Source: Alphaproteobacteria bacterium
GTDB taxonomy: Bacteria > Pseudomonadota > Alphaproteobacteria > Sphingomonadales > Sphingomonadaceae
Direction of reading: 5' to 3'
NCBI GenBank assembly: GCA_030430365.1
Contig: JAUIFP010000002.1
Coordinates: 1 to 64,000, forward strand
Length of the DNA: 64,000 bases
Below, piece after piece: positions 1 to 64,000 of the stretch. Within the stretch, counting starts at the first letter, position 1. Each line of letters opens with the position of its first letter. The translations under genes and the position numbers were made by a program. The notes below the pieces were generated by a model. The model was not told the DNA's origin and searched no databases. It saw only the letters and a program-made list of their open reading frames with translations.

Positions 1-19
1 CAAGGGAGTGGCCCATCGT

Positions 20-1177
20 ATGACCTCGGACGCTGCGCCGCGGCTTTCCAAGGAGACAGCCTTTCACCCGCGTACGGCACCGCTGTGCCGCAAGTTCGAA
101 GAATATCGCGGGTATTGGCTGCCGACTGAATTCACCGATACGGGAGCCATCGCCGAATATTGGGCATGCCGCGAACGCGCCGCGATCATGGACCTTTCCG
201 CTCTGCGCAAGTTCGAAGTGACTGGCCCGGATGCCGAGGCATTGCTCGACCTTGCCGTGCCGCGAAACATCCGCAAGCTCTCGGTCGGCCAGGTCGTTTA
301 TACTCCGATCTGCTACGAACATGGCGGCATGATCGATGACGGGACGATTTTCCGGCTCGACGATCACAATTTCCGCTTCGTTTGCGGGGACGATTACACC
401 GGCGTGTGGCTGCGCGAATTGGCGGCAGAGCGCGGATTGAAGGTGTGGGTCCGGTCTTCGACCGAGCAATTGCACAATGTCGCGGTGCAAGGCCCCAAGT
501 CGCGCGAAATCCTCTCGCAGATCATGGTGACGCCGCCGCATCTGGCCCCGATTTCGGAACTGCGCTGGTTCCGCTTCACTACCGGCAAGATTGCCGGGCA
601 CGCGGTCGTGATTTCACGCACTGGCTATACCGGCGAACTCGGCTTCGAAGTTTGGTGCCACCCGAATGTGGCGCCGGAAGTGTGGGACGCGATTATGGAA
701 GCGGGCGAGCCGCACGGTATTGCACCGCTTGGCCTCGCGGCGCTGGACATGTTGCGGATCGAGGCCGGCCTGGTCTTTGCCGGGTATGATTTCGGCGACG
801 ACACGGATCCGTTCGAGGCCGGGATCGGCTTCACTGTGCCCAAGGAAAAGCCCGCAGCCTATATTGGCGACGAGGTGCTGGCGGAGCGGCGGGTCCATCC
901 ACGCCACAAGCTCGTCGGTCTCGACGTCGAAGGGCGCGAAGACATTGCACATGGCGACTGTGTGCATAGCGGCCGGGCTCAGGTCGGCGTGGTGACCAGT
1001 GCGATGCGCTCGCCCATTCTGGGCAAGACGATTGCGCTTGCACGGGTAGAGCCGGCGGACGCTGAAATCGGAACCAAGCTGGAAATCGGCAAGCTCGATG
1101 GTCAGCAGAAGCGCATCGCGGCCACCGTCGTGCGCTTTCCCCATTACGATCCGGACAAGACGAGGGTGCGGTCCTGA
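20..1177 (+). CDS. dmmD: GcvT-like folate-dependent protein of dimethylamine monooxygenase operon (DmmD-like)
   Basis: A 385-residue protein with the aminomethyltransferase (GcvT) fold throughout: an N-terminal folate-binding part with the FRFVCGDDY and HNVAVQGPKS segments, then the RTGYTGELGFEVW motif typical of the family near residues 200-212, and a C-terminal barrel. No gcvH or gcvP lies nearby. It is followed by the other three dmm-type genes, as in the dmmDABC order described for marine methylamine degraders, where DmmD is thought to pass the formaldehyde released by demethylation to tetrahydrofolate. The ATG at position 20 is preferred over a GTG at 8 because the AGGGAG stretch at 3-8 then serves as ribosome binding site. 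The role is inferred from family and context; another GcvT-type demethylase is the alternative. Confidence 0.8.
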   Translation: MTSDAAPRLSKETAFHPRTAPLCRKFEEYRGYWLPTEFTDTGAIAEYWACRERAAIMDLSALRKFEVTGPDAEALLDLAVPRNIRKLSVGQVVYTPICYEHGGMIDDGTIFRLDDHNFRFVCGDDYTGVWLRELAAERGLKVWVRSSTEQLHNVAVQGPKSREILSQIMVTPPHLAPISELRWFRFTTGKIAGHAVVISRTGYTGELGFEVWCHPNVAPEVWDAIMEAGEPHGIAPLGLAALDMLRIEAGLVFAGYDFGDDTDPFEAGIGFTVPKEKPAAYIGDEVLAERRVHPRHKLVGLDVEGREDIAHGDCVHSGRAQVGVVTSAMRSPILGKTIALARVEPADAEIGTKLEIGKLDGQQKRIAATVVRFPHYDPDKTRVRS

Positions 1178-1246
1178 TTGGCGGCATGAATGCGAGGCCA
1201 TGCCGATGATCAAAGTTTCGCTCTGACAGGAGACATACAGGAAACC

Positions 1247-1819
1247 ATGTCGAAAAGCAGACCTACCTATTCTCCGCTCTATCTCGACAAGACGGGTAAA
1301 CGGCATCTGATCGTGTGCGACACGGCGGAAATCCCGGCCGATGCGCTCGCCGATGGCGTGACCCCGGATATGTTCGACGAACGCTGGACCATAGCCGGGC
1401 ATAGCAAGGCCATTCCCGGAACCGAGCGCGGTGCAGTGGCAGATCACGAATTCCGTTCGATGAACCACATGCTGATCGCATTGAGGCGAAGGCTGGGCGA
1501 AGAGAAGATGGGCTTCCGCCTCTATGCCGTGGGCGCCGAAGGTTTCCTGTGGGAAGTGCGGACCGCAGCCATCGCCGTCGGCATGGGCGGGGGCGAAGTC
1601 CAGCTCAATCAGGTCGGCAGCCAGGCCCGGCGTGTCTTCTGCAACCATTGCCGGACGATCACCGAAGGCGTGACGACCAACATCGTCGAATGTGCCGGAT
1701 GCGGCGCGCACCTGTTTGTGCGCGATCATTTTTCCCGCCGCCTTAACGCCTTTGCCGGTTTCCAGGTCGATGCCGAGGAGCCGGGCGACATTCCAGAAAT
1801 CGAAGAGATTTATCGATGA
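1247..1819 (+). CDS. dmmA: Dimethylamine monooxygenase small subunit with zinc ribbon (DmmA-like)
   Basis: A 190-residue protein with no signal peptide. The C-terminal third carries a CNHC...CAGC pair (around residues 128-150) that looks like a zinc ribbon; the N-terminal part resembles the DmmA-like family. It sits between the GcvT-like gene and the reductase and overlaps the next gene by four bases (ATGA), so translation is probably coupled. Classical secondary amine monooxygenase preparations contained three subunits of about 42, 36 and 24 kDa; this protein fits the smallest. Subunit lettering follows gene order in dmmDABC clusters. The chosen ATG has an AGGA just upstream. Its exact task in the complex is not visible from sequence. 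Confidence 0.75.
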   Translation: MSKSRPTYSPLYLDKTGKRHLIVCDTAEIPADALADGVTPDMFDERWTIAGHSKAIPGTERGAVADHEFRSMNHMLIALRRRLGEEKMGFRLYAVGAEGFLWEVRTAAIAVGMGGGEVQLNQVGSQARRVFCNHCRTITEGVTTNIVECAGCGAHLFVRDHFSRRLNAFAGFQVDAEEPGDIPEIEEIYR

Positions 1820-2760
1820 TTAGACATGATCCCCTCATGCTGCGGGTCAGCCGGATCGAGAGCCTTTCGCCTACTCTCAGGCGTATCATCCTGAAGTCCG
1901 CCAATGGCGAACCGCTCCCGGTCGCGGGGCCGGGCGCACATCTTTCGCTGACGCTGGCTTCTCCCAAGAAGGTCTATCGCAATTCCTATTCGGTCGTTTC
2001 CTTTTCGGGCGACCATTACGAGCTCATCGTGCGGCGCGTGGAAGATTCGCGCGGCGGGTCGGCGTTCGTTCATGAGAACTTGAAGGAAGGCGATCTGCTG
2101 CCTTCCACCGTGCCGCTCAATCTCTTCCCGATCCAGGTTGGGTCCCGCAAGCGGTTGCTTATCGGCGGCGGTATCGGCGTCACCCCGCTGCTGTCTTTCG
2201 CGAAGGTGCTTCAGGAGAGCGGCGACCGTTTCGAGATGCATCAGTTCGTCCGCGAAGACGAGAAGGAAGTCTTCGAGAACCTGGTGCAGGGCGTCGGCAG
2301 CAAGAATATTCACATCCACACGCGCAGGCCGAAGGACGGCGAGATCCAGGCGCTGCTGGAAGAGCAGCCGCTCGGCACCAGCATCTATATGTGCGGGCCA
2401 GACGGCCTGATGGCGGCGGTGGACGAAGCCGCCGAAGCGCTGGGCTGGCCGGAGAACCATGTTCACCGCGAAGTGTTCGGCGCGGCTGGCGGCAAGCCTT
2501 TCAAGGCCAAGCTCGCCAAATCGGGTTGCGAGCTGGAGGTCGGCGAGAATCAGAGCCTTCTGGAAGCGATCGAGGAAGCCGGCGTTCCGATCAATTCGCT
2601 CTGCCGTGGCGGGGCCTGCGGGGAGTGCATGACATCGCTTCTCGAAGGTGACCCGGAACACCGCGACCATTTCCTCAACAAGGAGGAAAAAGAGTCCGGA
2701 AAACTCATCATGCCGTGCGTGTCGCGGGCCAAATCCGCGCAGCTCGTGCTCGATATCTGA
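1816..2760 (+). CDS. dmmB: Dimethylamine monooxygenase reductase subunit (flavin/NAD(P)H/2Fe-2S, DmmB-like)
   Basis: A 314-residue electron-transfer protein of the phthalate dioxygenase reductase/VanB type. Domains in order: flavin-binding barrel (about 1-100, with RNSYSVVSF as the flavin motif), NAD(P)H-binding domain (about 108-220, LIGGGIGVTPLL and the MCGPDGLM segment), and a C-terminal plant-type ferredoxin (about 228-314) with CRGGACGEC and a fourth cysteine near the end (MPCVSR). It would pass electrons from NAD(P)H to the haem subunit encoded next. Translationally coupled to the upstream gene by an ATGA overlap. Length and domain order match the family; the cofactor (FMN rather than FAD) is inferred from family membership. 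Confidence 0.87.
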   Translation: MIRHDPLMLRVSRIESLSPTLRRIILKSANGEPLPVAGPGAHLSLTLASPKKVYRNSYSVVSFSGDHYELIVRRVEDSRGGSAFVHENLKEGDLLPSTVPLNLFPIQVGSRKRLLIGGGIGVTPLLSFAKVLQESGDRFEMHQFVREDEKEVFENLVQGVGSKNIHIHTRRPKDGEIQALLEEQPLGTSIYMCGPDGLMAAVDEAAEALGWPENHVHREVFGAAGGKPFKAKLAKSGCELEVGENQSLLEAIEEAGVPINSLCRGGACGECMTSLLEGDPEHRDHFLNKEEKESGKLIMPCVSRAKSAQLVLDI

Positions 2761-2772
2761 CGAGGTTATTCA

Positions 2773-3828
2773 ATGTCGATTGCATATAAGCCCGACGAAA
2801 CTTTTCGCGACGATTTCGTTTATTCGAACAGTGACGCAGCGATCCTGCGCTTCCCGTTTCCGTTCATCGAAGACGAGTACATGTACTCGGTGAACATCGA
2901 GCCCCATGTAAGGGGCGGGGAGACGGGCGCGTTCGACGCGGTGTTCGATGTGGACGAGCACTATATTGCCGAATGCCGGGAGCGCGCGATGGTCCTGGAG
3001 CAGGATCCCAATCGCTGCATGGTTCTGCCGCACATGATGACGGCCCAGTGGGATACGCTGGAGCTGATCATGGAATCCCTGGCGGAGGATTATCCCGAGG
3101 ACTTCACGCTGGAAAAGGATGGCGACGCCTGGACCTGGACGAACCGTCCGCTCGGCATCAAGGACAGCTTCGTTTTCGGCGACGTGGACAGCCTGCCGCT
3201 GGAGCCGTTCGAATATATCACGCGCCAGGCGCAGGGCGATTTCACGCTGCAGGATCAGCGAGAGAACAACCTGTTCATGGATGGCGGCATGGTCACGACC
3301 CAGGCCGACTGGTCGCTGGAATTCGATCTCGGCATGTCATTTCACGAATGGCATGGCCCCGTTCCGGTCGCCCATGAAATCAACGTTTTCGATCGCGCGC
3401 TGCAATATTTGCTTCGCCTGCAATACGGCCATCCGGTGCGGCGGCTGAACTGGACGATGACGGTGAACCCGCGGCTCGACACATCCCCGGAAAACTATCC
3501 GATCTGGGGCCCGGACCGCATGACGCTGACGCCGGAAAATATCGGCGGCAAGCTGCATTTGCGCGTGGAGCTCCAGACGCTGTTCCGGCTGCCGCGTTCC
3601 AATGCGATTCTTTTCGGTATCCGCTGCTATCTCGCATCGCTCGACGAGCTTACCAGCGTGCCCAAATGGGGCCGGCGCCTGCACCGGGTTCTGCGCGATC
3701 TGCATCCGGAAATCGCGGAATACAAGGGAACGACGCGTTATCGCGAGATGGCCGTCGAATATCTTTCTCAATTCGATGACGGAGAACCAACTTCTTCCGG
3801 TATTGGACCGGACGTAGAAAGTCTCTGA
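2773..3828 (+). CDS. dmmC: Haem-dependent oxidative N-demethylase large subunit (DUF3445, DmmC-like)
   Basis: A 351-residue cytoplasmic protein of the DUF3445/haem-dependent oxidative N-demethylase family. The hallmark C-terminal stretch LPRSNAILFGIRCYLASL (around residues 275-292) is present, as is the R-P-LGIKDSF region in the middle. In this family the protein binds haem b and performs O2-dependent N-demethylation of secondary amines with electrons from the reductase subunit. It follows the reductase by 12 bases in the same operon. Predicted reaction: dimethylamine + O2 + NAD(P)H to monomethylamine and formaldehyde. Its mass, near 40 kDa, fits the large subunit of secondary amine monooxygenase. 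Confidence 0.85.
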   Translation: MSIAYKPDETFRDDFVYSNSDAAILRFPFPFIEDEYMYSVNIEPHVRGGETGAFDAVFDVDEHYIAECRERAMVLEQDPNRCMVLPHMMTAQWDTLELIMESLAEDYPEDFTLEKDGDAWTWTNRPLGIKDSFVFGDVDSLPLEPFEYITRQAQGDFTLQDQRENNLFMDGGMVTTQADWSLEFDLGMSFHEWHGPVPVAHEINVFDRALQYLLRLQYGHPVRRLNWTMTVNPRLDTSPENYPIWGPDRMTLTPENIGGKLHLRVELQTLFRLPRSNAILFGIRCYLASLDELTSVPKWGRRLHRVLRDLHPEIAEYKGTTRYREMAVEYLSQFDDGEPTSSGIGPDVESL

Positions 3829-3881
3829 TGTTTGGATTATTGCCGCAGTTTCTTTCGACAAGAAACATTTAGGGGGCGGTC

Positions 3882-4514
3882 ATGAAGGCGGTTGAAACTC
3901 GGGCGGCAGCAGAAGAAACGGTATCCAACGCGCCGGCGGCGAGCGAACGCGCGCTAGAGCGCGCTCTTGGGGTTCAGATCAAGCAGGAACGCCGCAAGCT
4001 CGACCTTTCGGTTGCCGATCTTGCCAGTGCTGCGGGCATCTCGACCGGCATGATGTCGAAGATCGAGAACGGCCAGATTTCTCCATCTCTCTCGACCTTG
4101 CAGGCCATTTCCGGGGCGCTTTCGGTTCCGCTCAGCAATCTTTTCGCCTCATTCGAGGATCGGCAGGATTGCTCTTACGTGGCCGCCGGCACCGGTTTGG
4201 CGATCGAGCGGCGCGGGACCAAGGTCGGCCACGGCTATCAGCTGCTCGGCCACCTTCTTCGCGGCGATGTGGTGGTCGAACCCTATCTCATCACACTGAC
4301 CGAAGATGCAGAGGCGCATACCAGCTTCCGCCATGCCGGCGTGGAGTTCCTCTACATGCTGACGGGCGAGGTGATCTATCGCCACGGCACCGACGTCTAC
4401 CACCTCCATCCAGGCGATTCGCTTCTGTTCGATTCCGGCGCCTTGCACGGCCCGGAAACGCTGATCGAACGGCCGATGACCTATCTTTCGATCATCGTCT
4501 ATTCGCCCACCTGA
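3882..4514 (+). CDS. XRE-family regulator with C-terminal cupin domain
   Basis: A 210-residue regulator: an N-terminal helix-turn-helix (about residues 26-90, with VADLASAAGISTGMMSKIENG, cut here for length, as recognition region) and a cupin sensor domain (about 120-205, with HTSFRHAGVEFLYMLTGEV and HPGDSLLFDS). It lies in the same direction between the dmm genes and mgsABC-gmaS, 53 bases after dmmC, and is the natural candidate regulator of methylated-amine use. The ligand is unknown; cupin domains of this class usually bind a small metabolite. Confidence is high for family and moderate for regulon. Confidence 0.85.
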   Translation: MKAVETRAAAEETVSNAPAASERALERALGVQIKQERRKLDLSVADLASAAGISTGMMSKIENGQISPSLSTLQAISGALSVPLSNLFASFEDRQDCSYVAAGTGLAIERRGTKVGHGYQLLGHLLRGDVVVEPYLITLTEDAEAHTSFRHAGVEFLYMLTGEVIYRHGTDVYHLHPGDSLLFDSGALHGPETLIERPMTYLSIIVYSPT

Positions 4515-4642
4515 GGCAATCGCACGCTACAGAAGCCTCGTTTCGTATTTTCCTATAGAGAAAAAATTGTTCTTTTTAGTTGAAAATGGGGTCGCTCCAG
4601 ACTAGGTGAATCAGGAGCAAAAAACTGTAGGGCCGTTGTCAA

Positions 4643-5530
4643 ATGTGCGGGATTGTCGGGCTGTTTCTGAAGAACAGCAAATATGAATCGCAGCTCGGGG
4701 CGCTGATGGCAGATATGCTGTCGGAAATGTCCGATCGCGGGCCGGATAGTGCGGGTTTCGCAATCTATGGCGGCACGGGCGAGGGGCTCAAAATGACCCT
4801 TCGTGGCGAGAATCTTATGGATATTGCGCAGGAGCTTTCCCTCCATCTTGGAGAGACGGTGACGTGCAAACTTCACGGAAGCCATGGCGTGTTGTCTCTG
4901 CCGGAAGGCACGGCCGAAGAGGTTCGTGCATGGCTGGCCGAAAATCACCCCGATACCGTTGTGACGGGCGCCGGAAAGCGCATCGAGCTATACAAGGAAG
5001 TCGGTCTTCCGGCCGATGTGGCTAGCGCCTTCGGTCTCGCAGAGATGTCGGGCACGCATGGTATCGGCCATACGCGCATGGCAACGGAATCGCGTGTCAC
5101 GACGGACGGGGCGCATCCTTTCTCGACCGGTCCCGATCAGTGCCTCGTGCATAATGGTTCGCTGAGCAATCATGCGAGCCTGCGGCGCGTGCTGAAGCAC
5201 CAGGGCGTAAAGATCGAAACCGAGAACGATAGCGAGGTGGCTGCAGGCTATCTCACCTGGAAAATGCATGACGGCGCCAGCCTGGCGGAAGCCCTGAAGG
5301 CCGGTCTCGACGATCTGGACGGTTTCTTCACCTTCGTTGTCGGGACGGAGGACGGCTTTGCTGTCCTGCGCGATCCCATCTCATGCAAGCCGGCCGTTAT
5401 GGCCGAGACTGACGATTATGTGGCGTTCGCTTCGGAATACCGTGCGCTCGCCGGCCTTCCCGGAGTGGAAGATGCTCATGTTTTCGAACCCGAGCCATCT
5501 CGGGTCTATGCTTGGAGTCACGTGAATTGA
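4643..5530 (+). CDS. mgsA: N-methylglutamate synthase subunit A (class II glutamine amidotransferase-like)
   Basis: A 295-residue protein starting MCGIVGLF, so Cys2 becomes the N-terminal nucleophile of a class II glutamine amidotransferase; RMATESRVT and the HNGSLSNH segment (residues about 170-177) are the usual glutamine-site motifs. Alone it resembles the GlxB or GltB N-terminal domain. The two following genes encode the GXGXG and FMN domains of glutamate synthase as separate proteins, and gmaS follows, which is the pattern of N-methylglutamate synthase (MgsABC). The enzyme transfers methylamine to glutamate, giving N-methylglutamate. A 128-base AT-rich leader precedes the gene and probably holds the promoter. 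Confidence 0.87.
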   Translation: MCGIVGLFLKNSKYESQLGALMADMLSEMSDRGPDSAGFAIYGGTGEGLKMTLRGENLMDIAQELSLHLGETVTCKLHGSHGVLSLPEGTAEEVRAWLAENHPDTVVTGAGKRIELYKEVGLPADVASAFGLAEMSGTHGIGHTRMATESRVTTDGAHPFSTGPDQCLVHNGSLSNHASLRRVLKHQGVKIETENDSEVAAGYLTWKMHDGASLAEALKAGLDDLDGFFTFVVGTEDGFAVLRDPISCKPAVMAETDDYVAFASEYRALAGLPGVEDAHVFEPEPSRVYAWSHVN

Positions 5531-6216
5531 ACGAGGTCGATCTCAACGAAACATCGGTCCGCGATTTCAACGGTCAGCTGCATGCACTTGATGAACAAAG
5601 CAATGCGCTGGCCTGGCGTGCGCTGAACCCTGCCGGCCGGCATTGCCTGGCAGTCGGGTTGGACGCGCCGTGCGAAGTCACGATTGCCGGTCATGCCGGG
5701 TATTATTGTGCCGGTATGAACAGCCAGGCGACGGTTGTTGTCGAAGGCAACGCAGGCGTGGGCTGCGCGGAAAACATGATGTCCGGACATGTCCATGTGA
5801 AGGGCGATGTCAGCCAATCAGCCGGCGCAACCGCGCATGGCGGGTTGCTGGTCGTCGACGGCAATGCATCGGCGCGCTGCGGCATATCGATGAAAGGCAT
5901 CGATATCGTGGTGAAAGGTTCGATCGGGCCGATGAGCGCCTTCATGGCGCAGGCCGGGCGGCTGGTCGTCCTGGGCGATGCCGGCGATGCACTGGGTGAC
6001 TCGATCTACGAGGCGCAGATTTTTGTGCGCGGAGACGTGAAGGGATTGGGGGCAGACTGTGTCGAGAAGGTCATGCGCGATGAACACGCGCTGGCTCTCC
6101 GAGAGTTGCTCAAGGCCGCGAATGTCGATGATTCCATCAGCCCGGAGGAGTTCCGGCGCTTTGGTTCTTCCCGTTCGCTTTACAACTTCCACGTCGACAA
6201 TGCGGGGGCATATTAA
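5527..6216 (+). CDS. mgsB: N-methylglutamate synthase subunit B (GXGXG domain protein)
   Basis: About 229 residues forming the right-handed beta-helix that corresponds to the C-terminal GXGXG domain of glutamate synthase: repeated glycine-rich turns such as GHAGYYCAG, VVVEGNAGVGCAENM, GGLLVVDGNA and GRLVVLGDAGDALG. The start is uncertain. A TTG at 5527 overlaps the mgsA stop and has a GGAG ten bases upstream; a TTG at 5512 is also possible. It is the structural subunit of MgsABC, linking the amidotransferase and FMN subunits. It precedes mgsC by a single base. Confidence 0.85.
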   Translation: MNEVDLNETSVRDFNGQLHALDEQSNALAWRALNPAGRHCLAVGLDAPCEVTIAGHAGYYCAGMNSQATVVVEGNAGVGCAENMMSGHVHVKGDVSQSAGATAHGGLLVVDGNASARCGISMKGIDIVVKGSIGPMSAFMAQAGRLVVLGDAGDALGDSIYEAQIFVRGDVKGLGADCVEKVMRDEHALALRELLKAANVDDSISPEEFRRFGSSRSLYNFHVDNAGAY

Positions 6217-6217
6217 A

Positions 6218-7549
6218 ATGAAGTCCGGTGACATTCCACGCACCGTGCCGCGGCAATCGGCAACGTTCGATCCATACACGATGTCGGAGATCCGGCGTGC
6301 GGCGGCCACGGGGATCTACGATATCCGTGGCGGCGGGGCCAAGCGGTCCGTACCGCATTTCGACGACTTGCTTTTCCTTGGCGCGTCCATTTCGCGCTAT
6401 CCGCTGGAAGGCTATCGGGAGAAATGTGCGACCAACGTGACGCTGGGCACGCGTTTCGCTTCCAAGCCGATCGAGCTCGACATTCCGATCACCATTGCCG
6501 GGATGAGCTTCGGTTCGCTTTCTGCGCAAGCCAAGGAGGCGCTCGGCCGAGGGGCCACGATCGCCGGGACGTCCACGACCACGGGCGATGGCGGCATGAC
6601 GCCTGAAGAGCGTGGGCATTCGAAAAAGCTTGTCTATCAATATCTTCCCAGTCGTTACGGGATGAATCCTGCCGATTTGCGCAAGGCCGACGCCATCGAA
6701 GTGGTGGTGGGGCAGGGCGCAAAGCCCGGCGGCGGCGGCATGCTGTTGGGTCAGAAGATTTCGGATCGCGTCGCGGAGATGCGCACGCTGCCCAAGGGGA
6801 TCGATCAGCGGTCCGCTTGCCGGCATCCGGACTGGACCGGTCCGGACGATCTCGAGATCAAGATCCAGGAACTGCGTGAAATCACCGGCTGGGAAAAGCC
6901 GATCTTCATCAAGATCGGTGCCACGCGCCCTTATTACGACGTCGCTTTGGCGGTGAAGTCCGGCGCGGATGTGGTCGTGCTGGACGGAATGCAGGGCGGC
7001 ACTGCCGCAACGCAGGATGTGTTTATCGAGCATGTCGGTATTCCGATCCTGTCGGCGATCCGGCCCGCAGTACAGTCGCTTCAGGATCTCGGCATGCACC
7101 GCAAGGTGCAGCTCGTTGTCTCAGGCGGTATCCGCAATGGCGCCGACGTTGCGAAGGCGCTGGCAATGGGTGCGGACGCCGTTTCGATCGGCACGGCCGC
7201 GCTGGTTGCCCTGGGCGACAACGATCCGAAATACGAAAAGGAATATCAGGAGCTTGGCTCTACGGCCGGCGCCTATGACGATTGGCACGAAGGCCAGGAC
7301 CCTGCGGGGATCACCACCCAGAATCCCGATCTGTCGGCGCGGCTCGATCCGGTTGCAGCCGGCCGGCGTCTGGCGAATTATCTCGCAGTGCTGACACTTG
7401 AGGCGCAAACCATCGCGCGGGCTTGCGGCAAGTCCCATGTCCGTAATCTGGAACCGGAAGATCTCGTGGCGCTGACCGTGGAGGCTGCCGCCATGGCGCG
7501 CGTACCTCTCGCCGGTACCTCCTGGATTCCCGGAGCCACGACCTTTTAG
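6218..7549 (+). CDS. mgsC: N-methylglutamate synthase subunit C (FMN-binding glutamate synthase-type subunit)
   Basis: A 443-residue protein equal to the FMN-binding TIM-barrel domain of glutamate synthase. Visible markers are AGMSFGSLSAQAKEALG, GDGGMTPEER, VGQGAKPGGGGMLLG (FMN and oxoglutarate binding), KIGATRP, GADVVVLDGMQGGTAA and VVSGGIRNGADVAKALAMGAD. The ATG at 6218 follows the mgsB stop directly; a longer in-frame extension upstream would overlap mgsB and is rejected. With MgsA and MgsB it makes N-methylglutamate from methylamine (or the methylamide) and glutamate. No N-methylglutamate dehydrogenase (sarcosine oxidase-like, four subunits) follows, so that step must be encoded elsewhere. 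Confidence 0.88.
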   Translation: MKSGDIPRTVPRQSATFDPYTMSEIRRAAATGIYDIRGGGAKRSVPHFDDLLFLGASISRYPLEGYREKCATNVTLGTRFASKPIELDIPITIAGMSFGSLSAQAKEALGRGATIAGTSTTTGDGGMTPEERGHSKKLVYQYLPSRYGMNPADLRKADAIEVVVGQGAKPGGGGMLLGQKISDRVAEMRTLPKGIDQRSACRHPDWTGPDDLEIKIQELREITGWEKPIFIKIGATRPYYDVALAVKSGADVVVLDGMQGGTAATQDVFIEHVGIPILSAIRPAVQSLQDLGMHRKVQLVVSGGIRNGADVAKALAMGADAVSIGTAALVALGDNDPKYEKEYQELGSTAGAYDDWHEGQDPAGITTQNPDLSARLDPVAAGRRLANYLAVLTLEAQTIARACGKSHVRNLEPEDLVALTVEAAAMARVPLAGTSWIPGATTF

Positions 7550-7602
7550 CCGGCGAATTCCATCTTACTGAGGCGCCCGCAAACCATCAGGAAGCTAGTC
7601 AA

Positions 7603-8901
7603 ATGACCAAATTGTCCAAGATCGCATCGGAAAAAGGCATTTCCTATTTCCTGGTCAGTTTCACCGATTTGTTCGGTATCCAGCGTTCGAAGCTCGTCCC
7701 GGCCGCGGCTATCGATGGTATGATGGACGATGGCGCGGGGTTTGCGGGCTTTGCCGCATGGCTGGATCTCAGCCCTGCAGACCCGGACATGTTTGCCGTG
7801 CCGGATCCGGACAGCATGATTCAGCTGCCGTGGAAGCCCGAAGTGGTATGGCTGGCTGCTGATCCGGTTATGGAAGGCAAGCCTGTGGAGCATGCTCCGC
7901 GGAATCTGCTCAAGGCACAGATTGCCAAGGCCGCAGAGATGGGGCTGCAGATGAAGTCCGGTGTGGAGGCGGAGTTCTTCCTTCTCTCGCCCGATGGGGA
8001 ATCGCTTTCGGACGCGGCCGATACGCAGGAAAAGCCATGCTACGATCAGCAGGCTTTGATGCGGCGTTATGACACGATCAGCGAGATCTGCGATGCCATG
8101 CTTTCGCTTGGCTGGAATCCCTATCAGAACGACCACGAGGACGCGAACGGCCAGTTCGAAATGAACTGGGATTACGGGGACAGCCTGGAAACGGCCGACC
8201 GCCATGCTTTCTTCAAGTTCATGGTCAAATCAATTGCCGAAAAGAACGGCCTGCGCGCGACCTTCATGCCCAAGCCGTTCACCAACCTGACCGGCAATGG
8301 CTGCCACACCCATGTCTCCGTCTGGAAGGGCAAACAGAACCTGTTCGCAGACGATGCGGGCGAGCTTGGCCTTTCGGCGCTCGGCTATCAGTTTATCGGC
8401 GGGTTGCTGCACTCGGCGCAATCTCTGGCGGCAATCACGAACCCGACCGTCAATAGCTACAAGCGCATCAATGCCCCTCGCACGACTTCGGGTGCGACGT
8501 GGTCGCCAAGTTCGATCAGCTATACCGGCAACAACCGCACGCACATGATCCGCATCCCGGATGACGGCCGGCTGGAGTTTCGTCTCGCCGACGGTGCCAC
8601 GAATCCCTATCTGCTGCAGGCGTGCATTCTGGCTGCTGGTCTGGACGGAATTGAAAACGACAGGGAACCGGGCAAGCGGATCGACCTCAACATGTACACT
8701 GAAGCGCACAAGGCACCCGACGTGCCGAAGCTGCCGCTGAACATGCTCGATGCACTCAGGGCTTTCTCATCCTCCAGCGTTCTGAAGGACGCATTTGGCG
8801 AGGAGTTCATGACAGCTTACGCCAAGCTCAAGATGGATGAGTGGAATGCGTTCACCCAGTCGATGACGAAGTGGGAACGCGCCAACGCAATCGATTGCTG
8901 A
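7603..8901 (+). CDS. gmaS: Gamma-glutamylmethylamide synthetase (glutamine synthetase family)
   Basis: A 432-residue glutamine synthetase-family ligase. The beta-grasp N-terminus (SYFLVSFTDLFGIQRSK) is followed by the catalytic domain with GVEAEFFLLSPDGES, NGQFEMNWDYGDSL, the histidine motif GNGCHTHVS and the ATP/glutamate-site segment RLEFRLADGATNPYL. The context directly after mgsABC identifies it as GmaS, which ligates methylamine to glutamate with ATP, rather than a housekeeping GlnA or a PuuA-type enzyme. It is the last gene of the methylamine block; a GC-rich hairpin follows at 8911-8939. Confidence 0.88.
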   Translation: MTKLSKIASEKGISYFLVSFTDLFGIQRSKLVPAAAIDGMMDDGAGFAGFAAWLDLSPADPDMFAVPDPDSMIQLPWKPEVVWLAADPVMEGKPVEHAPRNLLKAQIAKAAEMGLQMKSGVEAEFFLLSPDGESLSDAADTQEKPCYDQQALMRRYDTISEICDAMLSLGWNPYQNDHEDANGQFEMNWDYGDSLETADRHAFFKFMVKSIAEKNGLRATFMPKPFTNLTGNGCHTHVSVWKGKQNLFADDAGELGLSALGYQFIGGLLHSAQSLAAITNPTVNSYKRINAPRTTSGATWSPSSISYTGNNRTHMIRIPDDGRLEFRLADGATNPYLLQACILAAGLDGIENDREPGKRIDLNMYTEAHKAPDVPKLPLNMLDALRAFSSSSVLKDAFGEEFMTAYAKLKMDEWNAFTQSMTKWERANAIDC

Positions 8902-8910
8902 GGCCGGCCG

Positions 8911-8939
8911 GCCCCGGTGCCCAGAGAGGCAGCCGGGGC
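8911..8939. terminator. GC-rich hairpin after gmaS
   Basis: GCCCCGG-TGCC (8911-8921) pairs with GGCA-g-CCGGGGC (8928-8939) around a six-base loop. The U-tract is weak, so it may be an incomplete intrinsic terminator or an mRNA-end stabiliser. It separates the methylamine operon from the methyltransferase gene. Confidence 0.5.
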
Positions 8940-9025
8940 TTGGCCATTCATGGGAGAGGTTGACTGGGGCCTGGGCAAACCCGCCCGACGGCTTGACGCT
9001 GCGAGCGAATGAGGACGCGAAGACT

Positions 9026-9865
9026 ATGACCGAACCGATGCCAAATCGCTGGGCGGGCACGATGGGCAAGCGCTGGCACTCAAACTACACGCAGTTCGAA
9101 GGCATGCTTTCCGATGTCGGCGACGCTTTGCTGGAGTTCGCGCAGCTCGCGCCGGGCGAAAACATATTGGATATCGGTTTCGGCGGCGGCGCAACCGCGT
9201 TGGATGCCGCGCGATCGATCGGCCCGGAAGGGCAGCTGGTTGGTGTCGACATCTCGGCCGACCTCGTTCAACTGGCCAATGAGCGGGCGTCACAGGAAGG
9301 CCTTTCCAACGCCCGTTTCATCGAGGCTGACGCCGGCACCGTCGAAATTCCGGATGTGAAGTTCGATGTATTGCTGTCCCGTTTCGGGGTGATGTTTTTC
9401 GAAGATTCCTACGCGGCCTTTAAGAACATGCACTCCTTGCTGAAGCCCGGAGCCCGCGCAGCATTGGCTGTATGGGCACCTGCCGAAGGCAATCTGTGGA
9501 TGAGCAGCATGCGCGAAATCGTCGGCAAATATGTCGAGATGCCGCCGGCAGACCCGCGCGCTCCCGGACCGATGGCATTTTCGGATTTCGCCTATTTCAC
9601 CGATATCCTCGAGAAAGCCGGCTTTTCGGATATCTCCAAGAAGGACTGGACTGGCTCTCTCTATGTTGGAGGCAAGGGTGCGGATCCTGCGCGTGCCGCA
9701 GATTTCGGGATGGAATCGCAGTCTGCTGCGGACATGATTGCCGAGCTGCCGGAAGACGCGAAGGCATCCATTCATGCCGAGCTCCTGGAGCTGGCGACAC
9801 CCTATTACAACGGTTCCGATGTCGTAATGTCAGGTGATGTATTCTTCGTATCGGCAACTGCCTGA
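9026..9865 (+). CDS. SAM-dependent class I methyltransferase (UbiE/methyltransf_11 type)
   Basis: A 279-residue Rossmann-fold methyltransferase. Motif I is NILDIGFGGGATALDAA (about residues 44-60), the acidic end of strand 2 is VGVDIS, and post-motif segments FDVLLSRFGVMFF and LLKPGARAALAVW are typical of the family. The substrate is not visible. It lies between gmaS and the ABC importer in the same orientation. The ATG at 9026 was chosen because a GAGG lies upstream and the preceding in-frame residues do not look like protein. A role in the pathway of the neighbouring importer is possible but unproven. Confidence 0.75.
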   Translation: MTEPMPNRWAGTMGKRWHSNYTQFEGMLSDVGDALLEFAQLAPGENILDIGFGGGATALDAARSIGPEGQLVGVDISADLVQLANERASQEGLSNARFIEADAGTVEIPDVKFDVLLSRFGVMFFEDSYAAFKNMHSLLKPGARAALAVWAPAEGNLWMSSMREIVGKYVEMPPADPRAPGPMAFSDFAYFTDILEKAGFSDISKKDWTGSLYVGGKGADPARAADFGMESQSAADMIAELPEDAKASIHAELLELATPYYNGSDVVMSGDVFFVSATA

Positions 9866-9981
9866 GATACGCAGAATTCCTATGGCCGCTTTCATCATCG
9901 AATATGCCAGGAATCTCAAAACCTGCTATGCTGCAAAGCAGCATAATATAGGTTTCACGCAATAGACGGGCGGATAGAGCT

Positions 9982-11586
9982 ATGGATCGCAGAGACCTGC
10001 TTCGAAACACGATCTTTGGCGGTGCCGCCTGCGCATTCGGCCCCCTGGTGTTGGGTGGTTGCGGTTCTTCCGGTTCCTCTGCGGCGGCAAGCGACACCTT
10101 GCGGGTGATGACGGCGCAGTCTCTTTCCAGCCTGGATCCGATCTGGACTACGGCCCCGGGCACCAGGATGTTCGGTTACCTTGTCTACGATCAGCTGATC
10201 GCGATGGACGAGAACTATAATCCTCAGCCGCAAATGGCCGAAGGCTGGACGACCGAAGATGAAGGCCGCAGCTATACGATTTCTCTCAGGGACGGATTGA
10301 AGTTCCACGATGGCGAACCGGTCAGGGCCCAGGACTGCGTGCCTTCGATCGAGCGATGGATGGCGCGCGACAGTTTCGGGCAAATCCTTGCGCAGTTCGT
10401 CGATGCGCAGGAAGTGATCGACGATCGCAGCTTCCGAATTCTCCTCAACCGCCCCGTGCTGCAGCTTCCGGCGGCGCTGGCGAAATTGTCGGCGCCGGCC
10501 TGTCTGATCATGCCGGAGCGGCTGGCGAAGACCGATCCGGCTCAGCAGGTGACGGAGGCCATCGGATCGGGTCCTTACCGGTTCATGGCCGACGAATGGG
10601 TGTCGGGCGCCAGTTCCGCCTATGAGCGTTTCGAGGATTATGTTCCCCGCGATGAACCGGTTTCGGGATTGGCGGGCGGGAGGATTCCGGCAATTGGGCG
10701 CATCGAGGTCAGCCAGGTGTCGGACCCATCCACGGCCATGTCCGCATTGATGGGGGGAGAGCAGGATTATTGGGACGTGCCGCCGCACGATCTCATTCCA
10801 TTGCTGAAGCAGGATGACGGTATTGAAGTCAATCGGCGTACGACTTCAAGCGTCTATTATATGATGCAATTCAATCACCTGCAGCCGCCTTTTGACAATC
10901 TTGCACTTCGTAAGGCAGTTGCGATGGCGGTGGACCAGTCCCAGTTCCTTGCGTCCGTTTCGGCGCCTGGATCCAATGAGGCTTGTTACAGCTACTACTC
11001 CTGTGAATCTCCGTACGCATCCGATGTCGGCAGCGAGTTGATGCGCGAAACCGATATGGAAGATGCAAAGGCCGCGCTGGCTGAGTCAGGCTATAATGGT
11101 GAAAAGGTCATATTGCTGGCGACCATGGAAGGGCCCAACGCCGGCCTTGGTCAGGTGGCGGAAGACCTGTTCCGCAGGCTTGGCCTGAATGTCGAACTTG
11201 TCGGGATGGACTTTGCCTCCATCACGCAGCGCAGAACCAATCGTCAGTCGGTCGATGAAGGGGGCTGGAGTGTCTTCCTGACCGCCTGGCTGGGTGACGA
11301 TATCAACAATCCGGCGGTGCACCCAATGCTGCGCGGCGCCGGAGAAGAAGGCTATTCCGGCTGGGCAAGCGATCCTGAGCTGGAACGGTTGCGAGTGCAA
11401 TGGGCCGTTGCGGGAACTGAAAGCGAGCAGAAGGATATTGCCCGGACGATCCAGGAGCGGGCTTACGCGAACGTTCCTTACGTCCCACTCGGTTCATCCC
11501 GTCTGGAATCGGCCTATAGCAAGGATTTGACGGGAATTTTCGATACGCCTGTCAATGTTTACTGGAACATCGGGAAGTCCGCTTGA
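9982..11586 (+). CDS. ABC transporter substrate-binding lipoprotein (SBP_bac_5, peptide/nickel family)
   Basis: A 534-residue extracytoplasmic binding protein. The N-terminus has a twin-arginine-like MDRRDLLR followed by a hydrophobic stretch and a lipobox-like LGGC (Cys near residue 30), so it is probably lipid-anchored. The body matches family 5 binding proteins: LRVMTAQSLSSLDP, YTISLRDGLKFHDGEPV, IGSGPYRF, and LRKAVAMAVDQ. Family members bind di- and oligopeptides, but also many other small molecules. It is followed by two permeases and two ATPases, making a complete importer. The neighbouring amidohydrolases suggest an N-containing ligand such as a ureide or heterocycle. Confidence 0.85.
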   Translation: MDRRDLLRNTIFGGAACAFGPLVLGGCGSSGSSAAASDTLRVMTAQSLSSLDPIWTTAPGTRMFGYLVYDQLIAMDENYNPQPQMAEGWTTEDEGRSYTISLRDGLKFHDGEPVRAQDCVPSIERWMARDSFGQILAQFVDAQEVIDDRSFRILLNRPVLQLPAALAKLSAPACLIMPERLAKTDPAQQVTEAIGSGPYRFMADEWVSGASSAYERFEDYVPRDEPVSGLAGGRIPAIGRIEVSQVSDPSTAMSALMGGEQDYWDVPPHDLIPLLKQDDGIEVNRRTTSSVYYMMQFNHLQPPFDNLALRKAVAMAVDQSQFLASVSAPGSNEACYSYYSCESPYASDVGSELMRETDMEDAKAALAESGYNGEKVILLATMEGPNAGLGQVAEDLFRRLGLNVELVGMDFASITQRRTNRQSVDEGGWSVFLTAWLGDDINNPAVHPMLRGAGEEGYSGWASDPELERLRVQWAVAGTESEQKDIARTIQERAYANVPYVPLGSSRLESAYSKDLTGIFDTPVNVYWNIGKSA

Positions 11587-11635
11587 CCGTGGGCATGAAA
11601 GGCTTCGCGCGGTTTTGCTCACGAGGTTGTAGCCA

Positions 11636-12577
11636 ATGCTCAGCTATGTGATCCGCCGGGCCCTGCTTACCATTCCGGTGGTCGCAATCGTCGCGGCGAT
11701 CGTTTTCGCGATGCTCTATTTCACTCCTGGCGATCCGGCGCTGGTCATTGCCGGCGATCAGGCCACGCCGGCGCAGATCGAGCGTATCCGCGTTGCACTG
11801 CATCTCGATCAGCCGCCTTATGTCCGTTTCTTTGCCTGGATTGGACAGTTCTTGCAGGGCGATCTGGGCGTCTCGGTTTTTACCGGGCAGCCGGTGACTT
11901 ACATGATCGCGCAGCGGCTTGAGCCTACTTTGTCGCTGGTGGTTCTGGCTGTGCTGATCTCGGTCGGCGTGGGTGTTCCGGCCGGCGTTATCGCCGCGTG
12001 GCGGCAGGGTGGAACGTTCGACAAGGTGTTTGTCACGGCAAGCACGTTTTCCTTCTCCGTGCCGGTATTCATTACGGCTTACGGGCTGGCTTATATCTTT
12101 GCCACGACGCTCGGCTGGCTGCCGGTGCAGGGTTTTTCCCCGATAGAGGACGGCGTGGGCGAATTCATTTCGCGCCTCATCATGCCGGCCATTGCAATCA
12201 GCATGATTTATGCAACCTTGATCGCCAATGTGACGCGGTCGTCCATGCTGGATGTCCTTGGCCAGGATTACATTCGAACGGCAATCACCAAGGGCGTTCC
12301 GCGCAGCCAGGTGCTTTTCCGTCACGCGCTGAAGAACGCTGCGATCCCCGTGATCACGGTTGTCGGTAACGGTATTGGCGTTCTGATCGGCGGCACTGTG
12401 ATCATCGAGACGATCTTTGCCATCCCCGGGATCGGACGGCTTACCGTCGATGCGATCATGCATCGCGACTATCCGGTGATCCAGGGCGTCGTTCTGCTCT
12501 CCAGCATCGCTTACGTGCTGCTCAATCTCATAGTCGACCTGACTTACGTCGTCTTCGATCCGAGGGTCCGATATTGA
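11636..12577 (+). CDS. ABC transporter permease (DppB family)
   Basis: A 313-residue inner-membrane permease with the N-terminal membrane segment (YVIRRALLTIPVVAIVAAIVF) followed by a periplasmic stretch (FTPGDPALVIAGDQATPAQIE) and five further membrane spans. The EAA-type loop for ATPase contact is RSSMLDVLGQDYIRTAITKG (near residues 200-220). It partners the DppC-like permease, whose start overlaps its stop. Substrate unknown. Confidence 0.87.
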   Translation: MLSYVIRRALLTIPVVAIVAAIVFAMLYFTPGDPALVIAGDQATPAQIERIRVALHLDQPPYVRFFAWIGQFLQGDLGVSVFTGQPVTYMIAQRLEPTLSLVVLAVLISVGVGVPAGVIAAWRQGGTFDKVFVTASTFSFSVPVFITAYGLAYIFATTLGWLPVQGFSPIEDGVGEFISRLIMPAIAISMIYATLIANVTRSSMLDVLGQDYIRTAITKGVPRSQVLFRHALKNAAIPVITVVGNGIGVLIGGTVIIETIFAIPGIGRLTVDAIMHRDYPVIQGVVLLSSIAYVLLNLIVDLTYVVFDPRVRY

Positions 12578-13458
12578 AGATGCAGGCGATCTCTATTCCT
12601 AGCAAGGCGAAGCCAGCGAAAGCGATCAGCCTGCGCAGGCGTCTGCCTGGCAACCCCAAGGTCTGGGTGGGCGCGGCGATCCTCGTGTGCCTGGGCCTGG
12701 CGGCGGCGTTTCCGGGTCTGCTGGGCGCTGGCGATCCCTACCTTCTCGATGTCGAGAACCGGCTTGCCCCGGTTTCGGCAGCGCATCCTCTTGGCACTGA
12801 CAGCCTTGGCCGCGACCTCTACACATTGGCGCTTTACGGCGCGCGCGTTTCGCTGGTCGTCGGCTTTGCCTGCGCGGTACTGGCCGCGATACTGGGCGCC
12901 TTTGTCGGCCTGCTCTCGGCCTCCGTGCGCTGGCTGGATCCGATCATCATGCGCATCCTGGATGGCATTCTGGCGATACCGGCCATCATGTTCGCGATTC
13001 TGCTGGTCGCCGTGGCGGGGGGATCGCTGCAGAATGTGATCATCGCGGTCACTTTCATCGAAGTTCCGCCAGTGGCACGCCTGGTTCGCAGTGTTGCGCT
13101 TTCCCTGCGCGAACGTCCCTTTGTGGAAGCGGCAGTCGCCGCGGGCTCCGGTCTGCCGAGGATCATCGTGTTCTATTTCGTACCCGGGATCATGGCACCG
13201 CTCCTGGTCCAGGCGACCTTCATCTGGGCGGCGGCTATGATGATCGAAGCTGCGCTGTCCTTCATCGGGGCGGGCGCACCGCCATCCACGCCATCCTGGG
13301 GCAACATCATGTCTGCTGGCCGCTCGCTCTGGCAGATCAAGCCCATGCTGATCTTCGTGCCGGCCGTGATGCTGTTCGTCACGGTGATGGCAGTAAATCT
13401 CCTGGGCGACGGTCTGCGCCAGTGGCTCGATCCCCGCCGGAAGAGGCAGAGACCCTGA
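12574..13458 (+). CDS. ABC transporter permease (DppC family)
   Basis: A 294-residue permease of the DppC/OppC type. The characteristic HPLGTDSLGRDLYTLALYGAR motif (around residues 69-89) follows the first membrane segment; five more spans follow. The cytoplasmic coupling loop is SLRERPFVEAAVAAGSG. The TTG at 12574 overlaps the previous stop and is seven bases after GAGGG, so it is favoured over the ATG at 12580. Second half of the heterodimeric membrane channel. Confidence 0.86.
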   Translation: MKMQAISIPSKAKPAKAISLRRRLPGNPKVWVGAAILVCLGLAAAFPGLLGAGDPYLLDVENRLAPVSAAHPLGTDSLGRDLYTLALYGARVSLVVGFACAVLAAILGAFVGLLSASVRWLDPIIMRILDGILAIPAIMFAILLVAVAGGSLQNVIIAVTFIEVPPVARLVRSVALSLRERPFVEAAVAAGSGLPRIIVFYFVPGIMAPLLVQATFIWAAAMMIEAALSFIGAGAPPSTPSWGNIMSAGRSLWQIKPMLIFVPAVMLFVTVMAVNLLGDGLRQWLDPRRKRQRP

Positions 13459-14447
13459 TGCACGCACCGCTTCTTTCAGTCGAGAATTTGAGGACTGCGT
13501 TCACCGGAGGCGTGCAGGATATCGTCGCGGTCGACGGTATGTCGTTCACCGTCAATGCGGGCGAGACGGTGGCGATCGTCGGAGAGTCCGGATCCGGCAA
13601 ATCGGTCACTGCGATGTCGGTTCTGCGGCTTCTCAATAATGCCAGGCTTGAAGGGCAAGTCGTCTTCGAAGGGCGCGATCTGCTCTCTCTCCATGCGAAC
13701 CAGATGCGCGAAGTGCGCGGCAACAAGGTTGGAATGATCTTCCAGGAGCCGATGACGGCGCTCAACCCGGTGATGAAGATCGGTGCGCAAATCGCCGAGG
13801 CGTTCATTCTGCGCGAAGGCATGAAGAAGGCCGAGGCAAGGGCGCAGGCGCTGCGGCTGCTGGAGCTTGTCGGAATTCCCGATCCCAAGCGGCGGCTGGG
13901 CGAATATCCCCACCAGCTTTCCGGCGGCATGAGGCAGCGCGTGATGATCGCCATCGCGCTTGCCAGCAATCCCGCCCTGCTGATCGCCGATGAACCGACG
14001 ACGGCGCTGGACGTCACGATCCAGGCCCAGATACTCGATCTGCTGAAGGATCTGCGCAAGAAAACCGGGACCGCAGTGATTCTGATCACGCATGATCTGG
14101 GAATCGTTGCGGAAATCGCCGACCGTGTCGTGATCATGTATGCCGGGCGCAAGGTCGAAGAAGGGCCGACGGCACAGATCCTCGAGCGGCCTTCCCATCC
14201 ATACACCAAAGGCCTCGTCGGGGCCGTACCTGTGCCGGGATCGGCAGGATCCGGGCAGCGCAAACGCCTGACCGAGATTGCCGGCAATGTGCCGTCACCG
14301 ACCGAGCGGCCGGAGGGCTGCCCGTTCGCACCGCGTTGCGATCAGTCGAAGGAGATCTGTCGGACGGTGGTGCCCGAATTCATCCAGGTCGATTGCACCC
14401 AGCGCGGCTGCGCCTGCCACATGGTCGAAAGGCTGGAACTGCAATGA
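13458..14447 (+). CDS. ABC transporter ATP-binding protein (DppD/OppD family)
   Basis: A 329-residue ATPase: Walker A GESGSGKS (about 45-52), Q-loop FQEPMTALNPV, signature LSGGMRQR, Walker B LLIADEPTTALD, and the switch histidine in ITHDLG. The C-terminal oligopeptide-transport extension with the cysteine cluster CPFAPRCDQSKEIC is present; in this subfamily such cysteines can hold a 4Fe-4S cluster. The start at 13458 overlaps the upstream stop (TGATG), so translation is coupled. Confidence 0.9.
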   Translation: MHAPLLSVENLRTAFTGGVQDIVAVDGMSFTVNAGETVAIVGESGSGKSVTAMSVLRLLNNARLEGQVVFEGRDLLSLHANQMREVRGNKVGMIFQEPMTALNPVMKIGAQIAEAFILREGMKKAEARAQALRLLELVGIPDPKRRLGEYPHQLSGGMRQRVMIAIALASNPALLIADEPTTALDVTIQAQILDLLKDLRKKTGTAVILITHDLGIVAEIADRVVIMYAGRKVEEGPTAQILERPSHPYTKGLVGAVPVPGSAGSGQRKRLTEIAGNVPSPTERPEGCPFAPRCDQSKEICRTVVPEFIQVDCTQRGCACHMVERLELQ

Positions 14448-15430
14448 ACGAATTGCTCGACGTATCTCAGCTGAAGAAATATTTTCCGAACAATAACGGG
14501 TTCAGGGCGGGGAGCCCGATCAAGGCGCTCGACGGCGTTACGTTCTCCATGAAGCGCGAAGAGACGCTGTCGATCGTCGGTGAGAGCGGCTGCGGCAAGT
14601 CCACCTTGGGACGAACCATTTTGCGCCTCAGTGAGCCCACCAGCGGCAATGTGTGGCTCGATGGCTTTCCCGTCGGCGGCGCCTCGCCGCGGGACCTGCG
14701 GCGGCTGCGCCAGCGTATGCAGGTGGTGTTTCAGGATCCGGCGTCGAGCCTCAATCCGCATATGCGCATCCGGGGAACGCTGGCCGAACCGATCACCAAT
14801 TTCAAGCTGGAGAAGGGCCGCTCGGCAATCGATGACCGCGTTGCGGAATTGCTCAAGATGGTGGGCCTTCCGCCGGAAACGATGCGCCGCTATCCGCACG
14901 AATTCTCCGGAGGGCAGCGTCAGCGTATCGCCATTGCCCGCGCGCTGGCTTCAAACCCGGATCTCTTGATCTGTGACGAGGCCGTCTCCGCGCTCGACGT
15001 TTCGGTGAAGGCGCAGATCGTGAACCTGCTTAACGACCTGAAGGAACAGTTGGGCCTGGCGAATATGTTCATCAGCCACGATCTCGCCATTGTCGAGCAT
15101 ATGACCGACCGGGTCGCCGTGATGTATCTGGGGATCATTGTGGAGATCGGAGACCGCGATTCCGTATTCCTGCAACCGGCACATCCTTACACTCGCGCGC
15201 TTCTCTCATCGGTGCCGACGATCGATGCCAGCAAACGGCGAGAGCGTATTGTTCTTAAGGGGGAAGTCCCTAGCCCTGCCAACATTCCCAAGGGATGCCG
15301 TTTCCGTACTCGCTGCCCGCTGGCGTTCGGCCTCTGTGCAGAGGAAGAGCCGAAATTGCGGGAGATCGGTGATACGGGACATTTCGCCGCCTGCCATCTC
15401 AGCGAAGAGAGCGCCACGGCTTCGGCCTAA
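14444..15430 (+). CDS. ABC transporter ATP-binding protein (DppF/OppF family)
   Basis: A 328-residue ATPase: Walker A GESGCGKST, Q-loop FQDPASSLNP, signature FSGGQRQR, Walker B LLICDEAVSALD, switch ISHDLA, and the C-terminal oligopeptide extension with CRFRTRCPLAFGLC. It starts with an ATGA overlap on the preceding ATPase gene. It forms the ATPase pair of the importer. The signature and Walker motifs are intact, so it should be active. Confidence 0.9.
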   Translation: MNELLDVSQLKKYFPNNNGFRAGSPIKALDGVTFSMKREETLSIVGESGCGKSTLGRTILRLSEPTSGNVWLDGFPVGGASPRDLRRLRQRMQVVFQDPASSLNPHMRIRGTLAEPITNFKLEKGRSAIDDRVAELLKMVGLPPETMRRYPHEFSGGQRQRIAIARALASNPDLLICDEAVSALDVSVKAQIVNLLNDLKEQLGLANMFISHDLAIVEHMTDRVAVMYLGIIVEIGDRDSVFLQPAHPYTRALLSSVPTIDASKRRERIVLKGEVPSPANIPKGCRFRTRCPLAFGLCAEEEPKLREIGDTGHFAACHLSEESATASA

Positions 15431-15520
15431 GCAGGGCTGCTACAGCATTTCCAATTTGGTAATCGGCGCAGCAGCATGATCTTGCCGCTGGTTGCGGGCT
15501 CTTGCCTGGCCCAAAGAAAT

Positions 15521-15548
15521 CTGGGCGGATCCCGAAGAATCCGCCCAG
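15521..15548 (-). terminator. Hairpin terminator between convergent importer and flavin monooxygenase genes
   Basis: CTGGGCGGAT (15521-15530) pairs perfectly with ATCCGCCCAG (15539-15548) around an eight-base loop. On the minus strand it is followed by ATTTCTTT, so it reads best as an intrinsic terminator for the monooxygenase gene ending at 15601. It may also stop the importer operon. Confidence 0.65.
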
Positions 15549-15600
15549 CAGGGGTACCGTCGGCAGGTGATCGACGGATCTAGGAAGATTGCCCCAATTC

Positions 15601-16902
15601 TTAGAAGGCCATCAGATTCTCACGCAGCGTCTTGTGGCCATATTCCTTGCGCATGAGCCCGCGCTTCTGCAGCGTGGGGACCAGACCTTCGGTGATCTTC
15701 TTGACGAAACTCGGTTTGAAGTGGCCGCTCACCAGGAATCCGTCGCCGCCAATTTCCTGCATCGCTTCTTCCATTTGCGAGGCAATCATATCCGGCGTGC
15801 CGACCATCGCACCGAAGCCGGAGGATTCCGGATCGGTCATGATCTCGCGCAGCGTTGCCTGAGGACCATAGCGAGCGAACATCTGCAGCATCGTCTGCAT
15901 TCCATTCGTCTTGATCTCGCCAACCGGCTCGTCGAGATCGAACTTCGAAAAGTCGATGCCCGAAAGGAACGACATGGCCGCAAGCGAGTGCTTCAGGCGC
16001 TTCTTGCGAAGTTCGCCGAAACCGGCCTTGTATTCTTCGGCTTCTTCCTTGCTGTCCACCACAACCGGCGAGATGGCAAAGAGCACCTTCATGGAATCGG
16101 GATCGCGGCCGAACTCGATGGCATGTGCGCGTACGTCTTCGCGGTACTTTTTCATGTCTGCCACGCCGTGGGCTTGTGCCAGGACCACCTCGGCATTTCG
16201 TCCGCTGAACTTGCGGCCTCTGGGCGACCCGCCGGGAGCCACAATCACAGGGCGGCCTTGCGGACCGCGCGGGACATTGAGCGGACCGCGGACCTTGTAG
16301 TGATCACCTTCGAAATTGACGGCTTTCACTTTCGAAGGATCGATGAAGACACCATTCTCCCCGTCCATCTTGACCGCGTCTGGCTCCCACGCGTCCCATA
16401 GGGCGTTGCAAACGTCAATATATTCGTCAGCCATGTCGTAGCGCAGATCGTGTTCGATCTGCTTGTCATAGCCATAGTTCTGCGCGGCGGCGTCGCTGGT
16501 GGCTGTAACAACGTTCCAGGCAATCCGGCCGTCGCTGTAATGGTCCATCGTGGCCATTGACCGGGCAAGCAGCCAGGGCGGATAAAAGGTCGATGTCATG
16601 GTCACTGCGAGACCGAGCGAATTCGTCGCCTCGGTGATATAGGGCGCGACCATGACCGGATCGAATTTAGGCGTCATGGCTGCGTGCTGTAGGTAGAAGT
16701 CCATCTTCCCTTCATAGGTATATGGGACTGCCGAGGTATCCTCCAGGATCAGCAAGTCGAAGCAGGCGTCTTCCAGATCCTTTGCCGTATCCCGGAAGAT
16801 ATCCGGCTTGGTCCAGTCATACTGGGAAGGATAGTCAGGCTCGTTCCAGCCTTGGATTGTGATGCCGGACCCCAAGAACCAACCGAGGTGAAACTCGCTC
16901 AT
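15601..16902 (-). CDS. Flavin-dependent monooxygenase, bacterial luciferase-like (NtaA/SnaA/DszA family)
   Basis: A 433-residue enzyme of the two-component luciferase-like group that includes nitrilotriacetate monooxygenase, SnaA, DszA and DMS monooxygenase. Visible family features are the N-terminal strand FHLGWFLGSG, FDLLILEDTSAVP, VTMTSTFYPPWLLARSMATMDHYSDGR (here split by context; the AR-ATxDxxSxGR pattern is typical), WNVVTATSDAAAQNYG and the VIVAPGGSPRGRKFSGRNAEVVLAQ stretch. It would use FMNH2 from a separate reductase; no reductase gene is adjacent. The start at 16902 is used because the upstream continuation does not resemble the family. It is divergent from ubiD. Confidence 0.85.
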   Translation of the reverse strand: MSEFHLGWFLGSGITIQGWNEPDYPSQYDWTKPDIFRDTAKDLEDACFDLLILEDTSAVPYTYEGKMDFYLQHAAMTPKFDPVMVAPYITEATNSLGLAVTMTSTFYPPWLLARSMATMDHYSDGRIAWNVVTATSDAAAQNYGYDKQIEHDLRYDMADEYIDVCNALWDAWEPDAVKMDGENGVFIDPSKVKAVNFEGDHYKVRGPLNVPRGPQGRPVIVAPGGSPRGRKFSGRNAEVVLAQAHGVADMKKYREDVRAHAIEFGRDPDSMKVLFAISPVVVDSKEEAEEYKAGFGELRKKRLKHSLAAMSFLSGIDFSKFDLDEPVGEIKTNGMQTMLQMFARYGPQATLREIMTDPESSGFGAMVGTPDMIASQMEEAMQEIGGDGFLVSGHFKPSFVKKITEGLVPTLQKRGLMRKEYGHKTLRENLMAF

Positions 16903-17064
16903 AATAAACTTTTCCCCGCAAATGTGTGATGTCTCATTGGGACACGCGCAGGCCCTCCTGACTATCCTCTTTTTGCGAAGTCTCCGATAATGTCTGTCGA
17001 AGATGCAGCTCGGACTTGCTCCGCAGGCCAAAAGCCTCTGAATGGAGTGTAAGGAGATTTGCAG
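16903..17064. promoter_or_regulatory. Divergent promoter region between flavin monooxygenase and ubiD
   Basis: A 162-base region must hold promoters for both directions. It contains the ribosome binding site AAGGAG at 17051-17056, which places the ubiD start at the TTG at 17065 (eight-base spacing), and on the other strand GGGGAAAAG ahead of the monooxygenase ATG. No clear -35/-10 pair was identified. Confidence 0.4.
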
Positions 17065-18435
17065 TTGGGTGCCAATCAACAATCTATACGTCCGTTTTTG
17101 GAGCATTTGCGAGCGCAAGGTGAGCTGCTGGAGATCGAGGAGGAGGTAGATCCTTATTTCGAGCTTTCGGCGCTTCTTTCGCTGACCGATCCGCAGTTTG
17201 CGCTGCTGTGCAAGGCAGTGGCGGGCTCCCCTTTGCGGGCCTGCGGAAACCTTCTGACCAGCCGCGAACGGATAGCCACCGTTCTCGGGATAACTCCGCA
17301 AGAGATATCCAGAACCATCCAGCAATCGATCGCGGCCCCAGTGATGCCCGAAGCGATAACAGGCGATGCTCCCGTGCAGGAGCGGGTGGTCAGCGAGAAC
17401 CCGCTGGCAGAGCTGCCGATACCGACCTTCTTCGAAAAGGAAGAGCGGCCCTATGTCACCTCCGGCGTCATTCTGGCGCGGGATCCGGAAACGGGAAGAG
17501 GCAACGCATCCTTTGCCAGGCTTGGCCGGCTGGACGATCGCAGCGCGCTGATCGGGATTGCACCCAACCACCACCTCGCGCTCTTCGCGCGTCGCGCAGC
17601 CGCGATGGGCCGGCCGCTGGAAATCGCCGTTGCAATCGGCGCGCACCCGGCAATCCAGCTCGCTGCCTGCCTGTATCTCGGTGTCGGTGACGATGAACTC
17701 GAATGCGCAGGCGCATTGCTCGGTTCGCCCGTCAGAACGGTTGGCGCCAAGACCGTCGATCTCAACGTTCCGGCCGAGGCGGAAATCATTCTGGAAGGGC
17801 GCATCCATCCGGACAAGCCGGTGCAGGAAGGTTTCATCTCCGAATATCACGGCATGTATGAAGATTACGGCCCCGGACTGCTGGTGGAATTCTCTGCCAT
17901 GACCAGGCGGGAAGATGCGGTCTTCCAGGCGATCGAACCGGGCTATCACCATGAGCATATCTATCTCGGCGCCTTGCCGATCGCTTCGGGCCTGCTGCAT
18001 TCCTTGAAGGGCGTTATGCCTAATGTGCTGGACGTGGCGGTCACGCCGGCCGGGGCGGGGCGCACGGATGTCGTTGTACAGATCGACACGCCCAAGCCTG
18101 GACAGGCACGAAGGGCCATGATGGCTGCGTTCGGTGCCGTCTCCATGCTAAAGCGTATTACGGTGGTCGATGCGGACATCGATCCATGGGATGCTGCGCG
18201 GGTGGATTGGGCCCGAGTCAACCGTATGAAATATGAACGCGATCTTCTTCTGCTGCCTCATTCGGGGACCGATCGGTCCGAGCCGATGGAGGCTGGCGGA
18301 CTGGTTACCAAGATGGGCATGGACGCGACCGCCAAGCCGGACGACCGGGTAGAAGGCACCGATGTCGCCATGCCTCCGGCGGAATATCTGGAACGGGCCC
18401 GTGCAATTCTGGGCCGCCTGCAGGATCGCAAATGA
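17065..18435 (+). CDS. UbiD-family prenyl-FMN-dependent decarboxylase
   Basis: A 456-residue protein of the UbiD family, about the usual length for aryl/heteroaryl (de)carboxylases. Family segments include the NASFARL stretch, GIAPNHHLALFARRAAAMGRPLEIAVAIG (the region following the prenyl-FMN site) and EIILEGRI followed by EGFISEYHGMYEDYG, which carries the conserved acidic residues. It uses prenylated FMN supplied by UbiX, encoded next with an ATGA overlap. The substrate is unknown; family members act on aromatic, heteroaromatic and alpha,beta-unsaturated acids. The context with a ring monooxygenase and cyclic amidohydrolase suggests a heterocyclic acid. Confidence 0.87.
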   Translation: MGANQQSIRPFLEHLRAQGELLEIEEEVDPYFELSALLSLTDPQFALLCKAVAGSPLRACGNLLTSRERIATVLGITPQEISRTIQQSIAAPVMPEAITGDAPVQERVVSENPLAELPIPTFFEKEERPYVTSGVILARDPETGRGNASFARLGRLDDRSALIGIAPNHHLALFARRAAAMGRPLEIAVAIGAHPAIQLAACLYLGVGDDELECAGALLGSPVRTVGAKTVDLNVPAEAEIILEGRIHPDKPVQEGFISEYHGMYEDYGPGLLVEFSAMTRREDAVFQAIEPGYHHEHIYLGALPIASGLLHSLKGVMPNVLDVAVTPAGAGRTDVVVQIDTPKPGQARRAMMAAFGAVSMLKRITVVDADIDPWDAARVDWARVNRMKYERDLLLLPHSGTDRSEPMEAGGLVTKMGMDATAKPDDRVEGTDVAMPPAEYLERARAILGRLQDRK

Positions 18436-19013
18436 GCAAGCCGCGCGTCATCGTCGCCATTTCCGGGGCATCCGGTGCCATGATCGGCATTGAGGCGCTG
18501 CGCCTCCTGCGGGAGAGAGGCACGCATGAGACGCATCTGATTGTTTCGCCATCGGGCGCGATGACGATCGCGCAAGAGACCGATATGACTGTGAAAGACG
18601 TGGAGGCGATGGCGGATGAAAGGCATTCTTTCCGCGACATCACCGCGTCTCTGGCGAGTGGATCCTTCGCAACGGAAGGCATGCTGATTGCGCCTTGTTC
18701 TGTCCGCACGCTGGGCGCTCTGGCCGTTTCGCTGGGCGATAACCTGATTGTGCGCGCCGCAGACGTCTGCCTCAAGGAACGCCGCAAAGTTGTGCTCATG
18801 CTGCGTGAAACGCCGCTGCATCTCGGGCAAATCGAGTTGATGGCGAATGTAACCAGATCCGGCGCGATCGTCATGCCGCCGGTGCCCAGCTTTTACACTC
18901 GGCCGAAGGATGTTGCGGAACTGATCACGCAATGTGCGGCAAGGGCGCTCGACGTGCTGGGAATTCCGGTGGACGATCTGAAGCGGTGGCCGACGAACGA
19001 AGCCGGATCCTAA
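18432..19013 (+). CDS. ubiX: UbiX-family flavin prenyltransferase
   Basis: A 193-residue flavoprotein. The N-terminal SGASGAMIGIEALRLL binds FMN; the SFATEGMLIAPCS segment and the LVLMLRETPLHLGQIELM-like stretch (here VVLMLRETPLHLGQIELM) are diagnostic, with the TPLHLGQIE motif around residues 120-128. It attaches dimethylallyl phosphate to FMN to make the UbiD cofactor. Overlap with the decarboxylase gene (ATGA) indicates that it serves that enzyme rather than ubiquinone synthesis. Confidence 0.9.
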   Translation: MSKPRVIVAISGASGAMIGIEALRLLRERGTHETHLIVSPSGAMTIAQETDMTVKDVEAMADERHSFRDITASLASGSFATEGMLIAPCSVRTLGALAVSLGDNLIVRAADVCLKERRKVVLMLRETPLHLGQIELMANVTRSGAIVMPPVPSFYTRPKDVAELITQCAARALDVLGIPVDDLKRWPTNEAGS

Positions 19014-19158
19014 TCCCCAAGTAAAGCCTATACGCCTTCGCTTATACGGCCTTCAGCAAAATAATGGGTTCCTCTTAAAGCCTTGTCGGGCCAGTTTTTT
19101 ACTTCGGTCAGGGGGCGACATTTCCTGACGGCACTCTTGCAGCGCAGAAGGAGGGGCT

Positions 19159-20511
19159 TTGGACCAGGTCTTTGTCGGTACGGTGGTTTTGCCCGATCGT
19201 GTCATTGAGCGCGGCTATGTTCTCGTTGCCGACGGATTGGTACAAAAGGTCGGTGAAGGGGACCCTCCCAGTGGGGAAGTGCATGGCGGCCCCGACTTTC
19301 TCGTCCTTCCTGGGGCAATCGATTCACAGGTGCACAGCCGCAGCCAGGCCGACCAGGAGGACTTCATCTGGTCCACCAAGAGCGCGGCTTCCGGCGGCGT
19401 TACCGCCATTGTCGACATGCCTTACGATGATGGCCTGCTGATCGCGGACCGTGAACGGTTCGAGATCAAGCGCAAGAACGCTGCCGAACAATCCCGCGTC
19501 GATTTCGCGCTCTACGCCACGATCGATCCGGAAGACGGCACCCGTCATATCGACGATCTGGTTGCTGCAGGGGCCGCGGCATTCAAGTTTTCGACCTTCG
19601 GGAACCATCCCAAGCGGTTTCCGCGTATCCCGCCGCATCTCATGTATGCGTGTTTCGAGGCCATCGGAAAACACGATCTCATGGTCGGCGTGCACAATGA
19701 AGATGACGAAACCGTTCGCGCCGCGAGCGAGCAGGTAAAGCAGGCCGGGATCGACGATTATTCCGCGCACAGCCTTTCACGTCCTCCCATCGCCGAAGCT
19801 CTGGCGACCGCGCAGGTATTCGAAATCGGCGCGCATACCGGCTGCGATGCGCATATCGTGCACTGCTCGATAGATCGCGGATACCGCATGGCCGAAGCCT
19901 ATCGCCAACAGGGTTATGTCTCGACCATAGAGGCCTGCGTTCACTATCTGGCACTTAATGAAGAGGACGACGTTCGGCGCCTCGGCGGTTTCGGTAAGGT
20001 CAATCCGCCGATCCGCAAGAGCGACCAGACCGAAGCGCTCTGGCGTCACCTCGTGGCCGGCAACGTAACCGTGGTTTCAACCGACCATGTAAGCTGGTCG
20101 GCCGACCGCAAGGAAGATCCCGATATCATGAAGAATGCCGCCGGGATGCCCGGCCTCGAAGCACTCTATCCCCTGGTGCTGAAGGGGCTCGATCAGCGCG
20201 GATACGATTTCACTCATGCCGCGCGCGTTCTCGCTGAAAACCCGGCGAAACTGTTCCGGCTCGAAGGCGTCAAAGGGGCCTTGCGCGAAGGCCGGGATGG
20301 CGATGTCGTACTCGCGCGGCGCGATCCCTATGTCTATCATGCGGCCGATAGCGGTGCGAATGTGGTCGATTGGAGTGCCTATGAAGGAATGGAACTTCCC
20401 TTCAGGATCGATTCCGCATTCCTGCGCGGCAAGGCAATCATGGCCGAAGGCGAAGTGCTGGCTGAGCCCGGCAGCGGCCGTTTCCTCGTTCCGGGCATGA
20501 CTTCGTCATGA
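19159..20511 (+). CDS. Cyclic amidohydrolase (dihydropyrimidinase/allantoinase/dihydroorotase-like)
   Basis: A 450-residue metal-dependent amidohydrolase of the cyclic amidase group. The first metal motif reads DSQVHSR, so the usual first histidine of HxH is glutamine, a variant also found in some dihydroorotases. The lysine expected to be carboxylated lies in AFKFST (around residue 140), further ligands in GVHNEDDE and AHIVHCS, and the catalytic aspartate in STDHVSW. It should open a cyclic imide or ureide ring. It starts with TTG after a strong AAGGAGG and overlaps the next gene (ATGA), which encodes a carbamoyl amidohydrolase-like enzyme, a logical second step. Exact substrate unknown. Confidence 0.82.
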   Translation: MDQVFVGTVVLPDRVIERGYVLVADGLVQKVGEGDPPSGEVHGGPDFLVLPGAIDSQVHSRSQADQEDFIWSTKSAASGGVTAIVDMPYDDGLLIADRERFEIKRKNAAEQSRVDFALYATIDPEDGTRHIDDLVAAGAAAFKFSTFGNHPKRFPRIPPHLMYACFEAIGKHDLMVGVHNEDDETVRAASEQVKQAGIDDYSAHSLSRPPIAEALATAQVFEIGAHTGCDAHIVHCSIDRGYRMAEAYRQQGYVSTIEACVHYLALNEEDDVRRLGGFGKVNPPIRKSDQTEALWRHLVAGNVTVVSTDHVSWSADRKEDPDIMKNAAGMPGLEALYPLVLKGLDQRGYDFTHAARVLAENPAKLFRLEGVKGALREGRDGDVVLARRDPYVYHAADSGANVVDWSAYEGMELPFRIDSAFLRGKAIMAEGEVLAEPGSGRFLVPGMTSS

Positions 20512-21776
20512 GCGATGACGTGATCCTCCGGCCAACGGTCAACAGCGATCGGTTGTGGGCCGATCTCATGGCCATTGGCGAGATTACGGATCCGGATCGC
20601 CCCTATACGCGCCGGTCGTTCACGCCCTTGTTCGAAGAAGGACGCGCTTTTCTGCGCGAGAAGTTCGAAGCCTTTGGGGCGCAGGTGAAGCTGGATGCAG
20701 CCGGCAACATGATTGCCCGGCTGGAAGGGAGCGACCCTCAGCTCGGCGCCATCGCCATCGGATCGCACAGCGATACTGTGCCGTCGGGCGGTCGGTTTGA
20801 CGGAGTTGCCGGCGTGATCGCGGGTCTGGAGATATTGCGCGCCATCGCGGAAAGCGGATGGAAGCCGCGTCATCCGATAGAAATCATCGATTTTCTTGCC
20901 GAGGAGCCGAGCGATTTCGGCCTTTCCTGTGTCGGCAGCAGGGGAATGACCGGCCAACTCGACGGCGAAATGCTCGCCATGGTCGATTCCGGAGGGCGGG
21001 TGCTCTCAAACGCGCTTGAGGAAGTCGGCGGGGATACCGCCACACTGCCCAGCGCCCTGCGCGAGGACATCGCAGCATTCCTCGAATTGCATATCGAACA
21101 GGGGCCGGTGCTGGAGGATCGAGGCGTCGATATCGGTGTCGTTGGCACCATCGTCGCCATCAGGCGTATTGAAGTGGCTTTCGAAGGCCGCGCCGCCCAT
21201 GCGGGAACGACCCCTATGGATCTGCGCCAGGATGCGGCGGTCGCCGGCGCCGCGACTCTGGTGAAAATTCGCGAGACTGCAGAGCGTTTCGCTGCCGACA
21301 AAGACAGCTATTTCGTTGCCACGGTGGGCATAGTCGAGGTGAAGCCCGGCGGTTCGAATGTCGTTCCGCGCACGTGCCGCCTGGTGATAGACGCCCGCAG
21401 CGACAAGCCCGAGATCCTCGACCGGTTTCAGGAGATCATCGATAGCGAAAGCGTTGCGGCTGCAGCCTCTGCCCGCGTGGAGCGCAAGAGTTACGAGGTT
21501 CTTTCGGACGGCGTCCCGGCGCATTGCGACGAAGAGCTCCAGCAGCATATTCGCGTTGCTTCCGAAGAGCTAGGATATGCCAGCCTGGATTTGCCGAGCG
21601 GGGCCGGCCACGACGCGGCCTTTATGGCGCGGATTTGCCCGGTGGCGATGGTGTTCATCCCATGCCTTGGCGGGCATAGCCACACGCCGGTCGAATGGTC
21701 GGATCAGGCAGAGGTCACTGCAGGCACAGAAGTTCTCCTGCGCGTGGTCGAACGCATAGACCTGGCGGGCGGTTAG
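20508..21776 (+). CDS. M20-family Zn-dependent N-carbamoyl amino acid hydrolase/allantoate amidohydrolase-like enzyme
   Basis: A 422-residue M20 amidohydrolase of the hydantoinase/carbamoylase group. Metal ligands are visible in GSHSDTVPSGGRFDG, AEEPSDFG and ELHIEQGP; the dimerisation lid contains FEGRAAHAGTTPMDLRQDA; the C-terminal active-site pieces GAGHDAAFMA and GHSHTPVEW are present. AEEPSDFG replaces the more common EEGxRF form, which may reflect a different substrate. It is coupled to the cyclic amidohydrolase, so ring opening followed by removal of a carbamoyl or ureido group is likely. Its stop overlaps that of the convergent LysR gene. Confidence 0.84.
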   Translation: MSDDVILRPTVNSDRLWADLMAIGEITDPDRPYTRRSFTPLFEEGRAFLREKFEAFGAQVKLDAAGNMIARLEGSDPQLGAIAIGSHSDTVPSGGRFDGVAGVIAGLEILRAIAESGWKPRHPIEIIDFLAEEPSDFGLSCVGSRGMTGQLDGEMLAMVDSGGRVLSNALEEVGGDTATLPSALREDIAAFLELHIEQGPVLEDRGVDIGVVGTIVAIRRIEVAFEGRAAHAGTTPMDLRQDAAVAGAATLVKIRETAERFAADKDSYFVATVGIVEVKPGGSNVVPRTCRLVIDARSDKPEILDRFQEIIDSESVAAAASARVERKSYEVLSDGVPAHCDEELQQHIRVASEELGYASLDLPSGAGHDAAFMARICPVAMVFIPCLGGHSHTPVEWSDQAEVTAGTEVLLRVVERIDLAGG

Positions 21777-23638
21777 CCGGCGATTTGTTGTACCGGCATG
21801 TCTTCCACTTCGCGGGTGGGCAATTTTGCCGCGAGATTGCCGCGTAGCAGCGTCACCAGTTCCCTTTCGGCAGGTGTCAAACTCCGGTCGCCGGAATAGA
21901 CGAGGAACAGAGATCGCTCGATATGCGGATCGACGATCGGATGGGCGCTGAGCTCTCCGTTCAGGATTTCCGTCCGTACAGCCGAAGCAGGCATGATCGT
22001 GCAAATGGGCTCGCGGGTCAGCAGCCCGATCAGCATGGTCAGGGCGTCGATCTCATGCTTGGGCTTCAGATTGACGCCGTTTTCCTTCGCGGCAACGTCC
22101 AGCAACTGCCTGAGACCGAATTGCGAGGTCGGCAGAGCGAGTGGGAGTTGCGTGAGATCGCGGAATTTGACCGGCCCGGGCGGCACAAGATTATAGCGGG
22201 GGTCGGCAATAACGGCCAGATCCTCGGTCGCATCCAGGGCGAAACGCGGAAATTGCGGAAGGGAGGATTCCACCACGGCCATTCCGACCTGACCGCGAGC
22301 GATCCAGTCCTGAAGCACGGCCTTGGGTGCCTCCTGCACGGCAAGGCTCATCTCCGGATAGCGGTCGCGCAGCTCCAGAACGGCCTCCGTAATCCGGTTC
22401 ACCAGATAGCCGTGCTGATTGACCGATGGGAGGATGCCGATGCTGAGGCGGCCCCCATCTGCAAGCGAGGCGGACATTCCGCTGAGCCTGAGTTCGCGCA
22501 GCCGCCGTTCCAGCGTCTTTGCCCCGGGCGCGAAGCGCCGGCCCGCATCGGTGGTCGTGAGGCCGGCGGACTGCCGGCGAAACAGCGGCTCGCCCAGTGT
22601 GGCTTCCAGCTTGTGCAATTGCTGGCTCAGCGCGGGCTGGGCAATGCTGGCGCTATGGGCGGCGGCGGAAACCCGGCCGAGATCGTGCGTCAGATTGAAG
22701 TAGCGGATGCGCCGGGCCGTGAGCGTCGGCTGGAAGACGTAAGGCGGGGTCGTGGCATTGAGCTGCTCACGAAGCGTCGTCAGGAATTCGGATGCAATTT
22801 CGCTGTTCGCTTCCGCCTTGCCCATGATCCGGCTCTTGAGCGGCGGATCCAGCGGAGTGATCGACATGGAATTGAGACGCGCCGCGAGTACGCTGGAGGG
22901 AACCATGAAGGTCAGGCCGGCATGCTCATGCTGCAGCTCCGGCATGGAGCAGGGATGATCCTTCAACTGGCGCACATTGCTGACGCCCTGCTTGCGCAGA
23001 TAGGCGGTGGCTTGCGCGATGAGCGGCGATGGAAGATCGGGCAGGGCGACCGGGCGGGACCGCAGGACGTCCTCGTCCGGTTGGGCCGGATTGCGCCGCA
23101 CCAGCACCCAATCGTCTACCATCAGTTCAATCTCGTCCGCCTCCTGGCGGCCAGTGGTGTCGAGGGAGATGCGCGCGCGTTCGGCATTGGTGATGCCAAG
23201 CGCTTCGCCAGGTGTCGAGGCGATTTCCGGGCCATCTTCCAGCGTCCAATTGGGATGGACGATCATCAGTGGCCGGCGTTCCGCCATGGCGGCGGCTGCG
23301 CGGCTGATCGCCTTGGTTATCTGGCCGAACGCAAAGTTGAGCTCGATGTCGATCTCGAGCAGGGATTTCGAATGATCTTCCTGCTCCTTGGCTGCATTCA
23401 CGGCAAAGCGTTCGATCATCATCAGCGGCAGGGTTGCGCGATAAAGCCATCTGGCAGAGGGAAGGGGGGAGATGCCGGAGCCGAGTTTGCGCAAGAGCGG
23501 GACGCCAAGTGCACCTTCAAGGGACTTCAGGCTGGTGCTCAGCGTGGAGGAGGCGATCCCGATATGCTTGGCTGCGATTCCAAGGTTCTCGTGTTCGCAA
23601 GCTACCAGAAAATAACGTAAGTCTCTAAAATCTATCAT
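21773..23638 (-). CDS. Double LysR-type regulator: two complete LysR modules fused in one polypeptide
   Basis: A 621-residue protein with two LysR modules in tandem. Module 1 (about 1-300) begins FRDLRYFLVACEHENLGIAAKH, with the helix-turn-helix continuing to about residue 60, then a diverged effector domain. Module 2 (about 305-621) starts ARRIRYFNLTHDLGRVSAAAH with the classic AQPALSQQLHKLEATLGEPLFRR, followed by a well-conserved effector-binding domain (LSIGILPS...). Usual LysR proteins are about 300 residues. No stop or frameshift interrupts the join. The ATG at 23638 is chosen because it begins the first HTH. It is convergent with the amidohydrolase operon and divergent from the FMO-like gene, so it could control either. 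Confidence 0.85.
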   Translation of the reverse strand: MIDFRDLRYFLVACEHENLGIAAKHIGIASSTLSTSLKSLEGALGVPLLRKLGSGISPLPSARWLYRATLPLMMIERFAVNAAKEQEDHSKSLLEIDIELNFAFGQITKAISRAAAAMAERRPLMIVHPNWTLEDGPEIASTPGEALGITNAERARISLDTTGRQEADEIELMVDDWVLVRRNPAQPDEDVLRSRPVALPDLPSPLIAQATAYLRKQGVSNVRQLKDHPCSMPELQHEHAGLTFMVPSSVLAARLNSMSITPLDPPLKSRIMGKAEANSEIASEFLTTLREQLNATTPPYVFQPTLTARRIRYFNLTHDLGRVSAAAHSASIAQPALSQQLHKLEATLGEPLFRRQSAGLTTTDAGRRFAPGAKTLERRLRELRLSGMSASLADGGRLSIGILPSVNQHGYLVNRITEAVLELRDRYPEMSLAVQEAPKAVLQDWIARGQVGMAVVESSLPQFPRFALDATEDLAVIADPRYNLVPPGPVKFRDLTQLPLALPTSQFGLRQLLDVAAKENGVNLKPKHEIDALTMLIGLLTREPICTIMPASAVRTEILNGELSAHPIVDPHIERSLFLVYSGDRSLTPAERELVTLLRGNLAAKLPTREVEDMPVQQIAG

Positions 23639-23971
23639 CAATATGTGCCAAAATGCCTGTGAAAGGCACCCCGGTGTACAAGGCGCCCTTGATGCAAATT
23701 TGCCTCTCGGGACTTTTTTTTGATTCTGAATAAACAATATGCCGAACATGTGGCCCGACTGCAAGCGTTGTGTTGCAATGCAGCACTCCAAATCTGCCAA
23801 TGCAGTTTCAAATCGGGACTGAAACTGCCTCTTGCGCGCGCGTGCATTTTCCATCCGGTGCGTCGGATGTGCCGTCTGCTTCAGCAAGAACTGGACATAT
23901 AAGATAGGCTGATTAGTTAGGTAACGAATCTAATGTGTGGAAGTTGGCCACGCGCGTTTGGGAGCAGGACG
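23639..23971. promoter_or_regulatory. Divergent control region between double LysR and FMO-like gene, with 9-9-9 inverted repeat
   Basis: A 333-base AT-rich non-coding region. The clearest element is GCAGTTTCA (23802-23810), nine bases, then TGAAACTGC (23820-23828), a perfect 9-bp inverted repeat centred at 23815 and a good candidate operator. An eight-base T run lies at about 23714-23721. An AT-rich stretch just before the FMO gene could hold its promoter. No open frame here looks like protein. Confidence 0.5.
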
Positions 23972-25759
23972 ATGAACGAACAGAGCAACCCGCTTTCCGG
24001 CTGGCTCAAGCGGTTTGGTGCCGCTCTCAATGCGCCGCGGGATGCCGACTGGAATGAGCTGTTCGTGGAGGATTGCTACTGGCGCGACTTCGTGTCCTTC
24101 AGCTGGAATATCGTGACCGTGGAAGGCTTGAAGGGGATCGCGGATATGGCGATTGCCCAGGCAGAGGCGATTGACGTGCATTCGCTGGAGCCTGACGATG
24201 CCGATCTCCCCATGACGGACGAAACGCAGGGCTGGTTCACGTTCGAGACGAAAACGGCGCGTTGCCGCGGCCATGTTTTGTTCGAAGGGGAAAAGGCCAA
24301 GGTCCTGTTCACGGCCATCGTCGAGTTGATCGGTTTCGAAGAACCGGCTGGTGAGCGCCGTCCGCTGGGTGTCGAGCACAAGGCGAAAAAGGGCCGGACA
24401 TTCTGGCCGGACCACAGGGCGGAAGAAATCCGTACGCTTGGCCATACCGAGCAGCCTTATTGCCTGATCGTGGGTGGCGGACAGAACGGCCTGCAATTGG
24501 CAGCGCGAATGAAGCGCCTGAATGTCCCGACTCTGGTTGTGGACGCATTGCCCAATATCGGGGACTGCTGGCGCGTGCGTTACAAGTCGCTCTATCTCCA
24601 CGATGCGATCTACATGGATCATTTCCCCTATTTGCCGTTCCCCGACCACTGGCCGCTCTACACGCCGACCGGCAAGATGGGCGACTGGCTGGAAATCTAT
24701 GCGAAGGTCATGGAACTGAACGTGTGGAACAGCACCATTTGCACCGGCGCCCATTATGACGAGGCAGCCGGCGAATGGGAGGTGACCGTCGTCAGGGATG
24801 GTCAGGAAATGACCTTGCGGCCCAAGCAGCTGGTGCTGGCAACCGGCCTGTCCGGCGCGAAGAACATGCCCAAGATAAAGGGGATGGATCGCTTCAAGGG
24901 GCAGCTTTGCCATTCGGCGGACCACGATTCAGACAGCGATGTCGCCGGCAAGAAAGTGGTCGTGATCGGCGCCAACAATTCGGCCCATGATATCTGCACC
25001 GATATGTGGGAAGGCGATGCGGACGTCACCATGATCCAGCGCTCGCCCACGATCATCGTGCGGGCGGAGACCATGCGCGGCTTCTCCGGCCAATTGCCAT
25101 ATGCCAATCCGGACATTCCCAGCGAGTTCGGCGATCTCATGCTGGCGACTACGCCTTTCCGCATGCGCTATGAAGGCGAAACCGGGATGACCGAAGCGCT
25201 CAAGGAAATCGATGCCGATTTCTACGATCGCCTGGAGAAGAGCGGTTTCATGCTCAGCCATGGAGAGGATGGCACCGGCTTCCTGATGGCCTATCATCGC
25301 CGCGCCGGCGGCTACTACATTGATGTCGGCGGCTCCGAATTGATTGCCAATGGCGAGGTCAAGCTCGCTCAGGGCGAAATTCAGGAGATCACCGAAGACG
25401 GCGTGCAGATGGAAGACGGCACCTTCCTTCCTGCCGACATCATCGTCTGCGCCACGGGCTATCGCCCGATGAACGAATTCGTGGGCAGGCTGATTTCTCC
25501 CGAAGTGGAAGACAAGGTCGGTCTGTGCTGGGGCCTGGGTTCCGACACGGAAGGCGACCCCGGCCCGTGGGAGGGCGAACTGCGCAATATGTGGAAGCCC
25601 ACTGCACAGGAAGGGCTGTGGTTCCAGGGAGGCAACCTGATGCAGTCACGCATCCATTCGCTTCATCTGGGGCTGCAGATAAAGGCACGGATGGAAGGCC
25701 TGGAGACGCCGGTCTACCAGCCCGATTTCGCCAAGCAGCGCGAACCAGTAATCGCCTGA
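23972..25759 (+). CDS. Flavin-containing monooxygenase with N-terminal NTF2/SnoaL-like domain
   Basis: A 595-residue fusion. Residues about 1-125 form an NTF2/SnoaL-like domain (DADWNELFVEDCYWRDF..., tail KVLFTAIVELIGF). From about 163 a class B flavoprotein monooxygenase domain follows: FAD motif IVGGGQNGLQLAARM, FMO/BVMO-like fingerprint FKGQLCHSADH (about 308-318), NADPH motif VIGANNSAHDI, and the late ATG motif CATGYRPMNEF. It is therefore a NADPH/FAD hydroxylase or Baeyer-Villiger-type enzyme; which one cannot be told. The ATG at 23972 follows GGAGCAGG. The gene stands alone, divergent from the double LysR. Confidence 0.83.
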   Translation: MNEQSNPLSGWLKRFGAALNAPRDADWNELFVEDCYWRDFVSFSWNIVTVEGLKGIADMAIAQAEAIDVHSLEPDDADLPMTDETQGWFTFETKTARCRGHVLFEGEKAKVLFTAIVELIGFEEPAGERRPLGVEHKAKKGRTFWPDHRAEEIRTLGHTEQPYCLIVGGGQNGLQLAARMKRLNVPTLVVDALPNIGDCWRVRYKSLYLHDAIYMDHFPYLPFPDHWPLYTPTGKMGDWLEIYAKVMELNVWNSTICTGAHYDEAAGEWEVTVVRDGQEMTLRPKQLVLATGLSGAKNMPKIKGMDRFKGQLCHSADHDSDSDVAGKKVVVIGANNSAHDICTDMWEGDADVTMIQRSPTIIVRAETMRGFSGQLPYANPDIPSEFGDLMLATTPFRMRYEGETGMTEALKEIDADFYDRLEKSGFMLSHGEDGTGFLMAYHRRAGGYYIDVGGSELIANGEVKLAQGEIQEITEDGVQMEDGTFLPADIIVCATGYRPMNEFVGRLISPEVEDKVGLCWGLGSDTEGDPGPWEGELRNMWKPTAQEGLWFQGGNLMQSRIHSLHLGLQIKARMEGLETPVYQPDFAKQREPVIA

Positions 25760-25818
25760 CGCACTCCTTCTGACCGTTTAGGCGATCGCCCTTCTGGGCG
25801 AGGCTTTCGCCGTGCCGC

Positions 25819-26082
25819 CTATTCTGGGTCGAATACGACTTCGGCCATGCGCTTTGCCCATTCCTCGGGTGAAGGCATCAGCGTGATATCGTTGCGGTGG
25901 AGGATCTTCCATTCGCCATCCATCCGCACGAATTCGTCTTCGTACTGGCCGCTTAGCACGGGCGTGGGGCTGCCGTTCCTGCCCCTGATGATGGAGAGCT
26001 GGCGCGATTTGGCCATTCGATTATCGACGATGCCACCGTTCCGCCAACTCAATTCTTTCGCGTCGCGATAACTCTTCGCGAT
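25819..26082 (-). pseudogene. Remnant of a SnoaL/NTF2-like gene, 5' part lost
   Basis: The minus strand encodes a C-terminal SnoaL-type half: AKSYRDAKELSWRNGG, LSGQYEDEFVRMDGEWKILHRND, ending EVVFDPE. An in-frame TAG at 26083-26085 blocks extension, no good start codon with ribosome binding site is present (the first usable codon is TTG at 26052), and the alpha-helical first half of the fold is missing. It is therefore read as a 5'-truncated decaying gene related to the SnoaL-like proteins further right. Confidence 0.6.
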
Positions 26083-26440
26083 CTACCTTGCCGGCTGCAA
26101 CTGCGCGTGATGGTTGACTAGTTCTGGAAGTGGCGGCGATGCCACACCCTTCCAGAAAGCGCCTATTTGTTTCCAACTCCGACAAACCAGCTATCCATAT
26201 AGGTCAAGGCAATGTTGGATTCCTAACTGTAATGAAACGTTATCGCAGTGAAAGCCTTAGCCAGCTTGATGAATGGAGGGGCATCAAAGTGGTTTTCCGA
26301 TCAAATGCCCTAGAAATTTGGGTTCGGCGAGTTGCACTTGTCAGGTTTCAAAAGTCCTTTCCGCACTGCGCCGCAAGCAGAAGGCATCTGTGAATTTTTG
26401 ACTGGAATGCCCGTTACCATCGGGATGAGGAGCATAAGAA
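26083..26440. other. Non-coding stretch before TonB receptor gene
   Basis: About 360 bases without a supportable gene. It is more AT-rich than its neighbours. An 87-codon plus-strand frame (26130-26393) has no recognisable domain and no good ribosome binding site. The 3' end carries GATGAGGAGC (ribosome binding site AGGAG) just before the TonB receptor ATG. The region probably includes that gene's promoter. Confidence 0.4.
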
Positions 26441-28945
26441 ATGAAAATATCAGGGAGCATTAGTCACCGCCGCACGCAATTGGCGCTACTTTCGGTGACA
26501 GGTCTTGCAACCGTTATGGCGGCTGCACCGGCAGTCGCGCAAGACAACACCGGCGACGATAACGTGATCGTCGTGACGGCGCAGATGCGCGAACAGAATG
26601 TTCAGGATATTCCGCTGTCGATTACCGCGGTCAGCGGCGAAATGCTGGAAGCTCGCAGCCAGACAAACTTGCGCGAAATTTCGGCCCAGACGCCGAACGT
26701 ACTTCTGCAACAGAATCCATCAGGGCAAGGGAACTCGATGCGCGCCTTCATTCGCGGCGTTGGTCAATCCGACCAGAGCCCGTCAGTGGAGCCGGGCGTC
26801 GGTATCTACGTCGATGACGTCTATTTCGGTACGGTTACGGCATCTGCCTTCGACCTCGTGGATCTTGATCGCGTCGAAGTTCTGCGCGGACCGCAAGGCA
26901 CACTTGCCGGCATGAACTCGCAGGGTGGTGCGATCAAACTCTACTCTCGCAAGCCGGAAGGTGAAGGCGGTTATGTTGAAGCATCGGTCGGCACGATGGG
27001 GCGCCGCGATTTCAAGGCAAGCGCGGACTTCACCGTTGTCCCGGATTCCGTGTTCGCACGCGTAACCGGTGTTTCGCGCAATCGTGACGGGCATATCACC
27101 ATGTACAATTATGCTTGTCTCAATCCGGACGATCCGGATGTGGTTTCGGGCGCAATCCCGGGTCTGATCTCCAGCGGCGACTGCAAGAGCGGCGAACTGG
27201 GCAACCAGCAGATGTATGCTGTTCGTGGCGCTCTGCGTATTGCTCCCATCGGTAGCCCGCTCGAAGTCAACCTGATCGGTGATTATACCAAGGACACGTC
27301 GAACACCCAGGCATCGGTGCTGCTGGCATCGGCTGAGTCCGCCACCAAGGGCAACGCCAGCGGTTATATCGATCGTTCCGGCATGAGCATTCCCTATCAA
27401 GGCGTAGCTTATGACGACCGTTTTGTGCCTTATGGCCAGTATCGCCGCGCCGGATCCGTACTAAACGATCCCTACGCGACTTACGCGAATTTCTACGATC
27501 CGGGTGTTACCTATATGGCGATCGGTCCGCAGGTCGGGCCGCCCTCATCTGTACCTGCCGGCGATCCGAATGGTCCCTTCATTGCCGAGAATGCCAGCCA
27601 AGTTGAAGGTTGGGGTGTTTCCGGTACGATCGATTATGAACTCAGCGATACCCTCGCACTGAAGTCGATCACCGGATATCGCAGCTATGATACGGTTAGC
27701 GGCAACGACAACGATAATTCGCCAGTCGTGTTCATTCAAAGCTCCGACTGGTACGAACACGAGCAGTTCAGCCAGGAACTGCGCCTGTCGGGCAACCTCG
27801 CCGACAATACGGTGCACTTTACCATCGGCGGCATCTATTACGATGCGGCAACGCGCCCCCTTTCGCGCATTCATACGCCGTTCTCGGGCTTTGGTCCGCC
27901 GGACAAGCCGACCTTCTCCTTCCTCAATGACGATACGGCTGACGTGAAGGTGCTGGCCGGGTTCGCCAATGCAGCTTGGGACATCACCGAGGCATTGACG
28001 ATCGAAGGCGGAATCCGCGTCACGGACGAACAGAAGGACTACACCTTCGGCCGTCTGAATCCGGATGGCCGCAGCGACTATCTGCCGCTGTCCAATCCTC
28101 TGAACCAGCTCACGGGATTCACGGATACCTACAAGGCGACGATCACCGACTATCGTGCGGTCATCTCGTATAAGGTTACTCCGGATGTTATGACCTACGC
28201 GCAATTTGCGACTGGTCATAAGGGCGGCGGTATCTCGCCGCGTCCTTACAACGTCTTCCAGATCCGTCCCTTCGGTGCCGAAAAACTTCGTTCGTATGAG
28301 GCTGGCTTCAAGACCGACCTCATGGATCGCCGGGTGCGGATCAATGGCGCTGTGTTCTACATGGAATATCTTGGATACCAGGGTATCCCCGATTTCTGCA
28401 TTGACGAGAATGGCGATCGTGTTGACCAAAATCCACGCGGCCTTTGCGGTCAATATTTGAACCTTGCCGACGCTGAAGTGAAGGGCTTCGAACTGGAAGC
28501 CTTCCTTGAGCCGGTGGACGGTTTCAATATCGACGCATCGCTCAGCCTTACGGACTTCACCTTCGGTGCCCCGACTTATTCGACGACGTCGGTCGTCGAA
28601 GGCGCCAATCGTCCGGGCATTGGTGAATGGAAGTGGAGCGTTGGCGCTCAGTACGAGTTCGATCTTGGGGAGGCGGGCACGCTTACGCCGCGCGTAGATG
28701 TTGCCTATACACCGGGCTACTGCGGCAACTTCGCCTGCGATCCGAACGCAGTTGTCGAGAGCTATACTCTCGCCAATGCACGCTTGACCTTCCGCACGCT
28801 TGACAAGGATTGGCAGGTTTCGGTGGAAGCCACGAACCTGTTCGACAAGCTTTATTACATCAACAAGTTTACGAACGGCTTCTACGCGACCGGCCAGCCA
28901 GGACGCCCGGCCGAATACGCAGTTACAGTTCGCCGCAATTTCTGA
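26441..28945 (+). CDS. TonB-dependent outer-membrane receptor
   Basis: An 834-residue receptor with a Sec signal peptide (cleavage near AVAQD, about residue 33), a TonB-box-like VIVVTAQMRE, a plug domain (QDIPLSITAVSGEMLEAR; RGPQGTLAGMNSQGGAIKLYSRKP) and a beta-barrel ending in YAVTVRRNF with terminal phenylalanine. Sphingomonads use such receptors for aromatic compounds and other scarce nutrients as well as iron. The absence of siderophore genes and the downstream exported enzymes suggest uptake of an organic substrate. An intrinsic terminator follows at 28974-29021. Confidence 0.92.
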   Translation: MKISGSISHRRTQLALLSVTGLATVMAAAPAVAQDNTGDDNVIVVTAQMREQNVQDIPLSITAVSGEMLEARSQTNLREISAQTPNVLLQQNPSGQGNSMRAFIRGVGQSDQSPSVEPGVGIYVDDVYFGTVTASAFDLVDLDRVEVLRGPQGTLAGMNSQGGAIKLYSRKPEGEGGYVEASVGTMGRRDFKASADFTVVPDSVFARVTGVSRNRDGHITMYNYACLNPDDPDVVSGAIPGLISSGDCKSGELGNQQMYAVRGALRIAPIGSPLEVNLIGDYTKDTSNTQASVLLASAESATKGNASGYIDRSGMSIPYQGVAYDDRFVPYGQYRRAGSVLNDPYATYANFYDPGVTYMAIGPQVGPPSSVPAGDPNGPFIAENASQVEGWGVSGTIDYELSDTLALKSITGYRSYDTVSGNDNDNSPVVFIQSSDWYEHEQFSQELRLSGNLADNTVHFTIGGIYYDAATRPLSRIHTPFSGFGPPDKPTFSFLNDDTADVKVLAGFANAAWDITEALTIEGGIRVTDEQKDYTFGRLNPDGRSDYLPLSNPLNQLTGFTDTYKATITDYRAVISYKVTPDVMTYAQFATGHKGGGISPRPYNVFQIRPFGAEKLRSYEAGFKTDLMDRRVRINGAVFYMEYLGYQGIPDFCIDENGDRVDQNPRGLCGQYLNLADAEVKGFELEAFLEPVDGFNIDASLSLTDFTFGAPTYSTTSVVEGANRPGIGEWKWSVGAQYEFDLGEAGTLTPRVDVAYTPGYCGNFACDPNAVVESYTLANARLTFRTLDKDWQVSVEATNLFDKLYYINKFTNGFYATGQPGRPAEYAVTVRRNF

Positions 28946-28973
28946 CAGCGACGAACTAAAATTTGAAAATTGG

Positions 28974-29021
28974 ACGGTGGGGCTGATTGCCGAAAGGCAG
29001 CAACCCCGCCGTTTCTTTTTT
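28974..29021 (+). terminator. Intrinsic terminator after TonB receptor gene
   Basis: An interrupted stem (ACGG.GGGG.TG...TGCC with GGCA.CA.CCCC.CCGT) closed by a GAAA tetraloop at 28992-28995 is followed by TTCTTTTTT (29013-29021). This is a convincing Rho-independent terminator. Confidence 0.85.
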
Positions 29022-29105
29022 GATTTGGAATTGGCGGACGGCAAATGCTGATCCGCGGACAATGGCCCTGAAGAATCAAACGGCCGCTAAGATTGGGAGA
29101 AGGAT

Positions 29106-30212
29106 ATGGATTTTGATCGCCGCACACTGTTGACTGCCGCATCGGCAACCGCAGCATTGGGTGTTGCCGGTGGCGCCGCCGGCTCAGCGAAAGCAGTGCC
29201 TTCAAGCCAGATCCGCATCGGCACGGAAGAGGCCTTTTCCACCAAAGAACATATGAAGGCCATGAAAAATCTGGTCGATGCAAATCCGGAAGTGATACGC
29301 TTCGATTATAAGCTGTGGCGAATGATTACTTCCGATCTAGAGGCCGATACCCCCAAGCGCCTGTTAGATTTCGAGAATATTCGTATCCCCGAAATGGACG
29401 AATACGGCGTCACTATGCAACTGCTTTCGCTCACTTCACCAGGTGTGCAGATGCTCGATACGGATACGGCAATCGGCGTAGCGCGAAGCACGAATGATGA
29501 GTTGGCAGGTGTGATCAAGCGCCATCCAACGCGCTTCGCAGGCCTGGCAAGTGTGGCTCCGCAAAATCCGCAAGAGGCAGCACGAGAGATTGAGCGTGCG
29601 AAAACGCAGCTCAAGCTTAACGGCATCGTGATCAATTCGCATACCAACAACGAATATCTGGACGACCAGAAATACTGGCCGATCCTGGAGGCCGCTGAAG
29701 CCTTGGATATGCCGATTTACCTACATCCGCGCACACCATCCGATCAGATGCGTCCGCCTTTCGACGACTACAACATGGGGAGCGCCTTCTGGGGCTATGG
29801 TTTAGAAACGTCGACGCATTTTGTGCGCCTCATGATGAGCGGCTTGTTCGATCGTTTCCCCAAACTCAATGTCGTCCTGGGCCATATGGGCGAGGCGGTT
29901 CCTTTCTGGATCTGGAGGTTGGATTACATGAGCGCAGCGGGCGTGAGCCGCGGCGAAACGCCCATCAAGCTGAAGCCCAGCGAATATCTGCGCCGAAACC
30001 TCAAGATCACAACCAGCGGGCAGGAGAATCCCGACGCGCTGCGCTATTCTATCGAGACTCTCGGTGCGTGGAACGTGATGTGGGCGATCGATTATCCTTA
30101 TCAGGAGACGCCCGGAGCAGTCTATTTCATGGACAATGCGCCGATCTCGCAGGCTGAAAGAGATGCGATCTACTGGCAGAATGCGCAGCGCATCTTCAAC
30201 ATTCAACGATGA
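29106..30212 (+). CDS. Tat-exported amidohydrolase of the 2,3-dihydroxybenzoate/gamma-resorcylate decarboxylase family
   Basis: A 368-residue amidohydrolase_2-type TIM barrel. The N-terminus DRRTLLTAASATAALGV is a twin-arginine signal, so the enzyme is probably periplasmic. Metal ligands expected for the decarboxylase group are visible: Glu41 in GTEEAF, His207 in YLHPR, Asp329 in AIDYPYQ; LLSLTSPGVQ, LGHMGEAVPFWIW and ITTSG also match that family. It should perform a non-oxidative decarboxylation or hydrolysis of an aromatic acid. It forms a tandem pair with the next gene, its closest relative in the window. Substrate unknown. Confidence 0.83.
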   Translation: MDFDRRTLLTAASATAALGVAGGAAGSAKAVPSSQIRIGTEEAFSTKEHMKAMKNLVDANPEVIRFDYKLWRMITSDLEADTPKRLLDFENIRIPEMDEYGVTMQLLSLTSPGVQMLDTDTAIGVARSTNDELAGVIKRHPTRFAGLASVAPQNPQEAAREIERAKTQLKLNGIVINSHTNNEYLDDQKYWPILEAAEALDMPIYLHPRTPSDQMRPPFDDYNMGSAFWGYGLETSTHFVRLMMSGLFDRFPKLNVVLGHMGEAVPFWIWRLDYMSAAGVSRGETPIKLKPSEYLRRNLKITTSGQENPDALRYSIETLGAWNVMWAIDYPYQETPGAVYFMDNAPISQAERDAIYWQNAQRIFNIQR

Positions 30213-30249
30213 GCCGCTCCAACATGCTTGCGGCAATGGGAGAGAAAAA

Positions 30250-31374
30250 GTGCAAAGAAGGGATATTCTAGGTTTAGCTGGCGCAATTGGCGCTGCGGCT
30301 GCACTTCCAGGTGTGGCAAATGCGCAGCGCAGCCTGGAGGAAGGACGCTTCCCGAAACCGAGCGGGAAGTACAAACGGATCGGTACAGAGGCCGCTTTCG
30401 CAACCCAGCCACAGCTCGATGGTTTCCGGGATATCGGCAAATACCTTGCGGAAGGTGCGGACCTGTCCTTCACCCAGATTTTGCTGGGCGACAGTGATTA
30501 CGCCAAGGATATGACGCCGCGGCTTCTCAATATCGGGGAAGGGCGCATTGCCGAAATGGATGACGGCGGCGTCGCAATGCAAGTACTTTCGCTGACGTCG
30601 CCAGGTGTCCAACTGTTCAGCGCCGACACTGCGGTTTCGATCGCGCGGGAGAGTAACGATATCCTGGCCGAGGCAATCGCAAAGCATCCCAGCCGTTTTG
30701 CCGGGCTTGCCGCTTTGTCCCCGCAGGATCCGAAGCGTGCGGTAGTGGAGATGGAGCGAGCCGTAACGCGGCTCGGCCTCAATGGCTTCATCGTCAATTC
30801 GCACACTGACGGCCATTATCTCGATGAAGAGCAAAACTGGCCTATTCTCGAAGCGGCGGAGGCACTCGGTCGCCCGATCTACATCCACCCCCGTTCGCTG
30901 CCGGAAACTTCGATCGCTCCGTTTCGGCCATATGGGCTTGGCGGAGCTTCATGGGGTTATGCGGTGGAGACAGGTACGCACGGCATGCGTCTGCTTTTCA
31001 GCGGCGTCTTCGACCGTTTCCCCAACCTCAAGATCGTACTGGGGCATATGGGCGAAGGAATCCCTTATTGGGTCTATCGCTTCGATCACATGTATGAGAC
31101 TGCAAGGCGCAATTGGGGAACTGGCGGGCTCGTTAACACGCCAAGTTTCTACCTCAAGCGCAACATGATGATCACCACCAGTGGTATGTTCTCGGAATCA
31201 GTGCTGAAATACTGCCTCGAAGTGATCGGGCCGGACAACATCATGTGGGCGGCGGATTATCCCTATCAAAACAATCGTGAAGCAGCGGCTTTTCTTGATG
31301 CCGCTGCAATTCCGGAAACTCAGAAGATCCAGATTTATTCCGGAAATGCGGAGCGGATATTCCATTTGAACTGA
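30250..31374 (+). CDS. Second exported amidohydrolase of the same decarboxylase family
   Basis: A 374-residue paralogue of the upstream gene. Start: GTG at 30250, five bases after GGGAGAG, giving VQRRDILGLAGAIGAAAALPGVANA, a twin-arginine signal cut after ANA. Catalytic residues are retained: Glu47 in GTEAAF, His in YIHPRS, Asp in AADYPYQ; LSLTSPGVQ, LGHMGEGIPYWVYR and ITTSG are shared. It follows the first copy by 37 bases, probably in one operon. Conservation of all expected metal ligands in both copies argues for two active enzymes, perhaps for different regioisomers. Confidence 0.83.
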   Translation: MQRRDILGLAGAIGAAAALPGVANAQRSLEEGRFPKPSGKYKRIGTEAAFATQPQLDGFRDIGKYLAEGADLSFTQILLGDSDYAKDMTPRLLNIGEGRIAEMDDGGVAMQVLSLTSPGVQLFSADTAVSIARESNDILAEAIAKHPSRFAGLAALSPQDPKRAVVEMERAVTRLGLNGFIVNSHTDGHYLDEEQNWPILEAAEALGRPIYIHPRSLPETSIAPFRPYGLGGASWGYAVETGTHGMRLLFSGVFDRFPNLKIVLGHMGEGIPYWVYRFDHMYETARRNWGTGGLVNTPSFYLKRNMMITTSGMFSESVLKYCLEVIGPDNIMWAADYPYQNNREAAAFLDAAAIPETQKIQIYSGNAERIFHLN

Positions 31375-31383
31375 TGAGAAGGC

Positions 31384-31411
31384 GGGCCCGACCGTTAGAA
31401 TGGCCGGGCCC
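31384..31411. terminator. Bidirectional hairpin between convergent genes
   Basis: GGGCCCG (31384-31390) pairs with CGGGCCC (31405-31411). It lies between the stop of the second amidohydrolase and the stop of the convergent secreted protein. A short CTTC follows on the plus strand, so the U-tract is weak. Confidence 0.55.
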
Positions 31412-31420
31412 TTCACTCGC

Positions 31421-32347
31421 TTATTCCCAAGGCGTAGGCATATTGAGCGGAATGAAGGTCACGACGCCTTCCGCATCCATGACCGTGTCTCCTTCGATGC
31501 GCACGAGTTCGGCAACAAGCCGGCTCATCGGATAGGGGCGTTGCAGTTCCACCTCGGTGCCATCGGCAGCGAAGAAGCTCGCTTCCTTGGCAGGCAGATC
31601 CTGAACGCTGATGGCGACGACCAATCCGCGCTCTGTGTCGACCACGGGGAAGCGCCGGTCGCGAATGCGCTCGACCGGAGCGAACAGGCCAGCGCTGAAG
31701 ACGGAGGCGCAATCCTTCTGGGCCGGGTCGATTTCTCCTTCCGCGGAAGAAATCTGCACGCCGTTTTCCAGCATTTTGCAGTCTTCGCCGAAGTCGGCCA
31801 GCAACGTGCCGTTATTGCGCTGCTTGGTCGCGAGGTAGTTGTCTGCGACATCGATCAACCTGTCGCGCGAGCGGCGATCGGATGCATTGACCATGCCCGT
31901 CATGTCGTCCGAAATTGCGAATGCGCGCGGATCGCCAAACGGCATGGGCCAGGGCGTGCGTCCAGCGATCACTTCGATCTCGCTGATCTCGCCGTCCGGC
32001 GCCTTGATCCGCACAGCGCCGAAGGATGGTTCGTCATGGTCCCAGATCGTGCCGAACCACATGACGTTGCCAGTGGTTTCGTCCGCGACCGCCAGCGCCT
32101 TCGAGCCGACAGTTTCGCCGACCGAGCCCCACCAGGCGTCGCCGATCGTCAGCGAAACATTGTTCTCGGTATAATAGACGGGATCGGGATCGACCCAGGG
32201 CAGACGCTGATAATCCTGTTCTGCAATGGCGACCGTGAATTCGTCTGCAAGTTTCAGCAGGCATGCTTCGTCGCAGCTTCCGGCGGAGGCGGGGCTGGCG
32301 GCCAAGGCGATGGCACTCGCGGTGATAAGGCTGGCAAGCGCGCGCAT
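31421..32347 (-). CDS. Secreted protein, DUF8021-like, downstream member of a tandem pair
   Basis: A 308-residue protein with a Sec signal peptide (MRALASLITASAIALAASPASA) and a mature start GSCDEACLLKLADEF. The pattern C-x3-CL...TENNVSLTIGDAWWGS... resembles the DUF8021 family, whose members I recall as CxxxCL...RFTEN...GLWG. A second half contains DRLIDVADNYLATKQRNNGTLLADFGEDCKMLENG, which looks like an NTF2-like unit, so the protein may be a double NTF2-like fold. No enzymatic function is assigned. Its start overlaps the stop of the upstream paralogue by one base, so the two are co-translated. Confidence 0.7.
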   Translation of the reverse strand: MRALASLITASAIALAASPASAGSCDEACLLKLADEFTVAIAEQDYQRLPWVDPDPVYYTENNVSLTIGDAWWGSVGETVGSKALAVADETTGNVMWFGTIWDHDEPSFGAVRIKAPDGEISEIEVIAGRTPWPMPFGDPRAFAISDDMTGMVNASDRRSRDRLIDVADNYLATKQRNNGTLLADFGEDCKMLENGVQISSAEGEIDPAQKDCASVFSAGLFAPVERIRDRRFPVVDTERGLVVAISVQDLPAKEASFFAADGTEVELQRPYPMSRLVAELVRIEGDTVMDAEGVVTFIPLNMPTPWE

Positions 32348-33318
32348 TATTGGTCTCCCTCGTCGGCCCAGGGCGAATGCATGCCATAGGGAACGTAATC
32401 GAAGCTCGCTTCGATGGTGAAAATCTTGCCGTCGATGATCTTGAAGGCTTCCATGATCGAAAGCGAATTGGGCCATTTCAGAAGCGTCTTCATGGTTCGG
32501 CCATCGGTCAGTTCGTATTCGTCGAAATAGTTCGCGTGATCGAAGAAGTTCATGCCCACGACGATGCCGCGTTCGACGTCGATCAGGGGGAAGCGCCGCT
32601 CGCGCAGCTGCTTGTTGATCCGGTAAATGCCGAGTTTGAACTGTTCTTCGCAGCCCTGAGCCACGGATGCGGAGTTGTTCGAGTTCTTGGTAACGGCAGT
32701 TGTGCTGATGCCGTTTTCGAGCCGCGAGCAATCGTCCGTGAAATGGGCAAAGACCTGCCCGTCATTATATTCGACCGTGTTGAAATAGGAATCCGCGATG
32801 GCGCGCAGCCTTGCGCGCGGCTTGGCCTGATCTTCGGGGACGGCCTCCGTCCAGGCCGGGTGATGCGGCTCTTCGCCGGTGCCGAAGATCAGCGGCATGC
32901 CGGTGACGCGCGAGACCACCGTTTCGGCCTCGTCGATTTCGCCGGCGCGGCTGACATGCAGCCTTATGGCCAGGAAAACCAGATTGCCGTGCTCATAGGC
33001 ATGGCCGAACCAGGCGACATTGCCGGTCACCACGTCGGCCGGCATCATGCCGTCGGCGGGGTCTGCCGCACTGACGGAGCCCCACAGGCCTTCGCCGATT
33101 GGCATCTCGACACTGTTTTCGGTGAAGCGAACATCTTCGGCAAAGGGCGCCCGCGAGGGATCCTTTGCATTCAGCGCCTCGACATAGGAGAGCGCGAAAC
33201 CTTCCAGGCAAGCTCTATCGCAATTGCTGCGCGGAAGCGCCGTCTCTTCGCCATACGCCTGCGCGCAGACGGGGGCCGCCGCAACCAGGCAGATTGCCCC
33301 AAGGGCACTGCGGATCAT
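32347..33318 (-). CDS. Secreted protein, DUF8021-like, upstream member of a tandem pair
   Basis: A 323-residue protein: signal peptide MIRSALGAICLVAAAPVCAQA, then CDRACLEGFALSYVEALNAKDPSRAPFAEDVRFTEN and GEGLWGSV, the clearest DUF8021-like match of the pair. The second half, RLRAIADSYFNTVEYNDGQVFAHFTDDCSRLENG, parallels that of the downstream gene. Two ATGs in a row (33321, 33318) follow GGGAGAGG. It is divergent from the exported SnoaL-like gene at 33521. Both proteins are expected in the periplasm with the amidohydrolases and exported SnoaL proteins. Confidence 0.72.
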   Translation of the reverse strand: MIRSALGAICLVAAAPVCAQAYGEETALPRSNCDRACLEGFALSYVEALNAKDPSRAPFAEDVRFTENSVEMPIGEGLWGSVSAADPADGMMPADVVTGNVAWFGHAYEHGNLVFLAIRLHVSRAGEIDEAETVVSRVTGMPLIFGTGEEPHHPAWTEAVPEDQAKPRARLRAIADSYFNTVEYNDGQVFAHFTDDCSRLENGISTTAVTKNSNNSASVAQGCEEQFKLGIYRINKQLRERRFPLIDVERGIVVGMNFFDHANYFDEYELTDGRTMKTLLKWPNSLSIMEAFKIIDGKIFTIEASFDYVPYGMHSPWADEGDQ

Positions 33319-33520
33319 CATTCCTCTCCCACTGTTCCTTGGCAGCAAGGTGGCAGCGGGCAATGCGGCTGTCATTGTTCGAATTGTCTTGCCGGCTTGG
33401 CTCACATGGAAGCGGCATTGCGCTTGCTGGCATCGTCCAACTAGGTTTCCGCCGCGTAATCACACCCCTGGGCGATTGGGCGGTCACGGCCCGAAGCCAC
33501 CACGAATGGAGACGGATGAA

Positions 33521-34105
33521 ATGCGAAAAACTCGTTTGGCAGTGCCTCTTGCAATGGCTGCGGCCATGGCATTCCCGGCATGGGCCGCACATGCGGAAGA
33601 CCAGCAGGAACTCACCCTGGAACAGCGGGTGGACCAGCTGGAATCGGAAAAGCAGATCCGCGAAGTCATCATCGAATATGGCGAATATCTCGATGCCCGT
33701 GACTATGCCGGCTATGCTTCTCTATTCGCCAGCGACGGGACCTGGACCGGTGGGTTCGGCAACGCAACCGGCCCTGCGGCCATTCAGAAGATGCTGGAAG
33801 ACAATCTGGGCATTCCGGAAGAGGGCTTCGTCAATAAGGACAACTTCCATCTGGACACGACTGTGATCGTCGACGTGCACGGCGATACGGCAGAGGCGCG
33901 CTCGCGCTACATGTTCTACACGCGCACTGAAGACAATCGCCCGCGTCCGCTGCTGGCGGGCCGCTATTTCGATGAATTCGTCCGCGAGAACGGCGAATGG
34001 AAGATCAAGACCCGCAAGTCCCACGGCGTGATTCCCTATCGTGACGGCAATGCTCCGCCGCCGGACGCGCCGCCGCCGGGTGTACAGGATGTCATGAAGA
34101 AATAG
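33521..34105 (+). CDS. Exported SnoaL/NTF2-like protein, subfamily A
   Basis: A 194-residue protein: signal peptide ending PAWAAHA, then a SnoaL-like domain with an N-terminal helix QLESEKQIREVIIEYGEYLDARDYAGYASLFASDGTW (here typical of scytalone dehydratase/SnoaL-type folds), a His in KDNFHLDTTVIV and the strand ERENGEWKIKTR-type ending (VRENGEWKIKTRKSHGVIP). It closely resembles the cytoplasmic protein at 34767 along its whole length (LDARD, TGP-AI-ML, NFHL, LAGRY-DE-VRE-G-W). Catalytic activity is unknown; such folds serve as lyases, isomerases, dehydratases or binding proteins. Confidence 0.8.
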   Translation: MRKTRLAVPLAMAAAMAFPAWAAHAEDQQELTLEQRVDQLESEKQIREVIIEYGEYLDARDYAGYASLFASDGTWTGGFGNATGPAAIQKMLEDNLGIPEEGFVNKDNFHLDTTVIVDVHGDTAEARSRYMFYTRTEDNRPRPLLAGRYFDEFVRENGEWKIKTRKSHGVIPYRDGNAPPPDAPPPGVQDVMKK

Positions 34106-34135
34106 GCTTGCCGGACTGAACAGCGCGGCAGGCAA

Positions 34136-34564
34136 TCATGCTTCAGGCACGGGGAGGTCCAAAGCGACGTCCCTGCGCCTGAAGCGCCATCCTTCCGGCA
34201 GTTTGATCAGGTCGTCTGAATAGCTCCCGGCGAGAGCAGGCCGGATTCCATCCGCGCCTTGTTCGAGCAGGAGCCAGCGCGACCAGCAGCTTGCACTTGC
34301 ACCCTCGCTGGCGATGGTGATCGAAAAATTGCTGAAGATGTGCACGCAAGGCGGCGTGCCTGCGAATTCTCTGGCAACGAACTCGGCCAGGGCAGGCCGC
34401 CCGGAGATGACGCCATAGTGATCGCCGCCAATCCATTCGCCATCTGGTGCGAACAGCGAAGCCCAGCCCAATGCATCGCGCAGGTCGAGCAGGCGGCCAT
34501 ATTCCGCCATCAAACGCCGGATGGCTTCCGTCTCTTCGCAATTGCAGGCTGGAGCTTGATCCAT
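34136..34564 (-). CDS. SnoaL-like protein, small, cytoplasmic
   Basis: A 142-residue protein without signal peptide. The pattern EAIRRLMAEYGRLLDLRDALGWASLFAPDGEW followed by GRPALAEFVAREF and HIFSNFSITI is that of the SnoaL-like/NTF2 superfamily. It is most like subfamily A but shorter. It is convergent with the exported gene ending at 34105, 30 bases away, and divergent from the operon beginning at 34767. Function unknown. Confidence 0.75.
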   Translation of the reverse strand: MDQAPACNCEETEAIRRLMAEYGRLLDLRDALGWASLFAPDGEWIGGDHYGVISGRPALAEFVAREFAGTPPCVHIFSNFSITIASEGASASCWSRWLLLEQGADGIRPALAGSYSDDLIKLPEGWRFRRRDVALDLPVPEA

Positions 34565-34766
34565 GGTTTCGGAAGGCGTTCCCTCACTGTTTCACCGGGC
34601 TGGATACCGCGCGATTGCAGCGTTGCCAAAGCACGCGGCCAATCCGGTCTACCTGCGCAGCCAGATCGGTCTACCGGCAACCGGGAAATCCCGGTTTATT
34701 GAAGTGCAACGGCAAACTAGAACTGTGTTTGTCTGCAGGCTGCAAATCAGCCGCATGGGAGAATAG
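34565..34766. promoter_or_regulatory. Divergent control region with direct repeat and palindrome
   Basis: CGGTCTACC occurs twice, at 34645-34653 and 34667-34675, start points 22 bases apart, i.e. two helical turns, as is typical for AraC-family half-sites. Immediately after lies the perfect palindrome AACCGGGA-AA-TCCCGGTT (34679-34696). An AraC regulator is encoded at 39434. No strong -35/-10 pair was recognised. Confidence 0.5.
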
Positions 34767-35285
34767 ATGTCTGACGCTGCTATGCCGCCCGGTTCCGGAG
34801 CGGCACAATCCGTTGAAGAACGCCTGCGCGCCTTGGAGGATGAACGCGAGATTCGCGATCTCATCATTACCTATGCGCAGCGGCTCGATGCGCGCGATCA
34901 CAAGGGATACGCGCGGCTGTTTGCACGGGAAGGGCGCTGGTCCGGCCGGATGGGAGACGCGACCGGCCCCGAGGCGATCGAGGCGATGCTGGTGGAAGGG
35001 TTCGGCCCCATGCCAGAGAATTTCGTCAACACCCAGAACTTTCACCTGATGAGCAACATCGTCATCGAAGTGGATGGCGACCGTGCGAAGGCGGAATCCC
35101 GCCTCGTTTATTTCGTGCGCACGGCCGAAGCGAAGCCCACGGCCATGCTCGCCGGGCGGTATTATGATGAGCTGGTGCGCGAAGACGGGCGCTGGCGCTT
35201 TTCTTACCGCCGCGTGGTCGGCGAGATACCGACCCGCGATGAGCGCCCAGTCAGAACACCGGAGGAAGATGGACATGTCCGCTGA
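34767..35285 (+). CDS. Cytoplasmic SnoaL/NTF2-like protein, subfamily A
   Basis: A 172-residue protein with no signal peptide, first gene of a five-gene operon. The SnoaL-like domain spans about 12-150: EERLRALEDEREIRDLIITYAQRLDARDHKGYARLF..., NTQNFHLMSNIVIEV, MLAGRYYDELVREDGRWRF. It is the cytoplasmic counterpart of the exported protein at 33521. The last 11 bases overlap the next gene. Enzymatic role unknown. Confidence 0.8.
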   Translation: MSDAAMPPGSGAAQSVEERLRALEDEREIRDLIITYAQRLDARDHKGYARLFAREGRWSGRMGDATGPEAIEAMLVEGFGPMPENFVNTQNFHLMSNIVIEVDGDRAKAESRLVYFVRTAEAKPTAMLAGRYYDELVREDGRWRFSYRRVVGEIPTRDERPVRTPEEDGHVR

Positions 35286-35928
35286 GCGGCAAGAACGTAT
35301 CGAAGCGCGTATCGCGCAGCTGAATGCAGAGCTGCAGAAGCGCGAGGACTACCAGGCGATCATACGCCTGCAGCGGGCCTATGGCTTCTATATCGACAAG
35401 GGATACTGGCGGGATGCCAGCGATCTTTTCACTGAAGACGCCACTTACGAACAGGGTGTCGACGGCGTCTTTGTCGGGCGCGACCGTATCCATCAGGTCA
35501 TCGTGAAGCTTTCCGGCGGCAATCCCGGACCGGGCCTGCCTTTCGGACAGCTTTACGAGCGCTTTCAGCTTCAGCCGGTGATCAGCGTCTCTGAAGACGG
35601 GCAGAGCGCCTTCGGGCGCTGGCACGAACTTGCCATGCTCGGCCAATATGGCGAACACGCCGAATGGGGGGAGGGCGTCTACGAAAACCGCTATCGCAAG
35701 GAAGATGGCGTCTGGAAGATCGCCGCGCTGCACTATTTTCCCAACTTCGTGGCCCCCTATGAAGGCGGCTGGGCTGTGCTCAAACCGGTCGAAGGTGACT
35801 GGCGCTCGCCCGAATTGGCCGACTTCCCGCCCGATGCACCTCCCACGGTGAACTACAAGCCGTTTCCGGACCAATTCACGGTGCCGTTCCACTATCCCCA
35901 TCCGGTCACCGGAAAGGCGGTGGCGTGA
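35275..35928 (+). CDS. Cytoplasmic SnoaL/NTF2-like protein, subfamily B
   Basis: A 217-residue protein, no signal peptide. The ATG at 35275 lies eight bases after GGAGGA; an ATG at 35269 is too close. The SnoaL-like domain contains RLQRAYGFYIDKGYW, DATYEQGVDGVFVGRDRI, RWHELAMLGQYGEHAEWGEGVYENRY, and a C-terminal proline-rich tail with NYKPFP and YPHPVTGKA. The exported protein at 40538 shares all of these. Overlaps its neighbours at both ends, so it is tightly co-translated. Confidence 0.8.
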   Translation: MSAERQERIEARIAQLNAELQKREDYQAIIRLQRAYGFYIDKGYWRDASDLFTEDATYEQGVDGVFVGRDRIHQVIVKLSGGNPGPGLPFGQLYERFQLQPVISVSEDGQSAFGRWHELAMLGQYGEHAEWGEGVYENRYRKEDGVWKIAALHYFPNFVAPYEGGWAVLKPVEGDWRSPELADFPPDAPPTVNYKPFPDQFTVPFHYPHPVTGKAVA

Positions 35929-37265
35929 TGAGTGAACACCTGCTCGACGCGCTGGAAGCGCATCTCGATTCCATCGAGCTCAGGATTGCCCGCCAGGCCT
36001 CTCACGAGGCGATAGAGCGGCTCCAGCGCTCATACTGCTATTTCATCGATAGGGGGCTCTGGACGGCCGCAGCAGACCTCTTCGCGGACGATGCGACGGG
36101 GGAATGGGGACAAAGCGGCGTATACAAGGGCAAGGAACGCATTCGTTCCTATCTCGCCCTGCGCGGGCCCGAAGGCCTCGGCGAGGGCGAGCTCAACACC
36201 CATATCACGTGCCAGCCAATCATTACCGTTGCCGATGACAACATGTCTGCCAAGTCGCGCTGGCGCAGCGACAATATGCATTGCACCGATGGCACTGGCA
36301 GTTGGAGCGAAGGGACCTACGAAAACGTCTACGTCAACGATGGCGGTGTCTGGAAGACCGCTTCCATGCATTATTACGTCACGCTGATCTGCGATTACGA
36401 CAAGGGGTGGATCGCGGGCGATATCCCTATGGATCCACCCAGCGAGACGCTGCCGCCGGATTCTCCGCCGACGGAAGTCTATGAATCGCTGCCAGGTGCC
36501 TATCTGCCGGCTTATCATTATCCCAATCCCGTGACGGGAGAGCAGCCGAAGAAGCCCGACCTTCCCGAATTGCCGGAAAGCGGCAAGGACACGCTGGCCG
36601 ATGCAGTTGCGGCGCTTTCCACCAGGGTCGAGCGGCTCGAAGACCAGCGGGCCTGTGAGAAGCTTCAGCGCAGCTATGGCTTCTATGTCGACAAGGCGAT
36701 GTGGAACGACGTGTCCGATCTCTTCGTGGACGATTCAACGCTGGAAATCGGCGGCCGCGGTGTCTTCCTGGGCAAGAAGCGCGTGCTCGAATATATGGGC
36801 ATTGGCCTCGGGCCTACCGGTCCGCAGCGCGAACAGATCATCAACCATCAGCAGTTCCAGGGCGTCGTCACCGTAGCCGAAGACGGCAAGACGGCGCGCG
36901 GACGCTGGCGCGCCTTCGTTATTGGCGGCAGTTCGTGGGCACCGGTCAATTGGGGCGATTGCCTGTATGAGAACCACTACAAGAAGGTGGATGGCGTCTG
37001 GGTGATGGACAAGCTGCATGCACCGTTCACCATGTACACGCTCTATTCCGACGGATGGCACAAGGCGACCACGCCCAATACGCGGCCCGAAAGCTTCCCG
37101 CCGCCGCCCGATCTGGCACCCACGGTGGTCTATCTGACCTATCCCAACTATTATTGCGAGCCGTTCCACTATCCCAATCCGGTCACCGGAAAGGAGGCGC
37201 CGCCACCCAATCCTGCAGCGGGAGGAGTGGCGAATATGGCGGACTTCGCCAGCGAAGAGAGTTGA
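35928..37265 (+). CDS. Fused double SnoaL/NTF2-like protein (subfamilies C and D)
   Basis: A 445-residue protein with two complete SnoaL-like units. Unit C: RLQRSYCYFIDRGLW (31-45), GPEGLGEGELNTH, CDYDKGW, tail ending YHYPNPVTGE (196-205). Unit D: KLQRSYGFYVDKAMW (245-259), TLEIGGRGVFLGKKRVLEYM, HAPFTMYT, tail VYLTYPNYYCEPFHYPNPVTGK (the last ten residues near 413-422). Unit C matches the exported protein at 41293 and unit D the exported proteins at 42057 and 42864, which are separate genes there. No signal peptide. A fusion of this kind usually means the separate partners act together. Activity unknown. Confidence 0.82.
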   Translation: MSEHLLDALEAHLDSIELRIARQASHEAIERLQRSYCYFIDRGLWTAAADLFADDATGEWGQSGVYKGKERIRSYLALRGPEGLGEGELNTHITCQPIITVADDNMSAKSRWRSDNMHCTDGTGSWSEGTYENVYVNDGGVWKTASMHYYVTLICDYDKGWIAGDIPMDPPSETLPPDSPPTEVYESLPGAYLPAYHYPNPVTGEQPKKPDLPELPESGKDTLADAVAALSTRVERLEDQRACEKLQRSYGFYVDKAMWNDVSDLFVDDSTLEIGGRGVFLGKKRVLEYMGIGLGPTGPQREQIINHQQFQGVVTVAEDGKTARGRWRAFVIGGSSWAPVNWGDCLYENHYKKVDGVWVMDKLHAPFTMYTLYSDGWHKATTPNTRPESFPPPPDLAPTVVYLTYPNYYCEPFHYPNPVTGKEAPPPNPAAGGVANMADFASEES

Positions 37266-37271
37266 ACGGGA

Positions 37272-38651
37272 GTGAGCTCTCCCCCGGATTTGTCGGTCAA
37301 AGCCGCTGAGACGTCAGGCAATGTCGACGCTCTGATCGATCTGCCGCGGCTGACCGGCCTGCAGATCGGATTGTTCCTGATTTGCGCTTTCGTGCTGTTC
37401 GCAGAAGGCTACGATTTGCAGGCGCTGGCGCTGGCCGTACCGCAGATTTCCGGGGAGTTTGGCATCCCGCCGGCGGATTTCAGCCTGGCCCTTTCCGCCA
37501 GCCTGCTGGGCATGGCGCTGGGCGGGGCAGGGTTCGCTCCGCTGGGCGACAGGATCGGACGAAAGCCGATGCTGATCCTTGCCATGGTGCTGACCGGCGG
37601 TAGCACGCTGGGTGCACTGATATATCCGACCACCTATTGGATTGCTTTTTGCCGCCTGATCACGGGGGTTGGGCTGGGCGTCACGACTGTCAATGCATCG
37701 GCCATGATGAGCGATTACGCGCCCGCCAGATGGCGGTTCATGATCATGACGGTCGTCAATTGCTCTGTGCCACTGGGCGCTTTCAGCGCGGCCATGATTG
37801 CCCCGGACATTATCGAGCATATGGGATGGCGCGGCATCTTCTGGATCGGCGGCTGGGTACCGTTGGGGGCTGCAGTGGTCGTCTGGCTGGCCATGCCTGA
37901 ATCTCTCAAATGGCTGGTTGCCGTGCGCCCCGGCGATCGGCGTATCGCGCGGATTGCCCGCTCCATTGCGCCGGGCATCGATCCGGCGAAGCTGTTCCTG
38001 TCCGAGCGCGAGGAGCATACCCGTCAGTCGGTACTTGGGCTGATGTCCCCCAATCACCGCGTCCGCACGCTGGTTGCGTGGCTCGGCACTGCGGCAGGCG
38101 CCTTCTGCCTTTACATGATGATTTCCTGGCTGCCGACCGTGCTGCGCGAAGCGCAATGGAGCACGACCGACGCCTTGCGCGGAACTGCAGCAGTCCAGCT
38201 GGGCGGTATCTTCGGCGGGTTGCTGATCGCCTGGGCGATCGACCGGCGCTGGCTCGTGGCGGCAATTGTGGCCGGCTATGGCGTATCCTCGGTCGGCCTG
38301 CTCAGTATCGGTCTGCTGCCCGAAAGCGTGCTCGGCTGGCAGTTTCTGTTGTTGCTTGTCGGGGCGGGCATATCCGGCATGCAGGGGATATGGATGTCGA
38401 TTGCGGTCGGGCTCTATCCGCTCGAACTCAGGGCGACCAGTGCCGGCTGGATGGCCGCGATCAGCCGCATCGGTGCCGTATCGGCGCCGTTCGCCGGGGG
38501 ATTGGCGGTTGCCGCCAGTATGGAGGCCAGGAACCTGTTGATGGCGCTGGTGGTCCCGATCGGGGCGACCGTCATCGCAGTAGTGCTGGCGCGCAAACAT
38601 TTCGTTCCGCCGCCGCCGGTGGTGGAAGAAGGAGAAAAGCCGAATGAATGA
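37272..38651 (+). CDS. MFS transporter, aromatic acid:H+ symporter (AAHS) type
   Basis: A 459-residue twelve-span transporter. The first span is followed by GYDLQALALAVPQIS, a family feature, and the loop 2-3 motif is LGDRIGRK; the loop after span 4 has the usual R-G pattern. AAHS members import protocatechuate, vanillate, 4-hydroxybenzoate and, in sphingomonads, biaryl acids. It starts with GTG at 37272, six bases after the fused SnoaL gene, and overlaps the next by eight. It likely moves the substrate or product of the periplasmic steps into the cytoplasm. Confidence 0.85.
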   Translation: MSSPPDLSVKAAETSGNVDALIDLPRLTGLQIGLFLICAFVLFAEGYDLQALALAVPQISGEFGIPPADFSLALSASLLGMALGGAGFAPLGDRIGRKPMLILAMVLTGGSTLGALIYPTTYWIAFCRLITGVGLGVTTVNASAMMSDYAPARWRFMIMTVVNCSVPLGAFSAAMIAPDIIEHMGWRGIFWIGGWVPLGAAVVVWLAMPESLKWLVAVRPGDRRIARIARSIAPGIDPAKLFLSEREEHTRQSVLGLMSPNHRVRTLVAWLGTAAGAFCLYMMISWLPTVLREAQWSTTDALRGTAAVQLGGIFGGLLIAWAIDRRWLVAAIVAGYGVSSVGLLSIGLLPESVLGWQFLLLLVGAGISGMQGIWMSIAVGLYPLELRATSAGWMAAISRIGAVSAPFAGGLAVAASMEARNLLMALVVPIGATVIAVVLARKHFVPPPPVVEEGEKPNE

Positions 38652-39210
38652 ACAGGAAATGGCGGCGTTGGCGGCCGATATCCGCTATCTCAAGGATCGG
38701 GCCGATATTCTAGATTGCATGAACCGCTATACGCGGGGTGCGGATCGCCTGGACCGGGATCTCCTGCTGTCGGCCTATCATCCAGATGCCACCGACGATC
38801 GCGGCGCCTTTACGGGCGGCCCTGTAGCACGGGTCGATTGGTTGCTGGCCTATCTCAGGACACTCGATCACACGACTCATCACATCACCAATTTCACTTT
38901 CGATATCGATGGCGATGTCGCGCATTGCGAAAGCTATGTCCTTACAACTCTGATGCCGGCGGGCTCGAAGGAGGCCACGATCGGTTGCGCTCGCTATATT
39001 GACCGGTTCGAACGGCGCTCCGGCGAATGGAAGATCGCGCACCGCGAAGCGGTGATGGACTTCAACTTCACTGTGCCCACAAGTGAGCTTCCGCCCAAAG
39101 TGCTCAGCAGCGCGAGGGACCGAACCGACAGATCCTATGCCCGCCCGCTGGAACTTACCGCCGAAGGGCTGGCCAGGATGCAGGCCGGGCTCAATTCGCC
39201 TGCGGACTAA
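38644..39210 (+). CDS. SnoaL_4-type NTF2-like protein
   Basis: A 188-residue cytoplasmic protein with the SnoaL_4 pattern: ADILDCMNRYTRGADRLDRDLLLSAYHPDATDDRG..., DHTTHHITNFTFDIDGD, and GCARYIDRFERRSGEWKIAHREAVMDF. This branch is common in aromatic and steroid catabolic operons of actinobacteria and sphingomonads. It is the last gene of the operon that starts at 34767 and differs from subfamilies A-D in sequence. Function unknown. Confidence 0.8.
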   Translation: MNEQEMAALAADIRYLKDRADILDCMNRYTRGADRLDRDLLLSAYHPDATDDRGAFTGGPVARVDWLLAYLRTLDHTTHHITNFTFDIDGDVAHCESYVLTTLMPAGSKEATIGCARYIDRFERRSGEWKIAHREAVMDFNFTVPTSELPPKVLSSARDRTDRSYARPLELTAEGLARMQAGLNSPAD

Positions 39211-39433
39211 GTGCCGCGATCTCGCCTTCCACAACAAGGTTTGAGCGCGAGCGGGGGCTAATCACGCATCGAATCATGTTATAATTGAACATTTAGAGTT
39301 ACTAGGATGCGAAGCACATTAGCCACACTCTGGCACTGGTTTTCCCGCGGACCTGTACAAGGCTTGCCTATTGCCGCGGCGTTCCATATCCAGTTTCGCC
39401 AAAGTGAGCGTAGACTGACTTGGAGGAGAGGCC
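39211..39433. promoter_or_regulatory. Control region ahead of AraC regulator
   Basis: 223 bases. A consensus -10 box TATAAT lies at 39280-39285, but no matching -35 sequence sits 16-18 bases upstream, as would fit an activator-dependent promoter. GGAGGAG at 39422-39428 is the ribosome binding site of the TTG-started regulator. Confidence 0.4.
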
Positions 39434-40393
39434 TTGTCGCAAGTCACAGATAGACCTTGCGAATTTCTGCGTCCCCTTGTCGATTTGAGTAATGTCGAAC
39501 AAGGTGACCGGGCGCTGACGTGGGACGTCGCGGTTCGCAATACATTTCCCGGATTGTCGGTTAAGCTGGAGAGCGGCGGGGTCTCTTTCGGTTCGATCAA
39601 CTGCATGCCGATCGGATCGGGGCAGCTTTTCCAGATCGATTCCGAACCTGCGCTGGTGAGCTTTCGGCCTCCCAAGATGGACACGATTGTTCCGCATTTC
39701 TCGCTGATGGTGCAGTCGAAAGGCACGATGGTCGCAAGCCAGGCGGGCCAGGTCTGCATGCTGGGCGAAGGCGATCTCTGCATGATCGACGAGGCGAAGG
39801 CATTTCGCCTGACTGGCGAAGAGCGGACCGAGTTCCTGCTGCTGAGGCTGCCGCGTGCTGCGGTGCTTAGCCGCTATCCGCATCTTGAACGCGTGATCGC
39901 CAGCACCCTTTCCGGCCACGAACCGGGCACCAAACTTCTCAGCGAGACATTGCTGCGCCTGGCGAGCGAGGCAGGCCTGCTGCAGGACCTTCAGCGCAGC
40001 GCGATGATGAATGCCATCATTCACATGCTGGGCGTGGCAGAGCCGTTCCTCGGCCTGCCTGCCGGTGCCGATTGGCGTGTGCGCCGCGCGCTCGACTATA
40101 TCGAGCTCAATCTGTCGGTCGCAGGGCTGACGGCGGAAGTTGTGGCGCAGGACCAGCATATCAGCCGCCGCAGGCTGGACCAGCTGATGCACGACGCTTT
40201 CGGCCATTCCATCGCAAGCCATCTTTGGAGCCGTAGGCTGGAGCAAGCCGCTGCAGATTTGCGTGATCCCCACCGTTCCGACCTGTCGATTGCGCAAATA
40301 GCCTTCGCGAACGGCTTTGAGGATGCGGCCCATTTTACGCGGGCGTTCAAGCGCAAATATCGCATTACACCAGGGCAATGGCGACTGAACTGA
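39434..40393 (+). CDS. AraC-family transcriptional regulator
   Basis: A 319-residue regulator. The N-terminal part (about 1-200) resembles the AraC-binding-like/ligand domain found in NphR- and FeaR-type regulators of aromatic catabolism. The C-terminal AraC helix-turn-helix pair spans about 215-315: RRALDYIELNLS, DQHISRRRLDQLMHDAFG and the second motif ELSIAQIAFANGFEDAAHFTRAFKRKYRITPGQWR-type (here DLSIAQIAFANGFEDAAHF). TTG start five bases after GGAGGAG. It lies between the two SnoaL operons and is the best candidate for controlling both. Confidence 0.87.
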   Translation: MSQVTDRPCEFLRPLVDLSNVEQGDRALTWDVAVRNTFPGLSVKLESGGVSFGSINCMPIGSGQLFQIDSEPALVSFRPPKMDTIVPHFSLMVQSKGTMVASQAGQVCMLGEGDLCMIDEAKAFRLTGEERTEFLLLRLPRAAVLSRYPHLERVIASTLSGHEPGTKLLSETLLRLASEAGLLQDLQRSAMMNAIIHMLGVAEPFLGLPAGADWRVRRALDYIELNLSVAGLTAEVVAQDQHISRRRLDQLMHDAFGHSIASHLWSRRLEQAAADLRDPHRSDLSIAQIAFANGFEDAAHFTRAFKRKYRITPGQWRLN

Positions 40394-40537
40394 CGGGAGA
40401 GCCGTGAGGCTTGAGGAAGGCTCACACGGTCAAGCCGTGATTCCAGTTTGGTCCATTCAAAGGGGTGTTCAGACGATTCAGCGCGCCTATCATGTCCCAA
40501 AGGCTGCACCAAAGCAGCGCTGATATGTAGAGGACTG

Positions 40538-41293
40538 ATGAGGCATTCAACTCTCGCATCCACGGGATTGCTCCGGGCTGCTCTCGCTCCGATCAAGATC
40601 GCGGCGCTTGCGGCACCCGCTTTCCTGCTGGCGCCGCAAGCCGCCCATGCACAATCCGCCATCGATCAGGAAATCGACGCGCTTACGACGCGTGTCGAAG
40701 TGCTCGAAGGCACTCGCGCAGTTAAGAAGCTGCAGCGTGCCTTCGGCTTCTATGTCGACCGCGGGCTGTGGGGAGAAGCTGCCGACCTGTTTGCCGATAA
40801 TGGCACGATCGAGATCGGTCTTGACGGCGTCTATGTCGGCAAGGACCGGATCGAAGAATATCTGCGCCGCCTGCATGGCGGGCAGGAGGGGCTCATCTAT
40901 GGCCAGCTCAACGAATGGGTGACGCTGCAGCCAGCTATTTCCGTGGCTTCCGATGGCCGCTCCGCAACTGCGCGCTGGCGCGACAATGGCATGCTTGGCC
41001 AGTACAAGGAGCATGCCGAATGGCGCGATGGTATCTACGAGAATACCTATGTGAAGGAAGGCGGGATCTGGAAAATCCAGTCCCTGCACCTGTACGTGAA
41101 CTTCCTGGCGCCCTTCGAAAAGGGCTGGGCGCGTCTCGAGCCGGGCGAAGGGCTGCAGCCGAGCGAAACTTCCCAGGCGTTTCCGCCCGATCGTGGGCCC
41201 AGCGTAAACTACAAGCCGTTCCCCGATGTACAGATTCCGCCATTTCAGGCGCCTAACCCGGTGACCGGCCAACCTGTGAAAGGAGCGATGTGA
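40538..41293 (+). CDS. Exported SnoaL/NTF2-like protein, subfamily B
   Basis: A 251-residue protein with a Sec signal peptide (cleavage near QAAHA). The domain KLQRAFGFYVDRGLW, GLDGVYVGKDRIEEYL, MLGQYKEHAEWRDGIYENTY and the proline-rich tail NYKPFPDVQIPPFQAPNPVTGQ match the cytoplasmic protein at 35275. First gene of a four-gene operon of exported SnoaL proteins; the last base of its stop is the first of the next ATG. Function unknown. Confidence 0.8.
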   Translation: MRHSTLASTGLLRAALAPIKIAALAAPAFLLAPQAAHAQSAIDQEIDALTTRVEVLEGTRAVKKLQRAFGFYVDRGLWGEAADLFADNGTIEIGLDGVYVGKDRIEEYLRRLHGGQEGLIYGQLNEWVTLQPAISVASDGRSATARWRDNGMLGQYKEHAEWRDGIYENTYVKEGGIWKIQSLHLYVNFLAPFEKGWARLEPGEGLQPSETSQAFPPDRGPSVNYKPFPDVQIPPFQAPNPVTGQPVKGAM

Positions 41294-42060
41294 TGCGCAC
41301 AGGCAAAAAGCTCCTGCAGTTCTGCTGCATCGCCGCAGTAGGGCTGACGCCGCTGACACTTGCGACGCCCACCATGGCCCAATCGGTGGAGGCCCGCCTT
41401 GCAGCCTATCGTGAACGTGTGGAGCGTTTGGAGGACCAGGCCGCGATCGAAAACCTCCAGGCGAGCTTCGGCTATTATTTCGACAAGGGCCTGTGGGATG
41501 AGGCAGCTTCGCTGTTCGCCGATAACGGCACCTACGAATATGAACAGCAAGGCGTCTATGTCGGCAAGGATCGTATCCAGCGTGCAATGTTGCTGCTGGG
41601 GCCGCAAGGGCTGGCACCGGGCTATCTCAACAATCACATGATGCTTCAAAACGTCATCATCGTCGACGATGACGGGCAAACGGCGACTGGCCGTTGGCAG
41701 GGGCCGATCCAGCTTGCTGAACCAGGTGCCAATGGCGAATGGGCAGTCGGCATCTACGAGAATGAATATGTGAAGGATGGCGGCGTCTGGAAGATTTCCA
41801 AGCTGCACTTCTATCTGACTGCCAAGACGGATTATGACCGGCCCTATACATCAGGCTCTCAGCCCATGCAGGGACAGAGCGCTTTGTTCCCGCCGGATCG
41901 TCCGCCAAGCGAAGTCTATCGCAGCTTCCCGGCGGCTTATATTCCGCCGTTCAGCTTCAAGCATCCTGTGACGGGTGAACCACTGACTGACCTGCCGATG
42001 GCAGGCGACGATGTCGTGGGGCGTGCGCCGATCGAATTCGAAGACGAAGCGGGCGAATGA
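41293..42060 (+). CDS. Exported SnoaL/NTF2-like protein, subfamily C
   Basis: A 255-residue protein with a signal peptide (cleavage near TMAQS). It matches unit C of the fused cytoplasmic protein at 35928: NLQASFGYYFDKGLW, QGVYVGKDRIQ, GPQGLAPGYLNNH, TDYDRPY, PPDRPPSEVYRSFPAAYIPPF and HPVTGE. The ATG at 41293 lies seven bases after AGGAG. A four-base overlap with the next gene (ATGA) implies coupled translation and probably a complex. Confidence 0.8.
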   Translation: MRTGKKLLQFCCIAAVGLTPLTLATPTMAQSVEARLAAYRERVERLEDQAAIENLQASFGYYFDKGLWDEAASLFADNGTYEYEQQGVYVGKDRIQRAMLLLGPQGLAPGYLNNHMMLQNVIIVDDDGQTATGRWQGPIQLAEPGANGEWAVGIYENEYVKDGGVWKISKLHFYLTAKTDYDRPYTSGSQPMQGQSALFPPDRPPSEVYRSFPAAYIPPFSFKHPVTGEPLTDLPMAGDDVVGRAPIEFEDEAGE

Positions 42061-42860
42061 TGCTCCGCAGGATTGCTTCAGCTGCATCTCGTGCTGCGCT
42101 TGCAGCGCCATTGCTGCTTGTCGCCGCGCCCGCGGCCGCGCAGTCGGCAAGCGAGCGCCTAGATGAACTGGATGCGCGAATTTCCCGTCTGGAGGATATG
42201 AACCAGATCGAGCGGGTTCAGCGCACCTACGGGTATTTCGTCGACAAGGGACAATGGACGCCGCTTGCCGAGCTGTTCACCGAAGATGCGACGCTGGAAA
42301 TCGGAGGGAAAGGCATCTTCCTGGGGCGGGACCGCGTGCTCGAATATATGCAGACTGCATTCGGCAAGGATGGCGCGGGTGAGGGGCGCCTGGCCAACCA
42401 CATGCAGTTTCAGCCTATCCCCGACATTTCGCCGGACGGTGAGACGGGATGGATCCGTTCGCGAGCCTACGTGATGAGCGTCGGCTGGGGGCTGCCGCTC
42501 TACGAAAACGAATATGAGAAGGGCGAAGACGGCAAGTGGCGGATCAGCCGCCTGACCGGGCCTTTCACCATGTACACAAGCTGGGAAGGGTGGGGCAAAT
42601 GGGCCATGAACAACACCTGGCCCGACAAGTTCGATCCGCCGCCGGATCTGCCGCCATCGGTCGTCTATCTGACCTATCCGGCCTATTACATCATCCCATT
42701 CCATTATCCGAACCCGGTGTCCGGTGAGGCCTTCATTCCCGATACGGGCGAAGTCGGAGCCTATCACCGGCCGCCCGGAAATCCCGAACAGGCCGCCTCG
42801 CTGAAAGTGGGGCGCACTGCCAACGGGACACAACCGATTGCCGAACCTCCAAGGGACTGA
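42057..42860 (+). CDS. Exported SnoaL/NTF2-like protein, subfamily D, copy 1
   Basis: A 267-residue protein with a signal peptide ending APAAAQS. Matches unit D of the fused cytoplasmic protein: RVQRTYGYFVDKGQW, TLEIGGKGIFLGRDRVLEYM, NHMQFQPIPDIS, GPFTMYTSWEGWG, VYLTYPAYYIIPFHYPNPVSGE (last part near residues 210-220). It is nearly a duplicate of the next gene. ATG at 42057 or 42060. Both carry the same C-terminal extension (GEVGAYHRPPG), absent from the cytoplasmic fusion. Confidence 0.8.
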   Translation: MMLRRIASAASRAALAAPLLLVAAPAAAQSASERLDELDARISRLEDMNQIERVQRTYGYFVDKGQWTPLAELFTEDATLEIGGKGIFLGRDRVLEYMQTAFGKDGAGEGRLANHMQFQPIPDISPDGETGWIRSRAYVMSVGWGLPLYENEYEKGEDGKWRISRLTGPFTMYTSWEGWGKWAMNNTWPDKFDPPPDLPPSVVYLTYPAYYIIPFHYPNPVSGEAFIPDTGEVGAYHRPPGNPEQAASLKVGRTANGTQPIAEPPRD

Positions 42861-42863
42861 GTG

Positions 42864-43661
42864 ATGGCCAGGAACAGAACTTTTGCCGGTTTGGCAGCTG
42901 CAGCGATGCTTGCGGTGACTGCAATGCCCGCGCAGGCGCAGACCGCCAGCGAGAAACTGGATGCGCTTAATATGCGGATCGAGCGGCTCGAAGGCATGAA
43001 CCAGATCGAGCGCCTGCAGCGGACCTATGGCTATTTCGTCGACAAGGCGCAGTGGTCCCAGCTTGCGGAGCTTTTCACCGAAGATGCGACGCTGGAGATC
43101 GGCGGCAAGGGCCTGTTCGTCGGCAAGCACCGGGTGCTTGAATATATGCAGAAGTCCTTCGGCAAGGATGGCATACGCCCCGGCGTACTCATCAATCACA
43201 TGCAGTTTCAGCCGATCCCGGATATCTCCGCAGATGGAAAAACGGGGTGGCTGCGCCAACGCGCCTATGTGATGGCCAATGGCGGATGGGGCTTGCCGCT
43301 CTACGAAAACGAATACCGCAAGGGTGACGATGGCAAGTGGCGGATCAGCCGTCTGACCGGGCCGTTCACCATGTATACCGACTGGGAAGGGTGGGGTGAG
43401 AACGCCACGAACAACACTTGGCCGGACAAGTTCGGACCACCGCCGGATCTACCGCCCACGGTCATCTATCTGACCTATCCGGGCTATTACATCATACCCT
43501 ACCACTATCCGAACCCTGTAACGGGCAAGGCTTTCATACCTGATCAAGGCGAGGTGGGGGCCTATCACCGTCCACCAGGCACTGCAGAGCAGGAAGCCAC
43601 TTTGAAGGCTGGGCGTACGGTGTACGGGACACAGCCGATCATGGAACCGCCAAGGGATTGA
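42864..43661 (+). CDS. Exported SnoaL/NTF2-like protein, subfamily D, copy 2
   Basis: A 265-residue signal-peptide protein (cleavage near PAQAQT), a recent duplicate of the gene at 42057: shared RLQRTYGYFVDKAQW, TLEIGGKGLFVGKHRVLEYMQ, NHMQFQPIPDIS, GPFTMYTDWEGWG, GEVGAYHRPPG and the end PRD. The ATG at 42864 is seven bases after AAGGGA. Retention of the same key positions in both copies suggests that both are functional. End of the operon. Confidence 0.8.
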   Translation: MARNRTFAGLAAAAMLAVTAMPAQAQTASEKLDALNMRIERLEGMNQIERLQRTYGYFVDKAQWSQLAELFTEDATLEIGGKGLFVGKHRVLEYMQKSFGKDGIRPGVLINHMQFQPIPDISADGKTGWLRQRAYVMANGGWGLPLYENEYRKGDDGKWRISRLTGPFTMYTDWEGWGENATNNTWPDKFGPPPDLPPTVIYLTYPGYYIIPYHYPNPVTGKAFIPDQGEVGAYHRPPGTAEQEATLKAGRTVYGTQPIMEPPRD

Positions 43662-43861
43662 TTGCCGGCTGTGGTTCCGCTTGGTGCGGCTGGCCCGGCT
43701 GGAACCTGCGATTAAGCGGATTCAATCGCCGGAATTAAAGCTGGCAAATTGCATGCGTGCGATATCGGGATTCGTTTGCCCTAAGAAAGGGGTGTGCAAA
43801 TCCATGCCGGATGGCGATATGTTGCAGTGCACCCGAAGCCGGACAGGATTTGCCGCCAGAC

Positions 43862-44809
43862 ATGACTGAATTTTCGGTCGTCATTCCACTATACAACAAG
43901 GCCGAGCACATCGCCGAGACCTTGCGCAGTGCCCTGGCGCAGGAGCACAGGCCGGCGGAGATCATCGTTGTCGACGACGGTTCGACCGATGGCGGAACGG
44001 AAATCGCGGAATCCTATGACGATCCATTGGTGAAAGTCTTTCGGCGTTCGCCGCCGGGGCCGGGGGGCTATGCGGCCCGCAATCTGGGCGTCGAGAGGGC
44101 CAAAGGCGAATGGATCGCCTTTCTCGATGCAGACGATGTCTGGACACCCACGCATTTGACGGGGCTGACGCAAGCCATTCGCCGCGCAGGCGGACCGGAA
44201 ACGGTTGGCGGTGCCTTTTCCCGTTTGAGTAAGTTCTCCGAAGAGGGAGAGGAAGCCTATGCGATCGCTGAAGATCTGATCGAGCCGGGCAAGCCATTGG
44301 ATGCGAATCTCGTCATTCAGGCGTGGCTACGTACGCGGCATTGCCCCTTATGGACCGGCGCGGTGGCGTTCAGGCGGCAATTGCTGCTCGATGTAGGCGG
44401 CTTTCCGGCTGGAAAGGCCAGGCGCGGCGGTGACAAGGATCTTTGGCTCAGGGCAATGCTCCGTGAGCCCTTGGCATTCTCGCCGCAAATCAGCGCGAAG
44501 TTCCGCCAGGACGCCGTCAACAGAGTCACACACGGCACGGCCCATACGGACGTTCCCATTGTCGTGACGACGATTGCCGAGCATTTGCCTACCGGAGATG
44601 CGGAGCGTGATCGCTTGCTCCAATTGCTATCCAATCAGGAACTGGCACTTTACGCCCGCCACTCGGCAGGCCGGGGCACGCCTGTCGGCAAGGAGTTTTT
44701 CGGCTGGGTCCAGCCGGAGCAGAAGATGTTGACCGCTGCGCGGATTTTGCTTTTTATGTCGATTGCGCATGTAATGCAGCTGTGGCGGCCTAAACGGCGC
44801 CGCGCCTAG
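43862..44809 (+). CDS. Family 2 glycosyltransferase
   Basis: A 315-residue GT-A enzyme. The nucleotide-sugar site is visible: FSVVIPLYNKAEHI at the start, VVDDGSTDGG (about 36-45), and the metal-binding DADD in FLDADDVW. It marks the left end of the exopolysaccharide locus. ATG at 43862. The donor and acceptor cannot be told. No membrane segments beyond a hydrophobic stretch at the C-terminus. Confidence 0.85.
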   Translation: MTEFSVVIPLYNKAEHIAETLRSALAQEHRPAEIIVVDDGSTDGGTEIAESYDDPLVKVFRRSPPGPGGYAARNLGVERAKGEWIAFLDADDVWTPTHLTGLTQAIRRAGGPETVGGAFSRLSKFSEEGEEAYAIAEDLIEPGKPLDANLVIQAWLRTRHCPLWTGAVAFRRQLLLDVGGFPAGKARRGGDKDLWLRAMLREPLAFSPQISAKFRQDAVNRVTHGTAHTDVPIVVTTIAEHLPTGDAERDRLLQLLSNQELALYARHSAGRGTPVGKEFFGWVQPEQKMLTAARILLFMSIAHVMQLWRPKRRRA

Positions 44810-44963
44810 CGCTCATTGGCGGCAAATCCCTGATGTGCTTGCCAGGGTCCGAATGAAGCGCTCATGTTGCCTTAAGCTGAGTACGCTCAAGAAGGGCGCC
44901 TTAACTGTATCGGGAAATGGATCGTCGGCTGACTGGCCGCCTTTTTCGACTGGAGACGCCGTG

Positions 44964-45875
44964 ATGACTAGAACAGCGCCAAAGACAAGCAATGGGCACC
45001 GCAGTGTGCGCCGCAGAACTGCATTCGCAGCCACATCGGCCGTATTCGCCGCGGGTTCGCTGCTCTTCGCAAGCGGAGTAAGCGGCAAGGCCATTACCTT
45101 GCAGGGACCGGTTCCCGAACGTGAGATCGGCCCTGTCAGCCAGAGCGGTTTCTACCGTCTCATCGAATCCGCCAAGAACGCCAAGATCGGCCATTTGCGG
45201 ATTTACGACATCAAGGGCGTCGACGCGACGCGCAGCGGCATCCGGATTCGCGGGCAGGTCGATCGGGTCGAGATGCAGAATATCGATATCTCGCATTCGG
45301 CCGAGCCGAACAAACGGCCCCATTTGCCGATCGGGATTCATTTGCAGAACGGCAATGTCATTTCGATCGAGCGCGCCACGCTCAGCGGTTTCCAGATGGA
45401 TGTTGGTTCGGATGAATATGCCAATGGAGACGGGATCGCCGCAGAACGTGGTGTCAACTCATTGATACTTCGCGACGTTTCAGTCCGTGATAACAGCGAT
45501 GGAGGCTTCGACCTCAAGGCGAAGTCCACGCGAGGCGACAATCTTTTCGCCAGCGGCAATGGGCGTAATTACCGGATCTGGGATCGCACCAAATTCACAG
45601 CGGGGACCCTGGAAAGCGTTACGCCTTATGTGCGAGCGGGGAATTCGGGCAGCGCCCATTTCTGGGTCAAGGGCAATGACACTGGCCCTCCAAGCATCAC
45701 CATCGATCATTTGGTGGTACGCTCTGACAACACTGCTCCCATTTTCTGGGTTCAGGATGGCGGCGCCAATATCCGGATCGGCCGCTGCACACTCGATGTG
45801 CCCAAAGGGACCACATTCGTGAGAGGTGGCTCTAAGAACATCAATGTCAAAGCCGGGCCGGGCTGTTCCACCTGA
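44964..45875 (+). CDS. Secreted right-handed beta-helix protein
   Basis: A 303-residue protein. The N-terminal hydrophobic segment (AFAATSAVFAAGSLLFASGVSG) is a signal peptide or anchor. The body shows repeated short strands with aligned isoleucine/asparagine turns (GIRIRGQVDRVEMQNIDIS, ISIERATLSGFQMDVG, LILRDVSVRDNSDGGFDLKA), as in pectate lyase-like parallel beta-helices. Such proteins bind or cleave polysaccharides. It could modify the polymer made by this locus; no catalytic residues were identified. Confidence 0.65.
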   Translation: MTRTAPKTSNGHRSVRRRTAFAATSAVFAAGSLLFASGVSGKAITLQGPVPEREIGPVSQSGFYRLIESAKNAKIGHLRIYDIKGVDATRSGIRIRGQVDRVEMQNIDISHSAEPNKRPHLPIGIHLQNGNVISIERATLSGFQMDVGSDEYANGDGIAAERGVNSLILRDVSVRDNSDGGFDLKAKSTRGDNLFASGNGRNYRIWDRTKFTAGTLESVTPYVRAGNSGSAHFWVKGNDTGPPSITIDHLVVRSDNTAPIFWVQDGGANIRIGRCTLDVPKGTTFVRGGSKNINVKAGPGCST

Positions 45876-45880
45876 GCTGC

Positions 45881-46756
45881 TCAGGAACGCTGCGCCGATC
45901 CTCCCATGGCGAGACGGATAAGTTCACCGGAATAGGCCGCCCAGATTCTCAGCGCCAGAATTGAGACCGGCAGTTTGCGCCGCAGCTGCACGCCCGGTGC
46001 TGACCAGATCCCGCCCCATTTGCGCAGCAAGTCAACGGCCGCGCGGCGTTGAAGGCGGATAAACCCTGCTGGGCCGGCCTGCTTATGCCAATTGCCGCCG
46101 GCAACGCGCCTTCGCTTGCCAATCAGTTCATCGGCACTGGCTCTGGCTGGATGGCGCACATGCGCTTTCTCACAATAGATCACCGGATGGCCGGCCGCCG
46201 CGATTTCTTCTGCCAACGCCCAATCGCCGCCGGATTTGAGTTCTGCATCGAAAGGGCCGACTTCCCTCAGTACCGCAGCGGGACTGGCCCAATTGGCGGT
46301 CACGCACTGGTTGCGCGAAGCCAGCGTTTGCTGGCGAAAGGCGAACAGTGAATCGAAGATGGCCGCATCAGTCATGGGGCCATCGGTGAAGGTGCTGATC
46401 CGCCCTGCGATCACCCCGGCACGTGGTTCTTGCGCCAGGGCATCGACAATGCGTTCCAGCCATTCGGGATCGGGAATGCAATCGGCATCCGTGAATGCAA
46501 CGATCTCGCCGCTGGCATGGCGAAGACCTAGGTTTCGAGCGGCATAGGAGCCGGGTGCTGTCTCGGTCAGCAATGTGCAGCCTGGAAAGGAGCGGACGAT
46601 CAACACCGTGTCGTCGGTCGAACCGTTGTCGATCACCAGAACCTGCGTCAGCTCCGCCGGATAGGTTTGCGCCTCGATTGCTCGCAGGCATTTCCCAATC
46701 GTGGCTTGTCCATTCCAGACAGGTATGATCACCGAAACGCTCGGTTGTTCCGACAT
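45881..46756 (-). CDS. Family 2 glycosyltransferase
   Basis: A 291-residue GT-A transferase: VSVIIPVWNGQATIGKCL, VIDNGSTDDT, and FTDADCIPDPEWL (metal-binding DAD). PGSYAARNLGLRHA is typical of the group that elongates exopolysaccharide repeat units. The C-terminus has a weakly hydrophobic stretch that may associate with the membrane. It is divergent from the sulfotransferase gene. Confidence 0.85.
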   Translation of the reverse strand: MSEQPSVSVIIPVWNGQATIGKCLRAIEAQTYPAELTQVLVIDNGSTDDTVLIVRSFPGCTLLTETAPGSYAARNLGLRHASGEIVAFTDADCIPDPEWLERIVDALAQEPRAGVIAGRISTFTDGPMTDAAIFDSLFAFRQQTLASRNQCVTANWASPAAVLREVGPFDAELKSGGDWALAEEIAAAGHPVIYCEKAHVRHPARASADELIGKRRRVAGGNWHKQAGPAGFIRLQRRAAVDLLRKWGGIWSAPGVQLRRKLPVSILALRIWAAYSGELIRLAMGGSAQRS

Positions 46757-46911
46757 CTTGGCTCGCTAGAAGTTTGTCCGGGTTGCGAGTTCTATCAGGT
46801 TGGGATCGCAGGTCGAGCCCGATGCAACGGTTCGTCCCGCAATTGCGTCAGATCGGGATATAGTATGTTGCGCTGCAACCAAAGCATTGCGCACGTTGTT
46901 GTATAGGCGAT

Positions 46912-47820
46912 ATGCCCCGTGACGTAATGCAGAACTGCTATTTTATCTTGTCCTTGAAATCCTCTGGGTCGAGCATCGTTCAGCGCAAGCTTGCGGAGTT
47001 CCCCGGCATGCAGCCTTTGACGGCCACCATGCATAGCGAGAGCGAGACGCTGTTCTGGACCAAAGCCGCGTCCATGCTCGGCCTCCCGCAGAACCAAATG
47101 GAAAATAGCGAGGTTCCGATGTCCGCGCAGAGGGCCGAACAGTCGCTACGGTCCTTTCTGCGTCAAAACGGTCTGCCTGATGATATGCCGCTGAAGTCCG
47201 AAAGCGACTTCTTCGCCGCATTTTCCGCCCTGGTGAAGCGGTTGCCTGGCCATTTCGTGGAGAAGACGCCGCACCACCTCTACCAGCCCAGCTGCATTGC
47301 CCTGATGGAGCGCTATGCCAATCAGAGCCAATCTGCCGGAATTCACTGTCATTTCATCGGCCTTGTCCGAAATCCGATCGATACGCTGTACAGCAGCTGG
47401 CGGCGCTTCGGCGTGCGGCCGTCACGCGAAGCTAAGCACTGGCTTACGGCCTACCGCGAATTGCGCGCTCTGTCCGAACGCAGCGAGGATGTGCACATCA
47501 TACGTTACGAGGATCTGGTTTCCGGCCGGGCGGATTTGTCCCATCTGACAAGCATCGAGCCTCGAGAAAACGAAGGAGAACGATTTGTCAGCAGTTCGGT
47601 GCAAAAATGGCGCAGCGATCCGAAGTTCAGTTATCAATTGTCGGATGAGTGCCGCGAACTTGCGCTGGACTATGGCTATGACGAAGAAGAGCTCAGCAAC
47701 GACAATTGCCGTCCGTGGCCGATCACCAATGAGATTCGTGCGGGCGCATGGCAGTGCTTTTCACGGTTGCCGTTTGCCTGGCAGTCACGGGCCAAGCAAG
47801 TCGCTAAGCGGTTCCTGTAG
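46912..47820 (+). CDS. Sulfotransferase family protein
   Basis: A 302-residue protein of the PAPS-dependent sulfotransferase fold. The 5'-phosphosulfate loop is LSLKSSGSSIVQRKL (about residues 13-27), a variant of the common PRSGTT pattern; the 3'-phosphate strand-helix is FIGLVRNPIDTLYSSWRRFG; IIRYEDLV is also typical. HFVEKTPHHL resembles the catalytic region. Located among glycosyltransferase genes, it probably sulfates the polysaccharide or its lipid-linked precursor. The acceptor is unknown. Confidence 0.75.
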   Translation: MPRDVMQNCYFILSLKSSGSSIVQRKLAEFPGMQPLTATMHSESETLFWTKAASMLGLPQNQMENSEVPMSAQRAEQSLRSFLRQNGLPDDMPLKSESDFFAAFSALVKRLPGHFVEKTPHHLYQPSCIALMERYANQSQSAGIHCHFIGLVRNPIDTLYSSWRRFGVRPSREAKHWLTAYRELRALSERSEDVHIIRYEDLVSGRADLSHLTSIEPRENEGERFVSSSVQKWRSDPKFSYQLSDECRELALDYGYDEEELSNDNCRPWPITNEIRAGAWQCFSRLPFAWQSRAKQVAKRFL

Positions 47821-47945
47821 TCGGTCTTTGCCGAGATGATCATCACTTCCCGAATGCGAACTGCAGACCGGCCAATTGTGCCCAGTGCCTTGCATTGCCG
47901 CTGTGCCAGCGCGCTCGCCCTTTGCTGCGACAGACAATTCCGCTG

Positions 47946-49061
47946 ATGACATCGAGCAAGCCTATCCGGATCGCAGTGATTGGTCTGCGCGGCATCCCAG
48001 GTATCATGGGCGGTGTCGAAACGCATTGTGAGGAATTGCTTCCCCGCATCGCGGCAAAGGCGACCGACTTCGAAATCGAGATCTACGGCCGCGCGCCCTA
48101 TATGGGCAGGGAAGAGAAGGAAGTGGGCGGGGTGCGTGTCGTGCCGTTGCCCTCGTCGACCGGAAAATCGACTGAAGCTTTCGTATCAACGTTGCTCGCC
48201 GTGCTCCACGCGCGGCGCAGGCGTGCCGATCTCGTCCATATCCACGCGATCGGGCCCGGCCTCCTCGTTCCATTGGCGCGGCTTCTGGGCATGCCGGTCA
48301 TACTGACGCATCACGGCGCGGACTATAATCGTGCCAAGTGGAACGGATTTGCCAAACGCATGCTCAGGCTTGGCGAAAATATGGGCGTGCGTTTCGCAAA
48401 GCGCGTCATATGTGTGTCGCCATCCCTACGTGACAATCTGGCCCAGCGCCTCCCCAAGCGAGCGGATCGCCTGCAATTCGTCCCCAATGGCGCCGCCACG
48501 ATCCCGCAGCCGGAGAGGCCTGACGCGGAGATATTGGATGAAATGGGGCTGGTGCAGGGCAACTTTCTCTTGGCCGTGGCGCGGCTGGTGCCCGAAAAGG
48601 GGCTGGACTACCTGATCGATGCCCACAAGAACGCCCCAAATGCACCGCCATTGGTCATAGCCGGGGCGGAGCAGCATCAGGATGGGCATGCCGACCTGCT
48701 CCGGCGCAAGGCGGATGATCGCGTCATCTTCGCCGGAGCATTGCCGCGTGACCGGCTGGGCGTTCTCTACCGCAATTGCGGTCTCTTCGTGATGCCATCG
48801 TACCATGAAGGACTGCCGATTGCTGCACTGGAGGCGATGGGCAGCAAGGCGCCCATCCTTCTCAGCGATATTCAGCCCAATCTTGATCTCGGGCTGCCTC
48901 CGGGCAACTACTTCCCGGTCGGAGACGCGGCGGCGCTGGCGGAGGCCATAAACGGTCCCCTGGATCGCTTCGATACCAGTGGAACGACCGCGAACGCTCA
49001 GTTCGACTGGGACGCGATTGCCGCGCGTACTGCAGAGATTTACCGGGAAGTCGCCGGCTGA
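47946..49061 (+). CDS. Family 4 glycosyltransferase
   Basis: A 371-residue GT-B enzyme. The N-terminal IAVIGLRGIPGIMGGVETHCEEL is the donor-side glycine-rich start found in WcaI/Gum-type transferases; the C-terminal domain carries LLAVARLVPEKGLDYLIDA and the EX7E motif in PSYHEGLPIAALEAMG. No signal peptide. Likely cytoplasmic or membrane-associated sugar transfer in repeat-unit assembly. Confidence 0.87.
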   Translation: MTSSKPIRIAVIGLRGIPGIMGGVETHCEELLPRIAAKATDFEIEIYGRAPYMGREEKEVGGVRVVPLPSSTGKSTEAFVSTLLAVLHARRRRADLVHIHAIGPGLLVPLARLLGMPVILTHHGADYNRAKWNGFAKRMLRLGENMGVRFAKRVICVSPSLRDNLAQRLPKRADRLQFVPNGAATIPQPERPDAEILDEMGLVQGNFLLAVARLVPEKGLDYLIDAHKNAPNAPPLVIAGAEQHQDGHADLLRRKADDRVIFAGALPRDRLGVLYRNCGLFVMPSYHEGLPIAALEAMGSKAPILLSDIQPNLDLGLPPGNYFPVGDAAALAEAINGPLDRFDTSGTTANAQFDWDAIAARTAEIYREVAG

Positions 49062-49104
49062 GCTTCCGCAAGACGGGTGCGGCCGATGATGCGCGAATAG
49101 CCGC

Positions 49105-50316
49105 TTAGCTGTTCAATTGTTCGAATTCGGTGATCCGGTTGCGCTTGTATTCCACCGCGATGTTGGATTTGGCTGCTGCACTGACCGGGAAGCCGCCCGG
49201 AAGGTCTTTCGCGGATTTCCAGCCCATCACATGGCAATAATCGCGGTTCCCGCAAATGTCGTCCATCGCCTGCTTCTGTTCGCTACGGCTCATCTCCGCA
49301 TTCAGCAGCACGATATAGACGCCGCCGTTGGGATGGGAGGACCGCAGCTCGTAAGGGGGCAAGGGCTTCATATTCAGGCCAGCCACCATGAAGTCGGAAG
49401 GTGATGCGACAAGTTGGTTGCTTGCATCCGTGTGCGCGTCATCGCCCACGACCAGGACTTCCTCGCCGTCCTGATGGGCCAGATCGGCAAAAGAGAATTC
49501 ACCGATCGCCGGTTCGTTGCCACGATATCTTTGTGAAAAGCCGCGGCTCGTGCCCATGCCTCCCTTCCACTGGAAGAACAGGTGGGTCTGCACGGCGGCG
49601 ACCTTGTCCAGGCTTGCGCTCCAATCCGGGTGGACCCAATCGGTATGGTAATGCGTTGCTAGGCCGACTTTCGAAAAGACAGCGCCCCGCAGGGCCTCTT
49701 CCGCCACCTTTTCAGCGGCATGGACGGCTTGCATGCTGTAGCGCCGCTGCAATGAACCATCACAGGTGAAAGTGAACTGGCAGCCCGTTACGCGCTCGAT
49801 CCCCTGAGAGACAACGCCGCAAACCGTATTCGGGAATACCGGGTGGCGGACGCGGTTGAGAATGACTTGGGCAACGGCGCGCTGGCCTTCAACGTCATGA
49901 CCGGCTTCATAGAGCTGCGCCATCGCAAGACATGCACGTGCCCGTTCCCAATCGCGGTCCGAACCGCGCCAGGAAAAGGCCTTGGCCTGGTGCAATTTTC
50001 CCGAAGCGAATGGGATGGAATTGTTCAGCGCGGTCGCAGTTTGCCGAGCGGCCTGATCACGATCTGAATCAGACGACAAGGCCGCGCCGTCCGGCCCCAA
50101 ATTCGCCAGTTGGAGGGTCGCTGGAGGAACCGAAGCGTCTATCTTGCTCTCTTCGTCCCGCTGGAACGCTGCGCTGGCATCGCCAGGTGCCATTGCGAAA
50201 GCCAGCAGCGCAGAGCCAATCACTAGGATCAGCAAATAGGGCATGATGCTGATCACCGTCCACGCGGCCGAAGATGGCAAGTTCGCAAAGCGGAGGTTCT
50301 TGGGCTGACCGGTCAT
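49105..50316 (-). CDS. Membrane-anchored cell wall hydrolase (SleB/hydrolase_2 family)
   Basis: A 403-residue protein: cytoplasmic tail, one N-terminal membrane segment (ISIMPYLLILVIGSALLAFAM), then a hydrolase_2 domain around 130-240 with ACLAMAQLYEAGHDVEGQRAVAQVILNR and CQFTFTCDGSLQ, typical of SleB-like cell wall hydrolases. Sphingomonad genomes usually contain several. The start at 50316 was chosen because it directly precedes the membrane segment; 50331 is also possible. Its place here may reflect remodelling of peptidoglycan around the polysaccharide export complex. Confidence 0.8.
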   Translation of the reverse strand: MTGQPKNLRFANLPSSAAWTVISIMPYLLILVIGSALLAFAMAPGDASAAFQRDEESKIDASVPPATLQLANLGPDGAALSSDSDRDQAARQTATALNNSIPFASGKLHQAKAFSWRGSDRDWERARACLAMAQLYEAGHDVEGQRAVAQVILNRVRHPVFPNTVCGVVSQGIERVTGCQFTFTCDGSLQRRYSMQAVHAAEKVAEEALRGAVFSKVGLATHYHTDWVHPDWSASLDKVAAVQTHLFFQWKGGMGTSRGFSQRYRGNEPAIGEFSFADLAHQDGEEVLVVGDDAHTDASNQLVASPSDFMVAGLNMKPLPPYELRSSHPNGGVYIVLLNAEMSRSEQKQAMDDICGNRDYCHVMGWKSAKDLPGGFPVSAAAKSNIAVEYKRNRITEFEQLNS

Positions 50317-50613
50317 ACTGCGATGCAGCATACGGGACGCACACCGATTCGAATAGTTAATTTCTCGTTGATCGCTTGTCCCGCACCTTGTTGGAGAGGC
50401 CTTGGCGGCCAGCGCATTCCGTGTCGTAAAGTGGCCAAATTTGGGCTGCGAAGGCGCTGTCATCGAAGACCGACAAATGCTTAGCGCGGCTTTCTCTATC
50501 CAGGCGAAGAAGAAAAAACGTGTGAAACAAGGGCTTCTGGCTACGTTTGACATATGATATGCAGTAAAAAAAGAATTCACGTTGTGCCGGAGAGGTTGTT
50601 CGGAGGGGTCGCA
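50317..50613. other. Intergenic region upstream of the small membrane protein gene
   Basis: About 300 bases between the hydrolase gene (minus) and the small gene at 50614 (plus). The minus-strand frame continues through it, but the residues look like non-coding translation. It contains the promoter-like TTGACA at 50547-50552. Nothing else was recognised. Confidence 0.4.
50547..50576 (+). promoter_or_regulatory. Candidate sigma-70 promoter of small membrane protein gene
   Basis: TTGACA (50547-50552), 18 bases, then AAGAAT (50571-50576). The -35 box is perfect and the -10 box is partial. It lies 38 bases before the GTG at 50614. Confidence 0.4.
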
Positions 50614-50784
50614 GTGAAAAGAGAAGTGTTCGATGTGGGAAAGGTGCAGCCGATCGATGCGGTCGGTTTCTGTCCAGCCATCTATGAGGGCGGTATGGAG
50701 TCTTTCGTACGGGTTGTTTCCAGAATAGCCGGTATCATCGCACTGCCAGTTGCGATTATCGGGTTGATCTGGGTCCTGAGCTGA
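50614..50784 (+). CDS. Small single-span membrane protein (56 residues)
   Basis: GTG start five bases after GGAGGGG (50602-50608), a strong ribosome binding site. The protein has a polar first half and ends in one membrane segment, RIAGIIALPVAIIGLIWVLS. A -35-like box lies upstream and a hairpin with T7 lies downstream at 50859-50892, so the transcription unit appears complete. No family recognised. An internal ATG at 50695 would give a 29-residue, almost purely transmembrane peptide. Confidence 0.45.
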   Translation: MKREVFDVGKVQPIDAVGFCPAIYEGGMESFVRVVSRIAGIIALPVAIIGLIWVLS

Positions 50785-50858
50785 CCTCCATTTTCGCCAT
50801 TCCGCATTAGAGCAACGGAAGCCATTGATTCGGGGTCGCTCCGGCTCCCGGCGCCTAT

Positions 50859-50892
50859 CTGTCGTTGGAATTCGGCAGGCTGTGCTTTTTTT
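50859..50892 (+). terminator. Candidate intrinsic terminator after small membrane protein gene
   Basis: CTGTCG (50859-50864) pairs with CGGCAG (50873-50878) with one G-U pair and an eight-base loop; a run of seven T lies at 50886-50892. The gap between stem and T run is longer than ideal. Confidence 0.45.
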
Positions 50893-51278
50893 GCGAACTC
50901 CAAACCGTCCCTCGAACGCCCTCTTCGGGCGTATTTGCGCGGGCCTAAATCGTCTGCGCAGGCGATATTGAAGAGGGCTTTCTGAGCCTCCCGGCCGAAT
51001 GCGGCTTTCTAAAATTATCTATTTAATTCAGTTAGTTAATTTCCTATGAGTAACGCGTCGGCCATTGTCTTTCGATGGCTTTGTCCGCTGTTGCCCGTTC
51101 AGATAGGCAGCCTCAGCTCAAGCGGACACTGCCGAAAACCGCTCCATTCCGGCACAGAACTAAGCCTTTCGGGCTATTGGACCATCAAGGGTCTTGAGAT
51201 AATAAAAGATCGCATCCGTGCCGTATGCGATGACGTCTAACCGGCCCCAAGGCCTGCCTTATCGCGGGAAGCGTGAGC
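50893..51278. other. Non-coding leader region ahead of sugar transferase, rich in dyads
   Basis: About 385 bases with no convincing gene. Dyads seen: ACGCCC-TCTTC-GGGCGT (50916-50932); the near-palindrome at 50949-50966 centred on CTGCGCAG; and ATCGCAT (51209-51215) with ATGCGAT (51225-51231). An AT-rich segment (about 51012-51045) may hold a promoter. A 64-codon frame at 51046 lacks family or ribosome binding site support. Confidence 0.4.
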
Positions 51279-52676
51279 ATGAACAAGCGGTTCCAAGCGA
51301 ACAGAGCAACAATCGGTATCGATTCACCTTTCAACGTGACTGTTCAGTCCAAGACCGGACTGCGTCTGCGTATGTACGGTTACTTCCTGCTGATGGACGT
51401 CGCGTCCATTTTTGGCGGGTTTCTGGTGGCCAGCCTATTCATCAACTCGTCGAAGTCGTTCATCGAGGGGCTTAGCTCTGCCACGATCTTCGCTGTCATC
51501 TATCTCTTCGGTGCCTTCTCGGGGAACCTGTACAACAGGACCGCACTCGAAACACCGCGGAGAAACTTCTACAAGGCCGTAAATTATTTTCTGATCGCGA
51601 CGCTATCGACCGGATTGATCCTGGTCGTTGCGCGGCCACCATCCTTTCTCTTCGACATTCGCCACATCCTGGGGGCCGGTTTCGCCGCGATCCCGTTTGC
51701 TCTCTTCAGGCATTTCTACGCGCAGTACATCACAAGTTTGCCGATCGGTGTCGTGCTCAACACCTTGCTGATTGTGGATGACGAAGACGTGGGCTTCCAT
51801 GGGGCTGAGCATTACACCCACATGGACAAGATCGGCATTTCATTGCAGCTGGACAATCCCGGCATGCTGGAAGCGATTGGCGTGTTGATAGCAAATTTCG
51901 ATCGCGTGGTTGTATCCTGTTCTCGCGAGCGCAGACCATCCTGGACGCTGTTGCTGCGTGCGGCGAATATCCAGGGCGAGTTCGTTGAGACGACACCGCA
52001 TGCGGAAGAGGTGATCGGCGTTGCGGAATTTTGCGGCTGGCCGACGCGCGTTGTTTCCGAAGGGCCGCTCAATCTTGCTGACCGGGCCAAGAAACGAATG
52101 CTCGATCTTGCCTTGACCGTTCCGCTTCTGGTCATCCTGGCGCCGCTGCTGGCCATCACGGCGATTGCCATCAAGCTTGAATCCCGTGGGCCAGTGCTCT
52201 TCCGCCAAGACCGGCTCGGTAGAGGCAATCGCCTCTTCAAGATCCTGAAGTTTCGGAGCATGCGCGTTGAGGACAGCGACGAACGCGGTGACCGCTCGAC
52301 CAGTCGCTATGATGAGCGGATTACCCGGGTAGGTCGCTTTATTCGCAAGACCAGCATCGATGAGCTGCCGCAATTGATCAACGTGCTCTTGGGCGACATG
52401 AGTCTGGTCGGGCCGCGTCCTCACGCTTTGGGTTCAACAGCGGAAGAGAAGCTGTTCTGGCAAATCGACAAGCGGTATTGGCTGCGTCACGCCTTGAAAC
52501 CCGGAATTACCGGCCTTGCGCAGGTGCGCGGATTCAGAGGAGCGACCGAGAGCAAAACCGATCTTACGGACCGGTTGGCGGCCGACCTGGAATATCTCAA
52601 TAACTGGAACATGGTTGCGGAAATCGGGATACTCTTCCGCACTGTGGCCGTGCTGTTCCACAGGAACGCTTACTAG
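51279..52676 (+). CDS. Polyprenyl-phosphate sugar-1-phosphate transferase (exopolysaccharide initiation, GumD/WbaP type)
   Basis: A 465-residue membrane protein. Four N-terminal membrane spans and a CoA-binding-like central part precede the catalytic bacterial sugar transferase domain (about 265-465): [71 protein letters not shown] (the DELPQ and GPRP motifs are conserved), and [12 protein letters not shown]. It transfers the first sugar phosphate to undecaprenyl phosphate. ATG at 51279 follows GGGAAG. Key gene of the locus. Confidence 0.9.
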
Positions 52677-52679
52677 TCG

Positions 52680-52721
52680 CCGGCTGCCCGAGCGTTGGGA
52701 TTGGTTTGCCGGGCAAGCCGG
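52680..52721. terminator. Hairpin between convergent sugar transferase and export lipoprotein genes
   Basis: CCGGC-t-GCCCG (52680-52690) pairs with CGGGC-aa-GCCGG (52710-52721) around a 19-base loop, filling the entire gap between the two stop codons. Both strands lack a U-tract. Confidence 0.5.
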
Positions 52722-53282
52722 TCAGAAATAGCGTTCGCCGATCCGCAATTGATCACCGGGATGGACGAGGATGTCGCTATCGATTGCAACGCGGATTTCC
52801 TTGTCGAAACCTTTTCGCCAGAGAAATGCGTATGTCTCGTTCGCCCGGTAGGAAAAACCGCCCGCGATCGCGACCGCCTGCAGCACCGTGACACTGTCCT
52901 TTATGGTGTAGCGGCCGGGATTTTCGACTTCGCCGACGATGGAAAAAGGTTCTGCGGTGCGTAGTTCGATAGTCACTTGCGGCTGAGCAAGATAACCATC
53001 GGAAAGCCGGTCGATCATCGACAGCCGCAACTGTTCGGGTGTCCGGTCTCGGGCGGGGATTCTACCAAGAAGAGGAAACGAAATGTCTCCCTGGTCATCC
53101 AACGCGTAAACGCCGTTGAGCTGTTCTTCGCCGAATACGGAAATATAGACTTCGTCGCCCGGCGCCAGCAGCTGCGCGGTCTGTACCCCCGGGAACTGTT
53201 CGTTGGTGTAGGCCGTTGGAATTGTGCACGAAGCACCCAGAAAAGCTACAGCGATCCCGGCCGCCCGAATGGAATTACGCAC
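52722..53282 (-). CDS. Polysaccharide export protein (Wza/GumB-like), copy 1
   Basis: A 186-residue export protein: signal with a lipobox-like LGASC (Cys near residue 19), then the Poly_export domain (LLAPGDEVYISVFGEEQLNG...DISFPLLGRIPA) and a SLBB-type domain (FSIVGEVENPGRYTIKDSVTVLQAVAIAGG). The GTG at 53282 follows AAGGAG by nine bases. It should form the outer-membrane/periplasmic channel ring. It is shorter than E. coli Wza, like GumB. A second copy lies at 55120. Confidence 0.85.
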   Translation of the reverse strand: MRNSIRAAGIAVAFLGASCTIPTAYTNEQFPGVQTAQLLAPGDEVYISVFGEEQLNGVYALDDQGDISFPLLGRIPARDRTPEQLRLSMIDRLSDGYLAQPQVTIELRTAEPFSIVGEVENPGRYTIKDSVTVLQAVAIAGGFSYRANETYAFLWRKGFDKEIRVAIDSDILVHPGDQLRIGERYF

Positions 53283-53450
53283 TGAGAAACACTCCTTTTC
53301 GCCCAGGCGGGATACGGTGCGACCATAACGAGATGAACACCGTTTCGTATCACAACAACTCAATTGCAAGAAGCCTATCCTGGCTTCCTGCCGAAGTGCG
53401 GCAAAATTGCTTCTCCTTTTTCATGGCCTGGCAAGATAGGGTGTTCGGCA

Positions 53451-54584
53451 ATGCATAAAAGTCGAATACTGTTCGTTATCAATTCGCTTGCCGGAGGCGG
53501 AGCGGAGCGGGTTTTCAGCCGCATACTTCAGGAATCGGTGGGACGCAGTGAAGAATACGAAATCGCCGTCGCTTTGCTCGATCAAGATCCGCCCGCTTAT
53601 GAGTTGCCGGAGCAATTCAGGCATTTCCAGTTGGACGCGCGGCATAGCCTGATCCGCAGCCTCGTTTCGCTGCGCAAGGTCATCGACGAGTTCGATCCGG
53701 ATCTGGGCGTAGCTTTTCTTACGCGGGCAAATCTCGCGGCAACAGGGCTCATGCGGCTCAAGGGGCGTCCCTCCATCATCAGTGAGCGGGTCAACACGGC
53801 CGCGCATTTGTCGACCGGCCGCCTGGCAGGCGTGACGCGGGCAATGGTTAAGTTCGGTTACCCGATGGCGAACGAGATATTGGCGGTGTCGGAAGGGGTG
53901 CGGCAGGGATTGATCGAAGATTTCGCGATTTCGCCCGATAAGATCAGCGTTTTCTATAATCCTGTCGACACGCAGAGTATCGCCGAAAGTGCCAAGGCTG
54001 CAGCCGATTTCGATGTGCGCGCCAGCGATATTGTTGCGATGGGGCGCCTTGTCCCGAACAAGAACTTTGCGCTTGCCATTAGCGCATTTGCGCGGAGTGG
54101 CTGGCAAGGACGCTTGGTGATCCTGGGCGAGGGGCCGCTGCGCGAGGATTTGAATGCGCTGGCGGAAGAATTGGGCGTTGCGGACCGTGTCTGCCTGCCG
54201 GGCTTCGTTGCCAACCCATATGCGGTTCTTGCGCGCGCAGCTCTCTTTCTCTTGAGCTCCAATGCGGAAGGGTTTCCGAATGCGCTGGTCGAAGCGATGG
54301 CCCTGGGCTTGCCTTGCGTCGCGACCGATTGTCGCTCTGGCCCTGCGGAGATCCTTCGGGCGGCGCAGCCGGCATTTGGCGGGGTCGAGGAAGGGGTAGG
54401 GGGGCTGCTCGTCCCCTGTAATGACGTATCGGCAATGGCTGAAGCAATCGACGCTTTGAGCGATCCTCAGCGCGCTGCGCAATTCACGCAGTCGGGGCTC
54501 GAGCGGGTACAGGACTTTTCCGTTGCGCGCTGCGTTGAATCGCTTTGGCAGGCCGTAGAGCGTCAGCTACCGAGTGAACGATAG
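53451..54584 (+). CDS. Family 4 glycosyltransferase
   Basis: A 377-residue GT-B transferase: ILFVINSLAGGGAERVFSRIL at the N-terminus, ERVNTAAHL in the middle, then IVAMGRLVPNKNFALAISAFA, ILGEGPLREDL and the EX7E motif in SSNAEGFPNALVEAMALG. These are the usual donor-binding features. It is divergent from the GumB-like gene. Sugar specificity unknown. Confidence 0.87.
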   Translation: MHKSRILFVINSLAGGGAERVFSRILQESVGRSEEYEIAVALLDQDPPAYELPEQFRHFQLDARHSLIRSLVSLRKVIDEFDPDLGVAFLTRANLAATGLMRLKGRPSIISERVNTAAHLSTGRLAGVTRAMVKFGYPMANEILAVSEGVRQGLIEDFAISPDKISVFYNPVDTQSIAESAKAAADFDVRASDIVAMGRLVPNKNFALAISAFARSGWQGRLVILGEGPLREDLNALAEELGVADRVCLPGFVANPYAVLARAALFLLSSNAEGFPNALVEAMALGLPCVATDCRSGPAEILRAAQPAFGGVEEGVGGLLVPCNDVSAMAEAIDALSDPQRAAQFTQSGLERVQDFSVARCVESLWQAVERQLPSER

Positions 54585-54597
54585 GCAGAGCGTTTGC

Positions 54598-54939
54598 TCA
54601 GCCGAATATCGATATCGCCGAGGCGATTATCGCAGCCCAACCGATCAACGAACTGCCGACGATGATTGCCACACGCAGCGCACCCGGCAACAGGTGTTCA
54701 TTATGGCTGTCCTGCCCGGGGTATGACTGCAAAATCGCGCTCTCCAGGGCGAGTTGCTGTTGCCGTGCTGGTGAAAAACTATCAGTTGCAGGAAAAGACG
54801 CAACATCAACATTGCGAAGCGCCCGCGGTTGTGCACTGGCTATTCCAGTTGCGTTGCGATCTCGCGCAGTCGCGGCGTGGCCGGCATTCGCCGGTCGGCT
54901 AGCAGTCGCTGGCGCCATGGCCGCCTGAATATTCGACAT
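54598..54939 (-). CDS. Small hypothetical membrane protein
   Basis: A 113-residue protein with an Ala-rich polar N-terminus and a single C-terminal membrane segment (LRVAIIVGSSLIGWAAIIASAISIFG), i.e. tail-anchored. The ATG at 54939 follows GGGGAACGGAA. It is convergent with the glycosyltransferase ending at 54584 and divergent from the export gene at 55120. No family recognised; its placement suggests a role with the export machinery, but this is inference. Confidence 0.55.
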   Translation of the reverse strand: MSNIQAAMAPATASRPANAGHAATARDRNATGIASAQPRALRNVDVASFPATDSFSPARQQQLALESAILQSYPGQDSHNEHLLPGALRVAIIVGSSLIGWAAIIASAISIFG

Positions 54940-55119
54940 TTCCGTTCCCCTGTGTCCGGAGACTTTTGATAGCGGGCCAAGGTTAAGAGAAGATTTTGTT
55001 TTGACTGAAATTCGGGGCAGCGGTAGATTTACTTCTGTCAGCGGACGAAGATTTCGCCGGCCATATTCAAAATCAATTGCTAGCGCACAACGGCGTCTGC
55101 CACAGCCTTGGGACGATCA

Positions 55120-55704
55120 ATGATCGATGTGACCATCGAATTTTTCCGCCGGTTCTTCTTCCCGTTTCTGCTCGGTCTCAGCATAGCCGCCTGCTCCACG
55201 GGAGGTATCCCGCCACTGCCTGCCGAAACGGCAGCGCGGACGACGGATGCCTATCGCTTGGGGCTGGGCGACAAACTGCGGATCAATATCTATGATGAGC
55301 CGGATCTAAGCGGCGAATTCCAGGTTTCCGGAACCGGCGTAGTAAATATGCCGCTCATTGGTTCGGTGCCCGCGACTGGTCTCACAGCAAGCGAGCTTGA
55401 GCAGGCTCTCGTCGAAGCCTTCAGTCAGGGATACATCAAGAACCCACGGATCGCCGTGGAAGTGTTCGACTTCCGCCCATATTACGTGCTCGGCGAAGTC
55501 AACAAGCCCGGGCAGTATCCGGCCCAGGAAGCACTGACCATTCAAGCAGCAATCGCCACAGCAGGCGACTTTACCTATCGCGCGGACCGCAGTCGGATAT
55601 TCCTTCGTCCAGCCGGTGAGAGCCAGGAATACGAAGTCCCGATTGAGCGTCCAATCCGTATCTTGCCAGGGGACACCATCAGAGTGGGCGAGCGGGCTTT
55701 CTAG
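55120..55704 (+). CDS. Polysaccharide export lipoprotein (Wza/GumB-like), copy 2
   Basis: A 194-residue lipoprotein: signal FLLGLSIAAC with cysteine near residue 25, Poly_export domain (YRLGLGDKLRINIYDEPDLSGEFQVSGTG), and SLBB domain (YVLGEVNKPGQYPAQEALTIQAAIATAGD). It ends IRVGERAF, while copy 1 ends IRIGERYF. ATG at 55120. It precedes the outer-membrane barrel gene by 33 bases, so the two are likely one operon. Confidence 0.87.
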   Translation: MIDVTIEFFRRFFFPFLLGLSIAACSTGGIPPLPAETAARTTDAYRLGLGDKLRINIYDEPDLSGEFQVSGTGVVNMPLIGSVPATGLTASELEQALVEAFSQGYIKNPRIAVEVFDFRPYYVLGEVNKPGQYPAQEALTIQAAIATAGDFTYRADRSRIFLRPAGESQEYEVPIERPIRILPGDTIRVGERAF

Positions 55705-55737
55705 CATTCTTTTGGGGGCAATTTAGGGGGCAATCCA

Positions 55738-57213
55738 ATGGCGAAGCGAAGCAATTCCCGCACCATGAATCTGGCTGCGCTGGGTACGTGCCTGATCCTC
55801 GGCACTCTGCAGGCACAGCCTGCGGCGGCCCAGGCGGGTGAGGACGCGCTGACGATCGGCAATAATGCGGACGATCCGACGGCAGTCGACGATCCGATGG
55901 CAGTGGACGTGACACAACCGGATGCCGCTCCGGTGGAAGTGCCCGCCGAGCAGGCTGACACTCGTCCGCTTAAATTGCCGGAGCCGGAAAGTTACTCCGT
56001 CACCTCACCGGAAATCGCAACCACACGCAGTTTGCGTTCGCAAAGTGCGCGCGGTAAAACAGTATCCGGCCGGGCCCGGCATGAATATGACCCCGTCGGC
56101 ATCCGGGCGGGCAGCTTCCTGGTCTATCCATCGGTTAGCGCGAGTACAAACGGCACGACAAATCTATATCGCCAGCCCACCGGCGATGCCGATGTGTTCT
56201 GGAGGGGCGAAGGCGCGATTGATGCCATTTCGCAGTGGTCCCGCCACGAACTGAATCTTACCGCATCCGCTGGCCATAGCATCTATGTGCAGCACTCCAC
56301 CGAAGACGCGACCACCGCATTCGCGGGTGCCGGATGGCGCATCGACGTCAATCGCGATATTGCGCTGGAAGCGGGGGGATCATACGAACACGGTGTGTCC
56401 AGCCGCAACGCCGTGGACGAGGTGCAGGCGTTCTTGTTCCCCACCGAGTGGGACGAGATCAAGGCAGATGCCACACTCAGGCGCAGCACCGAACGCTGGG
56501 AAAGCAGTCTGTCCTTTGGCTTCCGCGACCGGCAGTTCAACAACAACACCTTGCTGGATGGCACGCGGGTCTCCTTCGATGACCGCGAGTTCCAAGTTTA
56601 TCAGATTGGCGGCGAAGTTGCCTATGGCTTCAGCGGGGGCCGGCAGATCTTCGTCAGCGGTTCATGGAGCAAGCGAAATTTCGATGTTGTCTCGGTTCCC
56701 CGCCGCGACGTCAGGATTGCCGAAGTTCTGGCCGGCCTTGAGAGCGAGATCACGCCGCTGCTGCATGGTCGCTTCGGCGCAGGCTATGTGAACAGCAATT
56801 TCAAGGACCCAAGCGTAGGCACCCGTGAGAGCTTGGCGCTCGATGTCGATCTGGACTACCTTCTGAGCGAATTGACGACGCTTTCGCTTCAGGCACGCCG
56901 TACGCTGGGAGGTGTCGCCGACGTCAACTCGGTAGGGTTCACACAGACATATGTCCGCGCCGGCGCCGACCACGAGTTCCTGCGCAATCTGATTTTCTCG
57001 CTCTACTCGACCTATACCAAGGCGGACTATTTCGGTGCCAATAACGGCGATATCGATCTCTATGGTGCGGACTTCTCCGCCCGCTGGCTCGTCAATCAGA
57101 AGATGGAATTCGATCTGCTGGTGGAATATAACAAGCGCGACGAGGCAGTCATTCAGCCGAACAATGACATCGACGCGCTGTTCGGCTCCGTAGGCTTCAC
57201 ATATAACTTCTGA
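55738..57213 (+). CDS. Outer-membrane beta-barrel protein of exopolysaccharide locus
   Basis: A 491-residue protein with a signal peptide (cleavage near AAAQAG), a low-complexity Asp/Pro-rich linker (about 35-115) and a barrel domain of alternating strands rich in Tyr/Phe, ending in FGSVGFTYNF with terminal phenylalanine. It resembles the outer-membrane beta-barrel family (BBP2 type) found in polysaccharide loci of sphingomonads and rhizobia. It may aid secretion or surface attachment of the polymer. A 22-bp hairpin follows. Confidence 0.8.
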   Translation: MAKRSNSRTMNLAALGTCLILGTLQAQPAAAQAGEDALTIGNNADDPTAVDDPMAVDVTQPDAAPVEVPAEQADTRPLKLPEPESYSVTSPEIATTRSLRSQSARGKTVSGRARHEYDPVGIRAGSFLVYPSVSASTNGTTNLYRQPTGDADVFWRGEGAIDAISQWSRHELNLTASAGHSIYVQHSTEDATTAFAGAGWRIDVNRDIALEAGGSYEHGVSSRNAVDEVQAFLFPTEWDEIKADATLRRSTERWESSLSFGFRDRQFNNNTLLDGTRVSFDDREFQVYQIGGEVAYGFSGGRQIFVSGSWSKRNFDVVSVPRRDVRIAEVLAGLESEITPLLHGRFGAGYVNSNFKDPSVGTRESLALDVDLDYLLSELTTLSLQARRTLGGVADVNSVGFTQTYVRAGADHEFLRNLIFSLYSTYTKADYFGANNGDIDLYGADFSARWLVNQKMEFDLLVEYNKRDEAVIQPNNDIDALFGSVGFTYNF

Positions 57214-57232
57214 ATGAAGCCGGTCGCCGGCT

Positions 57233-57280
57233 GCGCTATGGCGCCGCAGCGGGTCTGCACCCGCTGCGGCGCCATAGCGC
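57233..57280. terminator. Very long perfect hairpin between convergent barrel and tyrosine kinase genes
   Basis: A 22-base arm (57233-57254, beginning GCGCTATGG) is perfectly complementary to 57259-57280 with a four-base loop CTGC. GGCT/AGCC extends the stem by four pairs with one bulge. There is no U-tract on either side. It is probably a bidirectional terminator, or a repeat-derived element. Confidence 0.65.
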
Positions 57281-57290
57281 AAGCCATGCA

Positions 57291-59426
57291 TCAATCTACG
57301 GAGTCATACCGCTCGTAATAGAGATACTCACTGCCGGATTCTGAACGATCGCGTATGTCGACAAGCGACAGGATGCATCCATCGACATTGGCATCTACGC
57401 TATTCAGCGCGTCGAGCGCCAATTCCACGGCCGATGTCGGGGTTTTACGCCACCGCACGATCAGGAGCACGGAATCCGCCATGGCTGAAATCGCTCGTGA
57501 CTCGGCAACGGGAATGACTGGTGCTGTATCCAGGATGATGAGATCGTAGAGGCTCTTCAGATGGTTCAGCAGCTTTTCCATGGCTGGCGAGCCAGCCAAT
57601 GAATAGTTCAAGCTGCCGCCACCGCGCTGCGGCAGCACATGCGCACCCGATGCCGGATCCATCACGATGGCATTTTCCACCGATGCTTCGCCGTTCAGCA
57701 CATCGCGCAGCCCGTATTCGATATTTTCGAGCAGCGCCCGGCTGACCGCGCGGCGCCTTACGTCACAGTCGATGATCAACGTGCGCAGACCCATGTTGGC
57801 TGCAGTGCGCGCCAGGCAGATAGAGCTGGTCGTCTTGCCTTCCGATGCCAGCGAAGACGTCAGCGCAACGGTTTTCGGCGCATTGGGAGCCATGCCTATC
57901 CCTAGGGCCGTGATGATCGATCGGAAGGACTCCCCAAAGACGGATTCCGGATCCTCCAATAGATAATTTGCTAGCTCCAGGGGCGCTTCGGTCGCCACTT
58001 GAGTCTCCGACATCGTAGCGACATCCGGGATGGCTGCGATCACACGCACGTCCAGGGCGTCTTCCACTGCACGGCGTGAACGAAAGCCTTTTTCGTTGGC
58101 TTCGAAACCTATCGCGGTGAGTGTGCCGGCCAACAGTGCCGCAAGCAGCCCGCCAAGGCCAAAGGCCGGAAGGCTCGGGAAAGACGGAACGATCGGCAGG
58201 GATGCTTCGGCAATCACATAGGCATTGCTGCGTTCAGTACCCTGTGCGGCACTTGCGAGCCGGTAGCGATCGAGAAAAGCCTGATAGAGCTGCCGCGTGC
58301 TTTCCGCTTCCCGTTCCAGTTCGGCGAGCCTGACAGAAGCATTGTTGCCTGCCATCAATTCGCCTTCGGCGCGGTTCAGCGAACCTCTGATCGATTGCAC
58401 GCGATTTTGTGCAGCCCTCGCTTCGGCGACGACGGCAGCCTGGATATTGGCGCGTTCCGAATTCAGGTTGGCTTGCTCGGCTGCAAGGCTGCGGTTGATC
58501 GCGTCGAGCTGGTTTTCGATGTTGATGATCGTGGGGTGCTTTTCTCCATAGCGGGCCATCAGGCTTTGCTGCTGGGCCAAGAGACGGGCACGCTGTTCGC
58601 GCAGCTGGTTTACAACGGGGCTGGTAACGACATTCGAAATGGCGCCTTGGCGCGCGGCTTCCGCACGCGCCTGAGCGGCTGCGGCTTCGGCTTGGGCATT
58701 GGCCAACTGCGTACCGAGTACCGACAGCTCTTGCTGCGCGGCCGTGCTGTCGCCCTTAATGTCAACGAGGTTGGTGGAGGCCCGATAGCGAGCGACCTCA
58801 GTCTCAGCGGCCAGCAATTCCTCTTTAAGATTCTTGATCCGATCGGCCAGGAAATCGATCTCTTCCGTACGCTGTTCGCCCTTGTCGCTCTGCTGGCCAC
58901 CAATATAAGCCGCGACAATGGCCTGAGTGATCTTATGAGCCATCTCGGGATCGTTGTCGGTATATTCCAGCGTGATTGCGTAGGACTCGCCCTCACGAGT
59001 GACTTCTGAATTTGCGCTCAGAGTGTTGGCGGCACGCTCAATCGATGGCTCATCGTCTTCGTCACCGCCATCCTCGGGCAATCCGTAGCCTGGCTTGTTC
59101 GCCAGCCCTAGTTCCTCTGCGGCCCGGCGCATCACTTCGGGAGATTCTAGAATATGGACTTCCGTGTCCACCGATGGCGAATCGGTCGTCAATTCCCTCC
59201 CGCCGCTATTGGTATCGACCAAGTCGGTATTCTGACGTTCGACTGCAATTCGCGCTACAGACGTGAATTGCTTCTCCTGAAAGAGATAGAGAATCGCGGT
59301 CAGCGCGAGCACGATCGCGACTGCAATCAGAATCGGCCGCTTGTGGCGGACGAAGATGACTACAATTTCGCGCGCATCGAACAGCTTTGGCTGGCTTGAT
59401 TCAGAAGCGGTATTCTGGCCGGTCAT
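57291..59426 (-). CDS. Polysaccharide co-polymerase and tyrosine autokinase (Wzc/GumC + BY-kinase)
   Basis: A 711-residue inner-membrane protein. N-terminal Wzz domain with first membrane span (RPILIAVAIVLALTAILYLF), a long periplasmic coiled-coil (about 190-390, rich in Ala/Glu/Arg), second span near 425-445, then the kinase: Walker A SSLASEGKTT, Walker A' LIIDCDVRRR, Walker B LIILDTAPVI, and a tyrosine-rich tail YLYYERY. It controls chain length and export by cycles of autophosphorylation. A phosphatase partner is not in the window. Upstream 149-base gap probably contains its promoter. Confidence 0.92.
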   Translation of the reverse strand: MTGQNTASESSQPKLFDAREIVVIFVRHKRPILIAVAIVLALTAILYLFQEKQFTSVARIAVERQNTDLVDTNSGGRELTTDSPSVDTEVHILESPEVMRRAAEELGLANKPGYGLPEDGGDEDDEPSIERAANTLSANSEVTREGESYAITLEYTDNDPEMAHKITQAIVAAYIGGQQSDKGEQRTEEIDFLADRIKNLKEELLAAETEVARYRASTNLVDIKGDSTAAQQELSVLGTQLANAQAEAAAAQARAEAARQGAISNVVTSPVVNQLREQRARLLAQQQSLMARYGEKHPTIINIENQLDAINRSLAAEQANLNSERANIQAAVVAEARAAQNRVQSIRGSLNRAEGELMAGNNASVRLAELEREAESTRQLYQAFLDRYRLASAAQGTERSNAYVIAEASLPIVPSFPSLPAFGLGGLLAALLAGTLTAIGFEANEKGFRSRRAVEDALDVRVIAAIPDVATMSETQVATEAPLELANYLLEDPESVFGESFRSIITALGIGMAPNAPKTVALTSSLASEGKTTSSICLARTAANMGLRTLIIDCDVRRRAVSRALLENIEYGLRDVLNGEASVENAIVMDPASGAHVLPQRGGGSLNYSLAGSPAMEKLLNHLKSLYDLIILDTAPVIPVAESRAISAMADSVLLIVRWRKTPTSAVELALDALNSVDANVDGCILSLVDIRDRSESGSEYLYYERYDSVD

Positions 59427-59575
59427 ATGAATTCCCTTTCGGTCCCTTCACGTGCCAACCCTCTCTTATCGTATTCTATTATCGGCAATTTATGCATGTC
59501 AGGAAATTTGTCCATTCGTATCGCAGAGCTGCGCATGTTTTGTGTGTCGAAACAAGACATTTGTTGTTCAATCGA

Positions 59576-60910
59576 TCAAGTCGCACGCACGGAGTGGCGT
59601 TGCCGCCTATGCGTTTGCTTCGACTGGGTGACTTGTGAAAGACGGTAGCTGCTGAACCCGCACAAAATGCCATAAAACAGCAATCCTTCTACGATCCAGA
59701 AGGGCATGGTCGACATCGACAATATGAAGAACGAGAGATGGCCCGCAATTGCGATGTTGTGCCGTGAGCGCAAGGCCAGCCGAAACTGCCAGCCCCAAAG
59801 AACTATCAGGGCTACCAGCCCGACTATGCCATACTCATAGAGCGTCGAGATCGCCGTGTTGTGGGCATATAGTTCAAATTCCTCGCTCCAGCTTTCGGGA
59901 CCGTAGCCAACCAGATGCTGGATCGGAGAGCCCCTGCTGTAGGAATCGATGTACCTGCTCCAGATATATGCTCGGCCGGAAAAGACCGATCTTTGTTCGG
60001 CTGTGAAACTCCTGGGATCGCGGATCAGTTCCGTGTCGGGATCCAGTGCGGTCGCAATGTCGGAAAAGCGTTCCTGGTTCGGCAGGATGAAGGCAGCCGC
60101 CATGCCCGCAATCAGCATCGGCATGAGTATTGAGAGCGACCAGCGCTGATTGGGGCGGAAGCTTTGCAGCAACCACACGAAGACCGCCATCCCGATCAGC
60201 GGTGCCATTGCGATAATGGTCGTGCGATAGTTTGCGAGCACAAGGGCGGCAAAGCCAATCGCCAGGCTGATTAGCCTGACAGACAATCGCATGTCTCGGA
60301 TCAGGCAGAGCACAAGCAGGCCGCATGCCAGCGCGATTGAGAATCCGGCCTCGTGACTGAAACCGCCGATGAAGCTCTGCGAACCGTCATTTTCGCCCAT
60401 TTTGCTGATATTCAACACCAGGGACATCAGCTGATAGACAAACGGAATGCTCATCGGCAGCAGCAGCATCTTGAGCGTTCGATTGGCCCCCACGTCCTTG
60501 CAGGCATCGACGAAGGCCAACATTACGATCGCGAGATAGCCGAACTTGGCGAGTACCTCGATTGCATCCATCGGCACGCGGTTGATGGCCGCGCTGAGCA
60601 CAATGACAACGGCATATATTATGATCGGCATCAAAGCCGGATCGACCAGCCGCTCTCGTCGAATTAGCAACAGCCCCACACCGATCACCGCGATTGTGGC
60701 CAGCGCGCTATAGGACACGCCGAATGGCGATGCAGCGAACGTGAAAGTGTGGAACTCCGCGACCACAAATCGGATCGTGACTGCGAAAATAAGGAATCGC
60801 AGGGCCCCGCTTCTGACGGTCCGGCATTGCAGGAACGCGAGAAAGAGATAGGCAAGTGCAATCGGTGCCGATACCGCGATGGGAAGCGGTGGGCTGAGTA
60901 TGCTATCCAT
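59576..60910 (-). CDS. Wzy-like polysaccharide polymerase/O-antigen ligase family protein
   Basis: A 444-residue protein with about eleven to twelve membrane spans. The large periplasmic loop near the C-terminal third, with RSVFSGRAYIWSRYIDSYSRGSP (shown here as the R-x-xxW...G pattern) followed by HLVGYGPESW and HNTAISTLYEYGIVG, is the O-antigen ligase/Wzy hallmark. It probably joins lipid-linked repeat units in the periplasm. Its neighbours Wzx and Wzc support polymerase rather than ligase. Confidence 0.82.
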   Translation of the reverse strand: MDSILSPPLPIAVSAPIALAYLFLAFLQCRTVRSGALRFLIFAVTIRFVVAEFHTFTFAASPFGVSYSALATIAVIGVGLLLIRRERLVDPALMPIIIYAVVIVLSAAINRVPMDAIEVLAKFGYLAIVMLAFVDACKDVGANRTLKMLLLPMSIPFVYQLMSLVLNISKMGENDGSQSFIGGFSHEAGFSIALACGLLVLCLIRDMRLSVRLISLAIGFAALVLANYRTTIIAMAPLIGMAVFVWLLQSFRPNQRWSLSILMPMLIAGMAAAFILPNQERFSDIATALDPDTELIRDPRSFTAEQRSVFSGRAYIWSRYIDSYSRGSPIQHLVGYGPESWSEEFELYAHNTAISTLYEYGIVGLVALIVLWGWQFRLALRSRHNIAIAGHLSFFILSMSTMPFWIVEGLLFYGILCGFSSYRLSQVTQSKQTHRRQRHSVRAT

Positions 60911-61051
60911 CTCTCATTGCCCCTTCAGCAGACTTGCCGGCTCCAATGCCAAGCTGCAGCGCGCTCGCCTGACCACGGCGCAAAAGCGGCATTGCCGCAA
61001 AACCGGCAGATTGGCCAAAGCAATACATTTCGCTTTCCAGCCACCTTTCGC

Positions 61052-62257
61052 TCACGGATTGTTTCTCAATGAATTGCCGAGGCCATTTGTGGACGCAGCT
61101 AATGCAGTGGGCTGCTGCGGACTATTGTCGTCCATGCCTGCATCGCTGAACGCCTCTGCCTCGGACAAGGAGATGTCCAATTCGACATCGCCGAGGCGGG
61201 TCAGGTCACAAATCTGCGCTGACTGAGTTAGCGGATCTGCGGCGCATTGCTGCATCATCTTGGCTTGGAAATTGAAGGTTCGCGCGAATTGCTGTTCCAG
61301 TAAAGACTTCTGCGTGTGGACGTTATTTGGTCCGAGCGCCTGATCGGCGAGGGCACATTCCGCGAATGAGAAATTATACCCTGCAGGAATGTAAGGCTCA
61401 AAAAAATAGGTGTCATTGCGTGCGGACTTGTATTCATTGCCTGTGATGTAGTGCAAAGCCCGTTCGAGCGTGTCAGATGCCCAGAACGAGCTATTAGGGC
61501 AGTTCCGGCGCAAGATCGCCAAACCGTATAGATTGAATGCGTGGTACGCGATTTCCTTCAGGCGAAGTTTGGCCTGCGCTTCCCGGCCCATGCGCCATTC
61601 GCGCAGCTGGCGGCGCAATGTGGCGGACAAGCCGCTGCGCGCGGCCGCGTGCCTGATACGCCCATTGGGACGCAGTATCATCGTATGGCGAAGAGAATCG
61701 ACAAAGGTCTCAACGTTCTTGGGCATGGCCAAGCCCTGGACGGAGTAAACGATCGATACCGCCGCGACGAAACGGATCTGATGATTGATCGTCCAGTCGA
61801 TCCCAGGCAGGCTTCCGTCGACTTCCCGGATCGTAAAGAGATTGAGCTTTTCGTCGTAGGGGCACATTTGTGCCAGCTGCATCGCGAGCTCCAAGGCGTC
61901 GGGCCGCGATAACCTTTTACCGGCTTCAGCAAGTGCCTCCATATTGAATGCAGGCCCGATCAGCCCATTGCACTTGTCTTTCCCAGCTTTTCCTCGCTGC
62001 TCGAAAGTGTGCTCCTGCCGGTGTTCGCCTGAGGTGATGAGATAGTCCAGCGCGCGGTTGGCAGCCGCTGCAAAGCGCGGATCGCCTGTCTTCTCGAACG
62101 CGAAGCTCCAGGTGACGAGCCAATGGCTAGTGTTTCGCGCCGGTGTTTCCGGATCATGATAAGGTCCGTTATGCCCAGCGGGCGTGCTCCCGTTCGCACG
62201 CTGAATATCCAGGCCGGCCTCTGCTGACTCGATTAGCAAGGAGTGGAGGCCCGTCAC
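61052..62257 (-). CDS. Predicted alpha/alpha-barrel protein of exopolysaccharide locus, function unknown
   Basis: A 401-residue cytoplasmic protein with repeated helical hairpins (NTSHWLVTWSFAFEKTGDPRFAAAANRALDYLI; IGPAFNMEALAEAGKRL...), like the (alpha/alpha)6 toroids of unsaturated glucuronyl hydrolases, GH-type enzymes and epimerases. No catalytic signature was recognised. The GTG start overlaps the stop of the flippase gene (GTGA), so it is co-translated with it. It could process or modify the polymer or its precursors. Confidence 0.6.
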   Translation of the reverse strand: MTGLHSLLIESAEAGLDIQRANGSTPAGHNGPYHDPETPARNTSHWLVTWSFAFEKTGDPRFAAAANRALDYLITSGEHRQEHTFEQRGKAGKDKCNGLIGPAFNMEALAEAGKRLSRPDALELAMQLAQMCPYDEKLNLFTIREVDGSLPGIDWTINHQIRFVAAVSIVYSVQGLAMPKNVETFVDSLRHTMILRPNGRIRHAAARSGLSATLRRQLREWRMGREAQAKLRLKEIAYHAFNLYGLAILRRNCPNSSFWASDTLERALHYITGNEYKSARNDTYFFEPYIPAGYNFSFAECALADQALGPNNVHTQKSLLEQQFARTFNFQAKMMQQCAADPLTQSAQICDLTRLGDVELDISLSEAEAFSDAGMDDNSPQQPTALAASTNGLGNSLRNNP

Positions 62258-63780
62258 AGCGCACCTTTCGTGGGTTGTTTGGTCCGGGTGTCAAATGCAG
62301 GCCAGGCATGGCTGCGAAATTTCCGGACAAGCAGTAATGTGCCTGCATAGGCAACCAGGCCCAAGGCGATCGCTGCGATAGCTCGCGCTACCAAATCGAT
62401 CGGGACAAATTCCATCACGAGAATCCAGACAGCCACGATCGCGACTTGAACCAGCAGCGATCCGGCGAGCGACATTGCAACCAGGGGAAGGGTCGATCCA
62501 ATTTCGCGGTCCAGCACGAGCTGCCGGATGATCGTTCCAAACAGCTTGTTCAGTGCGATCGCCCAGGCAGCCCCGGCGACGCCTGCCCACAGCACGCCGA
62601 AGATCAGCATCGGCAGAAGAAGCACGACCGACGTGATGATGAACAGGGTGAGGTCCAGGCCCGGGCGGCCGATTGCCTTGTAGAGCGTTGAAGTCGTTCC
62701 GCCTGCGGCGTGCGCCATCACTGCGAGCGCCAGGGCTTGAAGCGGTACGCCCATATCGGTCCATGCATCGCCCAGGAAGAACGGCAGAAGCCCCGGACCG
62801 GCCAGAATGATGGAGATCATCAGCGGGAAGATCGCCAGCGTATTCCACGATATGGTTTTGACGTAATTCTCACGGATCGCGTCGAAGTCGTTTTGAATCG
62901 AGGAATAGTGCGTGAACATCACCCGGTTGAGAACCGTCATCAGCTGCATGCGGACAGTGTCGGTCAGGTAGAAGGCAAGCGAATAGAGGCCGACCTGGGA
63001 TTGGCTGAGCATGCGCCCCAAAGTGAAGACGTCGAAATTCTTTGCGGTCGAAACCATGATGTCGTTCAGGAAAACGAGCCCGCTAAAGCCGAAAATCTCC
63101 GAGAAAGTTCCGCGATCCAGGTTCAGCCTCGGCTTCCAGTCACCGGAAACATAAAGAGCAATGGCCAAGACCAACTGAGCGGTGACAATTTGCACCACGA
63201 AGACCCACACATCGGTCGAAATCAGCAGATAGGCGATTGCCGCGAGGATGCTAACGGCCGAAGAGATGATGCGGGCGGTGGTCGCGGCGCGGTAACGTCG
63301 CTGACGAAACAGAATGGCCCGGCCAATACTCGCCACAGGAGTGAAAAGCAGTGTTACGCCGATAACGGCAGTGACTTCTCCCACCGTGACGCTGTCATAG
63401 AACCAGGCCGCCAATGGCGCGACGGCGAGCAGATTGACTAGAAACAGGGTGACCGAAACGATCACGGACGCCGAAAAGGCGGTGTTCACAACATCGACCG
63501 AGAATTTCTCTTCCGGTCGTTGAATGACGGCTGCCGCAAGGCCGAAATCGGTCATGACCTTGACGATCGTGTAAGTCGTCAGGGCCATTGCGATCATGCC
63601 GAAATCGGACGGTGCCAAAATCCGGGCCAACACGAGGCGAAAAAGGAATGTGACGCCGCCATTGATGAAGACGTCGAGCCCGGTCCACAAGACATCCCGC
63701 TTCAGGGAGACTTTGCTTGGCGCAGCCAGCGACCCCTCGGCCGTGGCCGGTGTCTGTTTTGCGGACATGCGTGAGGCCAT
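62254..63780 (-). CDS. Wzx-type polysaccharide flippase (MOP superfamily)
   Basis: A 508-residue transporter with about 14 membrane spans. The N-terminal VLWTGLDVFINGGVTFLFRLVLARIL and APSDFGMIAMALTTYTIV are typical of the WzxC/lipopolysaccharide flippase group. It moves undecaprenyl-linked repeat units across the inner membrane. It is the first gene of the minus-strand block flippase, helical protein, polymerase, co-polymerase. An alternative start lies at 63768. Confidence 0.88.
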   Translation of the reverse strand: MASRMSAKQTPATAEGSLAAPSKVSLKRDVLWTGLDVFINGGVTFLFRLVLARILAPSDFGMIAMALTTYTIVKVMTDFGLAAAVIQRPEEKFSVDVVNTAFSASVIVSVTLFLVNLLAVAPLAAWFYDSVTVGEVTAVIGVTLLFTPVASIGRAILFRQRRYRAATTARIISSAVSILAAIAYLLISTDVWVFVVQIVTAQLVLAIALYVSGDWKPRLNLDRGTFSEIFGFSGLVFLNDIMVSTAKNFDVFTLGRMLSQSQVGLYSLAFYLTDTVRMQLMTVLNRVMFTHYSSIQNDFDAIRENYVKTISWNTLAIFPLMISIILAGPGLLPFFLGDAWTDMGVPLQALALAVMAHAAGGTTSTLYKAIGRPGLDLTLFIITSVVLLLPMLIFGVLWAGVAGAAWAIALNKLFGTIIRQLVLDREIGSTLPLVAMSLAGSLLVQVAIVAVWILVMEFVPIDLVARAIAAIALGLVAYAGTLLLVRKFRSHAWPAFDTRTKQPTKGAL

Positions 63781-64000
63781 TCACCCGAGCCTTGAAATTG
63801 CGTCGCGGCGCATCAGGAAGTTATGCTGCACTGCATTATAGGTGGCCCGCAACTCACCGCAAGTGGCTCGCTGACCAAGCCCCAAACTCAGACACTATTA
63901 CGAATAACGTCCGGCCTGAGGTGGGTAACATATTGTAAAATAATATAAATATAGAGACCTTGATTATGGAGTTCGTTGGATGAACTGCGATCTTCTAGGT
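63781..64000. promoter_or_regulatory. AT-rich upstream region at window end
   Basis: 220 bases upstream of the flippase gene; it becomes AT-rich after about 63890 and must contain that gene's promoter. On the plus strand an ATG at 63980 with GGAG eight bases before could begin a gene running off the window, but only seven codons are visible, so no call is made. Confidence 0.3.

Follow-up and report, generated by a model that had tools for sequence, protein, structure and literature searches.

The window, by which we mean the whole 64,000-nt stretch of contig JAUIFP010000002.1 (GCA_030430365.1; Alphaproteobacteria bacterium, Sphingomonadaceae) that was analyzed, contains two operons for SnoaL-like proteins of three paralogous classes, B, C, and D. 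The relevant genes, all on the forward strand, are:

35263..35928 (+): B subunit of the cytoplasmic version, about 220 aa and with no signal peptide apparent; its stop overlaps the ATG of the fusion gene
35928..37265 (+): 445-aa C-D fusion protein; its two SnoaL_4 domains span about residues 3-205 and 223-430
37272..38651 (+): MFS transporter (MFS_1, E 4.2e-40), directly 3' of the fusion gene
39434..40393 (+): AraC-type regulator with HTH_18 and AraC_binding_2, directly 5' of the exported triad
40538..41293 (+): B subunit of the exported version, 251 aa with a Sec-type signal
41290..42060 (+): C subunit of the exported version, with its ATG at 41293 and a Sec-type signal
42057..42860 (+): D1 subunit of the exported version, with a Sec-type signal
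42861..43661 (+): exported D2 subunit, ATG at 42864, Sec-type signal, 79% identical to D1

The open frame of the fusion gene begins with a GTG at 35925 or an ATG at 35928 and ends at 37265. Because of the overlap between this ATG and the preceding gene's stop (TGATG), 445 residues are the likely length of the protein. A Pfam profile search detected two stretches of SnoaL_4 (PF13577) in the fusion, with an E value of 1.2e-48 for the whole protein, and the curated cut-off of this family was passed by B, C, D1, D2, and both fusion halves; NCBIfam assigned no family to B, C, D1, or the fusion. Three genomes of a single genus carry the C-D fusion, and its presence in two congeners of the window genome, at 97% and 81% identity, rules out an assembly artefact.

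When the proteins of the window were compared with each other by BLASTP, the top match of the N-terminal half of the fusion was the exported C (44.5% over 218 aa), and those of the C-terminal half were D2, at 48% identity over 225 aa, and D1, at 50.5% over 194 aa. All of these were reciprocal best hits with a clear bit-score margin, and they exceed the range of identities between the classes (33-46%). Together with the domain tree described below, this bears out the initial annotation, which had read the 445-residue protein as a unit C followed by a unit D. Its view that the fusion is cytoplasmic and that C, D1, and D2 are exported also holds by a simple heuristic, which detected Sec-type signal sequences on the exported copies and none on the fusions; a signal call on the frame of the cytoplasmic B is spurious, as it arises upstream of the B start. 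C, D1, and D2 are indeed separate genes, and the proposed overlaps of their ends are found at C/D1 (42057), as at B/C (41290/41293), whereas D2 (42861/42864) directly follows the D1 stop. What had been missed is the third class, B, which precedes the C-D unit in both operons and whose cytoplasmic and exported members are each other's reciprocal best match (51%). Judged from these comparisons, the window contains two versions of one set, a cytoplasmic one made of B and the C-D fusion and an exported one made of B, C, D1, and D2.

From their positions, the MFS transporter gene is probably on the same transcript as the fusion gene, and the AraC-type regulator possibly controls the exported triad. 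Further SnoaL_4 genes lie at 33515-34105, 34136-34564 (minus strand), 34767-35285, and 38644-39210, and the products of those at 33515 and 34767 share 49% identity. The same region (32347-39210) also holds a 352-aa frame at 32347-33405 (minus strand) that may carry a signal sequence and that matched nothing in Pfam or NCBIfam. Just upstream, a TonB-dependent receptor gene is followed by two Amidohydro_2 genes (26441-31374), which fits a catabolic island.

We searched 397 related genomes of the same family, scoring at most four candidates per genome, and found a match at E 1e-36 or better in 35 of them. From this search, 40 genomic stretches were fetched and read for triads, which yielded 25 B-C-D triads in 24 of the 397 genomes. 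Their genes were always adjacent and in the order B-C-D, with one triad cut at a contig edge. Neither B alone nor C alone was present among the stretches examined, and the occurrence of C without D, which would have spoken against a partnership, was looked for and not seen in the genomes sampled. The 22 single homologues that were checked outside triads form a separate solo class; LdpA-like single homologues and an additional copy of D (L025) were also encountered. No new triads were found in 385 genomes spread over the class, so that within the sampled genomes the split triads seem confined to this family. A plasmid collection gave five weak matches and no fusion.

In a tree of 138 domains, B, C, and D each formed a clade (SH-aLRT 97, 90, and 99, respectively) that unites exported and cytoplasmic copies, and the N- and C-terminal halves of the fusion fell with C (90) and D (99). 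The most likely reading of these shared clades is that both versions go back to a single three-part set, which was copied as a whole.

The nearest characterized enzymes are LdpA and PcfL, which are encoded by single genes (PMC11323797, PMC12997858). LdpA is a diarylpropane gamma-formaldehyde lyase, of a group that deformylates an aromatic dimer to a stilbene, with known structures (PDB 8abt, 8abu, 8abv, and 8abw), of which 8abu is the H97Q variant with substrate. It is both the nearest solved structure and the nearest sequence relative, sharing the NTF2/SnoaL fold, the conserved C-terminal part, and the Asp and His residues that are kept in C and D. LdpA also occurs in the same bacteria, and in Sphingobium sp. 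SYK-6 the triad is about 45 kb from ldpA. However, LdpA is the product of one gene, whereas here three paralogous classes occur together, with a B that has no His and as a set that can be exported, and the identity of LdpA to the B/C/D set is only about 30-39%. B, C, and D are not LdpA orthologues, given identities of 35-39% in the orthology comparison and a separate LdpA orthologue in the window genome. This orthologue is encoded on another contig (G000:C15:10443-11111, minus strand) and is 70% identical to SpLdpA.

The column of the catalytic histidine, His97 in NaLdpA numbering, was set by comparison of the 8abu and 8abt sequences. A His is found at this column in 2/2 LdpA, 9/9 solo, and 5/5 other single homologues, as well as in all 28 C and all 33 D domains. 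In B, this His is present in only 1 of 27 sequences, with Trp in 24 and Arg in 2. Both Asp40 and His97 of LdpA are kept in C, D, and the two fusion halves, including the exported C (YYFD and NNHMMLQ), D1, and D2; the B proteins of the window keep the Asp and have lost the His, which is replaced by Arg in the cytoplasmic B (LYERFQLQ) and by Trp in the exported B (NEWVTLQ). The cytoplasmic B of a congener (L024 12036-12899, minus strand) retains the His (LHEHFQLQ), so that the loss may have occurred more than once.

AlphaFold2 predicted the fusion of the window with a pLDDT of 88.7 and a pTM of 0.88 (55 sequences), and a triple-domain protein of SYK-6, of the kind described below, with a pLDDT of 91.9 and a pTM of 0.93 (67 sequences). 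Both fused chains are confidently predicted to pack as compact single bodies. The alignment behind the fusion model consists mostly of domain 2-3 segments of triple proteins, on which the model therefore depends; the few single-domain rows were badly aligned and split over both halves. In VIA-align comparisons, LdpA was the best solved-structure match of both fusion halves (Z 23), and other fold matches were LinA (18.1), BaiE (16.7), and scytalone dehydratase (14.7).

The same searches turned up proteins in which three SnoaL domains are combined in 640-850 aa. Such triple proteins are present in 18 of the 397 family genomes, and 16 of these 18 also have a triad (hypergeometric 8e-21, with relatedness ignored). 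A scan of named genomes gave 72 triple-domain loci in Alpha-, Gamma-, and Deltaproteobacteria, Acidobacteria, and Actinobacteria. Sphingobium sp. SYK-6 has a triad at 1330262-1332742 plus several triple-domain proteins (L061, L069, L112, and L124), some of them in tandem. A MAG labelled Clostridiales, an assignment that may be wrong, contains a 1887-aa open frame (L121 6434-12094) with six SnoaL domains, arranged as T1 T2 T3 T1 T2 T3. With respect to the active site, domain 1 of the triple proteins has lost the Asp in 95 and the His in 89 of 101 cases, domain 2 mostly has Arg or His at the His97 column, and domain 3 has kept the His in 101/101.

The triple proteins could in principle have arisen by an independent triplication and would then be uninformative on B, C, and D, an alternative that is compatible with our preferred explanation and that we regard as possible, albeit with some doubt. 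In agreement with it, T1, T2, and T3 form their own clades in the 138-domain tree, and AU tests, which were completed for all but four pairings, did not reject alternative pairings of the triple domains with B, C, and D. However, when bridging sequences from Acidobacteria and others were included, domain 1 grouped with B and domain 2 with C, and in a set assignment to B, C, and D profiles the order B-C-D fitted 81 of 86 triple proteins, a signal that comes from domains 1 and 2, domain 3 matching D weakly. From these trees and profiles, triple proteins and triads likely share an origin, and even after independent triplication the triple proteins would show the fold being used in a three-part form.

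With regard to a possible role, the next same-strand gene in 22 of the 24 triad loci belongs to one homologous family of about 700 aa, and Pfam identified all seven of the neighbors that were tested as PQQ dehydrogenases carrying a cytochrome domain. Many of these PQQ genes are preceded by a strictosidine-synthase-like propeller gene. No PQQ dehydrogenase is encoded beside the exported triad of the window itself. Taken together, the PQQ neighbor, the kinship to LdpA, and the SYK-6 setting suggest that the exported set is an elimination enzyme acting on an oxidized aromatic.

The explanation that we consider probable is that B, C, and D are specialized copies of an LdpA-like NTF2/SnoaL protein that work in one mixed three-part unit, for which we infer inter-chain contact, stoichiometry, chemistry, and substrate. 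One LdpA-like enzyme would have given rise to the three copies, which would assemble as a mixed B:C:D unit, most likely a 1:1:1 trimer by analogy with LinA and scytalone dehydratase, both of which are homotrimers (PMC3507683). C and D, with their Asp/His pair, would provide the active sites, and B, which has lost the His in its exported form, would probably have a structural or substrate-shaping role. On this view, the window encodes a cytoplasmic unit built from B and the C-D fusion and an exported unit built from B, C, and two variants of D; the triple-domain proteins elsewhere would follow this design, or a parallel one, within a single chain. The reaction would likely be a cofactor-free elimination, such as a dehydration or deformylation, of a bulky and probably lignin-derived aromatic, and the PQQ-dependent dehydrogenase beside the exported set in most relatives would oxidize an alcohol in the same pathway.

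As tandem paralogues of differing specificity are common in sphingomonads, we also considered that B, C, and D could be homo-oligomers for successive or alternative steps of a pathway, with operon and fusion serving to coordinate expression or to unite the steps. The solo relatives with both catalytic residues demonstrate that the fold works alone, in line with such separate enzymes. However, B, despite its lack of the His, is never missing from the set, domain 1 of the triple proteins is mostly devoid of both residues, and the fusion and the triple protein are each predicted to form one compact body, and we therefore regard separate enzymes as unlikely.

The initial annotation had taken the fusion to mean that C and D belong to the same heteromer, a view that is well supported by conserved adjacency, co-inheritance, the fusion itself, and the confident packing prediction; as the full set, however, C and D are incomplete, since B is as constant as they are and the triple-fusion proteins point to B:C:D. 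A reading of the fusion as C plus D only was dropped for the same constancy of B. A heterodimer or C2D2-type complex of C and D, with B being separate or chaperone-like, would fit the window, where only C and D are fused, and has a precedent in MonBI and MonBII, where MonBI aids the folding of its NTF2-like paralogue MonBII (PMC13311259), but it is rather improbable given that B is no less constant than C and D and that a B-like domain is present in the same chain of the triple proteins.

Compared with known systems, the proposed B:C:D unit shares the fold and the Asp-His pair, in LinA the dyad D25/H73 (PMC3507683), with LinA, scytalone dehydratase, and BaiE, all of which catalyze cofactor-free eliminations. 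Each of these three is encoded by one gene, however, and lacks a subunit that is missing the catalytic pair. We know of no fused forms of them. In MonBI-MonBII (9kw6), whose heterodimer structure has been solved, two NTF2-like paralogues act together, and a related two-domain enzyme, Lsd19, is known; these are dimeric epoxide-opening enzymes of polyether biosynthesis with two parts instead of three, and no close sequence relation was seen. Hsh3, a sphingomonad steroid dehydratase, was set aside, as it is not NTF2-like. Nothing was found on SnoaL and heterotrimers in the open-access literature, although work published elsewhere is possible, and no paper was found for the tags of the SYK-6 triad, SLG_1219-1224 by a rough guess from gene spacing. 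There is an even chance that B, C, and D represent an unrecognized class of heterotrimeric NTF2-like lyases or dehydratases, with one subunit without the catalytic His, three architectures (separate genes for the three units, a B gene plus a gene for the C-D fusion, or a single three-domain gene), a distribution over several phyla, and uncharacterized members in SYK-6.

NTF2-like lyases of aromatic catabolism have so far been treated as one-gene enzymes. SYK-6 alone has 62 NTF2 homologues (PMC12997858), and if none of B, C, and D works without the others, screens of the NTF2 homologues of lignin degraders by single-gene expression would miss them. The fused forms provide a ready single-chain construct for studying the division of work in an asymmetric three-part enzyme, and the copies in SYK-6, a model organism of lignin degradation, make the idea testable in a strain with established genetics.
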